Part shown: one piece after another, positions 1 through 39,344 of the stretch
Position numbering within the stretch: the first letter of the stretch is position 1
Layout of the letters: each line of letters starts with the position of its first letter
Virus record (IMG/VR): IMGVR_UViG_3300046007_012848
Coordinates: 1 to 39,344 of that record
DNA from: a virus
Reading direction: 5' to 3' (one strand)
Length of the DNA: 39,344 nt
The notes under the pieces: model-generated
The model's input: the letters and a program-made list of their open reading frames with translations, nothing else
Databases searched by the model: none
Told to the model about the DNA's origin: nothing
Program-made: the position numbers and the translations under genes

Positions 1-543
1 AAGTCCAAGATCATTGAAAATCTCCGTGGTGTCCGTTACATCCAACACGACTTTGAAGCGGAATTACCCATCGGTTCGAGATTGTTCGATGTGATCTGGT
101 GTCATGACACCTTCCAGTATGTCATTGATCCCTTGCCTACCTTGCGCCGCTGGCGCGAGATCATGGAGCCCGGGGGCATGCTTTGTCTAGTGGTACCGCA
201 GACCACGAATCTCGAATTCAACACCCAGGCTTTCGATCAGCACAGCGGCCAGTACTATCACCACACCTTGGTTAGCCTGATACACATGCTGGCCATCACC
301 GGCTGGGATTGTGCTGGTGGGTTTTTCCGCAAGTTGCCCGACGATCCATGGTTGCACGCCATGGTATATCGTAGCGATCAAGGGCCTCGAGATCCCAGGA
401 CCACCTCTTGGTACGAATTGGCAGAATCAGGATTGTTGCCAGAATCTGCTGTGCGCAGTATCATGAAATATGGATATCTCCGCCAGCGAGATCTTACCTT
501 GCCTTGGATAGACAAAAGTTTCATGGATTTCCGGAAGCATTGA
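1..543 (+). CDS. Class I SAM-dependent methyltransferase, 5' end missing
   Basis: The reading frame is open from base 1, so the true start lies outside the window; the TTG at 82 is internal. The visible part holds the second half of a Rossmann methyltransferase: an acidic motif-II-like stretch (FDVIWCHDTFQYV) followed by the typical LRRWREIMEPGGMLCLVVP strand-loop, as in Methyltransf_11/23 proteins. The glycine-rich SAM loop should be upstream. It is the first of several methyltransferases in a glycosyltransferase-rich island, so a sugar or a glycan-linked group is the likely acceptor, but that is inference. Confidence 0.75.
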   Translation, partial: KSKIIENLRGVRYIQHDFEAELPIGSRLFDVIWCHDTFQYVIDPLPTLRRWREIMEPGGMLCLVVPQTTNLEFNTQAFDQHSGQYYHHTLVSLIHMLAITGWDCAGGFFRKLPDDPWLHAMVYRSDQGPRDPRTTSWYELAESGLLPESAVRSIMKYGYLRQRDLTLPWIDKSFMDFRKH

Positions 544-575
544 CGATCATAACTATATTTGTTTCAAGGAACAAC

Positions 576-1349
576 ATGCCATTTGTACTACCACCTTTAC
601 AAGGCGATAAGCCTCTGGGTCGGCACATTATCTATGTGTCTGCTGACATGGTCTATTACCAGCGCATGGTGCTTCCGTTGATCAACAGTATATTGGGACA
701 AGTAGAATGGATCAAAGTCCATGTCCATCTCATATGCTACGAAACGCCACAAATAAAAAAACAATCGAGAGTCACTGTGAGTTACGAGATAATCGATAAA
801 AATTTTATCAACAACATCATACTCAATCCTGATCCTAAACGACTGTATCGCAATCAGCAGATATTGAAAATCGAAGACGAATACCAGATCAAAGAAAAAA
901 TATATTTCAGTTGTGCTAGATTCATGCGTATGGCAGATCTGTTTAGACACAACCAGTATGTGTTACAGGTTGATGCAGATACTGTGCTGTGTCGTCCTTT
1001 TTTGCTGAAAGACTTTGAAGCTCTTACCGGCCTGCCACGCGGTCAACGCAAGCCCAAAGATCCAGATTCCTTGTTGGCCAGTTGCATCAGTCTCGGGCTG
1101 GGAGAAGCTGGCATGAATTTCCGACAAAGATTCAAAGATGGACTGATTGAAATGTTTGAGCAAGGAGCCTTCTGGTTCATGGATCAATGGAAACTCAAAG
1201 AAATCTTTTCCACTATTGAATTTGAAACCATTGATGTGCTTTGGTGCTCCTGGGGGGAAAAACGGAACATGATTTTCTTCACCGGCAAGGGCGATCTAAA
1301 GAATCAGAAAGAATTTGTTGACAGGGTGGAGCAATGGAGAAACCCATAG
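576..1349 (+). CDS. GT-A-like glycosyltransferase
   Basis: A 257-residue protein. The ATG at 576 is chosen over upstream in-frame starts because it follows an AAGGA box (566-570) and lies outside the preceding gene. It carries a DxD metal/nucleotide-sugar motif (VDADTVLCRPF, Asp133 and Asp135) preceded by a hydrophobic strand, as in GT-A retaining or inverting transferases. The family is not identified more closely. It overlaps the next gene by 16 nt, so the two are probably translated together. Substrate unknown. Confidence 0.65.
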   Translation: MPFVLPPLQGDKPLGRHIIYVSADMVYYQRMVLPLINSILGQVEWIKVHVHLICYETPQIKKQSRVTVSYEIIDKNFINNIILNPDPKRLYRNQQILKIEDEYQIKEKIYFSCARFMRMADLFRHNQYVLQVDADTVLCRPFLLKDFEALTGLPRGQRKPKDPDSLLASCISLGLGEAGMNFRQRFKDGLIEMFEQGAFWFMDQWKLKEIFSTIEFETIDVLWCSWGEKRNMIFFTGKGDLKNQKEFVDRVEQWRNP

Positions 1350-1915
1350 GATATGTCATAAAGCTCTCTGGCTTTGCGGACAGTGTTGCTTGGAGTCAGC
1401 ATGCTTATGATACAGCGCGATCTCATGGTTGGCACACTGAATTTTTTGAAGGCACCGATGGGCGCCAACAGACCTTGGCTGATTTTGGAATCAAGATATA
1501 TCCCGACCATAAAAAATGTGTGAAGTACATGCAACGGCCGGGCACACAGGGATGTTTTTTGAGCCACTGGCGGTTATGGAGTCTCTGCAGAGATCAAGAT
1601 CGACCTATCATGGTATTCGAGCACGACGTTGAATTCCTGTGTGAGCCCCCGACACAATATGATTTCCAGCATGTGTTGAAATTGGAAGGATTCAGGCCCA
1701 GCAAACCCATACCTGCTGGACAGTGGTGGGAAGGCGCCAGGGCCTATGTGATCACACCACTGGGTGCAGACAGGATCCTAAACTGGGTGCAGGCCAACGG
1801 AGCCATGCCAGCCGACTGGATGTTGTGTGATGGCATAGTGGACGTGAAGTTTGATCTTGACCGGAGAGTCCAAGTCCGGCAGAACCAATTCAGTTTTACG
1901 AGAGATCTCCAATGA
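1334..1915 (+). CDS. GT25-family glycosyltransferase
   Basis: A 193-residue protein with glycosyltransferase family 25 (LPS/procollagen galactosyltransferase type) signatures: GCFLSHWRLW at about 73-82, the acidic FEHDVEF at 95-101, and GARAYVITPLGADRIL further on. Family 25 enzymes transfer hexoses, often galactose, to LPS core sugars. The length is a little short for bacterial members (about 200-250). Start ATG lies 16 nt inside the previous gene and the stop overlaps the next start as ATGA. A second GT25-like gene occurs at 5712-6371. Confidence 0.8.
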   Translation: MEKPIGYVIKLSGFADSVAWSQHAYDTARSHGWHTEFFEGTDGRQQTLADFGIKIYPDHKKCVKYMQRPGTQGCFLSHWRLWSLCRDQDRPIMVFEHDVEFLCEPPTQYDFQHVLKLEGFRPSKPIPAGQWWEGARAYVITPLGADRILNWVQANGAMPADWMLCDGIVDVKFDLDRRVQVRQNQFSFTRDLQ

Positions 1916-2712
1916 CCCGCCGGATGGTATACCAGGTGTATGTGGGCCAGCCCAGTGCATTGTATGATCGATGTGTGGCCAGTGTAGCTGAATACTGCCG
2001 CCGCCACGGGATACAACACATAGTACAGCGCGAACCCATATTGAAAATACGACCAGACATGGATCGAACTCAGCGCAGCCGAGAAGCAGTGGAGCGCCTG
2101 GGCTACTTGCCCATATTTGAAAAAGAGAACGCATTCGCATACATTGATCAGTTTGATCAGATAGCCGTAATTGACAGCGATATCCTAATACGCAGCACAG
2201 CACCAGATATTTTTGACTGCGTACCCCCGGACCAAGCCTTTGGGGCAGTGACCGAGCGGGATCTACCTTGCACGGACAAACACCGATCCAAGATAACCAG
2301 GTACAGTCGAGCCGCATTCGGCCAGTTGTCTGATGTAGATTGGCTGTGGAATTCTGTTGGAGCGGAATTTTACAACATGGGCATGATGGTCATCAACTCG
2401 GCGACATTTGCTCCTTATCTCAACGGACAGACACCCAAAGAATTCCTGGCCAGGCCTGAATTCCAGGATTTCATAGATGGCATGGGATATTTCCGTTGGA
2501 GCACCGACCAGATGTTGTTAAATTGGTGGGTCAAGAAAACCGGAATGCCTCGTCTGAATCTAGATTGGAAATGGAACACATTGTACAAAGCTGTACCAGA
2601 CGATTGCTTGGCCCAGTCACATTTCATACATTTCTTTCTCAAAGATCTGCTGCCGGCTCGAGGTGAGAATGTAGCGCAACTCATGCAAATCATCGGCGAA
2701 TCCACGGGCTAA
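1912..2712 (+). CDS. GT8-like glycosyltransferase
   Basis: A 266-residue protein. Visible motifs are IAVIDSDILI (DxD at Asp88/Asp90), FYNMGMMVINS, STDQMLLNWW and DWKWN, a series typical of GT8-like GT-A enzymes that also occurs in phage glycan clusters. The start overlaps the preceding stop (ATGA). The stop TAA is part of a late-promoter-like octamer (2708-2715), so transcription may be renewed for the next gene. Sugar donor and acceptor cannot be told from the sequence. Confidence 0.7.
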   Translation: MTRRMVYQVYVGQPSALYDRCVASVAEYCRRHGIQHIVQREPILKIRPDMDRTQRSREAVERLGYLPIFEKENAFAYIDQFDQIAVIDSDILIRSTAPDIFDCVPPDQAFGAVTERDLPCTDKHRSKITRYSRAAFGQLSDVDWLWNSVGAEFYNMGMMVINSATFAPYLNGQTPKEFLARPEFQDFIDGMGYFRWSTDQMLLNWWVKKTGMPRLNLDWKWNTLYKAVPDDCLAQSHFIHFFLKDLLPARGENVAQLMQIIGESTG

Positions 2713-2715
2713 ATA
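2708..2715 (+). promoter_or_regulatory. Late-promoter-like octamer GCTAAATA
   Basis: This matches the T4 late consensus TATAAATA from position 3 on and lies 27 nt before the ATG at 2742, with an AAGGA box between. It overlaps the stop codon TAA of the preceding gene, so part of the match could be chance. Confidence 0.4.
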
Positions 2716-2741
2716 TACCTACATAACGAACAAGGAAACAC

Positions 2742-3317
2742 ATGGGCGGCAACGACAAATACATGAAAAAATATTATCCTGATGCCTTGCCTACCAAGGT
2801 ACAGGGCAAGGTCATAACTGAAATGAGAGAAGTAGCAGCGGCCACTCCACCGGGCTGTTTCATGGAAGTGGGTGTGTATCAAGGAGGCACTGCCTGTCAT
2901 CTTTGTGAAGTGGCCAAGAAACAAAATCGTCAGGTATTCCTGTACGATACATTCGAAGGTATTCCATTCAAAGATGAGATAGATCATCACAAAGTGGGTG
3001 ACTTCAGTGATACCGATTACGAAACAGTGCGATCTCAACTACCTTATGCCACAGTGGTCAAGGGTATATTTCCTGACAGCGCTGTACCCATGCCCGCCAT
3101 AGCGTTTGCACACATTGATTGTGACCAATATCGAGCTATTAAAAACAGTGTGGCCCATATACTGCCTATGATGGTGCCAGGCGGCGTGATTTGGTTCGAT
3201 GATGTGGTTGATTGGATTCCTGGCACCATGCAGGCCATCAAAGAAATGTTTGGCGACCAGTACATAGTAAGTGCCACCAAAAAAGTCTATGTAAAAATTC
3301 CCTTGACTTCCACATGA
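2742..3317 (+). CDS. TylF/macrocin O-methyltransferase-like protein
   Basis: A 191-residue protein with the SAM-binding stretch CFMEVGVYQGGTA (about 39-51), LYDTFEG after beta-2, and AHIDCDQYRAIKNSV followed by MVPGGVIWFDD. This is the standard pattern of the TylF (Methyltransf_TylF) family, metal-dependent enzymes that O-methylate sugars. TylF enzymes methylate deoxysugars of macrolides, and homologues are frequent in polysaccharide loci. An AAGGA box precedes the ATG. The stop overlaps the start of the next methyltransferase (ATGA). Confidence 0.8.
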   Translation: MGGNDKYMKKYYPDALPTKVQGKVITEMREVAAATPPGCFMEVGVYQGGTACHLCEVAKKQNRQVFLYDTFEGIPFKDEIDHHKVGDFSDTDYETVRSQLPYATVVKGIFPDSAVPMPAIAFAHIDCDQYRAIKNSVAHILPMMVPGGVIWFDDVVDWIPGTMQAIKEMFGDQYIVSATKKVYVKIPLTST

Positions 3318-3889
3318 AAATCTACCAGTACAAGAATCACGAGGAGTATGTAGCGGCCCAGGTCGAGGCCAATGTACGCAAAATCAAGAATGTCTGGGTA
3401 GATCGTCACACGATCAAAACCATCTCTGCCAGACATGACCATGCGCACCGTATACTTTGCCATGGCACCAGGAATGCCGCGGAACAACGATATTTCCAAG
3501 AGTTTTTTCCTGCGGCCTGGATCATGGGAACTGAGATCAGTCCCACCGCTGATCAGTTTCCCATGACTGTGCAATGGGATTTCCATGAAGTAAATCTGGA
3601 TTGGACCGGTACCATGGACATCGTTTACAGCAATGCTATAGATCATTCCTACGATCCTGTGCTGGCACTGAGAACATGGGCAGATCAATTGGCCCCCGGC
3701 GGTACCTTGTATGTAGAACATGCTTATGCGCCAGAAGACAATTATGCCCGAGCTTCTGATCCATTGGAGATACATGACCCGGAACTGAGAGAAATATTTG
3801 GGCAGTTGGGTCTTGTCCTGTCGACCACTTTTGACACCACAGGTATCAAAGGTCGTTGTCCTTGCAGGGTATATGTTTTGAATCGCTAA
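3314..3889 (+). CDS. SAM-dependent methyltransferase-like protein
   Basis: A 191-residue protein. The ATG at 3314 overlaps the previous stop as ATGA, which decides the start. Motifs: RILCHGTRNAAEQRYF (a degenerate glycine loop), TMDIVYSNAIDHSYDP and LRTWADQLAPGGTLYVEH, the last being the usual post-catalytic strand of class I methyltransferases. The glycine loop is poor (HGTRN in place of GxGxG), so SAM binding is likely but not certain. It sits in a run of three methyltransferase-like genes. Confidence 0.65.
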   Translation: MKIYQYKNHEEYVAAQVEANVRKIKNVWVDRHTIKTISARHDHAHRILCHGTRNAAEQRYFQEFFPAAWIMGTEISPTADQFPMTVQWDFHEVNLDWTGTMDIVYSNAIDHSYDPVLALRTWADQLAPGGTLYVEHAYAPEDNYARASDPLEIHDPELREIFGQLGLVLSTTFDTTGIKGRCPCRVYVLNR

Positions 3890-3890
3890 T

Positions 3891-4451
3891 ATGATACACC
3901 CAGATTTTTCTCAATGCCGTAGCCTACAAGAACTGTATGATCAGGCCTGTGTGCAGTTCACTGCACAATACGGTGAGCATTTCGTGCTATACTGGCACGA
4001 GATCAAACGATTGGCCCAATACTGCGACAGTTACAAGGAGCTGGGTGCTTTCCAGGGAGTCAGTGCGGCTGCAGCAATGTTGGGAAATCCCAACATGAAG
4101 TTTGTTGAGTTGATAGATGTGACTTTTGAAAGACTTGTACCACACCAGCATGTGTTCAAAGATTTCTCTGGTGCGCTCAATCTCAATCAAACCTCCAGCG
4201 TTGATCCCAACATGGTCTTCACTGATGTGGATATGATGCTGGTAGATAGTTTGCATGATGCCAAGCATGTGATTCAAGAACTACGGCTACATGCTCCTCA
4301 TGTGAGAAAATACATAGTGTTTCATGATGCCAAATATCCTCCGATCAAAGATGTCATAGACCGGTTCGTGATCAAAAATACACAATGGAAATATCTGATC
4401 TATGACGACCGCAGTTTTGGATATGCTGTGATAGAAAGAACACAGTCATGA
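3891..4451 (+). CDS. Methyltransferase-like protein, CmcI/Methyltransf_24 type
   Basis: A 186-residue protein. The core is recognised by YKELGAFQGVSAAAAML (SAM-loop equivalent), FVELIDVTFERL, and DVDMMLVDSLHDAKHVIQEL followed by VRKYIVFHDA. The DSLHD...VIQEL...IVFHD pattern is characteristic of cephalosporin-hydroxylase/Methyltransf_24 type Rossmann proteins common in glycan clusters. The stop overlaps the next start (ATGA). Function within the island is unknown. Confidence 0.6.
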   Translation: MIHPDFSQCRSLQELYDQACVQFTAQYGEHFVLYWHEIKRLAQYCDSYKELGAFQGVSAAAAMLGNPNMKFVELIDVTFERLVPHQHVFKDFSGALNLNQTSSVDPNMVFTDVDMMLVDSLHDAKHVIQELRLHAPHVRKYIVFHDAKYPPIKDVIDRFVIKNTQWKYLIYDDRSFGYAVIERTQS

Positions 4452-5221
4452 AACACGTGGTTCAAAGATACTGGAGCACCAGGATTCCAGATCTCATGTA
4501 CAGTTGTCCCGGATTCGGCGACATCGTCCATAGTTGTCTGCTGACCTATCTGTATGGACAAGCCCATGGCGAACCTGCTACATTACACATAGCCAGTCAT
4601 CAAAACAATCGAGACAAACCACAGATCTGGGCCGAAGTCCTGGAGCTATTTCCCAACGGTTCTGTGTCGGTGGAGTGTCATAACACTCGCGATAGATCAT
4701 ATACCGACAGAGATTTCCTGGATCTAGTGCAACAGAAATATCCGGATGCTGTGTTGCATTACTACGAAAAATATCCTGGTAGGTTGCAGAAAGTGCTCCA
4801 GCCCAGTTTTTTCGTAGATGCATACATGGCCAACTATGCTCGACTACCAGGCCGGGCCATACCAGAGCCCTTGGATCTTCCTGAACGATTTGCCACTTGC
4901 CAGGTAGATGCTTCTAGCAAAAAAAGACATTTGCAGCCAGATCAGTTGCGCCGCATCACGGAAAAGTTCCAAGCACTGGGTTGCGAAATCGTCACAGTGG
5001 GTGGGCAGGCACGAGATCCTAGATTGCGCCGAGCTACCTATGCCGGGTATGCCATGAGCCGCGCTCAGTATCACATCGGAGTAGACAGCGGTTACATGCA
5101 CATGGCCCAGATGTATTATGAACCCAAGAACATTTACCTTTATACCAATCGGCCAGAAACAGACTGGGAACATCATTTGAAAATGGCCAGAGATCACGGG
5201 TGCCACATCAATGACTATTGA
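4448..5221 (+). CDS. GT-B (GT9/heptosyltransferase-like) protein
   Basis: A 257-residue protein. The N-terminal SCPGFGDIVHSCL (GFGD at 22-25) resembles the G-x-GD acceptor loop of heptosyltransferases, and the C-terminal HIGVDSGYMHMAQMYYEPKN resembles the donor-site GxDSGxxH loop of GT9 enzymes. It is shorter than classical heptosyltransferases (about 320-350 residues), which suggests a reduced N-terminal domain. Together with the HldE-like cytidylyltransferase domain at 6406 it hints at heptose-type or other activated sugars, but the substrate is not proven. It overlaps the next gene by 11 nt. Confidence 0.6.
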   Translation: MKHVVQRYWSTRIPDLMYSCPGFGDIVHSCLLTYLYGQAHGEPATLHIASHQNNRDKPQIWAEVLELFPNGSVSVECHNTRDRSYTDRDFLDLVQQKYPDAVLHYYEKYPGRLQKVLQPSFFVDAYMANYARLPGRAIPEPLDLPERFATCQVDASSKKRHLQPDQLRRITEKFQALGCEIVTVGGQARDPRLRRATYAGYAMSRAQYHIGVDSGYMHMAQMYYEPKNIYLYTNRPETDWEHHLKMARDHGCHINDY

Positions 5222-5708
5222 AACCATACAACACCAAGGTCAGGAATACCCTCGATTCCAAAGCGAAGGTTTTGCTGCACAGTTCGCTTGGCCATTCGCC
5301 CAGCGTCTGTGCCGTGGCCGGGGGCTTGACATAGGATGCAATCGCCCTGAATGGGCCTTGCCCAGGGCCATCATGATCGATCCCAACATCGATGTCAATA
5401 CCGATGCCTATGATCTCCCCAATGATGTGTTTGATTATATCTTCAGCAGTCATTGCCTGGAGCATTTGCCAGATTGGGTACGGGCCTTGGATCACTGGGG
5501 TACCAGACTGAAAAAAGGCGGTGTGCTGTTCCTTTATCTTCCTCACTACAGCCAGACCTACTGGCGGCCATGGAACAATCGCAAACATGTCAGCGTGCTA
5601 GAACCTCAACATCTGGAAGATTATCTGGTGTCAAGAGGTTATAACAAGATATTCGTCACGCCCGGGCATGATCTCAATCACTCATTCTACGCTGTAGCAG
5701 AAAAATAG
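5211..5708 (+). CDS. Class I SAM-dependent methyltransferase (Methyltransf_11 type)
   Basis: A 165-residue protein with a short SAM loop GRGLDIGCNRPEW, the acidic stretch VFDYIFSSHCLEHLPDW, and LKKGGVLFLYLPHY. These are textbook motifs I, II and post-II of Methyltransf_11 enzymes. At 165 residues it is near the minimum for the fold. The acceptor is unknown. Confidence 0.75.
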   Translation: MTIETIQHQGQEYPRFQSEGFAAQFAWPFAQRLCRGRGLDIGCNRPEWALPRAIMIDPNIDVNTDAYDLPNDVFDYIFSSHCLEHLPDWVRALDHWGTRLKKGGVLFLYLPHYSQTYWRPWNNRKHVSVLEPQHLEDYLVSRGYNKIFVTPGHDLNHSFYAVAEK

Positions 5709-5711
5709 ATC

Positions 5712-6371
5712 ATGCGGGCTTTCGTGATCACCCTGGTCCACGATGCTGTCAGCCAAGCGGCCGCTGATCGTTGTATAGAGTCTATCCGTGAAACCCAAAG
5801 CAAATTAACACCAGAGATCTGGCCAGCGATCACCCCAGACACCTTGTTTGATTGTGAGTGGCGCTGGCCCACCACGAAAAAGCAGATCTGTTGTCGGACT
5901 GGGTTGGAACTCCGAGCTTATAAAAACGCAGATGTGAGGAAGAGAATAGCCTGCGCCCAGAGCCATTATCGATTGTGGGAAAAATGTGTGGAATTGGACG
6001 AACCCATCTGCATCTTGGAACATGATGCTGTGTTTTTTCGACGATTTGAGTTGGAACACTGGCAAGCCGGTGCCCTGTCCATCAACAATCCTCGTGGAGC
6101 CACATTCAATGCAGACCGGTATCATGATCAATTGATTGATGGAGAAAATGAAGTACCTTGGGTCGCTGATGTTTTGATACCTCAAGGCCTGCCTGGCCAT
6201 AGTGCCTATGTCATACAGCCTTGGGCAGCACAGCAGGTCATTGAAGCACAGGATCAAGTGGGATGGTGGCCCAATGACGCCATCATGTGCCGCCAACTTT
6301 TTCCTTGGTTGAGGGCGTACCGCCCCTATTTCACAGCACTACAACCTATCAAATCCACTACAAAGAATTGA
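5712..6371 (+). CDS. GT25-like glycosyltransferase, second copy
   Basis: A 219-residue protein with the same three signatures as the gene at 1334: MRAFVITLVHD at the N-terminus, ACAQSHYRLWEKC followed by PICILEHDAVFF, and GHSAYVIQPWAAQQVIE. It is therefore a divergent GT25-like paralogue. The middle (about residues 115-165) differs and may set acceptor choice. The stop is followed by a 34-nt gap containing the best late-promoter match in the window. Confidence 0.7.
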   Translation: MRAFVITLVHDAVSQAAADRCIESIRETQSKLTPEIWPAITPDTLFDCEWRWPTTKKQICCRTGLELRAYKNADVRKRIACAQSHYRLWEKCVELDEPICILEHDAVFFRRFELEHWQAGALSINNPRGATFNADRYHDQLIDGENEVPWVADVLIPQGLPGHSAYVIQPWAAQQVIEAQDQVGWWPNDAIMCRQLFPWLRAYRPYFTALQPIKSTTKN

Positions 6372-6392
6372 AATTTACAGTCATTAACTACC

Positions 6393-6400
6393 TATAAATA
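6393..6400 (+). promoter_or_regulatory. T4-type late promoter, exact TATAAATA
   Basis: Exact match to the T4 late -10 element. In T4 the octamer spans -13 to -6, which puts the start of transcription at base 6406, the A of the ATG of the next gene. The transcript would then be leaderless. Confidence 0.6.
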
Positions 6401-6405
6401 TCTTC

Positions 6406-7173
6406 ATGAAAACCATAGTTCTTGTTACCGGTGGATTTGATCCTATACATTCTGGACACATCAGTTATTTCAAAGCAGCCCGACAGTTAGGCGACATGCT
6501 GATCGTTGGACTGAATTCCGATGAGTGGCTGATCCGTAAAAAAGGTCGGGCTTTTATGCCCTGGAATGAGCGCCTGTGCATAGTCAATAATTTGTCGATG
6601 GTAGACGAAGTCTATACCTTCGATGATGAGGACGGTTCCGCCCGACAGTTTATACGGCAGGTAAGGGCACACTATCCTGATGCACGATTGATATTCGCCA
6701 ATGGTGGAGATCGCACACAAGAAAACATACCCGAGATGGATGTTGAAGATGCCAATCTAGAATTTCTATTCGGCGTGGGCGGGTCCAACAAAGCTAATTC
6801 TAGCTCGTGGATCCTGGAAGAATGGAAAGCACCTAAGACCCGCAGACCTTGGGGTTATTATCGCGTGCTGCACGAAGCACCCGGCGTCAAGGTCAAAGAA
6901 CTCACAGTGGATCCGGGAGCAGCACTCAGCATGCAACGGCACCAGCAACGAGCAGAATTCTGGTTAGTGGTCTCAGGGGAAGCCACAGTATACACCTTGG
7001 ATCGCAGCACCGATATGGAGCTTAGAGGTCGATATCAACGTCATCAGTACCTACACATCGGTATGCACGATTGGCATCAGTTAGTGAATGAGGAGCCCAA
7101 CCCTCTCAAGATAGTGGAAATACAGTACGGCGATCGCTGCGAAGAAGAAGATATCGAAAGGCAAAAGATTTGA
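6406..7173 (+). CDS. Cytidylyltransferase fused to a mannose-6-phosphate-isomerase-like cupin
   Basis: A 255-residue two-domain protein. Residues 1-140 form a cytidylyltransferase-like domain (HldE/RfaE C-terminal or TagD type): VTGGFDPIHSGHISYF with the HxGH motif at 15-18, and an ISSS-like NSSSW at 131-135. Residues 145-250 are a type II mannose-6-phosphate isomerase cupin: RRPWGYYRVL, VKVKELTVDPGAALSMQRH, RAEFWLVVSGEATVY. The first domain would activate a sugar phosphate or polyol phosphate with a nucleotide; the second may isomerise or bind a sugar phosphate. It probably supplies an activated sugar to the neighbouring transferases. The stop overlaps the next start as TTGA. Confidence 0.8.
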   Translation: MKTIVLVTGGFDPIHSGHISYFKAARQLGDMLIVGLNSDEWLIRKKGRAFMPWNERLCIVNNLSMVDEVYTFDDEDGSARQFIRQVRAHYPDARLIFANGGDRTQENIPEMDVEDANLEFLFGVGGSNKANSSSWILEEWKAPKTRRPWGYYRVLHEAPGVKVKELTVDPGAALSMQRHQQRAEFWLVVSGEATVYTLDRSTDMELRGRYQRHQYLHIGMHDWHQLVNEEPNPLKIVEIQYGDRCEEEDIERQKI

Positions 7174-7853
7174 AGCCTATCCCTGTGTTTGTTGGATACG
7201 ACCCAAGAGAGGCTGTGGCCTATCATGTATGTGCCAATTCTATTATAAGAACAGCATCCTCACCGGTGGCCATCATACCCATAGCTTTGAACCTTTTCCA
7301 GGACTATCAAGAAACGCACACCGATGGTAGCAATCAATTTATCTACAGTCGTTTCTTGGTACCATATCTCATGAATTTCCACGGTCGTGCTATCTTCATC
7401 GATGGTGACATGATCGTGCGCAGTGACATTGTAGAATTGTATGAGAGCCTGGAGATAGGCATGGATGTGGCAGTGGTCAAGCATGACTATCAGACTAGGA
7501 TGACTGAAAAATACCTGGGCAGCAAAAACGAAAACTACCCTAGAAAGAACTGGTCATCAGTGATCGTATGGGACTGTCAGACCTATCCCAACAAGCAACT
7601 CACGCCAGAATTCGTTCAAAAACAACCCGGCAGTTTCCTGCACAGGTTCTCGTGGATCGATGACGATCGCATCCAGTCCTTGGACCCTGTGTGGAACTGG
7701 TTACCGGATGAATTTGGACCAAATCCAGATGCCAAACTCTTGCATTACACTTTGGGCACCCCTTGTTTCCATGAATTCGCTGACACACCCCAGGCTGAAG
7801 AATGGCATCGTGAACGCATGCTCACAGATTATTGTTTGCAGAAATCTCAATGA
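7170..7853 (+). CDS. GT8-like glycosyltransferase
   Basis: A 227-residue protein starting at a TTG that overlaps the previous TGA (TTGA). Motifs are VFVGYDPREAVAYHVCANSI at the N-terminus, AIFIDGDMIV (DxD at 78-80), SSVIVWDC, and HYTLGTPCFHEF near the end. This set marks a GT-A transferase close to GT8, of a type common in alphaproteobacteria and in marine phages. The stop overlaps the next start as ATGA. Confidence 0.7.
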   Translation: MKPIPVFVGYDPREAVAYHVCANSIIRTASSPVAIIPIALNLFQDYQETHTDGSNQFIYSRFLVPYLMNFHGRAIFIDGDMIVRSDIVELYESLEIGMDVAVVKHDYQTRMTEKYLGSKNENYPRKNWSSVIVWDCQTYPNKQLTPEFVQKQPGSFLHRFSWIDDDRIQSLDPVWNWLPDEFGPNPDAKLLHYTLGTPCFHEFADTPQAEEWHRERMLTDYCLQKSQ

Positions 7854-8686
7854 AACCGGAAGTGATAATTGATCCTTGCCGGTATCCCACACAAGTGCTG
7901 TGTTTGGATCGCAAGATGGAAGAGCATCCGCGCAAACATCGTCAAGCCATATTCGCGGACACATTTGCCCGAGGGTGTGATGGTATGGTCATGAGTTCGC
8001 AGGCTGCCTGGCACCTGCCCCAATCACATCCTTGGTGCATCAGAGGTATGAAGCTAGGAAGATCTGTGCAGCACTGTTGGGAAACAGGACGCACTTTTTA
8101 TTACATCGACAATGGATATTTCGGAAACTCTGTGAAGAAAATCTGGTTTCGTATCATCAAGAACCATGTGCATGACATCCGACCAATCATAGCCAGAGAT
8201 AGGTCCAGGCTAGACCGATGTGTGGGCGTAAAAATGAAACCTTTCTATCCTGGACGCAAAATACTGATAGCTCCGCCCAGTGAAAAAAGTCTCACCCTGT
8301 GGGACATGCATCCTGAAACATGGGTGGCCCAGGTCCGAGACCAGTTAAAGACCTTGACCGATCGACCTATTGAAATCAGGCTCAAGAGACCCAGACAAGA
8401 ACGCATGAAGGTAGATACCATAGAAGAAGCCCTGGCCGATGACGTGCATTGTCTCATTACCTACAACAGCGTGGCTGCATGTGAAGCAGTGATGCTGGGC
8501 AAGCCTGCCATCTGTCTAGGGCCCAATGCAGCTTCGGTAGTTTGTAGCCAAGATCTCGCAGCAGTAGAAAATCCCAAGATACCCAGTGATGACGAACGAG
8601 AAGCCTGGATGCGGCACCTCAGTTACAGCCAATTTACCTTCCAGGAAATGGCAGATGGTACAGCCTGGCGTGTATTGAATCGATGA
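7850..8686 (+). CDS. GT-B-like surface-polysaccharide family protein, copy A of five
   Basis: A 278-residue protein; the ATG at 7850 overlaps the previous TGA. The C-terminal half has the layout of a GT-B donor domain (capsule export/CDP-glycerol transferase-like): YYIDNGYFGN, RKILIAPPS, TDRPIEIRLKR, then YNSVAACEAVMLGKPAICLG, which resembles the nucleotide-sugar loop of KpsS/KpsC-type enzymes. The C-terminus ends in HLSYSQFTFQEM and a short tail shared by all five copies in this island (A 7850, B 8683, C 9430, D 10322, E 12855). The family is not one I can name, and the substrate is unknown. Confidence 0.6.
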   Translation: MKPEVIIDPCRYPTQVLCLDRKMEEHPRKHRQAIFADTFARGCDGMVMSSQAAWHLPQSHPWCIRGMKLGRSVQHCWETGRTFYYIDNGYFGNSVKKIWFRIIKNHVHDIRPIIARDRSRLDRCVGVKMKPFYPGRKILIAPPSEKSLTLWDMHPETWVAQVRDQLKTLTDRPIEIRLKRPRQERMKVDTIEEALADDVHCLITYNSVAACEAVMLGKPAICLGPNAASVVCSQDLAAVENPKIPSDDEREAWMRHLSYSQFTFQEMADGTAWRVLNR

Positions 8687-9444
8687 CTATGTTGGGTTTT
8701 GGACATCAATCTTTTGTTTTACCTTTTTTACATCACGTGGGTGGTCGCATGGCCACCACAGAAGAGATCCTGGCCAACAGGACTTTGCCCATGGTGTTGG
8801 CTGGACCCAAGTCCATGGTACCCATGCATGCTCACAAATACGGACTGGATTGGTACTATATCGATACCGGCTACATTGGCAATGGCATCACCAAAGCCTG
8901 GTTCCGGGTGACCAAAAATTGTCATCAGAACACTGGACCCATCATAGATCGCAGAGATGATCGTATCCGAAGATACCAATTAGATACCACTCGTTATGCC
9001 AGAGGTCGTCGCCTTATGGTTGTTCCGCCCGATGACAAAGTTTGCACACAGTTTGGGTTGGCATCGTCTCGGGCATGGCTGGATGATATTGTGCCCAAAA
9101 TCCAGTCGCTTACTGATCGAGAAATAGTGATCAGATCAAGACCTGCTAGTCGACATGTGAGACAGACAAGAAATCGTTTTGTTGATGCCTTACAAGATGA
9201 TATCAACGCTGTGGTAGTTTTCAACAGCAATTGTGCAGTGGAATCTGTGATGCATGGAATACCCGTGATTTGTCTAGGCGAGAGTGCTGCTGCACCCATG
9301 GCCGGGGATCTACAGCAGATAGATGCACTGCCAGATATAGACACCGATGAAATACATAGATGGCTCAGGCATCTCAGTTACTGTCAATTTACCAAGAAAG
9401 AAATGCAGTTTGGGGTATGCTGGCGGATACTAAATGAAAGATAA
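8683..9444 (+). CDS. GT-B-like surface-polysaccharide family protein, copy B of five
   Basis: A 253-residue protein, directly coupled to copy A by an ATGA overlap. It is the closest relative of copy A: WYYIDTGYIGN, AWFRVTKN, LMVVPPDD, FNSNCAVESVMHGIPVICLG, and HLSYCQFTKKEM with W-R-I-L-N at the end. The first 60 residues are shorter than in copy A. The 3' end overlaps the convergent copy C by 15 bp, so no terminator can lie between them. Confidence 0.6.
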   Translation: MTMLGFGHQSFVLPFLHHVGGRMATTEEILANRTLPMVLAGPKSMVPMHAHKYGLDWYYIDTGYIGNGITKAWFRVTKNCHQNTGPIIDRRDDRIRRYQLDTTRYARGRRLMVVPPDDKVCTQFGLASSRAWLDDIVPKIQSLTDREIVIRSRPASRHVRQTRNRFVDALQDDINAVVVFNSNCAVESVMHGIPVICLGESAAAPMAGDLQQIDALPDIDTDEIHRWLRHLSYCQFTKKEMQFGVCWRILNER

Positions 9445-10329
9445 GAAGTGCCGGTAGATCTCACCTGACTGGCTTTGCTGATCAGTCCAGTGGGCAGCTG
9501 AAAGATCCCAAAGCCATTGTTCTCTGTCGGGGGTTGCTGGTGCTTCAACGTTGGCGATATCATGATTGGCCACAGACCATGACACGCAATCGTTGTCTGC
9601 TACAAATATTGGAATGCCTTGCAAAACAGCGGCCACGCTGGCCGAACTGTTAAAGAACACCGCTGCCCATGCACCTGATAGATCGTCCTGTATGGTACTA
9701 CCTTCGGGGTTCAGTTTTACTCCTGGCAGATCTCTCAGAGCATTCATATCGATAGGATTTTTTGGATGAGGCCGAATCAAGATGGGACGACGAGTCACAG
9801 TCCGTATCTTGCGCACTGTTTGTTGAGTCCAAGCCCACATGTCTGTGCCCTTCATAGACCATCCACCATCGCGTTGCAAGCATACCAGGATGTGATCTCC
9901 CGTGGCACGCCAGGGTGCGCATCGTAATCCCAGTGTTCTACTGATGTTTTGCCAATGTTGTGGTCCGCTGTTTTGATTGGCATAGATATCGCTATTGTAA
10001 TAAACTCCGTCCAGACTGTATCTTAAGAATTGATTGTTGACGTCAGCAAATTTGAAACAACTACCATCTATGGGCATGACACGATGACCACTCTGTGCTT
10101 GTTGAGTGATGACATCTTGTCGCAATTGTATGTGTGGCCCTTTGATACTTTTGCCTACCCACCCTAGGATCACGGCCAATCTACTTGGTAGGACTTGACG
10201 CTCATGCTGTAACAAAACCTTGGCACCCTGTGATCTTGCACCAGTTTCAAATGCTCGCAATACCTGGGCCTTGCGATCGTGATCGGCGATCTTTGGCAGG
10301 CTAGACATGTAGACCACTACATCATGCAT
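9430..10329 (-). CDS. GT-B-like surface-polysaccharide family protein, copy C of five
   Basis: A 299-residue minus-strand protein. It keeps the family landmarks in diverged form: GDHILVCLQRDGGW, RRPILIRPHPKNP, FFNSSASVAAVLQGIPIFVAD and a WDLSAAHWTDQQ tail. The RPHPKNP and FNSSASVAAVL segments make the link to KpsS-like or CDP-glycerol-transferase-like donor domains clearer than in the other copies. The start lies 8 nt inside copy D, so C is translated after D. It is the last gene of the inverted block. Confidence 0.6.
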   Translation of the reverse strand: MHDVVVYMSSLPKIADHDRKAQVLRAFETGARSQGAKVLLQHERQVLPSRLAVILGWVGKSIKGPHIQLRQDVITQQAQSGHRVMPIDGSCFKFADVNNQFLRYSLDGVYYNSDIYANQNSGPQHWQNISRTLGLRCAPWRATGDHILVCLQRDGGWSMKGTDMWAWTQQTVRKIRTVTRRPILIRPHPKNPIDMNALRDLPGVKLNPEGSTIQDDLSGAWAAVFFNSSASVAAVLQGIPIFVADNDCVSWSVANHDIANVEAPATPDREQWLWDLSAAHWTDQQSQSGEIYRHFLSFI

Positions 10330-11380
10330 GGTATTTCTGGACTATTTCTAAGGCATGACCTTGATGTATTTCTTGTTCCGTGAACTGGCTGTAGGTCAGC
10401 GCACACAACCAATCACCAATGCTGCCACGATAGAGATCATTGATATCTTCGATCTTGGTCCGCGCCACAGGTTGCGTGATGTGGGTGTGCAAGGTGATGA
10501 TAGGAATGCCCAGCCAGATGGCCTCTATGGCCGCAGCACTGCTGTCAGAGATTACACAGTACACATCCGGATCATTCTTGAGATCGTCGTACAAGCTCGA
10601 CCGGATCTTGCGATTGTTGTCTTTGAATCGGAACTCTAGCGGTCTGTTTGTATACTTCCTGATTTGTTGCTTGATATGCAGCTTCCATTGATCTACTGTG
10701 GTATCGTGCAAAGCATAGTGTCGATCACTGGCCAATACCACTACTATTCGATCACCCGAGGTGCGCCATGGCCGTGGCAGACTATCCGGCAGATCCAAAC
10801 GATCTGCCGGAAAATCGCGCTGTCGAACATCGTGATGGAGATCGTTGTGCACCAGCCTGTGCCATTTTTTCTCTTTTGTCAGGAAATTGGTATAACCGGC
10901 ATCTATAAACCAAAAATCCTGTTGGGTCTTTTGCCGGTGTAGCAATAAGTCGATGTGCTGATTACCATGGATAACCACGCTGTCGGTATCAAGCACCTGC
11001 GCTGCAGTTGTGGCCATCTCGGCCCAGTCATCCAATTGGCAGGCAACATCTTTGGCCATGCAATTGATAGTAGAAATATCTATGCCACGATTCTTTGGCA
11101 ATCGGCTTGAGTTATCGGCCAGCCATTGGCACAGAGGCCTGTACCATTTTTTGTAGTGCTTGACTATGTTGTGGTAATAAGATTCTATGTCTGATTTCAG
11201 CAAAGTGTTTACTTCGCCAAAATCAACAGACAATACCCGAGTTTTGGCAAACTTCTTTTTGTGTTTGTCTAGGTATTCTTGTGTACGGAAAGCGGTCTGC
11301 GGAAATCGACACAGGCGGCGTTTCAGCACGCGTCGTGCGAGAGGTTGCACTATCTGATTGAGATTCAGCAAATATTTCAT
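10322..11380 (-). CDS. GT-B-like surface-polysaccharide family protein, copy D of five
   Basis: A 352-residue minus-strand protein, the longest of the five because of an extra N-terminal part of about 100 residues. The ATG at 11380 shares a base with the previous stop (TGATG); an in-frame TTG three codons earlier is less likely. Shared motifs: FWFIDAGYTN, DRIVVVLAS, TNRPLEFRFKD, SDSSAAAIEAIWLGIPIITL and LTYSQFTEQEI. It shares the likely GT-B donor fold with its relatives; substrate unknown. Confidence 0.6.
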   Translation of the reverse strand: MKYLLNLNQIVQPLARRVLKRRLCRFPQTAFRTQEYLDKHKKKFAKTRVLSVDFGEVNTLLKSDIESYYHNIVKHYKKWYRPLCQWLADNSSRLPKNRGIDISTINCMAKDVACQLDDWAEMATTAAQVLDTDSVVIHGNQHIDLLLHRQKTQQDFWFIDAGYTNFLTKEKKWHRLVHNDLHHDVRQRDFPADRLDLPDSLPRPWRTSGDRIVVVLASDRHYALHDTTVDQWKLHIKQQIRKYTNRPLEFRFKDNNRKIRSSLYDDLKNDPDVYCVISDSSAAAIEAIWLGIPIITLHTHITQPVARTKIEDINDLYRGSIGDWLCALTYSQFTEQEIHQGHALEIVQKYHA

Positions 11381-12027
11381 CAACGCCAACCCATGACATG
11401 ATCATTGTTTACTGTGTGAAGTATGACAGCACCCCAGTTTTGCAAGGTTTGCAAGGCCCCTGTGGTATCACCGTGTCCCACGTCTTTGTGCTTTTTATCT
11501 TCTATCACGATGATTGGACGATATCTTTTGATCGTGGCTTCTGCACCCGCTAATATTTTGTTCTCAAATCCTTCGCAATCGATCTTGATGTAATCTATCT
11601 CTGGAAACTCCAAAGAATCTAAAGTGACCATATGCACCGTGCCTCGGCCATAGGATGCTGTGTCCACATGGGTATGACCAGTATTGCCCGCAGTGATGAT
11701 CATGTCTACCGTGGTGTTGCAATCTCCCAGAGCGAGATCCAATAGTTGAAGATTGTTGGCAGGAACATTTTGGCGAAGACACTGACCAAATTCGGCCACA
11801 GGCTCAAAGGCCACTACATTTGCGAACTCAGTGCAGAGCTCTTTGCTCCACAGTCCGACATTGGCTCCTATATCCAGGGCTAGATTTTTCTGTGAGCAAC
11901 GATCGATGCTGATCCGGCGTACCTTGTGTTGATAAACGGCCTCACCACCTTTGTTGACATGCTTGGTCAGCATCTCGGCGAAATGAGTGTCTTGGTCTGG
12001 AAACCACCATCCGTGTGCTTGGTACAT
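11380..12027 (-). CDS. FkbM-family methyltransferase
   Basis: A 215-residue protein with NLALDIGANVGLWSKEL (SAM loop), VVAFEPVAEFGQCL, and YIKIDCEGFENKIL followed by RPIIVIEDK. This series is diagnostic of the FkbM family, whose members O-methylate sugars and other hydroxyls and are frequent in LPS and capsule loci. It lies between a glycosyltransferase (2 nt gap) and copy D in the minus-strand block. Confidence 0.85.
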   Translation of the reverse strand: MYQAHGWWFPDQDTHFAEMLTKHVNKGGEAVYQHKVRRISIDRCSQKNLALDIGANVGLWSKELCTEFANVVAFEPVAEFGQCLRQNVPANNLQLLDLALGDCNTTVDMIITAGNTGHTHVDTASYGRGTVHMVTLDSLEFPEIDYIKIDCEGFENKILAGAEATIKRYRPIIVIEDKKHKDVGHGDTTGALQTLQNWGAVILHTVNNDHVMGWR

Positions 12028-12029
12028 GA

Positions 12030-12845
12030 TTATCCGTTGGTCACGATCTTTTTCCAGTAAGGATGATCGAGATGTTGTTTGATGTCTTTGGACATGCTCC
12101 TGCCTTGCGATTTACGAGATCCTTTGGCATGATCCATGCATGTGCCCAGCACACTGTTGATAAAAGGATGCCCGGCCAGTTTGGTATTTTGGTCATGATT
12201 GAGATTATGGAAGAGATTTTGTTGATGATATTTCCTGCGGACGATGTCCCATATGTAGCTATCATGCCACTCCGGATGATCGAATATCTTGTCTGTTTCA
12301 TACATTCCAACAAAGTCGCTGATAAAATTCTTGGTCATGGCATGATCAAGATTGTAACCAACCCAACCACATTCACTGTGATATCGTTCACCTCGACCTA
12401 GATATGATATCACTGCATTGCCAGGACAAACGGCATCGAGCCAAGAGAGGGTCACCACACTGTGTGTATGGGTGTCAGCGTCTAACCAGATCATCCAACC
12501 AGAATCAATCATGCCTGCACACAACGCAACACTGAAGACTTTGTAACTGAATCTTACTGCGTCCCAACGGAACTGTTTTTTTGGATCAAATATGCCCGGT
12601 GGTCCAGCGCGGCCATGCGCCAAATCGTTACTGGCATGACGATGCAAAAAATCTCTCAACATGGGGCTCTGTTCTACGAGATCTACGCTGCTGACATTTG
12701 AGCGGGTGATCTTGGGTGTGCAGTTTTCGGTGCAAATCATGAGATGGACCTCAGCAGGCCAAAACTTTTCAAAACTATCGATCATCCTCTGACCATAGGT
12801 ATCTAGACCTGCCTGGTTGAAAGTGGTAATTACGGTGTACTTCAC
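12030..12845 (-). CDS. GT-A-like glycosyltransferase
   Basis: A 271-residue protein that starts with GTG (12845). The N-terminal MKYTVITTFN, the DxD motif in WMIWLDADTHTH (122-124), and SECGWVGYNLDH match a GT-A transferase type found in phage glycan islands. The start is only 9 bp from the start of the divergent gene at 12855, and a CATAAATA octamer (12850-12857, minus strand) abuts the GTG. It is first in the minus-strand block. Confidence 0.65.
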   Translation of the reverse strand: MKYTVITTFNQAGLDTYGQRMIDSFEKFWPAEVHLMICTENCTPKITRSNVSSVDLVEQSPMLRDFLHRHASNDLAHGRAGPPGIFDPKKQFRWDAVRFSYKVFSVALCAGMIDSGWMIWLDADTHTHSVVTLSWLDAVCPGNAVISYLGRGERYHSECGWVGYNLDHAMTKNFISDFVGMYETDKIFDHPEWHDSYIWDIVRRKYHQQNLFHNLNHDQNTKLAGHPFINSVLGTCMDHAKGSRKSQGRSMSKDIKQHLDHPYWKKIVTNG

Positions 12846-12849
12846 GCAA

Positions 12850-12857
12850 TATTTATG
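12850..12857 (-). promoter_or_regulatory. Late-promoter-like CATAAATA
   Basis: One mismatch to TATAAATA. By T4 spacing the start of transcription would be 12844, within one base of the GTG start at 12845. The octamer covers the ATG of the divergent gene at 12855. Confidence 0.4.
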
Positions 12858-13700
12858 GTCAATAACATAGCATATTTTCCTTCTCAGTGCGCCAGGAACG
12901 CCGCACCCGTGATGTCAGCCCTCTTGGTAGCATTGCGCAGAGCTGGCATACACCCTGTGGCAAACGATCTTGACTGCGATGCGGCATTGATCTGGTCTGT
13001 GCTTTGGTCAGGGCGCATGGCTGCCAATCGGTCGGTGTACGAGCACTACAAAAGATCCAACCGGCCCGTGATCGTGATAGATGTGGGCGCCCTCCATCGA
13101 GGTAGGACTTGGAAAGTGGCCATTGACAATGTCAATGCTTTGGGCTACTATGGCCATCAGCATGATCTTGACATGGATAGACCGAACAAGTTAGGTGTGC
13201 GACTTGTTGATCCAATCAGCCGTGCGGATCATATACTGATCGCGGCGCAACATCGCAACAGCCTACAGTGGACAGGACAGCAGACACCAGAGACATGGGT
13301 GCAACAAAAAGTACAGGAACTGCGCAGCCATACCGATCGGCCCATAGTTATCAGATCTCATCCCAGATCACCATTGAAGAATTTGCCCGTGTTGCCCGGA
13401 ACCGAGATAGAGACACCCCGGCAACAACCCCATACTTACGATGATTTTGACATGGATCTTGCTTGCCATGCAGTGATCAATCATTGCAGTGGACCTGGCA
13501 TACAAGCGGCCATTTGCCAAACACCCGTGGTAGTTGACAGATCTAGCCTGGCTTGGCCAGTGTCCATAAGTATGAAACATGTCAATGATCCTCCAACACA
13601 AGACAGACAACGATGGTTCATCGAAATATGCCATACGGAATACACCTTGGAAGAATTGTCACAAGGACTCTGGCTTACAAGATTAGCAAATAAACTATGA
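12855..13700 (+). CDS. GT-B-like surface-polysaccharide family protein, copy E of five
   Basis: A 281-residue protein on the plus strand beyond the inverted block. It keeps RPVIVIDVGALHRG, DHILIAAQHRNS, TDRPIVIRSHPRSP, NHCSGPGIQAAICQTPVVVD and ICHTEYTLEELSQG, which align with copies A-D. RSHPRSP and the C-x-G-P-G loop resemble the donor site of CDP-glycerol- or capsule-type GT-B enzymes. There is no room for its own promoter in the 9-bp gap upstream, so it is presumably read from an element inside 12030-12845. The stop overlaps the next start as ATGA. Confidence 0.6.
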   Translation: MVNNIAYFPSQCARNAAPVMSALLVALRRAGIHPVANDLDCDAALIWSVLWSGRMAANRSVYEHYKRSNRPVIVIDVGALHRGRTWKVAIDNVNALGYYGHQHDLDMDRPNKLGVRLVDPISRADHILIAAQHRNSLQWTGQQTPETWVQQKVQELRSHTDRPIVIRSHPRSPLKNLPVLPGTEIETPRQQPHTYDDFDMDLACHAVINHCSGPGIQAAICQTPVVVDRSSLAWPVSISMKHVNDPPTQDRQRWFIEICHTEYTLEELSQGLWLTRLANKL

Positions 13701-14419
13701 ACCATGCATTGATCAATTGTGCCTGTGTCATCCACGGTGACAAGTACGACTGGCGTTATGTAGAAAATCTCCGTCGCATGCTGGATCGTTGTTCCTCTAG
13801 AGACATCCGATTGCACGTCTGGACAGAAGCCCGGCGAGCTGTGCCCAGCGATTACATCAAACATGAATTGACGGAGTGGCCGGGGGTATCTGGTCCCAGG
13901 AAATCATGGTGGTACAAGATGCAGATGTTCAATGTTAAAAACAAGATCGATGCTCCTTTGCTGTTTTTTGATCTTGATACGGTCATAGTCAACAAAATAG
14001 ATTGGATCACGGACCTGCCGTTGGATCGCTTTTGGGCAGTGCGTGATTTCCGATATCTTTGGCGATCGGACAGGCAAGAAATAAATTCCAGCATCATGTA
14101 TTGGGATCCAAACAAGTTCCATTGGATCTGGGATGGATGGGTACAACAAGATCGTAATGCCATGATCAAGCAATTTTCCGGTGATCAAGATTATCTTAAC
14201 TCTATACTACCTGCAGAGCAGATCGGCTTTCTTGACCCACAAAAGATCTTGAGTTACCGCTGGCAGATCAAAGATGGTGGTTGGGATAACCAAAGACGCA
14301 CACATCGGCACCCCGGAGCAGGAGCAAACATACCCAAGGAATCTTCTGTGATAGTGTTTCATGGCAGTCCTAAACCGCATGAAGTTCAGGAACGCTCTAT
14401 CCTTGAGCACTGGGGTTGA
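13697..14419 (+). CDS. GT-A-like glycosyltransferase
   Basis: A 240-residue protein with LLFFDLDTVIV (DxD at 92-94), INSSIMYWDP, GDQDYLNSI and VIVFHGSPKPHEV. This layout (FDLDxVI ... S.M.W ... DQ..LN ... FHG.PKP) is common to a family of phage and bacterial glycosyltransferases. It is the last gene of the glycan island. Its stop codon lies inside the -35 element of the first sigma70-like promoter of the next region. Confidence 0.7.
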   Translation: MNHALINCACVIHGDKYDWRYVENLRRMLDRCSSRDIRLHVWTEARRAVPSDYIKHELTEWPGVSGPRKSWWYKMQMFNVKNKIDAPLLFFDLDTVIVNKIDWITDLPLDRFWAVRDFRYLWRSDRQEINSSIMYWDPNKFHWIWDGWVQQDRNAMIKQFSGDQDYLNSILPAEQIGFLDPQKILSYRWQIKDGGWDNQRRTHRHPGAGANIPKESSVIVFHGSPKPHEVQERSILEHWG

Positions 14420-14444
14420 CCAGAAAAGATCATTTGTCTATACT
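14416..14444 (+). promoter_or_regulatory. Sigma70-type promoter, TTGACC-17-TATACT
   Basis: The -35 is at 14416-14421 and the -10 at 14439-14444, with an ideal 17-bp spacer. It shares TTGACCAGAAA with the promoter at 14576, so the two look like related copies. The expected start of transcription is about 14451, at or next to the ATG of a 34-codon ORF. Confidence 0.7.
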
Positions 14445-14451
14445 AACATAC

Positions 14452-14556
14452 ATGCTGAAAAGATATACTCCGCCCCCGGCAACGATCCAGGGTATCCTAT
14501 TACAAGGTGTAAATCCTAAGTCCGGGTGTATGGATCTGTTGGTAAGTGCTTACTAA
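14452..14556 (+). CDS. Possible 34-residue leader peptide or small early protein
   Basis: The ORF runs ATG to TAA between two tandem promoters and encodes a peptide starting MLKRYTPPPATIQG. No ribosome-binding site is visible, but the expected transcript start falls on or next to the ATG. No similarity is recognised. The rest of the 14420-14636 gap holds an inverted repeat GTAAG-TG-CTTAC (14542-14553), the second promoter and the leader of the AAA+ gene. Confidence 0.2.
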   Translation: MLKRYTPPPATIQGILLQGVNPKSGCMDLLVSAY

Positions 14557-14575
14557 CCTAGTGTTTCTGCGGCGG

Positions 14576-14604
14576 TTGACCAGAAATACTGTTTTTCGTA
14601 CAAT
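14576..14604 (+). promoter_or_regulatory. Sigma70-type promoter, TTGACC-17-TACAAT
   Basis: The -35 is at 14576-14581 and the -10 at 14599-14604 with a 17-bp spacer. A leader of about 26 nt with an AGGAG box (14625-14629) leads to the ATG at 14637. This is the likely early promoter of the AAA+ gene. Confidence 0.75.
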
Positions 14605-14636
14605 AATAGAACAATAACGCTATAGGAGCATAGCAA

Positions 14637-15656
14637 ATGACACAAGTCCTAATCCGCAATGGTGAGTATCGCAAACAAGACGTATCAGGCCTAAGCTTTA
14701 CCCTGTTACGAGATTTCCAAACCGACGCCCGAGGTGGCAATGTGGTGGTAGCCAATAGTGGTATATTCCCAGGCATGCCGGAACAGATCCGCATCCGTGT
14801 GGACTCAATTGAAGACATCGAAATCACAGGAGCCCGTCCAGTGTCTAAACAAGACAAAGTAGTAGAGTTCGTCAAGCCCGAAGAGACCGACGAGCAGGTC
14901 ATGGACCGTATCGAGAAACGCTTCTCCATACTCGACGACATGACCAAGGCCGCCATCGCTGGCGACATCCGTGCCATGATCGTTGTGGGCCCCCCGGGGG
15001 TTGGTAAGTCCTACGGTGTAGAGTACCAACTTGAGAAGGCTGGTATGTTTGACCAGATCTCTGGCAAGAAGATCAAGTACCAAGTGATCAAGGGTGCCAT
15101 GACTCCCATCGGTTTGTATTGCACACTCTACAAGAATTCCGATCCACGAAATGTCTTGGTATTCGATGACTGTGACAGCATCCTGTTGGACGATGTGGCC
15201 TTGAACATCCTCAAGGCCGCCTTGGACTCGGGCAAAAAGCGTCGCATCCACTGGAATGCGGACTCATCGATGTTGCGTCGTGAAGGTGTGCCAGACCAGT
15301 TCGACTTCAAAGGTTCAGTGATCTTCATTACCAACCTAAAGTTTGATCACCTCAAATCGAAGAAACTGCAAGACCACCTAGAGGCCCTCCAGAGTCGCTG
15401 TCACTTCCTGGATCTCACACTGGACACCACCCGTGACAAGATACTCCGTATCCGCCAGATCTTCCGTAAGGGCGATCTGTTCCAGGACTACGATTTCACA
15501 CCCGAGCAGGGCGAACAGATCGTGCAGTTCATGCAAGACAACCATGCCAAACTACGCGAGATTTCGTTGCGTATGGCTTTGAAGTTGGCTGATCTGACCA
15601 AGATCGGCGACAACTGGCAAGCCTTGGCTGAGAGCACTTGCATGAAGCACGGATAG
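14637..15656 (+). CDS. AAA+ ATPase
   Basis: A 339-residue protein. Walker A is GPPGVGKS at 118-125, Walker B is VLVFDDCDS at about 173-181, a sensor-1-like FITN ends at residue 233, and ALQSRCHFLDL (SRC at 253-255) resembles the SRC motif of clamp-loader and related AAA+ proteins. The first 95 residues have no familiar motif. It could be a replication or packaging-coupled ATPase; it is not obviously gp44, since it is not followed by a gp62-type gene and its N-terminus differs. It stands alone between a sigma70-like promoter and a strong terminator, so it is an independent early transcription unit. Confidence 0.75.
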   Translation: MTQVLIRNGEYRKQDVSGLSFTLLRDFQTDARGGNVVVANSGIFPGMPEQIRIRVDSIEDIEITGARPVSKQDKVVEFVKPEETDEQVMDRIEKRFSILDDMTKAAIAGDIRAMIVVGPPGVGKSYGVEYQLEKAGMFDQISGKKIKYQVIKGAMTPIGLYCTLYKNSDPRNVLVFDDCDSILLDDVALNILKAALDSGKKRRIHWNADSSMLRREGVPDQFDFKGSVIFITNLKFDHLKSKKLQDHLEALQSRCHFLDLTLDTTRDKILRIRQIFRKGDLFQDYDFTPEQGEQIVQFMQDNHAKLREISLRMALKLADLTKIGDNWQALAESTCMKHG

Positions 15657-15705
15657 GCTTACCCGGATCGCCATCAAAGTCTAGCTCCTAGGCGATTCGT
15701 TTGAC

Positions 15706-15737
15706 ACAGGTGCCCGTAAAACGGCACCTGTTTTTTT
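15706..15737 (+). terminator. Intrinsic terminator after the AAA+ gene
   Basis: A perfect 9-bp stem, ACAGGTGCC (15706-15714) with GGCACCTGT (15723-15731), has an 8-nt loop and is followed by a T run to 15737. A second weaker hairpin, GGATCGCC with GGCGATT (15665-15697), lies between the stop codon and this terminator. Confidence 0.9.
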
Positions 15738-15789
15738 GATATAAGTTCCAGAAAGTAAGTACTAAGTATCTACGGCACTATCTTGGTCT

Positions 15790-16608
15790 ATGAACAAGCA
15801 AATAAAATTATCTTTTCAAGAAACTGGCGACAGTCTATTTTTTGATATCATCAATCCAGAGTTAGCTCATTGGTTTGTGCAGACTAGCCAACGACTTGGA
15901 AATCGTTATTCTCTCGGAGATCAGGTTGTAGATGAAATTAAAAGATCTAACAGACCTTTCATTGATGAAGAAATAGATTATGTAAATCTGGTTAATCAAC
16001 AGTTAGAAAAACTTAAAATGCCAACTTTTGAATTGCCCACTGATTGGTATGATCAAAAACAATTGAACAAACTGCACAAAGATTGGGGAGAAACAAGAAT
16101 AAAATGGCCAAAACTGACCGAATTATTTTATAAACTTGATCCTAGGTTATTTCAAGCCTATCAAGAGATGAATTGTCATATTCACTTTATAGAAAATTCT
16201 TTCCGCTGGATATTTCGAGATCCAACACATTGGAGAGAATCAAATCCTTTTAAAGATGTTTTTTATGAATGGCAAGTTTGCCACCTATATATCATGTACC
16301 CTGGGCACGGTCGTGAAGCTTTTGAAAAATTTCGTAATATGGATACTTACGATGACATCTATAGAGATAATGTTAATTGGGATAATATCGATTCTGCTTT
16401 AGGAATAAATTTGGTCCGACCTTTCAAAATGACACCTCCAGAAGAATTTTTAGTTTGGTGCCAAGAAAAAAATCTAGTGCCGCATCGCGAATATATTCCT
16501 TTGGCAAATTTAACTGATTGGGAAAAAAATACCACTATGGCTAGACAAATAGTCGCTAAAAATGTTACAATAAAAGACAACTATTTTTGTCTGGAAATTG
16601 TAAATTGA
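15790..16608 (+). CDS. AT-rich hypothetical protein
   Basis: A 272-residue protein of no recognised family. It is rich in Trp, Tyr, Asp and Asn, with repeated aromatic-acidic stretches (FELPTDWYDQKQLNKL, IFRDPTHWRESNPF, MYPGHGREAFEKF) and no signal peptide or membrane segment. Its GC content is roughly one third by eye, against about half in the flanking genes, and its codons favour A/T at third positions. It sits just after a terminator and ends with a TTGA overlap onto uvsW. This looks like a recent insertion. No promoter was recognised in 15738-15789. Confidence 0.6.
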   Translation: MNKQIKLSFQETGDSLFFDIINPELAHWFVQTSQRLGNRYSLGDQVVDEIKRSNRPFIDEEIDYVNLVNQQLEKLKMPTFELPTDWYDQKQLNKLHKDWGETRIKWPKLTELFYKLDPRLFQAYQEMNCHIHFIENSFRWIFRDPTHWRESNPFKDVFYEWQVCHLYIMYPGHGREAFEKFRNMDTYDDIYRDNVNWDNIDSALGINLVRPFKMTPPEEFLVWCQEKNLVPHREYIPLANLTDWEKNTTMARQIVAKNVTIKDNYFCLEIVN

Positions 16609-18065
16609 GACATGCCACGATCATAATACGAGATGAAGTTAATATAAAAATTGAAGGGTTAGAGCTAGGTGCCCGCCGTGCTCTGGTCAACCGGTTCAAA
16701 TACGATGTTCCTTATGCCCGATATTTGCCCGCGGTTCGCTTGGGTCGTTGGGATGGCAAAGTTAGTTTCTTCCAATTAGGTGGATCCACTTATGTGAATC
16801 TCCTACCTGAAATCTTGCCCGTTCTAGAAGAATATGATTACGATATTGAACTAGATGATCAGCGTGAGTACCGTACCACTTTTGAGTTTACTCCTGTTGA
16901 AGAAAATACTTTCGCTGAATACACTTGGCCCAAAGGACACCCCCAGGTCGGTGAATCTGTGACCTTGCGCGATTACCAGATAGAGATTATCAACAACTTC
17001 TTGGCCAACCCTCAGTGCATCCAGGAAGTGGCCACCGGGGCAGGTAAAACTGTGATGACTGCAGCCTTGAGCCATGCTGTCACACCCTATGGGCGTAGCA
17101 TAGTCATTGTGCCCAATAAGAGCCTTGTGACGCAGACAGAAAAAGACTATATCAATCTCGGTCTAGACACCGGTGTGTTCTTTGGTGATAGGAAAGAATT
17201 TGGCCGTCGGCACACTATCTGTACCTGGCAGAGTCTCAATGTCTTGCTCAAGAATACCAAGAACCAATCAGCAGACATCACCATTGGTGAATTCTTAGAG
17301 GATGTAGTGTGTGTGATAGTGGACGAAGTACACATGGCCAAAGCCGACGCACTGAAAACCTTGCTCACTGGAGTGATGTCGCAAGTGCCGATTCGATGGG
17401 GTTTAACCGGTACAGTACCCAAAGAGGACTTTGAATTCCAGGCCTTGCATGTCAGCCTGGGGCCCGTGGTATCAAGATTAGCCGCTGCCGAATTGCAGGA
17501 TAGAGGCGTGCTGGCGCAGTGCCATGTAAACATCGTGCAGTTGGTTGATCATGTGGAATACTCAAACTACCAAAGTGAATTAAAATATCTCTTGGAAGAA
17601 TCTGGGCGGCTAGATACCATGGCCACGCTCATAGCAGAAGTCAACAAAACTGGTAATACCCTGGTCTTGGTGGACCGTATCGCACCGGGCCAGGAGTTGG
17701 TAAATAGATTACCGAACGCAGTATTCATATCAGGCGCTACCAAGGCCGGAGAAAGGCAAGATCATTATGACGAAGTGGCGGAGGCAACAGATAAAATCAT
17801 TGTCGCTACCTATGGAGTTGCTGCGGTTGGCATTAACATTCCCCGTATTTTTAATTTGGTGCTTGTTGAGCCTGGCAAGTCTTTTGTGCGTGTTATCCAG
17901 TCAATTGGTCGTGGAATTCGTAAAGCAGAAGATAAAGACTTCGTACAGATATGGGATATTACATCGACTTGTAAGTTTGCGAAAAGGCACCTGACTAAGC
18001 GCAAGGCCTATTACAAAGACGCACGGTACCCATTCACCCACGAAAAACTGGAGTGGATGAGTTGA
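16605..18065 (+). CDS. uvsW: UvsW-type SF2 DNA helicase
   Basis: A 486-residue protein from a TTG at 16605 that overlaps the preceding TGA (TTGA), a pattern repeated elsewhere in the window; a TTG six codons upstream is the alternative. After an N-terminal DNA-binding part (RRALVNRFKYDVPYAR, LGRWDGKVSFF) come the superfamily 2 motifs: ATGAGKT (143-149), VDEVHMAKA with DEVH at 240-243, GLTGT (266-270) and a motif VI SIGRGIRKAE. T4 UvsW (503 residues) is a helicase/annealing enzyme that remodels recombination intermediates and removes R-loops, marking the switch to recombination-driven replication. The length and order match. Confidence 0.9.
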   Translation: MRHATIIIRDEVNIKIEGLELGARRALVNRFKYDVPYARYLPAVRLGRWDGKVSFFQLGGSTYVNLLPEILPVLEEYDYDIELDDQREYRTTFEFTPVEENTFAEYTWPKGHPQVGESVTLRDYQIEIINNFLANPQCIQEVATGAGKTVMTAALSHAVTPYGRSIVIVPNKSLVTQTEKDYINLGLDTGVFFGDRKEFGRRHTICTWQSLNVLLKNTKNQSADITIGEFLEDVVCVIVDEVHMAKADALKTLLTGVMSQVPIRWGLTGTVPKEDFEFQALHVSLGPVVSRLAAAELQDRGVLAQCHVNIVQLVDHVEYSNYQSELKYLLEESGRLDTMATLIAEVNKTGNTLVLVDRIAPGQELVNRLPNAVFISGATKAGERQDHYDEVAEATDKIIVATYGVAAVGINIPRIFNLVLVEPGKSFVRVIQSIGRGIRKAEDKDFVQIWDITSTCKFAKRHLTKRKAYYKDARYPFTHEKLEWMS

Positions 18066-18089
18066 CATCAGCCTACAATCTGTTATAAT
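18062..18089 (+). promoter_or_regulatory. Sigma70 promoter, consensus TTGACA-16-TATAAT
   Basis: Both hexamers (18062-18067 and 18084-18089) match the consensus exactly, with a 16-bp spacer. The -35 overlaps the uvsW stop. The expected start of transcription is about 18096, the A of the next ATG, so the mRNA may be leaderless. Confidence 0.8.
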
Positions 18090-18095
18090 AACAGC

Positions 18096-18596
18096 ATGAG
18101 AATATTAACCTTAGATAATGCCCCTTACGAACTCGACACACTTCCAGAAGAAGTGGACGACATGCGATTCGCCATCCTTGACAACTCGGATCCAGCCAAT
18201 CCTGATTATCATTACATACCCTTGATCTTCCTGGAGAGTTTCAATGCTCCGGCCCTGGTACTGCGTGTGGGAGAGCACACCGTGAGGATGCCCGTGGATT
18301 GGCAGGTCTTGATTGGCGAACCAGATCTAGGCGATCTAGAGATGCTGCCACTGACTTCCATCAACGATCGTGGATTCAAGGTTTTCCAGTTTAATCCATT
18401 GACATCATTCCGTCCCAGTTTCCTTGACATTGAAATCGTGGATGTATATCATGAAGTATCCTGGTATGCGCCTAAACTCAAGAACGGACAGATGCTGTGC
18501 GTGCCTTTGGGGACCGACAGTGAACCAGAATGCATCTACTTTGTCAAGGACATTTCTCGCAACTGCGAGATAGTCGATTACAACAAGGCTTGGTAG
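18096..18596 (+). CDS. Conserved phage protein of unknown function
   Basis: A 166-residue acidic protein. Conserved-looking blocks are IFLESFNAPALVLRVGEHTVRMPVDW, PLTSINDRGFKVFQFNPL and LKNGQMLCVPLG...CIYFVKDIS. From memory, similar proteins occur downstream of uvsW in marine T4-like phages, but I know of no assigned function. It is the first gene after a consensus sigma70 promoter and heads an operon running to 20963. Confidence 0.6.
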   Translation: MRILTLDNAPYELDTLPEEVDDMRFAILDNSDPANPDYHYIPLIFLESFNAPALVLRVGEHTVRMPVDWQVLIGEPDLGDLEMLPLTSINDRGFKVFQFNPLTSFRPSFLDIEIVDVYHEVSWYAPKLKNGQMLCVPLGTDSEPECIYFVKDISRNCEIVDYNKAW

Positions 18597-18597
18597 C

Positions 18598-18792
18598 ATG
18601 GAACAATACAAAAAAAATGGGCCAGGAATAAAAGCAGAAAAACCTCATGACACCGGTGCCGAAATCCGTCGCCTTGGAGAACAGATCAAAGCGCAAGATG
18701 CGATCATCAAGGATTTACAGACGGAACTACGCCGATTAAAAACCAAACTAGATCGTCATGCTGTGCATTTAAATAAAATCTCTCGTGGATAA
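18598..18792 (+). CDS. Small coiled-coil protein
   Basis: A 64-residue protein. Residues 20-60 show heptad-like spacing of Ile/Leu (IRRLGEQIKAQDAIIKDL, LRRLKTKLDRHAVHL), indicating a short coiled coil, probably dimeric. It starts 2 nt after the previous stop and overlaps the next start by 8 nt, so it is a true operon member. Function unknown. Confidence 0.5.
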   Translation: MEQYKKNGPGIKAEKPHDTGAEIRRLGEQIKAQDAIIKDLQTELRRLKTKLDRHAVHLNKISRG

Positions 18793-19222
18793 GCTTTCTA
18801 TACAAAATGAAATGGCGCAGTTTGATCGCAAGAATCGCCATTTCTATGACAGCCTCACTGACGAAGAGCGCAAGAAATTCTCTAACTATCTCATGATCCG
18901 TTGGGGATCCAGTGTGCAAGGTCCCAGCGAACTGCAAGAATTCTATGTCATAGCCACCAACGAAAGATTGAACAAACATTTTTTTGCAGTAAACCGACAT
19001 CCACGACTGCAATGGCTCATGGCCACATCAGTATCTCCAGGGCTGGGTTCTCAACGGCATCAGTGGATCGCTCCCAAGAAAAAAGACTCGGCCAACAATG
19101 AAGTCAAGAAGGCATTGATGGAATTGTATCCTAACATGAAAATGTCTGACATAGATGCTCTGGCCGCTGTGACAGATAAAAAAGACATCAAGGAATATCT
19201 AAAACAATCAGGAGTTGAATAG
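18785..19222 (+). CDS. Conserved phage protein, possibly clamp-loader small-subunit-like
   Basis: A 145-residue protein starting with GTG (18785), 8 nt inside the previous gene. Visible blocks are FYDSLTDEERKKFSNYLMIRWGSSVQG, NERLNKHFFAVNRHPRLQWLMA and HQWIAPKKK, ending in a helical tail (LYPNMKMSDIDALAAV...IKEYLKQSG). The helical tail and small size recall divergent gp62-type subunits of marine T4-like phages, but the resemblance is weak and I would not name it. It lies in the uvsW-downstream early operon. Confidence 0.5.
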   Translation: MDKLSIQNEMAQFDRKNRHFYDSLTDEERKKFSNYLMIRWGSSVQGPSELQEFYVIATNERLNKHFFAVNRHPRLQWLMATSVSPGLGSQRHQWIAPKKKDSANNEVKKALMELYPNMKMSDIDALAAVTDKKDIKEYLKQSGVE

Positions 19223-19729
19223 ATGGACATCGATAATGTATACGAATGGTTAGACTATGACCACTGGGCACAGGTCTGTACCAAGACCCAGCGAGGCAAG
19301 GGTTGGCGTTTTGAGCAAAGCAGCAATGACGGAGAAGGTATAAAATTTTGGTACATGGATCTGCAGGACGATCCTTTGTTTAACTCCACTCTGCTGAAAA
19401 AAATAAGATCAGATACTGGAATCGATTGGGTGCTAGATCGTGTGTATGCCAACGGTCAGACATATGGCCTGTCTGGTAGCATACATCAAGATGCCGAAGG
19501 TGTGGAACCTGGCCAATATTATACTCTGCTCTACTACGCCAACAATGAATGGCGACCAGAGTGGGGCGGCTATACCATATTCACCACTGAGCAAGGCATC
19601 GTCACTCGCTACCCCACTCCCAACAGTATGGTGTTTTTTGATTCAACCATTCCACATGCCGGTATGGAACCCACTAGACATTGCCCCGAACTGCGTGTTA
19701 CAGTAGCGTTCAAACTACACAAACCTTGA
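19223..19729 (+). CDS. 2OG-Fe(II) dioxygenase (prolyl-4-hydroxylase-like)
   Basis: A 168-residue protein with the Fe(II)/2-oxoglutarate facial triad in the expected order: HxD in SIHQD (His88, Asp90), distal His in TIPHAGMEP (His145), and the 2OG-binding Arg in LRVTVAFKL (Arg158, 13 after the His). It belongs to the double-stranded beta-helix oxygenases that are very common in marine T4-like phages; phage substrates are mostly unknown (protein, nucleic acid or small molecule). Coupled to the next gene by a TTGA overlap. One of three such enzymes in the window. Confidence 0.8.
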   Translation: MDIDNVYEWLDYDHWAQVCTKTQRGKGWRFEQSSNDGEGIKFWYMDLQDDPLFNSTLLKKIRSDTGIDWVLDRVYANGQTYGLSGSIHQDAEGVEPGQYYTLLYYANNEWRPEWGGYTIFTTEQGIVTRYPTPNSMVFFDSTIPHAGMEPTRHCPELRVTVAFKLHKP

Positions 19730-20403
19730 CCGAGTATACTTGCCAATATTGTAAAAAATCTTTCCGGCGAGAAACCAGCCTGGCCGTGCATGTCTGCGAG
19801 CCCAAGCGCCGATATCAAGAACGCGATGAAGTAGGCGTGCAGATAGGACTGCAGAGTTATCTGCGCTTCTATGAGATCACCCAGGGTTCAGCCAAACTCA
19901 AAACCTTTGATGACTTTGCCGAAAGCCCTTACTATCGCGCATTCGTCAAATATGGCCGATACTGTGTGAGCATCCGGGCTATAAACATCAATCGCTTCAC
20001 TGAGTGGTTGCTCAAAAATAACAAGAAGATAGATCACTGGTGCCGCGACAGCATGTACTCAGAATATCTCGCGGACTATCTGCGCCGAGAGGCCGTGAGT
20101 GATGCCTTGGCCCGCGCCATGGAACAGGCCATCACATGGTCAGAAGAAACTGGCAATCCTGATCGAGACTACTTGAGATTTGGCAACAGTAATGCTGTGT
20201 GTTACGCTATCACCACAGGACGCATCAGTGCTTGGATCTTATACAACTGTGATTCCGGCCAGGAGTTCTTGGGCAATCTTAATCCTGAACAGATAGCCAT
20301 GGTCTGGCCCTGGATCGATGCCGACTTTTGGCAGCGTAAGATAAAAGAGTATCCCGCTGATGCTGAGTATGCTCGCGAAATACTAAAGAAAGCAGGTTGG
20401 TAA
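19726..20403 (+). CDS. Conserved phage protein with N-terminal zinc finger
   Basis: A 225-residue protein from a TTG overlapping the preceding TGA. Residues 4-24 form a compact zinc-binding knuckle, C6-x2-C9-x12-H22-x-C24, followed by basic EPKRRYQERDE. The remainder has conserved-looking blocks (GVQIGLQSYLRFYEITQGSAKLKTF, SPYYRAFVKYGRYC, NNKKIDHWCRDSMYSEYLADYL) without a known domain. I recall similar proteins in T4-like cyanophages with no function assigned. Its stop shares a base with the ATG of the DnaE-like gene (TAATG), so the two are tightly linked and may act together on nucleic acid. Confidence 0.65.
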   Translation: MTEYTCQYCKKSFRRETSLAVHVCEPKRRYQERDEVGVQIGLQSYLRFYEITQGSAKLKTFDDFAESPYYRAFVKYGRYCVSIRAININRFTEWLLKNNKKIDHWCRDSMYSEYLADYLRREAVSDALARAMEQAITWSEETGNPDRDYLRFGNSNAVCYAITTGRISAWILYNCDSGQEFLGNLNPEQIAMVWPWIDADFWQRKIKEYPADAEYAREILKKAGW

Positions 20404-20963
20404 TGAGCGCAGATATTGACATCGACTTTGCTGACCGCGATAGCATACTGCATCTGATCCCACATGTCTCAGCCATGCAACACAATGATGGTCGATCACG
20501 ACGGCACAATTCGGGCGTGTATGTCACTGACATACCCTATGACCCTGTGTTAGATTGTGCGGCCATTGACTATGAACAGGCAGAACAGCGTGGGTATTTT
20601 AAACTAGACTTCTTAAACATGAGCGTGTATCAGTTGGTCCGCGATCCGGATCATTATCAGCAGATGTTGGATCAGACTCCACCATGGCATAGATTATGGG
20701 AAGATCCCGACTGGGCCAGACAACTGGTGCACGTTGGCAACTATGTTGATCGGCTCAAATCCATGAGACCCGATAGCATACCCAGGATGGCGGCTTTTAT
20801 ATCAGTGATCCGTCCGGGCAAGGCACACCTGCAGGATCAGCCCTGGGACCGGGTGTTTGAGTCTGTGTGGGACGGAGATGACAGTCGGGGCTATACCTTC
20901 AAAAAAAGCCACAGCATCTCCTATGCTCGACTGGTGGCCCTGCACATGAACTTATTGGGTTAG
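20403..20963 (+). CDS. Miniature DnaE (Pol III alpha)-like protein
   Basis: A 186-residue protein that reads like a shortened bacterial replicative polymerase core. ADIDIDFADR at 3-12 matches the palm PDFDVDF (Asp4 and Asp6 as the catalytic pair), HNSGVYVTDIP resembles the H-x-G-V-x-V segment, GYFKLDFL at 64-71 matches the third catalytic Asp segment KFDFLGL (Asp69), VIRPGK at 135-140 matches FRPGPL, and FKKSHSISYARL at 166-177 matches the FNKSHSAAYALV finger. In E. coli DnaE the same motifs span about 400 residues; here the loops between them are gone. Whether it polymerises is unknown. It ends in a 4-nt convergent overlap with the next gene. Confidence 0.65.
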   Translation: MSADIDIDFADRDSILHLIPHVSAMQHNDGRSRRHNSGVYVTDIPYDPVLDCAAIDYEQAEQRGYFKLDFLNMSVYQLVRDPDHYQQMLDQTPPWHRLWEDPDWARQLVHVGNYVDRLKSMRPDSIPRMAAFISVIRPGKAHLQDQPWDRVFESVWDGDDSRGYTFKKSHSISYARLVALHMNLLG

Positions 20964-21337
20964 GGTAGCTTACGCACCAAGGTGATGCTCTTGCGCTTGG
21001 TTTTTTTGCGCATGATATCATTGAGGCTGCACACAGGGCCATGCACTATTTCCAGATCTTTGTTGCTGAAAGTGCGCAGATAAGGTCTGAACATATCCCA
21101 TTCGCCGCGCAGGAAAATGTTGATAGGAATGCTACGATTGCTTTCCCACCACCAAGCATTGGCCAGATCGAGGAATCTATGCCTTAGCACGGATTCTTGT
21201 ATGTTACCATAGTCGTAGATCGTGGTGATTATGTCATCGCGATTCTGTATGATACCAACATATTCCGTACCGGCATGAATACACAAGGTGATAAAGGGAT
21301 ATTTTTCTGCTAATCTTGAAAAAATGTTGTCTACCAT
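20960..21337 (-). CDS. Conserved hypothetical phage protein
   Basis: A 125-residue protein of unknown function, on the minus strand between two plus-strand operons. The sequence shows a mixed alpha/beta pattern (YPFITLCIHAGTEYVGIIQNRDD, RSIPINIFLRGEWDMFRPYL) and a strongly basic C-terminus (MRKKTKRKSITLVRKLP) that could bind nucleic acid. The ATG at 21337 follows a GGTAAATA octamer (21345-21352, minus strand), so late expression is likely. Confidence 0.55.
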   Translation of the reverse strand: MVDNIFSRLAEKYPFITLCIHAGTEYVGIIQNRDDIITTIYDYGNIQESVLRHRFLDLANAWWWESNRSIPINIFLRGEWDMFRPYLRTFSNKDLEIVHGPVCSLNDIMRKKTKRKSITLVRKLP

Positions 21338-21344
21338 ACGGTCA

Positions 21345-21352
21345 TATTTACC
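21345..21352 (-). promoter_or_regulatory. Late-promoter-like GGTAAATA (leftward)
   Basis: Faces the gene at 20960-21337; T4 spacing predicts a start at 21339, two bases before the ATG. It forms a divergent pair with an identical octamer at 21368-21375. Confidence 0.45.
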
Positions 21353-21367
21353 GAACGCATTTCAGAC

Positions 21368-21375
21368 GGTAAATA
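21368..21375 (+). promoter_or_regulatory. Late-promoter-like GGTAAATA (rightward)
   Basis: Lies 8 bases before the ATG at 21383 and is followed by AAGGA. T4 spacing predicts a start at 21381, which would leave the AAGGA outside the transcript. Confidence 0.45.
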
Positions 21376-21382
21376 AGGAACA

Positions 21383-22168
21383 ATGTACTCCACGCCTGTT
21401 TACCTATATCAGCAGATCCAGCCGGTGTTACTGGTAGACATCAGTGGCAGTTATTTTAATGCGAGGTGGAATCCTGTGTATGCTAAGAGTCTAAAATTGA
21501 ATTTAGGAGTGGACAATGTGATCTTGTTCCAGTTCCAGAACCAAGATCAAAAACCCGTGAATATCACCGGGGCCACTTTCACCTTCCGCATAATCAGCCA
21601 GAACGGCGATAATTTACTGTATGCAAAAGAGATGACCACGCTGAATGCGGCTCTAGGGCGTGCCCGTGTATTGATCACACAAGCAGAGACTTTGAACTTC
21701 CAGGCTCAGCCTGCCAGTTACAGCATCGAAATGACTTCAGGGATCTTGAACCAAGCCGTTCTCACAGACGCTTACACCGGGGCTCGTGGTGACATAGACA
21801 TCGTGGATTCAGTGTTCCCTGCGTTTGTTGCCAGCAGTGATCTGACCATACCCAATCAAGCACCTGTGGCCAATGTATTTTATACTTCAACTCTGACCAC
21901 TGAAGGCGCACGCCTGACCACATTCCAGATCGACACTACAAACTTGAGCGGCAATGTACAAGCTCAGGGCAGCAGCGATGCCACTGCTGAAACTGTTTTT
22001 TGGTATGACATAGACTTTGAAGATCTTAAAACCGGCAACACTGTCAGTAACGTCACATTCTCGGGCAGCACCGAACGCCTGGGTATCAATGTCGAAGGAT
22101 TCCATCCTTATATCCGCTTGGCTTTCTTGAAAAACAGCGGCAATGTGGACCTTGTCACTTATCGATGA
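21383..22168 (+). CDS. Probable virion (baseplate or tail) protein
   Basis: A 261-residue protein, beta-rich, with no catalytic motif. The N-terminus (LGVDNVILFQFQNQDQKPVNITGATFTFRI) resembles the Ig-like N-terminal domain of phage baseplate BppU-type proteins, where a lattice-binding beta-sandwich is followed by variable domains. Ser/Thr/Asn-rich beta strands follow (VFYTSTLTTEGARLTTFQIDTTNLSGNVQAQ). A late-type promoter element lies directly upstream. The stop overlaps the SGNH gene (ATGA). The structural role is inferred. Confidence 0.5.
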   Translation: MYSTPVYLYQQIQPVLLVDISGSYFNARWNPVYAKSLKLNLGVDNVILFQFQNQDQKPVNITGATFTFRIISQNGDNLLYAKEMTTLNAALGRARVLITQAETLNFQAQPASYSIEMTSGILNQAVLTDAYTGARGDIDIVDSVFPAFVASSDLTIPNQAPVANVFYTSTLTTEGARLTTFQIDTTNLSGNVQAQGSSDATAETVFWYDIDFEDLKTGNTVSNVTFSGSTERLGINVEGFHPYIRLAFLKNSGNVDLVTYR

Positions 22169-22905
22169 AGTTTGACAAGATCGTAGGTTTTGGTGATTCG
22201 TGGATGTACGGTGACGAATTGCTGGATCCTGAATTAATAAAGTCAGATCCTGAAGCACACACCTGCTGGGTACAAAACACCGATTACAGAGAACAACATT
22301 GTTTCCTTGGTTTGTTAGGTCAGCATTACAATCTCCCAACAGAAAATTTTGGCATACCCGGCGGTAGTCTTGACAGCACCATGTGGACTTATCAATGGTG
22401 GTTGCAACATGAGCCTAATCCCGAATCATGCCTGGTCCTTGTGTTCTTGACCGAAAGCAATCGTTTTTCGTTATACAATCCCAATCACATACATTACAGC
22501 AACGATCCTGCTTGGAACAAATTTGTTCATAGTACCTGGGTGCATTTTGGTAGCTCGGTGATAGGACCTGATTTTACTGATCTTATCAAACGGCACATCG
22601 TGTTGACTGAATCACAGGGTCTTGATGCTCTGCGGTATCATCTGGCATTGTTGTTTTTTGATGGGCAACAAGCCAGGATTGGTATGCCCATGATCATGAC
22701 CAATACCATGCCTGCACCCAAAAATTCTCCCTCAGTACAGACCTTGCTTTGGCCAGACTTTTCCTGGACTTTGTTTTTCCGAGACCACCCAGGTAACCAA
22801 AACAGAGAATTGATCATGCCCGGTGGACATCCAAACGAAAATGGTCATAGGATCATCCGAGACAGGTTGATTCCTGAGATAGATCGTGTTACAATATCTG
22901 AGTGA
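22165..22905 (+). CDS. SGNH/GDSL-like hydrolase
   Basis: A 246-residue protein. Block I is IVGFGDSWMYGDE with the nucleophile Ser12, block II/III is represented by NFGIPGGSLDSTMW, and block V is GGHPNENGHRII with His222. In most members an Asp lies three residues before this His; here that position is Pro, so the catalytic triad looks incomplete unless another acid takes over. SGNH enzymes deacetylate or de-esterify glycans and lipids; a phage member between virion and replication genes could act on host surface sugars. Coupled by ATGA upstream and GTGA downstream. Confidence 0.65.
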   Translation: MKFDKIVGFGDSWMYGDELLDPELIKSDPEAHTCWVQNTDYREQHCFLGLLGQHYNLPTENFGIPGGSLDSTMWTYQWWLQHEPNPESCLVLVFLTESNRFSLYNPNHIHYSNDPAWNKFVHSTWVHFGSSVIGPDFTDLIKRHIVLTESQGLDALRYHLALLFFDGQQARIGMPMIMTNTMPAPKNSPSVQTLLWPDFSWTLFFRDHPGNQNRELIMPGGHPNENGHRIIRDRLIPEIDRVTISE

Positions 22906-23891
22906 TCGATCTACTGCTTTATCTGCCCGGCAAGCGCAAACAGTCTAATTCCGGGTGGATCTCCTTCAATGCGCCTTGTTGTGTACACAACGGTGAATCT
23001 GCCGACCGTCGCCAGCGCGGCGGAGTCAAGATCACAGAACAAGGTTGGAGTTTCCACTGTTTCAACTGTGGATTCACTGCAAGTTTCATCCTGGGTCGCA
23101 ATCTCAGTTTCAAGGCCCGCAAATTACTGTCATGGTTGAATGTGCCACAGGAAGAAATCGAGCGCATCAATCTCGAAAGCCTGCGTCACCGAAGCGTACA
23201 AGGCATCTTAGATGACCGACAGCGCACAGCTAATGTGGTGCAAGGCATCGAGTTTGAAGATCGAGAACTGCCTGAAGAGTTTGCTTTGATTGATGCTGAC
23301 ATGCCAGTGCATTATCAGTATCTACGAGACAGATGTGTGCCTGAGGATTATCCCATTGGCATGATCCACGGCCAACCCGATGACAAATTCAGCCGTAGGC
23401 AAGGAGTGATCATACCTTTTACCTATGATGGACGCATAGTTGGACACACACGCAGATTCTTTGACGACCACAATCCTCGGTATGTGCATGATATGCAAAC
23501 AGGCTATGTGTTCGGAACGGATTTGCAGCGTCCTGAATGGCAGTATGCGATCGTGGTTGAAGGTGTGTTTGATGCTCTTAGTATCTCAGGGTTGGCTGTG
23601 TTACACGCCGAGATCAACGACACACAGGTACGATTATTGCGTAGCCTAGGACGAGAAATCACTGTGGTTCCTGACCAAGATGAAGCTGGAATGAAGTTAG
23701 TAGATCGTGCCATCGAACTTGGGTGGGCCGTGAGCATGCCTGCGTGGCCCATCGATATTAAAGATGTCAATGATGCAGTGAAGAATTTTGGTCGCTTGGT
23801 GACATTGATACATATATTCCAGGCCAGAGAAACCAGTAAGATTAAAATAGAACTAAGGAAAAAGCAACTTGTTAAAAGATTACGGAATTGA
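22902..23891 (+). CDS. DNA primase, T4 gp61 type
   Basis: A 329-residue protein starting with GTG inside the previous stop (GTGA). A zinc ribbon is formed by APCCVH (Cys26/Cys27, His29) and FHCFNCGF (Cys53, Cys56). The Toprim domain follows with VVEGVFDALS (Glu220) and VVPDQDEAGMKL (Asp258, Asp260). T4 gp61 is 342 residues and makes RNA primers while bound to the gp41 helicase, whose homologue is the next gene. The 3' end overlaps the helicase by 23 nt. Confidence 0.88.
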   Translation: MIDLLLYLPGKRKQSNSGWISFNAPCCVHNGESADRRQRGGVKITEQGWSFHCFNCGFTASFILGRNLSFKARKLLSWLNVPQEEIERINLESLRHRSVQGILDDRQRTANVVQGIEFEDRELPEEFALIDADMPVHYQYLRDRCVPEDYPIGMIHGQPDDKFSRRQGVIIPFTYDGRIVGHTRRFFDDHNPRYVHDMQTGYVFGTDLQRPEWQYAIVVEGVFDALSISGLAVLHAEINDTQVRLLRSLGREITVVPDQDEAGMKLVDRAIELGWAVSMPAWPIDIKDVNDAVKNFGRLVTLIHIFQARETSKIKIELRKKQLVKRLRN

Positions 23892-25275
23892 TGTCCAACG
23901 ATTATTCCTGGAGATGATGTTGCAAGATGCACAGAGTTATGTGCGTGTGCAGAATATCTTTAATCCAGAGAATTTTGATCGCGCTCTGAGAGCCGCAGCT
24001 GAATTCATTAAAGAACACTGCGACCGACACAAGACCATGCCCGAGCGCACACAGGTGTCTGCTACCACCGGCGTCAAACTTGAGCACATACCCGATCTCA
24101 ATGAGGGGCACTTTGATTGGTTCCTTGAAGAGTTTGAAGGATTCACACGCCGACAAGAACTAGAACGGGCGATCTTGAAGTCTGCAGATTTGCTGGAAAA
24201 AGGCAACTTTGATCCTGTAGAAAAACTGATTAAGGATGCGGTACAGATATCTTTGACCAAGGACATGGGCACAGATTACTTTGATGATCCGCGAGCCCGA
24301 CTCATGGCGCTAAAGAGCAACAACGGACAGAATAGCACGGGCTGGCCTGCGCTAGACAAACTGCTGTATGGTGGATTCAATCGCGGAGAATTACAGATCT
24401 TCGCCGGTGGATCAGGGTCAGGCAAGAGTTTGTTCATGCAGAACCTGGCAGTGAACTGGAGCCAGGCCGGACTCAATGGTGTGTACATCACTTTGGAGTT
24501 GTCAGAAGGACTGTGTTCCTATCGCATAGATTCAATGATGACTAACACAGCGGCCAAGGAGATCTTCCGAGACATCGACACAGTGGAGATGAAGGTCAAG
24601 ATGCTGGCCAAGAAGGCAGGAAAACTGCGTATCAAATACATGCCGGCACAGAGTACAGTGAATGACATCCGCGCCTATCTTAAAGAGCTGGAAATACAGA
24701 CCAAAGTCAAGACAGACTTCTTGTGCATCGATTATTTAGATTTGCTGATGCCAGTGTCGGCCAAGGTAAGCCCCAACGATTTGTTCGTCAAGGACAAATA
24801 TGTTTCAGAAGAACTGCGCAATCTAGCCAAGGAACTTAATGTGTTGTTTGTTACTGCCTCGCAGTTGAACCGAGCGGCAGTGGAAGAGATTGAGTTTGAT
24901 CATAGCCATATATCGGGTGGTATCAGTAAAATCAACACAGCGGACAATGTCTTTGGCATCTTCACCAGCAGAGCCATGCGTGAGCGCGGACGCTATCAAC
25001 TACAGTTGATGAAGACTAGAAGTTCTAGCGGTGTTGGGCAGAAAGTAGAACTAGAGTTTGACATCGAGAGTCTGCGCATCCGAGATCTTGCACAGGACGA
25101 AGGCTATCAAGAGTTCAAGAAGCGTGCCCCATCGATTTACGAATCTATCAAAGCCAAATCTACACTGACCGACGATGAGCCCAATGCTACAGTGGCAGAT
25201 GAGCCCGGCAAGATTACAGCAGAAATACAGTCGAATAAACTCAAGCAATTGCTGGGGCAGATCAAGCAATCTTGA
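23869..25275 (+). CDS. Replicative DnaB-like helicase, T4 gp41 type
   Basis: A 468-residue protein (T4 gp41 has 475). The start is a TTG inside the primase gene, preceded by AAGGA. An N-terminal helical domain (1-130) is followed by a RecA-like ATPase core: STGWPALDKLLYGGFNRGEL, Walker A GGSGSGKS at 180-187, VYITLELSEG (H1a), FLCIDYLDLL (Walker B), and LFVTASQLNR. It unwinds the fork as a hexamer together with the primase. The last residues (LKQLLGQIKQS) recur, in different codons, in a non-coding stretch at 27009-27071. The end overlaps the convergent polymerase gene by 14 bp. Confidence 0.9.
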   Translation: MLKDYGIDVQRLFLEMMLQDAQSYVRVQNIFNPENFDRALRAAAEFIKEHCDRHKTMPERTQVSATTGVKLEHIPDLNEGHFDWFLEEFEGFTRRQELERAILKSADLLEKGNFDPVEKLIKDAVQISLTKDMGTDYFDDPRARLMALKSNNGQNSTGWPALDKLLYGGFNRGELQIFAGGSGSGKSLFMQNLAVNWSQAGLNGVYITLELSEGLCSYRIDSMMTNTAAKEIFRDIDTVEMKVKMLAKKAGKLRIKYMPAQSTVNDIRAYLKELEIQTKVKTDFLCIDYLDLLMPVSAKVSPNDLFVKDKYVSEELRNLAKELNVLFVTASQLNRAAVEEIEFDHSHISGGISKINTADNVFGIFTSRAMRERGRYQLQLMKTRSSSGVGQKVELEFDIESLRIRDLAQDEGYQEFKKRAPSIYESIKAKSTLTDDEPNATVADEPGKITAEIQSNKLKQLLGQIKQS

Positions 25276-26965
25276 GATATTGATCGATAGCCACAGCCTT
25301 GATGTCTTTTCTGGGCACTTGCAGGAATTGGCTACCATCTCGGCTCTGGCGTTCGCCTTGCCCTATCAGCACCGAGCCGGTGCCATATTTCACAGGATGA
25401 TCCACTATAAGATCCACATACTCTCCTTCGCCTACTCCCAGAGTAATGAAATGGATATATTTCTGTTTGTCTCGTCGGAACACACGACTGTTGGCCACGA
25501 TACCAGCAAATTCAAACTTATCTAAGTAAAGATTACGCACCCCCATGCGCGGCAAGAATCCTGGAGAATTCCAGCAGCCGTGCTCCAGGAATGATTCTAC
25601 AGGATCTTCAGTGATCCAGTTATCAAATCCTAAGTCACGCAGATCCCAGCCTGCCCGCTTGGCTTCGTTCCTATAGACCCAACGGGCATAACTACCCTGG
25701 CAGTGTTTCAAGGCCGCACGCCAAAATTCTCTAGGATTGTGAGCTTTCTGCCAGGCCAGGGCCCAGATCAATCTACCCAGATTCACAGCATGGGCTCGGC
25801 ACAGGCCAAATCCTGACAGACTCTGCATCTCTTGATAGATGGCATGTCGATCTGGATGATCTCCCAAACGGGCCATAAACTCCATGACCTTTTCTTCGTT
25901 GCGTTTGGCAAAGGCACGACGATACATGTCAGCTTCGTAGGCATTGACCGAGATCAGTTTCATGATCTTTTCTATGGCATCATCCTCGCATACTATGGCC
26001 GACTCCTGCACCGATGTCTTGGTCCAGTCATGGAAGAACGAAGCTTTTTTTCGTCCCTCCACTGCCACCGGGCGTACTAATGCAGTAGCAAACACACAGT
26101 CCTCTACCGATGTAGGTTTGATAGCTCGGAACAGACGGCGCATAGCCGGAGATTCTCCCTGGGTGACACCTAGGACATCTCCACGCTGCAAAAGATCCTC
26201 TGTGAGATCATCTTCTTTGGGATATTCGTGTATCATGCGGGTAGGGTCAATCTCCATGAGTTGACTGAGACCTCGATTGGCCAGGATGTCTACCTTGAGA
26301 TGTTCCAGATCCTCGACTTCGTTTTTGTCCAGCAAGATGAGATTGTCATCGCGGAACAGGCTCTGTGGCAATTTCCGATCGAACACTATGACACCACCGC
26401 AATGTTTTGATAGGCAGCGTTTCTTGCCCATGAGTTTTTTTTCTATGCGGCGTGCTTCTTCTACATCTAGGCCCAGTTTAGCATAGTCTATTTCTTTGGG
26501 CAAGCGCCCTTTGGCACCCAGTCGTTTGGCCGCTTCTCGCCTGGCGCTTTTCTCTTTATACATCACATAGTTGCTGATGCGGGCGGTCTTGCCCGGCCAT
26601 GCATCAAAGATCCTCTGCATAGCTAGTTCTTGCTGATGATGTGGCACATCGATGTCCACATCGGGCAGATCGTCTCGGAAAGGATTGAGGAATCTAGCCA
26701 GGGGTATGTTCCATTCTATAGGATCCACATCGGTGATGCCCATGAGATAGCACACCAGACTAGATCCCGCAGATCCTCGTGTCATGTGTGGTATATCTTG
26801 ATTGAGATCCAGGACCCTGCGGATTTTGAGGAAATAATCCGTGAATCTCTGGTTGATGATTATGCCAAATTCTTCTGCTAATCTGTTTTGATATTCTGTG
26901 CCCTCTGGGCAAGGTCTTCGAAATTCTGCCAATAATGCTTCGATCTGCTGTAATTCTGTCGCCAT
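25262..26965 (-). CDS. DnaE-like DNA polymerase III alpha core without PHP domain
   Basis: A 567-residue protein. The palm begins almost at once: TRGSAGSSLVCYLMGITDVDP (62-82; E. coli GRGSGAGSLVAYAL), FLNPFRDDLPDVDIDVP with Asp102 and Asp104, and LKVDILANRG with Asp226, so all three catalytic aspartates are present. Then come QGESPAMRRLF, ALVRPV (295-300), YEADMYRRAFAKRNEEKV and GFGLCRAHAVNLGRL (fingers), and a C-terminal OB-like segment. The PHP domain and the C-terminal tau-binding domain are missing (E. coli DnaE: 1160 residues). The ATG at 26965 is preferred over an upstream start because the longer N-terminus is only the antisense of a helicase remnant. Confidence 0.85.
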   Translation of the reverse strand: MATELQQIEALLAEFRRPCPEGTEYQNRLAEEFGIIINQRFTDYFLKIRRVLDLNQDIPHMTRGSAGSSLVCYLMGITDVDPIEWNIPLARFLNPFRDDLPDVDIDVPHHQQELAMQRIFDAWPGKTARISNYVMYKEKSARREAAKRLGAKGRLPKEIDYAKLGLDVEEARRIEKKLMGKKRCLSKHCGGVIVFDRKLPQSLFRDDNLILLDKNEVEDLEHLKVDILANRGLSQLMEIDPTRMIHEYPKEDDLTEDLLQRGDVLGVTQGESPAMRRLFRAIKPTSVEDCVFATALVRPVAVEGRKKASFFHDWTKTSVQESAIVCEDDAIEKIMKLISVNAYEADMYRRAFAKRNEEKVMEFMARLGDHPDRHAIYQEMQSLSGFGLCRAHAVNLGRLIWALAWQKAHNPREFWRAALKHCQGSYARWVYRNEAKRAGWDLRDLGFDNWITEDPVESFLEHGCWNSPGFLPRMGVRNLYLDKFEFAGIVANSRVFRRDKQKYIHFITLGVGEGEYVDLIVDHPVKYGTGSVLIGQGERQSRDGSQFLQVPRKDIKAVAIDQYLKIA

Positions 26966-26994
26966 GATATGTGCCTTTAAATATGCCTGTGTGA

Positions 26995-27002
26995 TATTTA
27001 CA
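26995..27002 (-). promoter_or_regulatory. Late-promoter-like TGTAAATA for the polymerase gene
   Basis: Lies 30 bases upstream of the ATG at 26965, giving a predicted 24-nt leader with a weak AAAGG box. Two mismatches to TATAAATA. Confidence 0.3.
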
Positions 27003-27008
27003 ATTTGA

Positions 27009-27071
27009 CAAAAGGTACTCAATAATAATGACAATCTTAAACAACTGCTGGGACAAATCAAACAGTCATGA
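27009..27071 (+). pseudogene. Remnant of a helicase C-terminus
   Basis: Reading from 27009 the frame gives QKVLNNNDNLKQLLGQIKQS and a TGA stop at 27069-27071, with an in-frame TGA just upstream (27006-27008). The last 11 residues are identical to the end of the gp41-type helicase at 25275, yet the codons differ at many third positions (CTT/CTC, AAA/AAG, CAA/CAG). It is thus the end of a diverged helicase gene, not a recent copy. No full gene is attached. Confidence 0.75.
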
Positions 27072-27096
27072 TATTTTTGATGCCAGGAGAGATTGA

Positions 27097-27711
27097 ATGA
27101 TAGATGACAATCTTATTAAAAATTCTGTAGATCATGCCCGGTGCAGTATCGCTGAGCAAAAGTTTTTGATTCCGGGTATTCTAGGGGCTGTACAAAACAT
27201 GCTCCATCCAGATCTCAGAACCAAACTCAATCATTTTCTTGAATTTTCAGATCGCGACTGGATTCCAGAATTACAACAAGAAGATTTGCCTCGCAAAAAA
27301 ATAAACTGGGAACCCGAATCGGTGATCGAAGAATTGCATGAAATCATGGTGGCCCTTACTCCAACAGTGAATGCACTTTTCTCTTCAGATTCCCCTTTGC
27401 ATTTTTGGGGAATTTCTTTGTGGAAAGACACAGGGGGATATTATATCTATGAACATAAAGACAACACAGATTTACATTCTGTTGTACATGTGTATTTAGA
27501 TAGCAAAGGTCCTTGTCCAGGAACGGTATTTCAACATGAAGGATCCTTGATAGACATCAACCATGTAGCAAATACTGGTTACATATATTGCAATGGTCGA
27601 GAAAGATTGACACACAATATCGCTTATCCTGTGCCCCATGGTACAGTAAGATACAGTTTATATGCTCAATGGAGTTTGTTGCCCAAGTATTTTCCCAATG
27701 CCCCACAGTGA
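27097..27711 (+). CDS. 2OG-Fe(II) dioxygenase-like protein
   Basis: A 204-residue protein. YYIYEHKDNTDLHSVVHVYL gives HxD (His120, Asp122), and LTHNIAYPVPHGTVRYSLYAQW gives the distal His173 and the 2OG-binding Arg185, 12 residues apart, as expected for the fold. An AGGAGAG box precedes the ATG. The gene is AT-richer than the helicase and polymerase genes and follows the helicase scar. Its 3' end overlaps the convergent gene by 54 bp. The substrate may be a product of the amidinotransferase module nearby. Confidence 0.65.
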   Translation: MIDDNLIKNSVDHARCSIAEQKFLIPGILGAVQNMLHPDLRTKLNHFLEFSDRDWIPELQQEDLPRKKINWEPESVIEELHEIMVALTPTVNALFSSDSPLHFWGISLWKDTGGYYIYEHKDNTDLHSVVHVYLDSKGPCPGTVFQHEGSLIDINHVANTGYIYCNGRERLTHNIAYPVPHGTVRYSLYAQWSLLPKYFPNAPQ

Positions 27712-28485
27712 TTGATCATCTAAATCGCGAGCCACATGTATCATTTTGGTAGGACGAAGATCCAATTGAGTGCAAATCTTTGATGCAAGATCTCCGTAAG
27801 TAAGCCATCCATAATCTCTGGGAATGTTGTGCATCATGAAGACTCCGCAACTCATCGATCCGGCATTGACTCCTGGCTGCCATTTATTAAACATTGTTAT
27901 TGAATCCATGGTGCGTTGTCTTGACCACCTGAGACCAACCCTGTTCCATGTCAGAGCATATTTGCTAATACTCATAGCAAAACTCTTGATATTAGGATGA
28001 TTTAAGTCGATGCAGATATCTTTGGCTGTGGTGATCCAGGCCATGTCGACATGGATGTCTATTCCTTTTACCTCGCATTCCTTGAGTATGTCGTTCCAGT
28101 TGTGTCGCAGATCACATTCATGCCAATTGGGTAAACTAACTATCAACGGAACACCGGCTGTAAGTGATCCCGGTTGTGTTTCGTGTAAACCCATCAATCC
28201 ATAATAGGCATATTCATAGGGCAAAACTTGCACCTGGAAAGCGTGTTTGAGTAGCAAACTTTCAATAAAATGTGTACAACCCATTATGGCATCCACGCAT
28301 GGAAATGCTTCCCATCCTTGTATGTCATTAAGTTTTGTTGATTGAAACCATTCTTGGGCAACGGGTACATATTGTTCCAACGTACAACATTTCTGCGATT
28401 CTTCAAACCATCGATTTTTAAGGTTTGTTAAAAATGCATCTTGGATAGGATATAATTTTTCGGTCAACTGGTGCTTTGTTATCAT
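27658..28485 (-). CDS. PLP-dependent aminotransferase-like protein (fold type I), diverged
   Basis: A 275-residue protein. GIDIHVDMAW (Asp147) and, 28 residues later, SFAMSISKYALTWNRVGLRWSR (Lys175 in S-x-S-K) match the PLP-pyridine Asp and Schiff-base Lys segments of class I/II aminotransferases; GVPLIVSLPNWHECD resembles the PLILSxPNNPxG loop. It is about 100 residues shorter than typical enzymes (about 390), so the C-terminal domain is reduced. The start overlaps the previous stop (ATGA). It shares an operon with the amidinotransferase. An inactive or non-canonical role is possible. Confidence 0.5.
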   Translation of the reverse strand: MITKHQLTEKLYPIQDAFLTNLKNRWFEESQKCCTLEQYVPVAQEWFQSTKLNDIQGWEAFPCVDAIMGCTHFIESLLLKHAFQVQVLPYEYAYYGLMGLHETQPGSLTAGVPLIVSLPNWHECDLRHNWNDILKECEVKGIDIHVDMAWITTAKDICIDLNHPNIKSFAMSISKYALTWNRVGLRWSRQRTMDSITMFNKWQPGVNAGSMSCGVFMMHNIPRDYGWLTYGDLASKICTQLDLRPTKMIHVARDLDDQSLWGIGKILGQQTPLSI

Positions 28486-28931
28486 CGTTCGGCTCGATCA
28501 ATGAGATATTGATAAAACGGAGAAACAAAATGCAAGGACCATGTTCCGTCGTGTCCAAAATGTGTTTCTCCGATTATTTTGTTTTCCAATTTTATTCCTA
28601 AATTTGTTTGTTGAGTAGCCCAGGGTTCTGGATATATCGGACGGAATTCGCCGGAATTCCATACGAGATTTTGACAATCGATTCCATCTATCCGAAGTGT
28701 CCGTAAAATAATCATCTGTTTCGGATCATTGATTGTGGAGCCTTGTTTCGTTATTTGTAAACAATGCGAACCGAAACTGAGATTCTGGCTGAATGACAAA
28801 TGATTCTGACCTAATGATAGCACAGGCACTATTTCTTCATCATCTATCTTTATGACAAGACCGGGCCTGTGTGTTTCGTAGATACAATCAAGTGAGAATT
28901 CAAAAATTAAAATTTCTGAATCAGATTTCAC
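28482..28931 (-). CDS. Hypothetical beta-rich protein
   Basis: A 149-residue protein. The GTG at 28931 overlaps the amidinotransferase stop by 11 nt and is preferred to an upstream start deep inside that gene. Alternating hydrophobic residues (SEILIFEFSLDCIYET, GLVIKIDDEEIVPVLSL, MIILRTLRIDGIDC) predict a beta sandwich, with a C-terminal WSLHFVSPFYQYLID. This could be a carbohydrate-binding-like or accessory fold; no family is recognised. It lies between two enzyme genes in the AT-rich cassette. Confidence 0.5.
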   Translation of the reverse strand: MKSDSEILIFEFSLDCIYETHRPGLVIKIDDEEIVPVLSLGQNHLSFSQNLSFGSHCLQITKQGSTINDPKQMIILRTLRIDGIDCQNLVWNSGEFRPIYPEPWATQQTNLGIKLENKIIGETHFGHDGTWSLHFVSPFYQYLIDRAER

Positions 28932-29952
28932 TGACACGATAAATTCCGTTAGGTCCTCGGTCTGGCCAATAGTCGATTTCACCGCCCTCACGGTAGACAT
29001 CACTGCTGAGGCAATGGAGCCCTGCATCCCAAAATGCGCAGGTTCGGAAATTTACAACGTGTGGTGTGACGCCGATACTTTCAAAAAACTTAAACGCTCG
29101 ATCATCTTGGGCCGCGCAGACGATATTTTTATCGTCAACTACAATCATGTTTACCTCGAACACCGTTTCATTGGGATTGCCTAACCAGGATTCGGCGACC
29201 GATAACACACCATCGTTGAAATGTGTATAATCAATGCCGGGAACCCACCATTTCAAACTGTGTCCATTGTTCTTTGGTTCCGGAAGTCGGAATATTTCCC
29301 AACCTGGAAAACTTTCCGCATAGTGCGTACGATAATGGGTACTAAAAATATATCCTGGCTTTAATGGACAAAAAACGCTATCACTGTGATCTCCGGTGGT
29401 ACTGACATGCACTCGGTGTTTTTCAGAAAAAAGTTTGGCAACTTGTAAATTTTTTTCCGTTACAGTAGCATTGTTGGGATCATAATCTATAAACAAATCT
29501 TTCCCCATCCTGGCCACAGCAGGAAAAGCCAGCCACGGCATGGGATCATCACTGGATCTATCTAGTATTTTTACTTTTTGCCCGTGATCTTTATATCTGT
29601 CTATGGCGTGTTGATAAGGTTGTATCCCAGATTCCCACTGTGGTGTGATATACAAGGTATCATCTATGGTAATTGCCCAATCACAGGGCGCCATTGGAGG
29701 TTTAAGTAAATTTCCTGTACTATCCATGTAATCACTGACATTGTCACTGAATTCAGGGACAACAACTTTTATATCTAAATTTTCCAATACCGAGACTAGA
29801 TTTTTCAAATCCTGTTGTGTGATTTCTGTTATTTGACACAAAACATCTTCGGTTTTGCTGTCATAGATCTCATAGAATTTTTCTGGATAAGTCCCTCCTA
29901 TCCATACTTCCTTGAGAGGATTAAATTGACAATAATTGCCGATTTTTGTCAT
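28921..29952 (-). CDS. Amidinotransferase/arginine deiminase superfamily protein
   Basis: A 343-residue protein close in size to glycine/inosamine amidinotransferases. Landmarks are FNPLKEVWIGG at the N-terminus (compare WDPLxEVIVG), PPMAPCDWAITIDDTLYITP, THYRTHYAESFPGWEI, the His/Asp pair in TTGDHSDSVF (His189, Asp191) and the nucleophile region DAGLHCLSSDVYREGG with Cys314. These enzymes move an amidino group from arginine to an amine, or hydrolyse it. It is first in a three-gene minus-strand operon with an aminotransferase-like gene; the gene is AT-rich. The product is not known. Confidence 0.8.
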   Translation of the reverse strand: MTKIGNYCQFNPLKEVWIGGTYPEKFYEIYDSKTEDVLCQITEITQQDLKNLVSVLENLDIKVVVPEFSDNVSDYMDSTGNLLKPPMAPCDWAITIDDTLYITPQWESGIQPYQHAIDRYKDHGQKVKILDRSSDDPMPWLAFPAVARMGKDLFIDYDPNNATVTEKNLQVAKLFSEKHRVHVSTTGDHSDSVFCPLKPGYIFSTHYRTHYAESFPGWEIFRLPEPKNNGHSLKWWVPGIDYTHFNDGVLSVAESWLGNPNETVFEVNMIVVDDKNIVCAAQDDRAFKFFESIGVTPHVVNFRTCAFWDAGLHCLSSDVYREGGEIDYWPDRGPNGIYRVSEI

Positions 29953-30003
29953 TTCAGTTGAACCTTTTAAAAAAAATACTTATTATGCATATCCGAGACT
30001 GCA

Positions 30004-30011
30004 AATAAATA
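30004..30011 (+). promoter_or_regulatory. Late-promoter-like AATAAATA
   Basis: One mismatch to TATAAATA, 18 bases before the ATG at 30030. It heads the run of late genes to 32879. The 77-bp gap 29953-30029 shows no clear promoter for the leftward genes. Confidence 0.5.
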
Positions 30012-30029
30012 AAAAAAAGGCAATAAAGA

Positions 30030-30290
30030 ATGCAAAAGCGCACCCGCAGCATACTAGAAGAATTAGATGCGATCTACATCGAGAAAAACGCCGATCGTGA
30101 TCGCCGCTATATCATCGAGAGCCGGGCGCAAAATGTCATAGCCAGCGCTGTAAGACTGGTCGAGCAGATCGAATCCACTTATCCTGCTGATCAAGCGGAA
30201 AACCTGGTGCGTAAACTACTCAATGCTATCAAGAACAAAGATGCGGGAAAATTCACCCGCTCAGTGAGACGAACAGATGCAGATACATGA
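30030..30290 (+). CDS. Small late phage protein
   Basis: An 86-residue, mostly helical protein with a charged N-terminus (MQKRTRSILEELDAIYIEKNADRDRR) and a basic tail. It follows a late-promoter-like octamer and overlaps the next gene by 14 nt. It is probably a virion assembly or head-core component by position; no family is recognised. Confidence 0.45.
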   Translation: MQKRTRSILEELDAIYIEKNADRDRRYIIESRAQNVIASAVRLVEQIESTYPADQAENLVRKLLNAIKNKDAGKFTRSVRRTDADT

Positions 30291-31026
30291 ACTAACACAA
30301 CCCGATCAAGAACAGTTAGACGAAGTGATAGGTGGTCTAGCCCGCATGGCCGGCCAGGCCATAGCCAAGTCTCCGGTAGGCCAAGCCGTGGGCTCTGCAG
30401 TGGGTGCAGCCAAACAGGGATTCCAGCAAAGCGCAGTTGGGCAAACTCTGCAAAAAGCCGGAGACATTGAGCGCCAAGCAAAGATGAGCGCACAGACACA
30501 GGGTCTGGCCAAGGCCGCTCTGCAGCAGTGGAACAACAAGGTTCTGCAACTTACACAGGCCAACAAAGGACAGCCAGTTTCTGATCAGGAATATTTCACG
30601 CAACTGCAGGACTTTGTTAATCGTGTGATGCTGCAAGGAGCCTTTAGCCGATTGGACGGAACCAGCGCCAAACGTGTGAAACAGGCCATAGCCGGGGTCA
30701 CTGGTGTGAGGAACAACCCGACTCAATTGCAAGACAAGATGGAACAATTGGTGACCACCGCTTCAGCGTCACGTCAGGATCCCAATGCCTACTATGGCGC
30801 TTCCCGAGGAAGTGCAGCAAAAGCACCCACAGGTGCCGCACAGGCCGGTGCTGCACAACAGGCCGCACCGTTGGTGCAACAATTTTTAAATCAATCTGTT
30901 TCCGCTGCTCAGCAACAGGGATTCAAAACATTCCTACAACAGTATGCAGGAACCGGTGCGGTGCGTAGTACCGGAAATGCCACGGTCGATGCTTTTTTGA
31001 AAGAGTTAGGACTCAGAGTACAATGA
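30277..31026 (+). CDS. Ala/Gln-rich late protein with N-terminal capsid-tag-like motif
   Basis: A 249-residue low-complexity protein rich in Ala, Gln and Gly, predicted mostly helical (ARMAGQAIAKSPVGQAVGSAVG, AALQQWNNKVLQL, AAQAGAAQQAAPLVQQFL). It begins MQIHELTQ, an [IL]-x-E motif in residues 3-5 shared with three other late proteins here. The composition fits an internal head or scaffold protein. The stop overlaps the next start (ATGA). Confidence 0.5.
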   Translation: MQIHELTQPDQEQLDEVIGGLARMAGQAIAKSPVGQAVGSAVGAAKQGFQQSAVGQTLQKAGDIERQAKMSAQTQGLAKAALQQWNNKVLQLTQANKGQPVSDQEYFTQLQDFVNRVMLQGAFSRLDGTSAKRVKQAIAGVTGVRNNPTQLQDKMEQLVTTASASRQDPNAYYGASRGSAAKAPTGAAQAGAAQQAAPLVQQFLNQSVSAAQQQGFKTFLQQYAGTGAVRSTGNATVDAFLKELGLRVQ

Positions 31027-32879
31027 ACCTTACAGAAGGCGGCAATGTTTTCAAAGACGCCGAAGGTAGTCCTCGCACCCAGCGCATCAATCTAGCGGAC
31101 ATCAAACCCACCGTGGCCTGGCTGGAAAAAATCACGGATCTGCCCTTGGCGGACAACATGCTGGGCAGCACAGGCACCAAACCCACATCAGGAGATCTGG
31201 ATCTAGGTGTTGACAGCAACAAAGTTGACAAAGAAGAATTTTTCAAAAAGTTATCAGACATGATCGCTGCCCGCGGAGAAGATCCCAAGAACTGGGTGCG
31301 CAAGTCAGGCACAGCCGTGCACCTACTCACGCCCATAGCCGGTCGTCCCCGCACAGGTTTCGTGCAGACCGACTTTATGTTCCTGGCCAAGCCAGACTTT
31401 TCAAAATGGATCCTGCGCCAGGATCCTGCTTCAGAATACAAAGGCGCCACCAGGGCCGTGCTTATAAACTCCATGGCCAAGAGCATGGGGTATAAGCTCA
31501 ATCAAATCGCTGGCATCGCCAACAGGGATACCAACGAGCTGATCACTGACGATCCCGACGAGATCGCTCGCATGCTGCTGAATCCCGGGGCCACTCGTGA
31601 CGATCTTTCCTCGGTAGAACGCATCATGGCAGCATTAAAAACGGATCCCCGGCGCGAACAAAAACTAGCAGACTTCCGTGATCACATGGAGCGGGCTGGC
31701 ACACCCATCGCTGAGAACACAGATATCTACACAGAATACAACGAAGTCAACATCATGGCACGCCTGCGTGATCGCATAGTGAACCAAGGCATGCAGATCA
31801 TAGTGGAAGGAGTCCGTATCGAGCACCCCGAAGACATGGTGCTAGATCAGGGCAGCCGAGGACTGAATCAGGCTCTGCAGGGCATCCTGACAGCGGCTTC
31901 CCGACCCGAGAGTACCACCGTGAAGTGGGATGGAAAACCAGCCATCATATTTGGTCGCAAACCCACCGGAGAATTCGTGCTCACTGACAAGTCAGGATTC
32001 TTGGCCAAGGGCTATGATGGGTTGGCCACGAGTCCGGAACAGATCGAACGGATCATGGCTGCTCGTGGTGGTGAGCGCGGCGAACTGATCAATATCTACA
32101 AAAAACTTTTCCCCTTGTTGCGAGCAGCTACACCTGAAGATTTCCGAGGATACATCCAGGGAGATCTTTTGTTTGTCAACACTCCTCCAGAAGTCCGTGG
32201 TGCCTACGAGTTTACGCCCAACACCGTGAAATATCGAGTACCAGCGGATTCCGATCTAGGTCGCAAGATAGGTGACAGCGAAGTGGGAGTGGTCATCCAC
32301 ACAGCCTTGGCAGCACCAGGTGCACCGGCCACACCCATCCAGGCCGCTGCTCTGGAGCCAGTGTCAGGGCTCTTGATCTTGGATCCCAGCCTGAAAGAAA
32401 CACGAAAAATCAAATTGCGAGACAGCACTGTGAAAGATGTCCAACGCATCATCGGCCAGTACGGTGCTGCCATTGATAGATTATTTGATCCTGCAGAACT
32501 GCGGTCCAGGAAGATCACGGACTTTCCGCAACTGATTAAACAGTATATCAACAGTCGTGTAAGGTCGGGATCCTATGAAAATCTCATACAGGGATTTGGT
32601 GAGTGGGTCAAGCAACGGGCTCCGGCCAAGGCTCCTCGCATATTCGAGTGGGCCACCCAAAACAAGCAGGCCGTGGCCGCAGTATTCCAGGCCTTCTTGG
32701 ACATATCCAGCCTCAAGAATGATCTGGTGCGCCAGTTGGATGCGCAGGCCCAGGATGTGCAGGCTTCGGTCAACAACGAACCTGGCCACGAGGGTTATGT
32801 GGGCCAGGGCATGAAGTTCGTGGATCGTATGAGATTTTCTGCTGCCAACTTCGCACAAAACAATCCAGAATTAACCTAG
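31023..32879 (+). CDS. Pol-beta-type nucleotidyltransferase fused to a ligase-like domain
   Basis: A 618-residue two-domain protein. Residues 45-120: MLGSTGTKPTSGDLDLGVD (GST at 48-50, Asp58, Asp60) and FVQTDFMFL (Asp117) are the three metal ligands of a Pol-beta superfamily nucleotidyltransferase. Residues 298-430: VKWDGKPAIIF (KxDG, Lys301), FVLTDKSGF, GYIQGDLLF and TVKYRV fall in the order of motifs I, III, IV and V of covalent nucleotidyltransferases (DNA/RNA ligases, capping enzymes). It begins MNLTEGG, an [IL]-x-E tag. I recall similar proteins annotated as hypothetical in marine T4-like phages. RNA or DNA end modification is inferred, not shown. Confidence 0.6.
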   Translation: MNLTEGGNVFKDAEGSPRTQRINLADIKPTVAWLEKITDLPLADNMLGSTGTKPTSGDLDLGVDSNKVDKEEFFKKLSDMIAARGEDPKNWVRKSGTAVHLLTPIAGRPRTGFVQTDFMFLAKPDFSKWILRQDPASEYKGATRAVLINSMAKSMGYKLNQIAGIANRDTNELITDDPDEIARMLLNPGATRDDLSSVERIMAALKTDPRREQKLADFRDHMERAGTPIAENTDIYTEYNEVNIMARLRDRIVNQGMQIIVEGVRIEHPEDMVLDQGSRGLNQALQGILTAASRPESTTVKWDGKPAIIFGRKPTGEFVLTDKSGFLAKGYDGLATSPEQIERIMAARGGERGELINIYKKLFPLLRAATPEDFRGYIQGDLLFVNTPPEVRGAYEFTPNTVKYRVPADSDLGRKIGDSEVGVVIHTALAAPGAPATPIQAAALEPVSGLLILDPSLKETRKIKLRDSTVKDVQRIIGQYGAAIDRLFDPAELRSRKITDFPQLIKQYINSRVRSGSYENLIQGFGEWVKQRAPAKAPRIFEWATQNKQAVAAVFQAFLDISSLKNDLVRQLDAQAQDVQASVNNEPGHEGYVGQGMKFVDRMRFSAANFAQNNPELT

Positions 32880-32902
32880 CAGAAGCCATTTCCGTCATCT
32901 TT

Positions 32903-32910
32903 GGTAAATA
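32903..32910 (+). promoter_or_regulatory. Late-promoter-like GGTAAATA
   Basis: Gives a predicted leader of about 36 nt containing AGGAG before the ATG at 32952. Same octamer as at 21345 and 21368. Confidence 0.5.
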
Positions 32911-32951
32911 AAAGTAGACCTTCAATGGTCACTTAAACTAGGAGAAACAAA

Positions 32952-33419
32952 ATGGCTTATTTCCCACCTTTTAATGGTGATTCGCAACCAGTATTTGCTC
33001 TGGACATCCAGAACGGTCCCCAGACAGGCACGATCACATCGGCCGCTCTGGTACAACCCCAGGGTCCCAAACTCGACTTTTTCGCTGTGATCATCAAGAA
33101 TGCCGGCACACAGGCACAGAACTTGACCACGCAGTTGGGCTCATACAGTTCTGGCGTGTTCACACCGGGTGCTATCAACACCATCAACCAGACGATCCAG
33201 CAGACCGCTACCATCGCGATCTACCAGGTCGAGGCAGGTGCCTCAGGACAGATTTCCTATGCCCTGTACCCCACTGGTGCTTACACAGCAGCCACACTGG
33301 AAGCTGCCATCCAAGGTGCTGGTAACGTCCAGATCACTGCTTCAGATGGCACAGTCACGGGCCTGAACGTGGCAGGTTCGACAGTGACCAACGTTGGTTT
33401 CAAACTGGCTACATCGTAA
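32952..33419 (+). CDS. Small, probably abundant virion protein
   Basis: A 155-residue protein with a Gly/Thr/Ala/Gln-rich beta composition (SYSSGVFTPGAINTINQTIQQ, NVQITASDGTVTGLNVAGST), no Cys, no catalytic motif. It has its own late-type promoter, a strong AGGAG site and its own terminator, and it uses preferred codons, all signs of high expression. A head decoration or tail-surface protein fits; the family is not recognised. Confidence 0.6.
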   Translation: MAYFPPFNGDSQPVFALDIQNGPQTGTITSAALVQPQGPKLDFFAVIIKNAGTQAQNLTTQLGSYSSGVFTPGAINTINQTIQQTATIAIYQVEAGASGQISYALYPTGAYTAATLEAAIQGAGNVQITASDGTVTGLNVAGSTVTNVGFKLATS

Positions 33420-33437
33420 TCGGTAAGTGTGCATTAC

Positions 33438-33467
33438 AACCCCGGAATCATTCCGGGGTTTTCTTTT
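33438..33467 (+). terminator. Intrinsic terminator after the virion protein gene
   Basis: A perfect 10-bp stem, AACCCCGGAA with TTCCGGGGTT, has a 3-nt loop and is followed by TTCTTTT. It isolates the small virion gene as a single-gene unit. Confidence 0.92.
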
Positions 33468-33470
33468 GGC

Positions 33471-33478
33471 CGTAAATA
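33471..33478 (+). promoter_or_regulatory. Late-promoter-like CGTAAATA
   Basis: Directly follows the terminator. T4 spacing predicts transcription from 33484, exactly the A of the ATG of the next gene, so a leaderless mRNA is expected. Confidence 0.5.
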
Positions 33479-33483
33479 CCAGC

Positions 33484-34113
33484 ATGCAACCCATATCTCT
33501 CTGGCCCAGTCGCTTCTATGATTTTGACTGGTCCGATCATGCCCGACACGCACCCGGAATCCGGCGTGTGTGTTATGATCTAGAACAGCGCAAACAAGTC
33601 AGTGGCATCGCACCTGATGCCAAGCGTGGTCTATATGAAAGCGGATTTGATTTCCTAAACCACGATGATCCCAGCGTCCGAGCACTGGCGGAATTCGTCC
33701 GCGGGTCGATATTCCGTGCTGCAGCTGATGCCAATCGTGGTCATTGGCCTGCTGGTGCCAACATGGTGGTCAACTTGCATGAATCCTGGTGCCATATCAC
33801 CCGCGACGGCGGTTATCATGACATGCACATGCATCCCGGCAGTTCTTGGTCGGCCATCTACTACTTGGACTGCGGAGACATGGATGCTGCCACTAAGAAC
33901 GGTGCCAATCGTTTTTACAATCCCACACACACCATGTGGAATGACATGGGCGCAGCTTACATGACAGCCAGCACCAGCATAGATTTCCAAGCGCAGCCTG
34001 GCATGATGATAGTGTTTCCCAGCCATATCCCACATGCTGCGCTGACCTATCGCGGCAGCCGAGATCGCATAGTTATCGCGGTCAATAGCCAGATCATGCA
34101 GGTGCGAGATTGA
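33484..34113 (+). CDS. 2OG-Fe(II) oxygenase-like protein (TIGR02466-like)
   Basis: A 209-residue protein. NLHESWCHITRDGGYHDMHMHPGSSWSAIYYLD, then FQAQPGMMIVFPSHIPHAALTYRGSRDRIVIAVN give the core of this family: His115 and His117, distal His184, and an Arg near 193-195. The usual HxD position reads His-Met-His, as is common in this subfamily. The ATG at 33484 is chosen because it follows the terminator; an upstream in-frame start would lie inside it. In a late operon it may modify virion proteins or DNA; unknown. Confidence 0.7.
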   Translation: MQPISLWPSRFYDFDWSDHARHAPGIRRVCYDLEQRKQVSGIAPDAKRGLYESGFDFLNHDDPSVRALAEFVRGSIFRAAADANRGHWPAGANMVVNLHESWCHITRDGGYHDMHMHPGSSWSAIYYLDCGDMDAATKNGANRFYNPTHTMWNDMGAAYMTASTSIDFQAQPGMMIVFPSHIPHAALTYRGSRDRIVIAVNSQIMQVRD

Positions 34114-34532
34114 GGGTAAGATGCTGGACAACTTTTGACATCACTATCACGGGGGTCAAGAATAATTTCAACATCAATCGTTTGCCCTTTACTGACCAAG
34201 TCGGGCAACAAGTTGATGACCCCAGCAAGTGGCATAGCAGCCGAAACCAGCAGCGCAATTGGGATACCATCAATCAGATTCTGAGCCTGCGCACACTGCC
34301 GCATTCGATCACACCCAGCGAGCGAGACGAGTCTGGGGATGTGTGTATCTGGAATTTCGAGTTTTCTGTAGATCATGAAGATGCCCTGGCCGAAGGGGAA
34401 AATGTGTTTGGAGCTTTGGAACGAGACTGTCGAGGTGTGCCAATGATCACCGGGCTGGGTGAGACTCCGGGGCAGACACAGATGCTAGAACCCGGCAGCA
34501 ACATTGGCTTCCAAGTGCTGCACGATAAATAA
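34110..34532 (+). CDS. Hypothetical late phage protein
   Basis: A 140-residue protein that starts with TTG overlapping the preceding TGA (TTGA). Alternating strands (TTFDITITGVKNNFNINRL, GDVCIWNFEFSVDHEDAL) and a PxTGLGETPGQTQMLEPG loop are visible; no family is recognised. By position it is a virion or assembly protein. Confidence 0.5.
   Translation: MRVRCWTTFDITITGVKNNFNINRLPFTDQVGQQVDDPSKWHSSRNQQRNWDTINQILSLRTLPHSITPSERDESGDVCIWNFEFSVDHEDALAEGENVFGALERDCRGVPMITGLGETPGQTQMLEPGSNIGFQVLHDK
34524..34531 (+). promoter_or_regulatory. Late-promoter-like GATAAATA
   Basis: One mismatch to TATAAATA. Predicted start 34537, two bases before the ATG at 34539. Confidence 0.45.
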
Positions 34533-34538
34533 AACATC

Positions 34539-34802
34539 ATGTCCGACACCACAGAAATCGAGAAAAAGAGCCTGGAAGCCCATGTTGAATTGTGTGCCGA
34601 ACGGTATAGATTCCTCGAGCAGAAATTGGTGCACATGGACGACAAGATCGAGGATCAAAGCACTGTGATCCGCGAAGTACACGACATGGTACAGACCATG
34701 GGTGACAAGAGGACTGATCAGGTCATGAGCTGGGGTCTGGCTATCATAGCCGGACTGGTGGGCATAGTGGCATATCTTCTCACTACATTCGTCATCAAAT
34801 GA
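34539..34802 (+). CDS. Small coiled-coil protein with C-terminal membrane anchor
   Basis: An 87-residue protein: residues 7-58 are a charged helix with heptad spacing (LEQKLVHMDDKIEDQSTVI), residues 64-85 (SWGLAIIAGLVGIVAYLLTTF) form one transmembrane segment, and the protein ends in IK. This is the layout of XhlA-type hemolysin/holin accessory proteins, which join the inner membrane during lysis. No endolysin or holin partner is visible in the window, so the lysis role is tentative. Confidence 0.5.
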   Translation: MSDTTEIEKKSLEAHVELCAERYRFLEQKLVHMDDKIEDQSTVIREVHDMVQTMGDKRTDQVMSWGLAIIAGLVGIVAYLLTTFVIK

Positions 34803-35299
34803 ACGATGTGAAGATGCGTCGCCTGCAGCAGGTGCTGGAGCCAGAACTGCTGCAAATATTGCCCAATTCCATATTGCCCCAAGACGACGGTTATCTCGCG
34901 TTTGGCCGATACCTGATTAGAAAAGATAGCAATAGATGGACTGTGAGTCAGGATCGCAGAGACCCCAGAGAATTTGGATCTGCTCGCACGGCGTTGAGCT
35001 GGTGCATCGCTGAAAAGAACCAGCAGTATCACGTCAGCATGCAGATCCAGAAACTGGATCAAGAAAGATCCATGCTGGCGTCTGACATTGACACCCGGGC
35101 GCATCTACAATCTAAAATAAGAGATAGTCATTTGCGCGAAGCAGTTGATGCCAAGATAAGCAACCGTAAACATAGATTGCACTGGGTACAAACAACCTTA
35201 GATAAATGGGTCAATGTTGCTAAATACTGGCAGATCCGAGGATTTAATAATGAAACTTCAAGAACTGGGCGCTCGCCGTCCCACAGAACAAATCGCTAA
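34799..35299 (+). CDS. Hypothetical late phage protein
   Basis: A 166-residue protein, coupled upstream by ATGA. Residues 27-75 read as a small alpha/beta domain (YLAFGRYLIRKDSNRWTVSQ, SARTALSWCIAEKNQQY); 80-150 are a long charged coiled coil (IQKLDQERSMLASDI). The last 50 nt overlap the next gene in another frame. A structural or chaperone role is possible; no family is recognised. Confidence 0.5.
   Translation: MNDVKMRRLQQVLEPELLQILPNSILPQDDGYLAFGRYLIRKDSNRWTVSQDRRDPREFGSARTALSWCIAEKNQQYHVSMQIQKLDQERSMLASDIDTRAHLQSKIRDSHLREAVDAKISNRKHRLHWVQTTLDKWVNVAKYWQIRGFNNETSRTGRSPSHRTNR
35219..35226 (+). promoter_or_regulatory. Late-promoter-like GCTAAATA
   Basis: Lies inside the end of the previous gene, 24 bases before the ATG at 35250, with GAGGA (35238-35242) in the leader. 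Same octamer as at 2708. Confidence 0.35.
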
Positions 35300-36077
35300 A
35301 ACACTGCGCGGGCAGTACGAGTCGCAGGTGGATTTTGATCGGCTTTCCGAGTCGCAGGCACGCCACATGCTGGATCGTGTGCAGGGACTGCTGCGCGAAC
35401 ACAAATCAAGTGTGAGCCGCCACTTCAGCGAGCGCAATCCCGACTACATGAAACTGGTCATGCTAGAGCAGGCCCTGACTGCTCGCTTAGACGAAAAATA
35501 CATGGGCTTTGACAAAACAGTGCAGGCCATCAAAAAAGGCGGGTCAGCCCGAGATCCCGAGGCTGTGGCTGCTGCCATCGGTCGCAAGAAGTACGGCAAG
35601 GCCAAATTCCAAAAGGCTGCTGCTGCTGGTAAGAAACTCGGTGAGCGCCGTATCATGGAAGCCAGCGAGATCCAGACAGCACAGGTAGTGCTGGCCAGCC
35701 AAGACATGGTGGATCGCATCCAGGGCATGATGGAAGACATCTCCGAGATGCAGTTCAAGGATCTACCGGCTCTTACCAACTCTATCAAGAATGACATGGG
35801 CACAGAACAGGCCAGCCAGTTCAACGCACAAGCCGCTGCGGCCTTGACTAATCTATTGGCAGCAGTACAGGCTGGCAAGACTGAACTAGAAAGCGCACAA
35901 GGCGTGCTCACTGGCCAGGCGCCCATGGTACCCGGTGCTGATGCCAGCGCCATGCCTGCTGCTGCACCTGCACCTGGCGAAGAGGAACTAGACCTTAGCA
36001 TTGACGCCAACCTCCCCGCTGACGAAGAACCAGAAGATGAGGCAGGCGCTGAAACACTGGGCCGAGAGCGCAGATAA
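35250..36077 (+). CDS. Probable internal head/scaffold-type protein
   Basis: A 275-residue protein. The ATG at 35250 has a GAGGA box at the right distance; upstream in-frame starts do not. It begins MKLQELGARRP ([IL]-x-E tag), continues with helical charged segments (FDRLSESQARHMLDRVQGLL), a basic AAIGRKKYGKAKFQKAA stretch, a long helical part and a very acidic tail (EEELDLSIDANLPADEEPED). Basic core plus acidic end is typical of prohead core or internal proteins of T4-like phages; this is inferred. The stop shares a base with the next start (TAATG). Confidence 0.55.
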   Translation: MKLQELGARRPTEQIAKTLRGQYESQVDFDRLSESQARHMLDRVQGLLREHKSSVSRHFSERNPDYMKLVMLEQALTARLDEKYMGFDKTVQAIKKGGSARDPEAVAAAIGRKKYGKAKFQKAAAAGKKLGERRIMEASEIQTAQVVLASQDMVDRIQGMMEDISEMQFKDLPALTNSIKNDMGTEQASQFNAQAAAALTNLLAAVQAGKTELESAQGVLTGQAPMVPGADASAMPAAAPAPGEEELDLSIDANLPADEEPEDEAGAETLGRERR

Positions 36078-36412
36078 TGCAGATCCGGGAAGTCACTGAC
36101 AGCCCGGATGCTCAAAAACTCTTGGCTCTAAGCCAGTTCTTGATCAGTCGGGCACAAGACACAGACAGTCAAAAAAAGATTTCGGTTGATGCTTTCATCA
36201 ATCTGGCCCAGAACATGGGCATCAGCCTGACCCCGGATAATCTTGCGACCATGAGCCAACGGCCTCCCTTGAGCACCGTAATCCAAACAGTTACTCCCAC
36301 TGAAATCATCTTCCGCGGCGCCGATCAGGAGCAGGTCACAGATACCATGACCGTGGATCAGGCCCAAAAGACAGTAGATACCATGGCCAAACGGGCCGTT
36401 GACATCAAGTAA
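36077..36412 (+). CDS. Small late protein with N-terminal capsid-tag-like motif
   Basis: A 111-residue protein starting MQIREVTDSPDAQKLL, again with [IL]-x-E at residues 3-5. Helical N-terminal half (LLALSQFLISRAQD), then IQTVTPTEIIFRGADQEQ and a helical C-terminus. No family is recognised. It is coupled to the preceding protein (TAATG), so the two are likely partners. The stop TAA lies in the spacer of the iscU promoter. Confidence 0.5.
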   Translation: MQIREVTDSPDAQKLLALSQFLISRAQDTDSQKKISVDAFINLAQNMGISLTPDNLATMSQRPPLSTVIQTVTPTEIIFRGADQEQVTDTMTVDQAQKTVDTMAKRAVDIK

Positions 36413-36427
36413 ATATCCAAGTATACT
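36399..36427 (+). promoter_or_regulatory. Sigma70 promoter of iscU-iscA, TTGACA-17-TATACT
   Basis: The -35 at 36399-36404 is exact, the -10 at 36422-36427 has one mismatch, and the spacer is 17 bp. A strong AGGAGG (36435-36440) precedes the ATG at 36446. A late-like AGTAAATA (36408-36415) lies inside the spacer and may give dual control. Confidence 0.8.
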
Positions 36428-36445
36428 CTAACATAGGAGGTCGAT

Positions 36446-36838
36446 ATGGCTTATTCGGAAAAAGTCCTGGATCACTATGAGCATCCCAGGAACGTAGGAT
36501 CATTTGACAAAGGCGACACGCAAGTTGGTACCGGCATGGTCGGTGCGCCAGCCTGTGGCGATGTCATGAAACTACAGATCAAAGTAAGCGATGATGGAAT
36601 CATCACTGACGCGAGATTTAAAACATATGGGTGTGGTTCGGCCATCGCGAGCAGTTCTCTGGTCACAGAGTGGGTCAAGGGCAAGACGCTGGACGAAGCC
36701 TCAACTATCAAAAACACTGAGATCGCACAGGAGTTGGCCCTCCCTCCTGTCAAGATCCACTGTAGCATACTCGCAGAGGACGCTATCAAGGCAGCCATAG
36801 AGGATTACAAAAAGAAACATGATCTCGCTCACGGATGA
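36446..36838 (+). CDS. iscU: Iron-sulfur cluster scaffold IscU
   Basis: A 130-residue protein of full family length. All cluster ligands are present at the same numbers as in E. coli IscU: Cys37 and Asp39 (PACGD), Cys63 (YGCGSA), His105 and Cys106 (IHCSILAEDA). The HscA chaperone recognition motif LPPVK is intact at 99-103. IscU receives sulfur from host IscS, builds a [2Fe-2S] cluster and passes it on with HscA/HscB. No iscS, hscA, hscB or fdx is in the window, so the phage scaffold must work with host partners. Strong promoter and ribosome-binding site. It overlaps iscA by 20 nt. Confidence 0.95.
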   Translation: MAYSEKVLDHYEHPRNVGSFDKGDTQVGTGMVGAPACGDVMKLQIKVSDDGIITDARFKTYGCGSAIASSSLVTEWVKGKTLDEASTIKNTEIAQELALPPVKIHCSILAEDAIKAAIEDYKKKHDLAHG

Positions 36839-37148
36839 AGCTGCAAATCGCGTGCGAGAAAACATCGCCAGGCGAGGCAGAGGATTAGGTATCAAGATTG
36901 GTGTCAGGACCACTGGCTGCTCAGGGCTGGCATATGTCTTGGAATATGTCGATGTTGAACAAGGTCGAGAGCACTGCATGGCACACTATGATGTCAATGG
37001 AGTGCGGGTGTATATAGATCCCAAACATCGTCCGTATCTCGACGGCATGACCATGGATTATCTTAAAAAAGGTCTCAATGAAGGATTTGAGTTTATCAAT
37101 CCCAACGAGCGCGACCGCTGTGGTTGCGGAGAAAGTTTCCGAGTTTGA
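36819..37148 (+). CDS. iscA: A-type iron-sulfur carrier IscA
   Basis: A 109-residue HesB/IscA/ErpA family protein: ISLTDEAANRVRENI, TTGCSGLAYVLEYV (Cys34), and the C-terminal CGCGESF (Cys101, Cys103), giving the three conserved cysteines. Such proteins hold a cluster or iron and hand it to target apoproteins. ErpA is the alternative name; the sequence does not separate them. It begins 20 nt inside iscU and ends in a TTGA overlap with the nuclease gene, so all three are co-transcribed. Confidence 0.92.
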   Translation: MISLTDEAANRVRENIARRGRGLGIKIGVRTTGCSGLAYVLEYVDVEQGREHCMAHYDVNGVRVYIDPKHRPYLDGMTMDYLKKGLNEGFEFINPNERDRCGCGESFRV

Positions 37149-37858
37149 TTAATCCCCGATTTGATTACCAGCCCTTGAGCCGTGTCACGGAAGATGGGCG
37201 CCGTCTGTATTCCACTCCTGATGGAAAGAAACTGCCTTCTGTCACCACGATACTTGATCGCACCAAGCCCGAAGAAAAACGCATCGCTCTTGAAAACTGG
37301 AAACGCCGTGTGGGACCGGAACAAGCACAGCAGATAACCACTGAGGCAGCCAATCGTGGTACCAGGATGCACACCTATCTCGAGCATTATGTCAAAACAG
37401 GGCAGATCCGCGCAGCAGGCACTAATCCTTATGCCTGGGCTAGCCATGCCATGGCCATGACAGTGATTGACTATGGGTTGAAGAATGTCGAGGAATTCTG
37501 GGGTGTAGAAATCCCACTGTATTTTCCTGGACTCTATGCTGGTACCAGCGACGGGGCCGGTATACATCTTGGCAGCGAAAGCATATTGGATTACAAGCAG
37601 ACCAACAAGCCCAAAAAGCGCGAGTGGATCGAAGACTATTTCCTGCAGTTGGCAGCCTATGCCCTGGCTCACAACGAAGTCTATGGCACGAAAATACGCA
37701 AGGGTGTGGTGCTGATGTGCGTCAAGCCCGAAGTCGACAGCCAGTTTAACATCACTAAACCACCAGAATATCAGGAATTTGTGCTGGAAGAAGCAGACTT
37801 TGGATACTGGGAGCAGCAGTGGTGGAAGCGCCTGGAGCTCTACTACTTGACCGCATAA
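37145..37858 (+). CDS. PD-(D/E)XK nuclease, RecB/Cas4-like
   Basis: A 237-residue protein from a TTG overlapping the iscA stop (TTGA); an upstream TTG (37124) is less likely. INPRFDYQPLSR, TPDGKKLPSVTTIL, ANRGTRMHTYLE (71-80), YAGTSDGAGI (Asp136), ILDYKQTNK (Asp149, Lys151) and FLQLAAYAL (Q168-x3-Y172) show a complete RecB-like nuclease site. Only one cysteine is present, so it does not bind the Fe-S cluster of AddB or Cas4. It is probably a phage recombination or DNA-degradation exonuclease. Confidence 0.82.
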   Translation: MINPRFDYQPLSRVTEDGRRLYSTPDGKKLPSVTTILDRTKPEEKRIALENWKRRVGPEQAQQITTEAANRGTRMHTYLEHYVKTGQIRAAGTNPYAWASHAMAMTVIDYGLKNVEEFWGVEIPLYFPGLYAGTSDGAGIHLGSESILDYKQTNKPKKREWIEDYFLQLAAYALAHNEVYGTKIRKGVVLMCVKPEVDSQFNITKPPEYQEFVLEEADFGYWEQQWWKRLELYYLTA

Positions 37859-37861
37859 ATA
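37854..37861 (+). promoter_or_regulatory. Late-promoter-like CATAAATA
   Basis: One mismatch to TATAAATA; it covers the stop TAA of the nuclease gene. The predicted leader contains AAGGA (37873-37877) ahead of the GTG at 37886. Confidence 0.45.
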
Positions 37862-37885
37862 ACAGGTCAAACAAGGAATTCAAGC

Positions 37886-39344
37886 GTGGCTATCGTACAG
37901 ATATCAAGGATCACCAATCGTAAAGGTCTAACCGAAAATCTACCGCAACTGGCGGGTGCAGAACTGGGTTGGTGCATAGATAGCCGGCGATTGTTCATTG
38001 GCAACGGTACCCTGGAAGAGGGTGCTCCTGTGATCGGTAACACAGAGATACTGACCCAGTTTTCCGATATCGCTGCCCTGGCCGAGTATACCTACACTGA
38101 TTCCGTGGTCGGCTACGCGGCACAGACTGGTGCCACAGCCAGCACGCCCGTGGTGCGTACAGTATCTGCTAAGCTGGATGATTTTGCCAGCATACGAGAC
38201 TTCGGTGCTGCTGGCGATGGTGTAACAGATGATACCAATGCCATCAATCGCGCTTTATATCAACTGTACTGCCGTGAGCCAAACAACACCCAGACACGAC
38301 GCAGTCTGTATTTTCCTGCTGGTACTTATATCGTCACTGAAACCATTGCCATTCCTACCTGGGCCAAACTTGTGGGCGAAGGCGCTGATTGTACATTCAT
38401 CACATTGACAGATCCGTTTGACAGCGGTCTTGTTGACTATGTGGCACAGTATGCTGACAGCCTACAGCAGACCGGTGCCAATCTCGGCAGCAATGGTGCC
38501 ACGCTGCCTCGAAATATCGAAATATCATCGATCACATTCCAAAATCTCTTGGATTCCAGTTCATCGGTTTTCCTCGTGGCACAGGCCACACAGTGTTGGT
38601 TTGAATCAGTGAACTTTCGCGGCAGTCTGGGCACTGCCCCGACCACGGCTGCTGCCAATCTCATTGGTACTGAATTCAGCGGGGTGTGTGAACAGATCAC
38701 TTTTGATCGATGCCGCTGGCAAGGTCTGACCTATGGTATCAATACCGCACAGCCCATAGCCAGTGTCACTGTCAGCAATAGCGCCTTCTACGATCTATAT
38801 CAGGGCATCGTGCTTGCTAATCCCACAGCAGTATCAGGCGGACCCACTGGATTCCGTGCCGTGGGCAACTTTTTTGACAACATATATGCGCAAGGCGTGA
38901 TATACGGGCAAGCCAGCCTGTGTGCCACTGCCTATAACATTTTCTATGATGCGGGCAATGCGCTAGGTGGAACACCAGTCACACCAGTCATACAGTTTGC
39001 CAACGATGTGTGCGCCAGTATCAGCGACATGTTTGAACGCACTGACAGCGAAAATAATCAAGTAGCTCGTGTGTCTGTATCTACCACGACTCCAGCAGCC
39101 GATGCTCCAGGCACAGAACTGCAGTTAGGTCGTTACGCCAGGCTCAATGGACTCACTGCCAACATCCCTGACAACAGCAGCGGAACCACAGTAGCTACGA
39201 CCAATCCCAATCTGGTGCGTGCATTCAGCATGGATTATACCATGGTGCGTGAAAGCAATGTGCGCCATGGACTGTTCACTGTGACTTCGGCCGGTGCAGG
39301 TACCGCTGTGTTCACTGATGATTATGTTGAAACTACCAACATTT
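37886..39344 (+). CDS. Tail spike/fibre with pectate-lyase-like beta-helix, 3' end missing
   Basis: The frame stays open from the GTG at 37886 to the window edge (486 codons). The first 90 residues (MAIVQISRITNRKGLTENLP, LGWCIDSRRLFIGNGTLEEG) form a virion-attachment domain of a type found in T4-like tail and neck fibres. Then comes IRDFGAAGDGVTDDTNAINRAL, the signature start of the Pectate_lyase_3 right-handed beta-helix, followed by short repeated strands (ITFDRCRW, VTVSNSAFYDLYQGIVL, FRAVGNFFDNI). Such proteins bind or cut host surface polysaccharide. The C-terminal receptor region is outside the window. Confidence 0.8.
   Translation, partial: MAIVQISRITNRKGLTENLPQLAGAELGWCIDSRRLFIGNGTLEEGAPVIGNTEILTQFSDIAALAEYTYTDSVVGYAAQTGATASTPVVRTVSAKLDDFASIRDFGAAGDGVTDDTNAINRALYQLYCREPNNTQTRRSLYFPAGTYIVTETIAIPTWAKLVGEGADCTFITLTDPFDSGLVDYVAQYADSLQQTGANLGSNGATLPRNIEISSITFQNLLDSSSSVFLVAQATQCWFESVNFRGSLGTAPTTAAANLIGTEFSGVCEQITFDRCRWQGLTYGINTAQPIASVTVSNSAFYDLYQGIVLANPTAVSGGPTGFRAVGNFFDNIYAQGVIYGQASLCATAYNIFYDAGNALGGTPVTPVIQFANDVCASISDMFERTDSENNQVARVSVSTTTPAADAPGTELQLGRYARLNGLTANIPDNSSGTTVATTNPNLVRAFSMDYTMVRESNVRHGLFTVTSAGAGTAVFTDDYVETTNI

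Follow-up and report, generated by a model that had tools for sequence, protein, structure and literature searches.

The analysis of the open reading frame (ORF) at positions 31023-32879 of the window (the whole stretch of 39,344 nucleotides that was analysed) indicated that it encodes a single 618 aa protein, in which a PolX-like nucleotidyltransferase domain is predicted to be joined to a ligase-like DUF6267 domain. Two [LI]xE motifs, one closing a short leader and the other in the linker between the halves, suggest that the protein may be packaged into the capsid, cleaved there as a polyprotein and ejected with the DNA for the repair of nucleic acid ends, a reading whose chances we put at about even.

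Fusion gene and genome setting

The gene and its neighbours were localised as follows.

31023..32879, + strand: PolX-like nucleotidyltransferase and DUF6267 ligase-like fusion ORF (618 aa)
30030..30290, + strand: neighbour belonging to phrog_11854, a family of small virion structural proteins, with synteny at 63/80 loci
30277..31026, + strand: variable neighbour starting MQIHE...QLDE-V, a kind of leader also seen at this position in many relatives
32952..33419, + strand: small conserved downstream protein, present at 75/80 loci
36077..36412, + strand: downstream protein whose relatives also begin M-x-[LI]-x-E

A scan of viral contigs with the 618 aa protein yielded 589 relatives, and a near full-length homologue was found at 75 of the 80 loci corresponding to the best 80 of them, showing that the ORF is real and not a chance one. 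No relative was found in cellular genomes. The source record is a 39-kb phage fragment, and its two largest fusion-bearing sister records (209 and 315 kb) carry T4-type gp21 and gp23, which makes the lineage T4-like and jumbo-sized. In these sister genomes the gp21 prohead protease matched PF03420 (E 3e-28 to 5e-28, two records); it was absent from the 39-kb window fragment. About 25 tRNA genes were present in the 315-kb record, and all four fusion genomes searched (4/4) encoded a separate ATP-dependent DNA ligase, which would leave the ligase of the fusion free for another task. According to its leader, the product of 30277..31026 is likely another internal head protein.

The first-pass annotation had labelled the protein as late-expressed, which was not supported: the T4 late promoter TATAAATA was not found near the 31023-32879 gene, and the looser ATAAATA, with one site 19 bp before the upstream gene, occurred in the window at the frequency expected by chance.

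Two nucleotidyltransferase-type domains

AlphaFold, applied to the full-length protein with 46 sequences, gave a model with a mean pLDDT of 83.6, in which two confident domains were separated by a disordered linker. The features of both domains, all on the + strand, are listed below.

31038..31697, +: PolX-like domain, residues 6-225, with palm and thumb and without the 8-kDa lyase domain (AlphaFold model, VIA, Foldseek)
31164..31202, +: GST...SGDLD, with the predicted metal aspartates Asp58 and Asp60
31371..31373, +: Asp117, predicted third metal aspartate (VQTDFMF)
31431..31637, +: thumb-like part, residues 137-205 (fold match extends to residue 199)
31818..32876, +: DUF6267 ligase-like domain, residues 266-618 (Pfam PF19782, own model, VIA)
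31923..31934, +: motif I, K301-W-D-G304, with Lys301 as the predicted nucleophile
32148..32174, +: motif III, GYIQGDLLF, in which Asp381 replaces the usual Glu
32217..32234, +: PNTVKY motif
32418..32747, +: helical insert of ~110 residues (about 466-575) between motifs III and IV in the models
32790..32801, +: motif IV, E590-G-Y-V593 (Glu, Gly and Val invariant)
32814..32828, +: motif V-like K598-F-V-D-R602 (Lys598, Val600 and Arg602 invariant), lacking the second Lys of the usual K-x-K

When residues 1-199 were compared with known folds using VIA, the best match was Pol lambda (Z 10.5, rmsd 3.3, 182 aligned) and all the listed rows were family X DNA polymerases; the top Foldseek match of the N-terminal half was Tth PolX (E 6.4e-4), with ASFV PolX reaching a TMt of up to 0.59. 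The pattern GST...SGDLD...TDF, typical of the Pol X palm, was found with GST at 48-50 (G48-S49), GDLDL at 57-61 and TDF at 116-118. The Pol-beta metal triad initially proposed for this half was corroborated, Asp58, Asp60 and Asp117 being invariant in 76 sequences as well as in the jumbo-phage homologues described below. The Pfam palm HMM PF14792 gave no match at E<=10 in eight records, the matches in control genomes being also all below the family cut-off, and the thumb HMM PF14791 touched the thumb region in the relative G007 only (E 0.007, below cut-off), suggesting that the N-terminal half is a divergent member or a sister of family X. The model-based assignment of this half to the PolX fold, together with its motifs, is strong. 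The minimal family X enzyme of African swine fever virus (ASFV PolX) shares with it the palm and thumb, the GS and D-x-D...D triad and the missing lyase domain; in contrast, the window protein has [LI]xE sites, is continuous with its ligase partner and has a palm not matched by the HMM.

The C-terminal half was a clear member of DUF6267 (PF19782, residues 266-612, E 5.7e-45, 154.7 bits against a cut-off of 27; PHROG 455, E 4.9e-35). This was the sole Pfam match of the protein at E<=1; RNA_ligase (PF09414) was unmatched, and no ADP-ribosyltransferase domain of the T4 Alt kind was found in the Pfam, PHROGs and NCBIfam scans. Searches based on sequence only, profiles included, gave no links to solved structures. 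With a dedicated model of the domain (56 sequences, pLDDT 87.5, pTM 0.81), the best 50 rows of VIA were all ATP-dependent RNA or DNA ligases, the RNA ligases ranking on top (Z 8.1-6.5, the first being a Naegleria RNA ligase) and the DNA ligases at about 6, Z differences under 1 being ties. A Z of 8 is modest by itself, but the uniform list and the independent set of motifs make the ligase fold convincing.

The ORF coordinates and the motifs quoted in the first-pass annotation were all confirmed (KWDGK at 301-305, QGDLLF at 379-384 and VKYR at 402-405), and the models and fold comparison supported a PolX fold and a ligase fold for the two halves. The three motifs had been interpreted as motifs I, IV and V of a covalent nucleotidyltransferase. 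This interpretation was right for the fold and for KWDGK as motif I, since K301-W-D-G was invariant in the 76 sequences and its Lys, Asp and Gly also in two wider alignments, but had to be corrected for the other two motifs. Loss of Asp58, Asp60, Asp117 or Lys301 in relatives, named beforehand as an outcome that would refute the annotation, was therefore not observed. QGDLLF, with an invariant Asp381, sits where motif III of ligases lies, and VKYR is part of a separate PN(T/S)(V/I)xY motif, its Lys403 column being variable in the 76 sequences (K 28, E 23, T 19, A 4); the motifs that best correspond to IV and V, around Glu590 and Lys598, had been missed. P399, N400 and Y404 were invariant in the alignment with the proteins of cyanophages, Melnitz (EXVC044M), the Stenotrophomonas phage DLP6 and C48C1, and a PN(S/T/V)(I/V)xY segment was also common to the jumbo-phage ligases. 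In that same alignment (25-31% identity) the few invariant residues included K301, D303, G304, D381, E590, G591, V593, K598, V600 and R602, in agreement with a larger alignment, and these residues likely correspond to motifs I, III and IV of ligases and to an altered motif V. Taken with the modelled fold, they make a strong case for placing DUF6267 in the ligase superfamily.

The core fold, motifs I, III and IV and the first Lys of motif V are shared with ATP-dependent RNA ligases (Rnl of Naegleria, Rnl1 and Rnl2 of T4, and REL1), from which the window protein differs in the ~110-residue insert between motifs III and IV, the Asp in motif III and the K-x-V-x-R of motif V, shortly after which the chain stops. 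The Asp for Glu in motif III and the missing second lysine of motif V count against the proposed repair function, as does the lack, in this half, of an OB-fold or another evident nucleic-acid-binding domain apart from the helical insert. Known DUF6267 proteins stand alone or are fused to a HIGH-type cytidylyltransferase (S-PM2), whereas that of the window is fused to a PolX-like domain. LigD-type fusions likewise have a polymerase and a ligase in one chain; in LigD the polymerase is of the archaeo-eukaryotic-primase type and the DNA ligase carries an OB domain. Nothing on DUF6267 was found in the literature, and a tblastn search with it matched 410 public phage records, with 'hypothetical protein' as the name of almost every match listed.

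Leader and linker sites and virion proteins

The segments containing the candidate processing sites were as follows.

31023..31037, + strand: leader MNLTE, with a predicted prohead-protease cut between Glu5 and Gly6
31698..31817, + strand: linker, largely of low confidence (pLDDT under 50 at 233-264) and containing the conserved LRDRIVNQGM (248-257)
31800..31808, + strand: second [LI]xE site, I260-V-E262, predicted cut between the enzymes

The gp21 protease of T4 cleaves after L/I-X-E (PMC9026906). Both sites, at residues 5 and 262, were found in 27/27 rows of a non-redundant set (sharing under 85% identity), and both lay in segments that were disordered in the model, whereas the next-best [LI]xE column was conserved in 24/27 rows and fell within a predicted helix. 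Five Glu columns were conserved in at least 95% of the 76 sequences, and Leu or Ile at P3 was seen only for Glu5 (with five Val) and Glu262. The leaders of the fusion family were 4-7 residues long and variable (MNLTE, MQINE, MKLFE...), followed by GGN; the third residue before the cut was Leu or Ile in 31 of the 32 distinct leaders and Val in the remaining one. A near-invariant Met257 was located five residues ahead of Glu262, which immediately precedes the DUF6267 domain, and Met257-xx-[LI]xE resembles the start and leader of a once separate DUF6267 gene that persisted after the fusion. We predict from these patterns that the prohead protease may separate the two enzymes inside the head, a cleavage suggested by sites that the first-pass annotation had overlooked. 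The window leader has 5 residues, compared with the 10-residue targeting sequence of IPIII, which counts against packaging. M-x-[LIV]-x-E starts were not enriched genome-wide in the 315-kb fusion record, where crude start calls gave 8 against about 7 expected.

The T4 proteins themselves start with MKTYQEFIAE (IPII, IPIII) and MELITE (Alt), and stand-alone DUF6267 proteins of the Melnitz type had T4-type leaders, such as MINFSSFLTE and MLNFSGFLAE, all 40 distinct ones (40/40) ending in [LI]xE; the cyanophage DUF6267 proteins had no leader. In the virion proteome of the cyanophage S-CREM2, gp6, gp13, gp14 and gp154 were all detected by mass spectrometry (PMC10665884). Their starts are almost identical to the Melnitz-type leaders: MKDFDSFLEE (gp6, SAM hydrolase), MKDLHSFLTE (gp13), MKRFDAFLTE (gp14, kinase) and MKNFSSFLTE (gp154, cytidylyltransferase). 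With the annotated starts, four of the five S-CREM2 genes with M..(F/L)..FLxE encoded proteins detected in virions (p 0.012); p was 0.009 when an LxE anywhere within 13 residues was counted and 0.75 for LxE followed by A/S/G/D, these values being uncorrected for the choice among three pattern variants. The cytidylyltransferase S-SZBM1_140, with the leader MRFRQFIIE, was in the virion list of its phage, whereas its leaderless DUF6267 neighbour S-SZBM1_141 was absent from it, so the leader tracks packaging in S-CREM2 and S-SZBM1, in small numbers. The PolX homologue of PA5oct (EST35_0231) is annotated as 'structural protein, ESI-MS/MS', which links the fusion to virion mass spectrometry through a homologue only; this protein is virion-listed though it has no leader, and its ligase partner is not marked as detected.

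The leaders, the gp21 of sister genomes and the mass spectrometry of PA5oct and S-CREM2 support the suggestion of the first-pass annotation of possible carriage in the virion and T4 Alt-like injection, packaging and ejection themselves being inferred. Like T4 Alt and IPI-III, the window protein has an N-terminal [LI]xE leader, and delivery of the enzyme with the DNA may be shared too; it differs from the T4 internal head proteins in being another enzyme and in its second cut site, which would yield two enzymes.

Partner genes, substrate and alternative readings

PolX-like and ligase-like proteins are also encoded by separate genes in jumbo phages. The PolX-like gene follows the ligase-like gene directly in Atu_ph07 (an Agrobacterium phage) and Phosso (a Sinorhizobium phage) and lies two genes after it in PA5oct (a Pseudomonas phage), whereas in the window gene both are joined in the order transferase-ligase. 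Searches with the PolX half of the window and with the Phosso ligase reached the same 14 phage records (organism tally). These data suggest that the pairing is wider than the fusion, and we read the separate partner genes as functionally linked. The PolX proteins of the three phages begin MGG or MSGN, and the Phosso PolX query also reached Lak megaphages. The ligase-like proteins had KxDG, an acidic motif-III segment, PNxxxY, EG(V/Y)V and a K-x-(V/F)-D segment; that of Atu_ph07 matched PF09414 weakly (E 0.002), and the profile comparison of DUF6267 with the three of them was weak (single-comparison E 0.0025, 12% probability), covering motif I and the PNxIxY segment. No homology was detectable between the small PA5oct neighbours and the products of the window genes at 30030 and 32952, and the PD-(D/E)XK-like neighbour of DLP6 was not found in the fusion genomes searched.

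According to the mechanism that we propose, the short [LI]xE leader would direct the polyprotein of a T4-like jumbo phage into the prohead, where the T4-type protease would cut after Glu5 and also after Glu262 in the disordered linker. Residues 6-262 would become a PolX-like nucleotidyltransferase and residues 263-618 a ligase adenylated on lysine. Both enzymes would leave the head with the DNA into the new host cell; the PolX-like enzyme would restore missing nucleotides at a broken end and the ligase would close the break through Lys301-AMP. The target could be RNA ends, for example tRNAs cut by host defence nucleases, or the incoming phage DNA where it is broken. RNA is slightly favoured because the ligase core ranks closer to RNA ligases, the fusion genomes searched have another ligase for DNA, about 25 tRNA genes are present in the 315-kb record and the combination recalls RlaP. 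DNA may still be the substrate, since family X consists of DNA polymerases and in ASFV a PolX acts together with a ligase. Phages are known to repair RNA with a Pol-beta transferase and an RNA ligase as partners (PMC7824862), as in the RlaP and RNA ligase pairs of jumbo phages. The window protein resembles these pairs in combining a Pol-beta-superfamily transferase with an RNA ligase-like partner and departs from them in being one fused chain, apparently packaged in the capsid; identity with RlaP was rejected, as there was no match to its HMM (PF10127).

A DNA version of the proposal, in which a minimal PolX carried in the virion would fill in gaps of the incoming genome and the ligase would seal its nicks or ends, is a serious though rather unlikely alternative. 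ASFV PolX and ligase act in base-excision repair, and both the minimal palm-thumb form of a family X DNA polymerase, with its resemblance to AsfvPolX, and the location of the Atu_ph07 and Phosso pairs near primase-helicase genes speak for it. The ligase half, however, has no OB domain and ranks nearer to RNA ligases, by a difference in Z that includes ties, and an ordinary ATP-dependent DNA ligase is available from another gene of these genomes.

It is less probable, and in our view improbable, that the protein is an ordinary RNA or DNA repair enzyme of late infection that stays unpackaged, its [LI]xE patterns having another origin. The leaderless cyanophage proteins, S-SZBM1_141 outside the virion list and the lack of genome-wide enrichment of leader starts would fit such an enzyme, but two sites in disordered segments were kept in every non-redundant row while the adjacent leader residues drifted, the gene is syntenic with the phrog_11854 virion structural family and the PA5oct homologue was annotated from virion mass spectrometry. 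We consider very improbable a role as a modifier, in which the transferases would put NMPs on host proteins or nucleic acids by capping or AMPylation, despite the incomplete motif V, the missing evident nucleic-acid-binding domain and the precedent of ejected T4 Alt, which modifies host RNA polymerase (PMC9026906); a PolX combined with a ligase points to repair, and the best 50 fold rows of the C-terminal half were all polynucleotide ligases. No capping-enzyme chain appeared among those 50 rows, leaving the capping of ends that had been suggested at first unsupported.

In its fullest form, the proposal that the polyprotein is packed in the head, split by the protease at maturation and injected to mend nucleic acids before phage gene expression, with DUF6267 as its ligase, is tentative, and we hold it to be somewhat short of an even chance. 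Both folds are known; the fusion, DUF6267 as a ligase and the prohead-protease processing were not found in the literature searched, which left most subscription journals outside. The analysis proposes a ligase-type nucleotidyltransferase function for DUF6267 and suggests that T4-like phages may inject a two-enzyme end-repair kit, the prohead protease acting as a polyprotein processor that frees enzymes within the capsid. If this is true, the ligase of the injected repair system would be DUF6267, which occurs in hundreds of records of T4-like cyanophages. Melnitz and DLP6 are cultured phages, in which packaging is directly accessible.

Linker motif and virion leaders

The motif LRDRIVNQGM (window 31758-31793, residues 246-257 of the fusion protein) closely precedes the second predicted prohead-protease site, I260-V-E262, and was almost invariant despite its position outside both domains. 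When the motif was looked for in the other proteins of the 315-kb sister genome, which belongs to a fusion-bearing relative, none was found to carry it.

In the cyanophage S-CREM2, the leader M..(F/L)..FLxE is common to four virion proteins, namely the SAM hydrolase, the kinase, the cytidylyltransferase and one of small size (L276-L279). Packaged enzymes of cyanophages may be predictable from it. The Cas9-annotated gp12 has RFASFMAE, at a position farther inside the protein. The virion proteome also lists, next to a packaged cytidylyltransferase, gp156 (L278:36012-36725), a Pol-beta-type nucleotidyltransferase (NTP_transf_2, E 3e-4) distinct from the one in the fusion protein.

Neighbours of DUF6267 and ligase-like genes

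Two related proteins, of phrog_13937, were located near the ligase-like gene of the Stenotrophomonas phage DLP6 and the Pseudomonas phage PA5oct (L085:5031-5948 and L167:4647-5666), and by-eye inspection of these proteins gave a candidate PD-(D/E)XK pattern. The upstream proteins at other DUF6267 loci were different from them, yet had a similar look. A HIGH-type cytidylyltransferase was found 3' of DUF6267 or, in S-PM2, joined to it:
L083:7592-9544
L084:7197-8285
L274:4019-5794

Other genes of the window and its sister record

Further genes of the window were:
25262-27061 (-), short gene resembling that of a C-family DNA polymerase III alpha (matches in Pfam to DNA_pol3_alpha at E 1e-40 and to the finger domain at E 3e-13)
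33427-34113, 2OG-Fe(II) oxygenase, within the conserved gene cluster (31 of the 80 neighbourhoods of the best relatives)
36446-37148, IscU-like and IscA-like iron-sulphur proteins, assigned by eye
37124-37858, PD-(D/E)XK nuclease, following the IscU-like and IscA-like proteins

The 315-kb sister record (L268-L269) bears a cluster of about 25 tRNA genes, which also contains a tmRNA with the tag ANDELYALAA.
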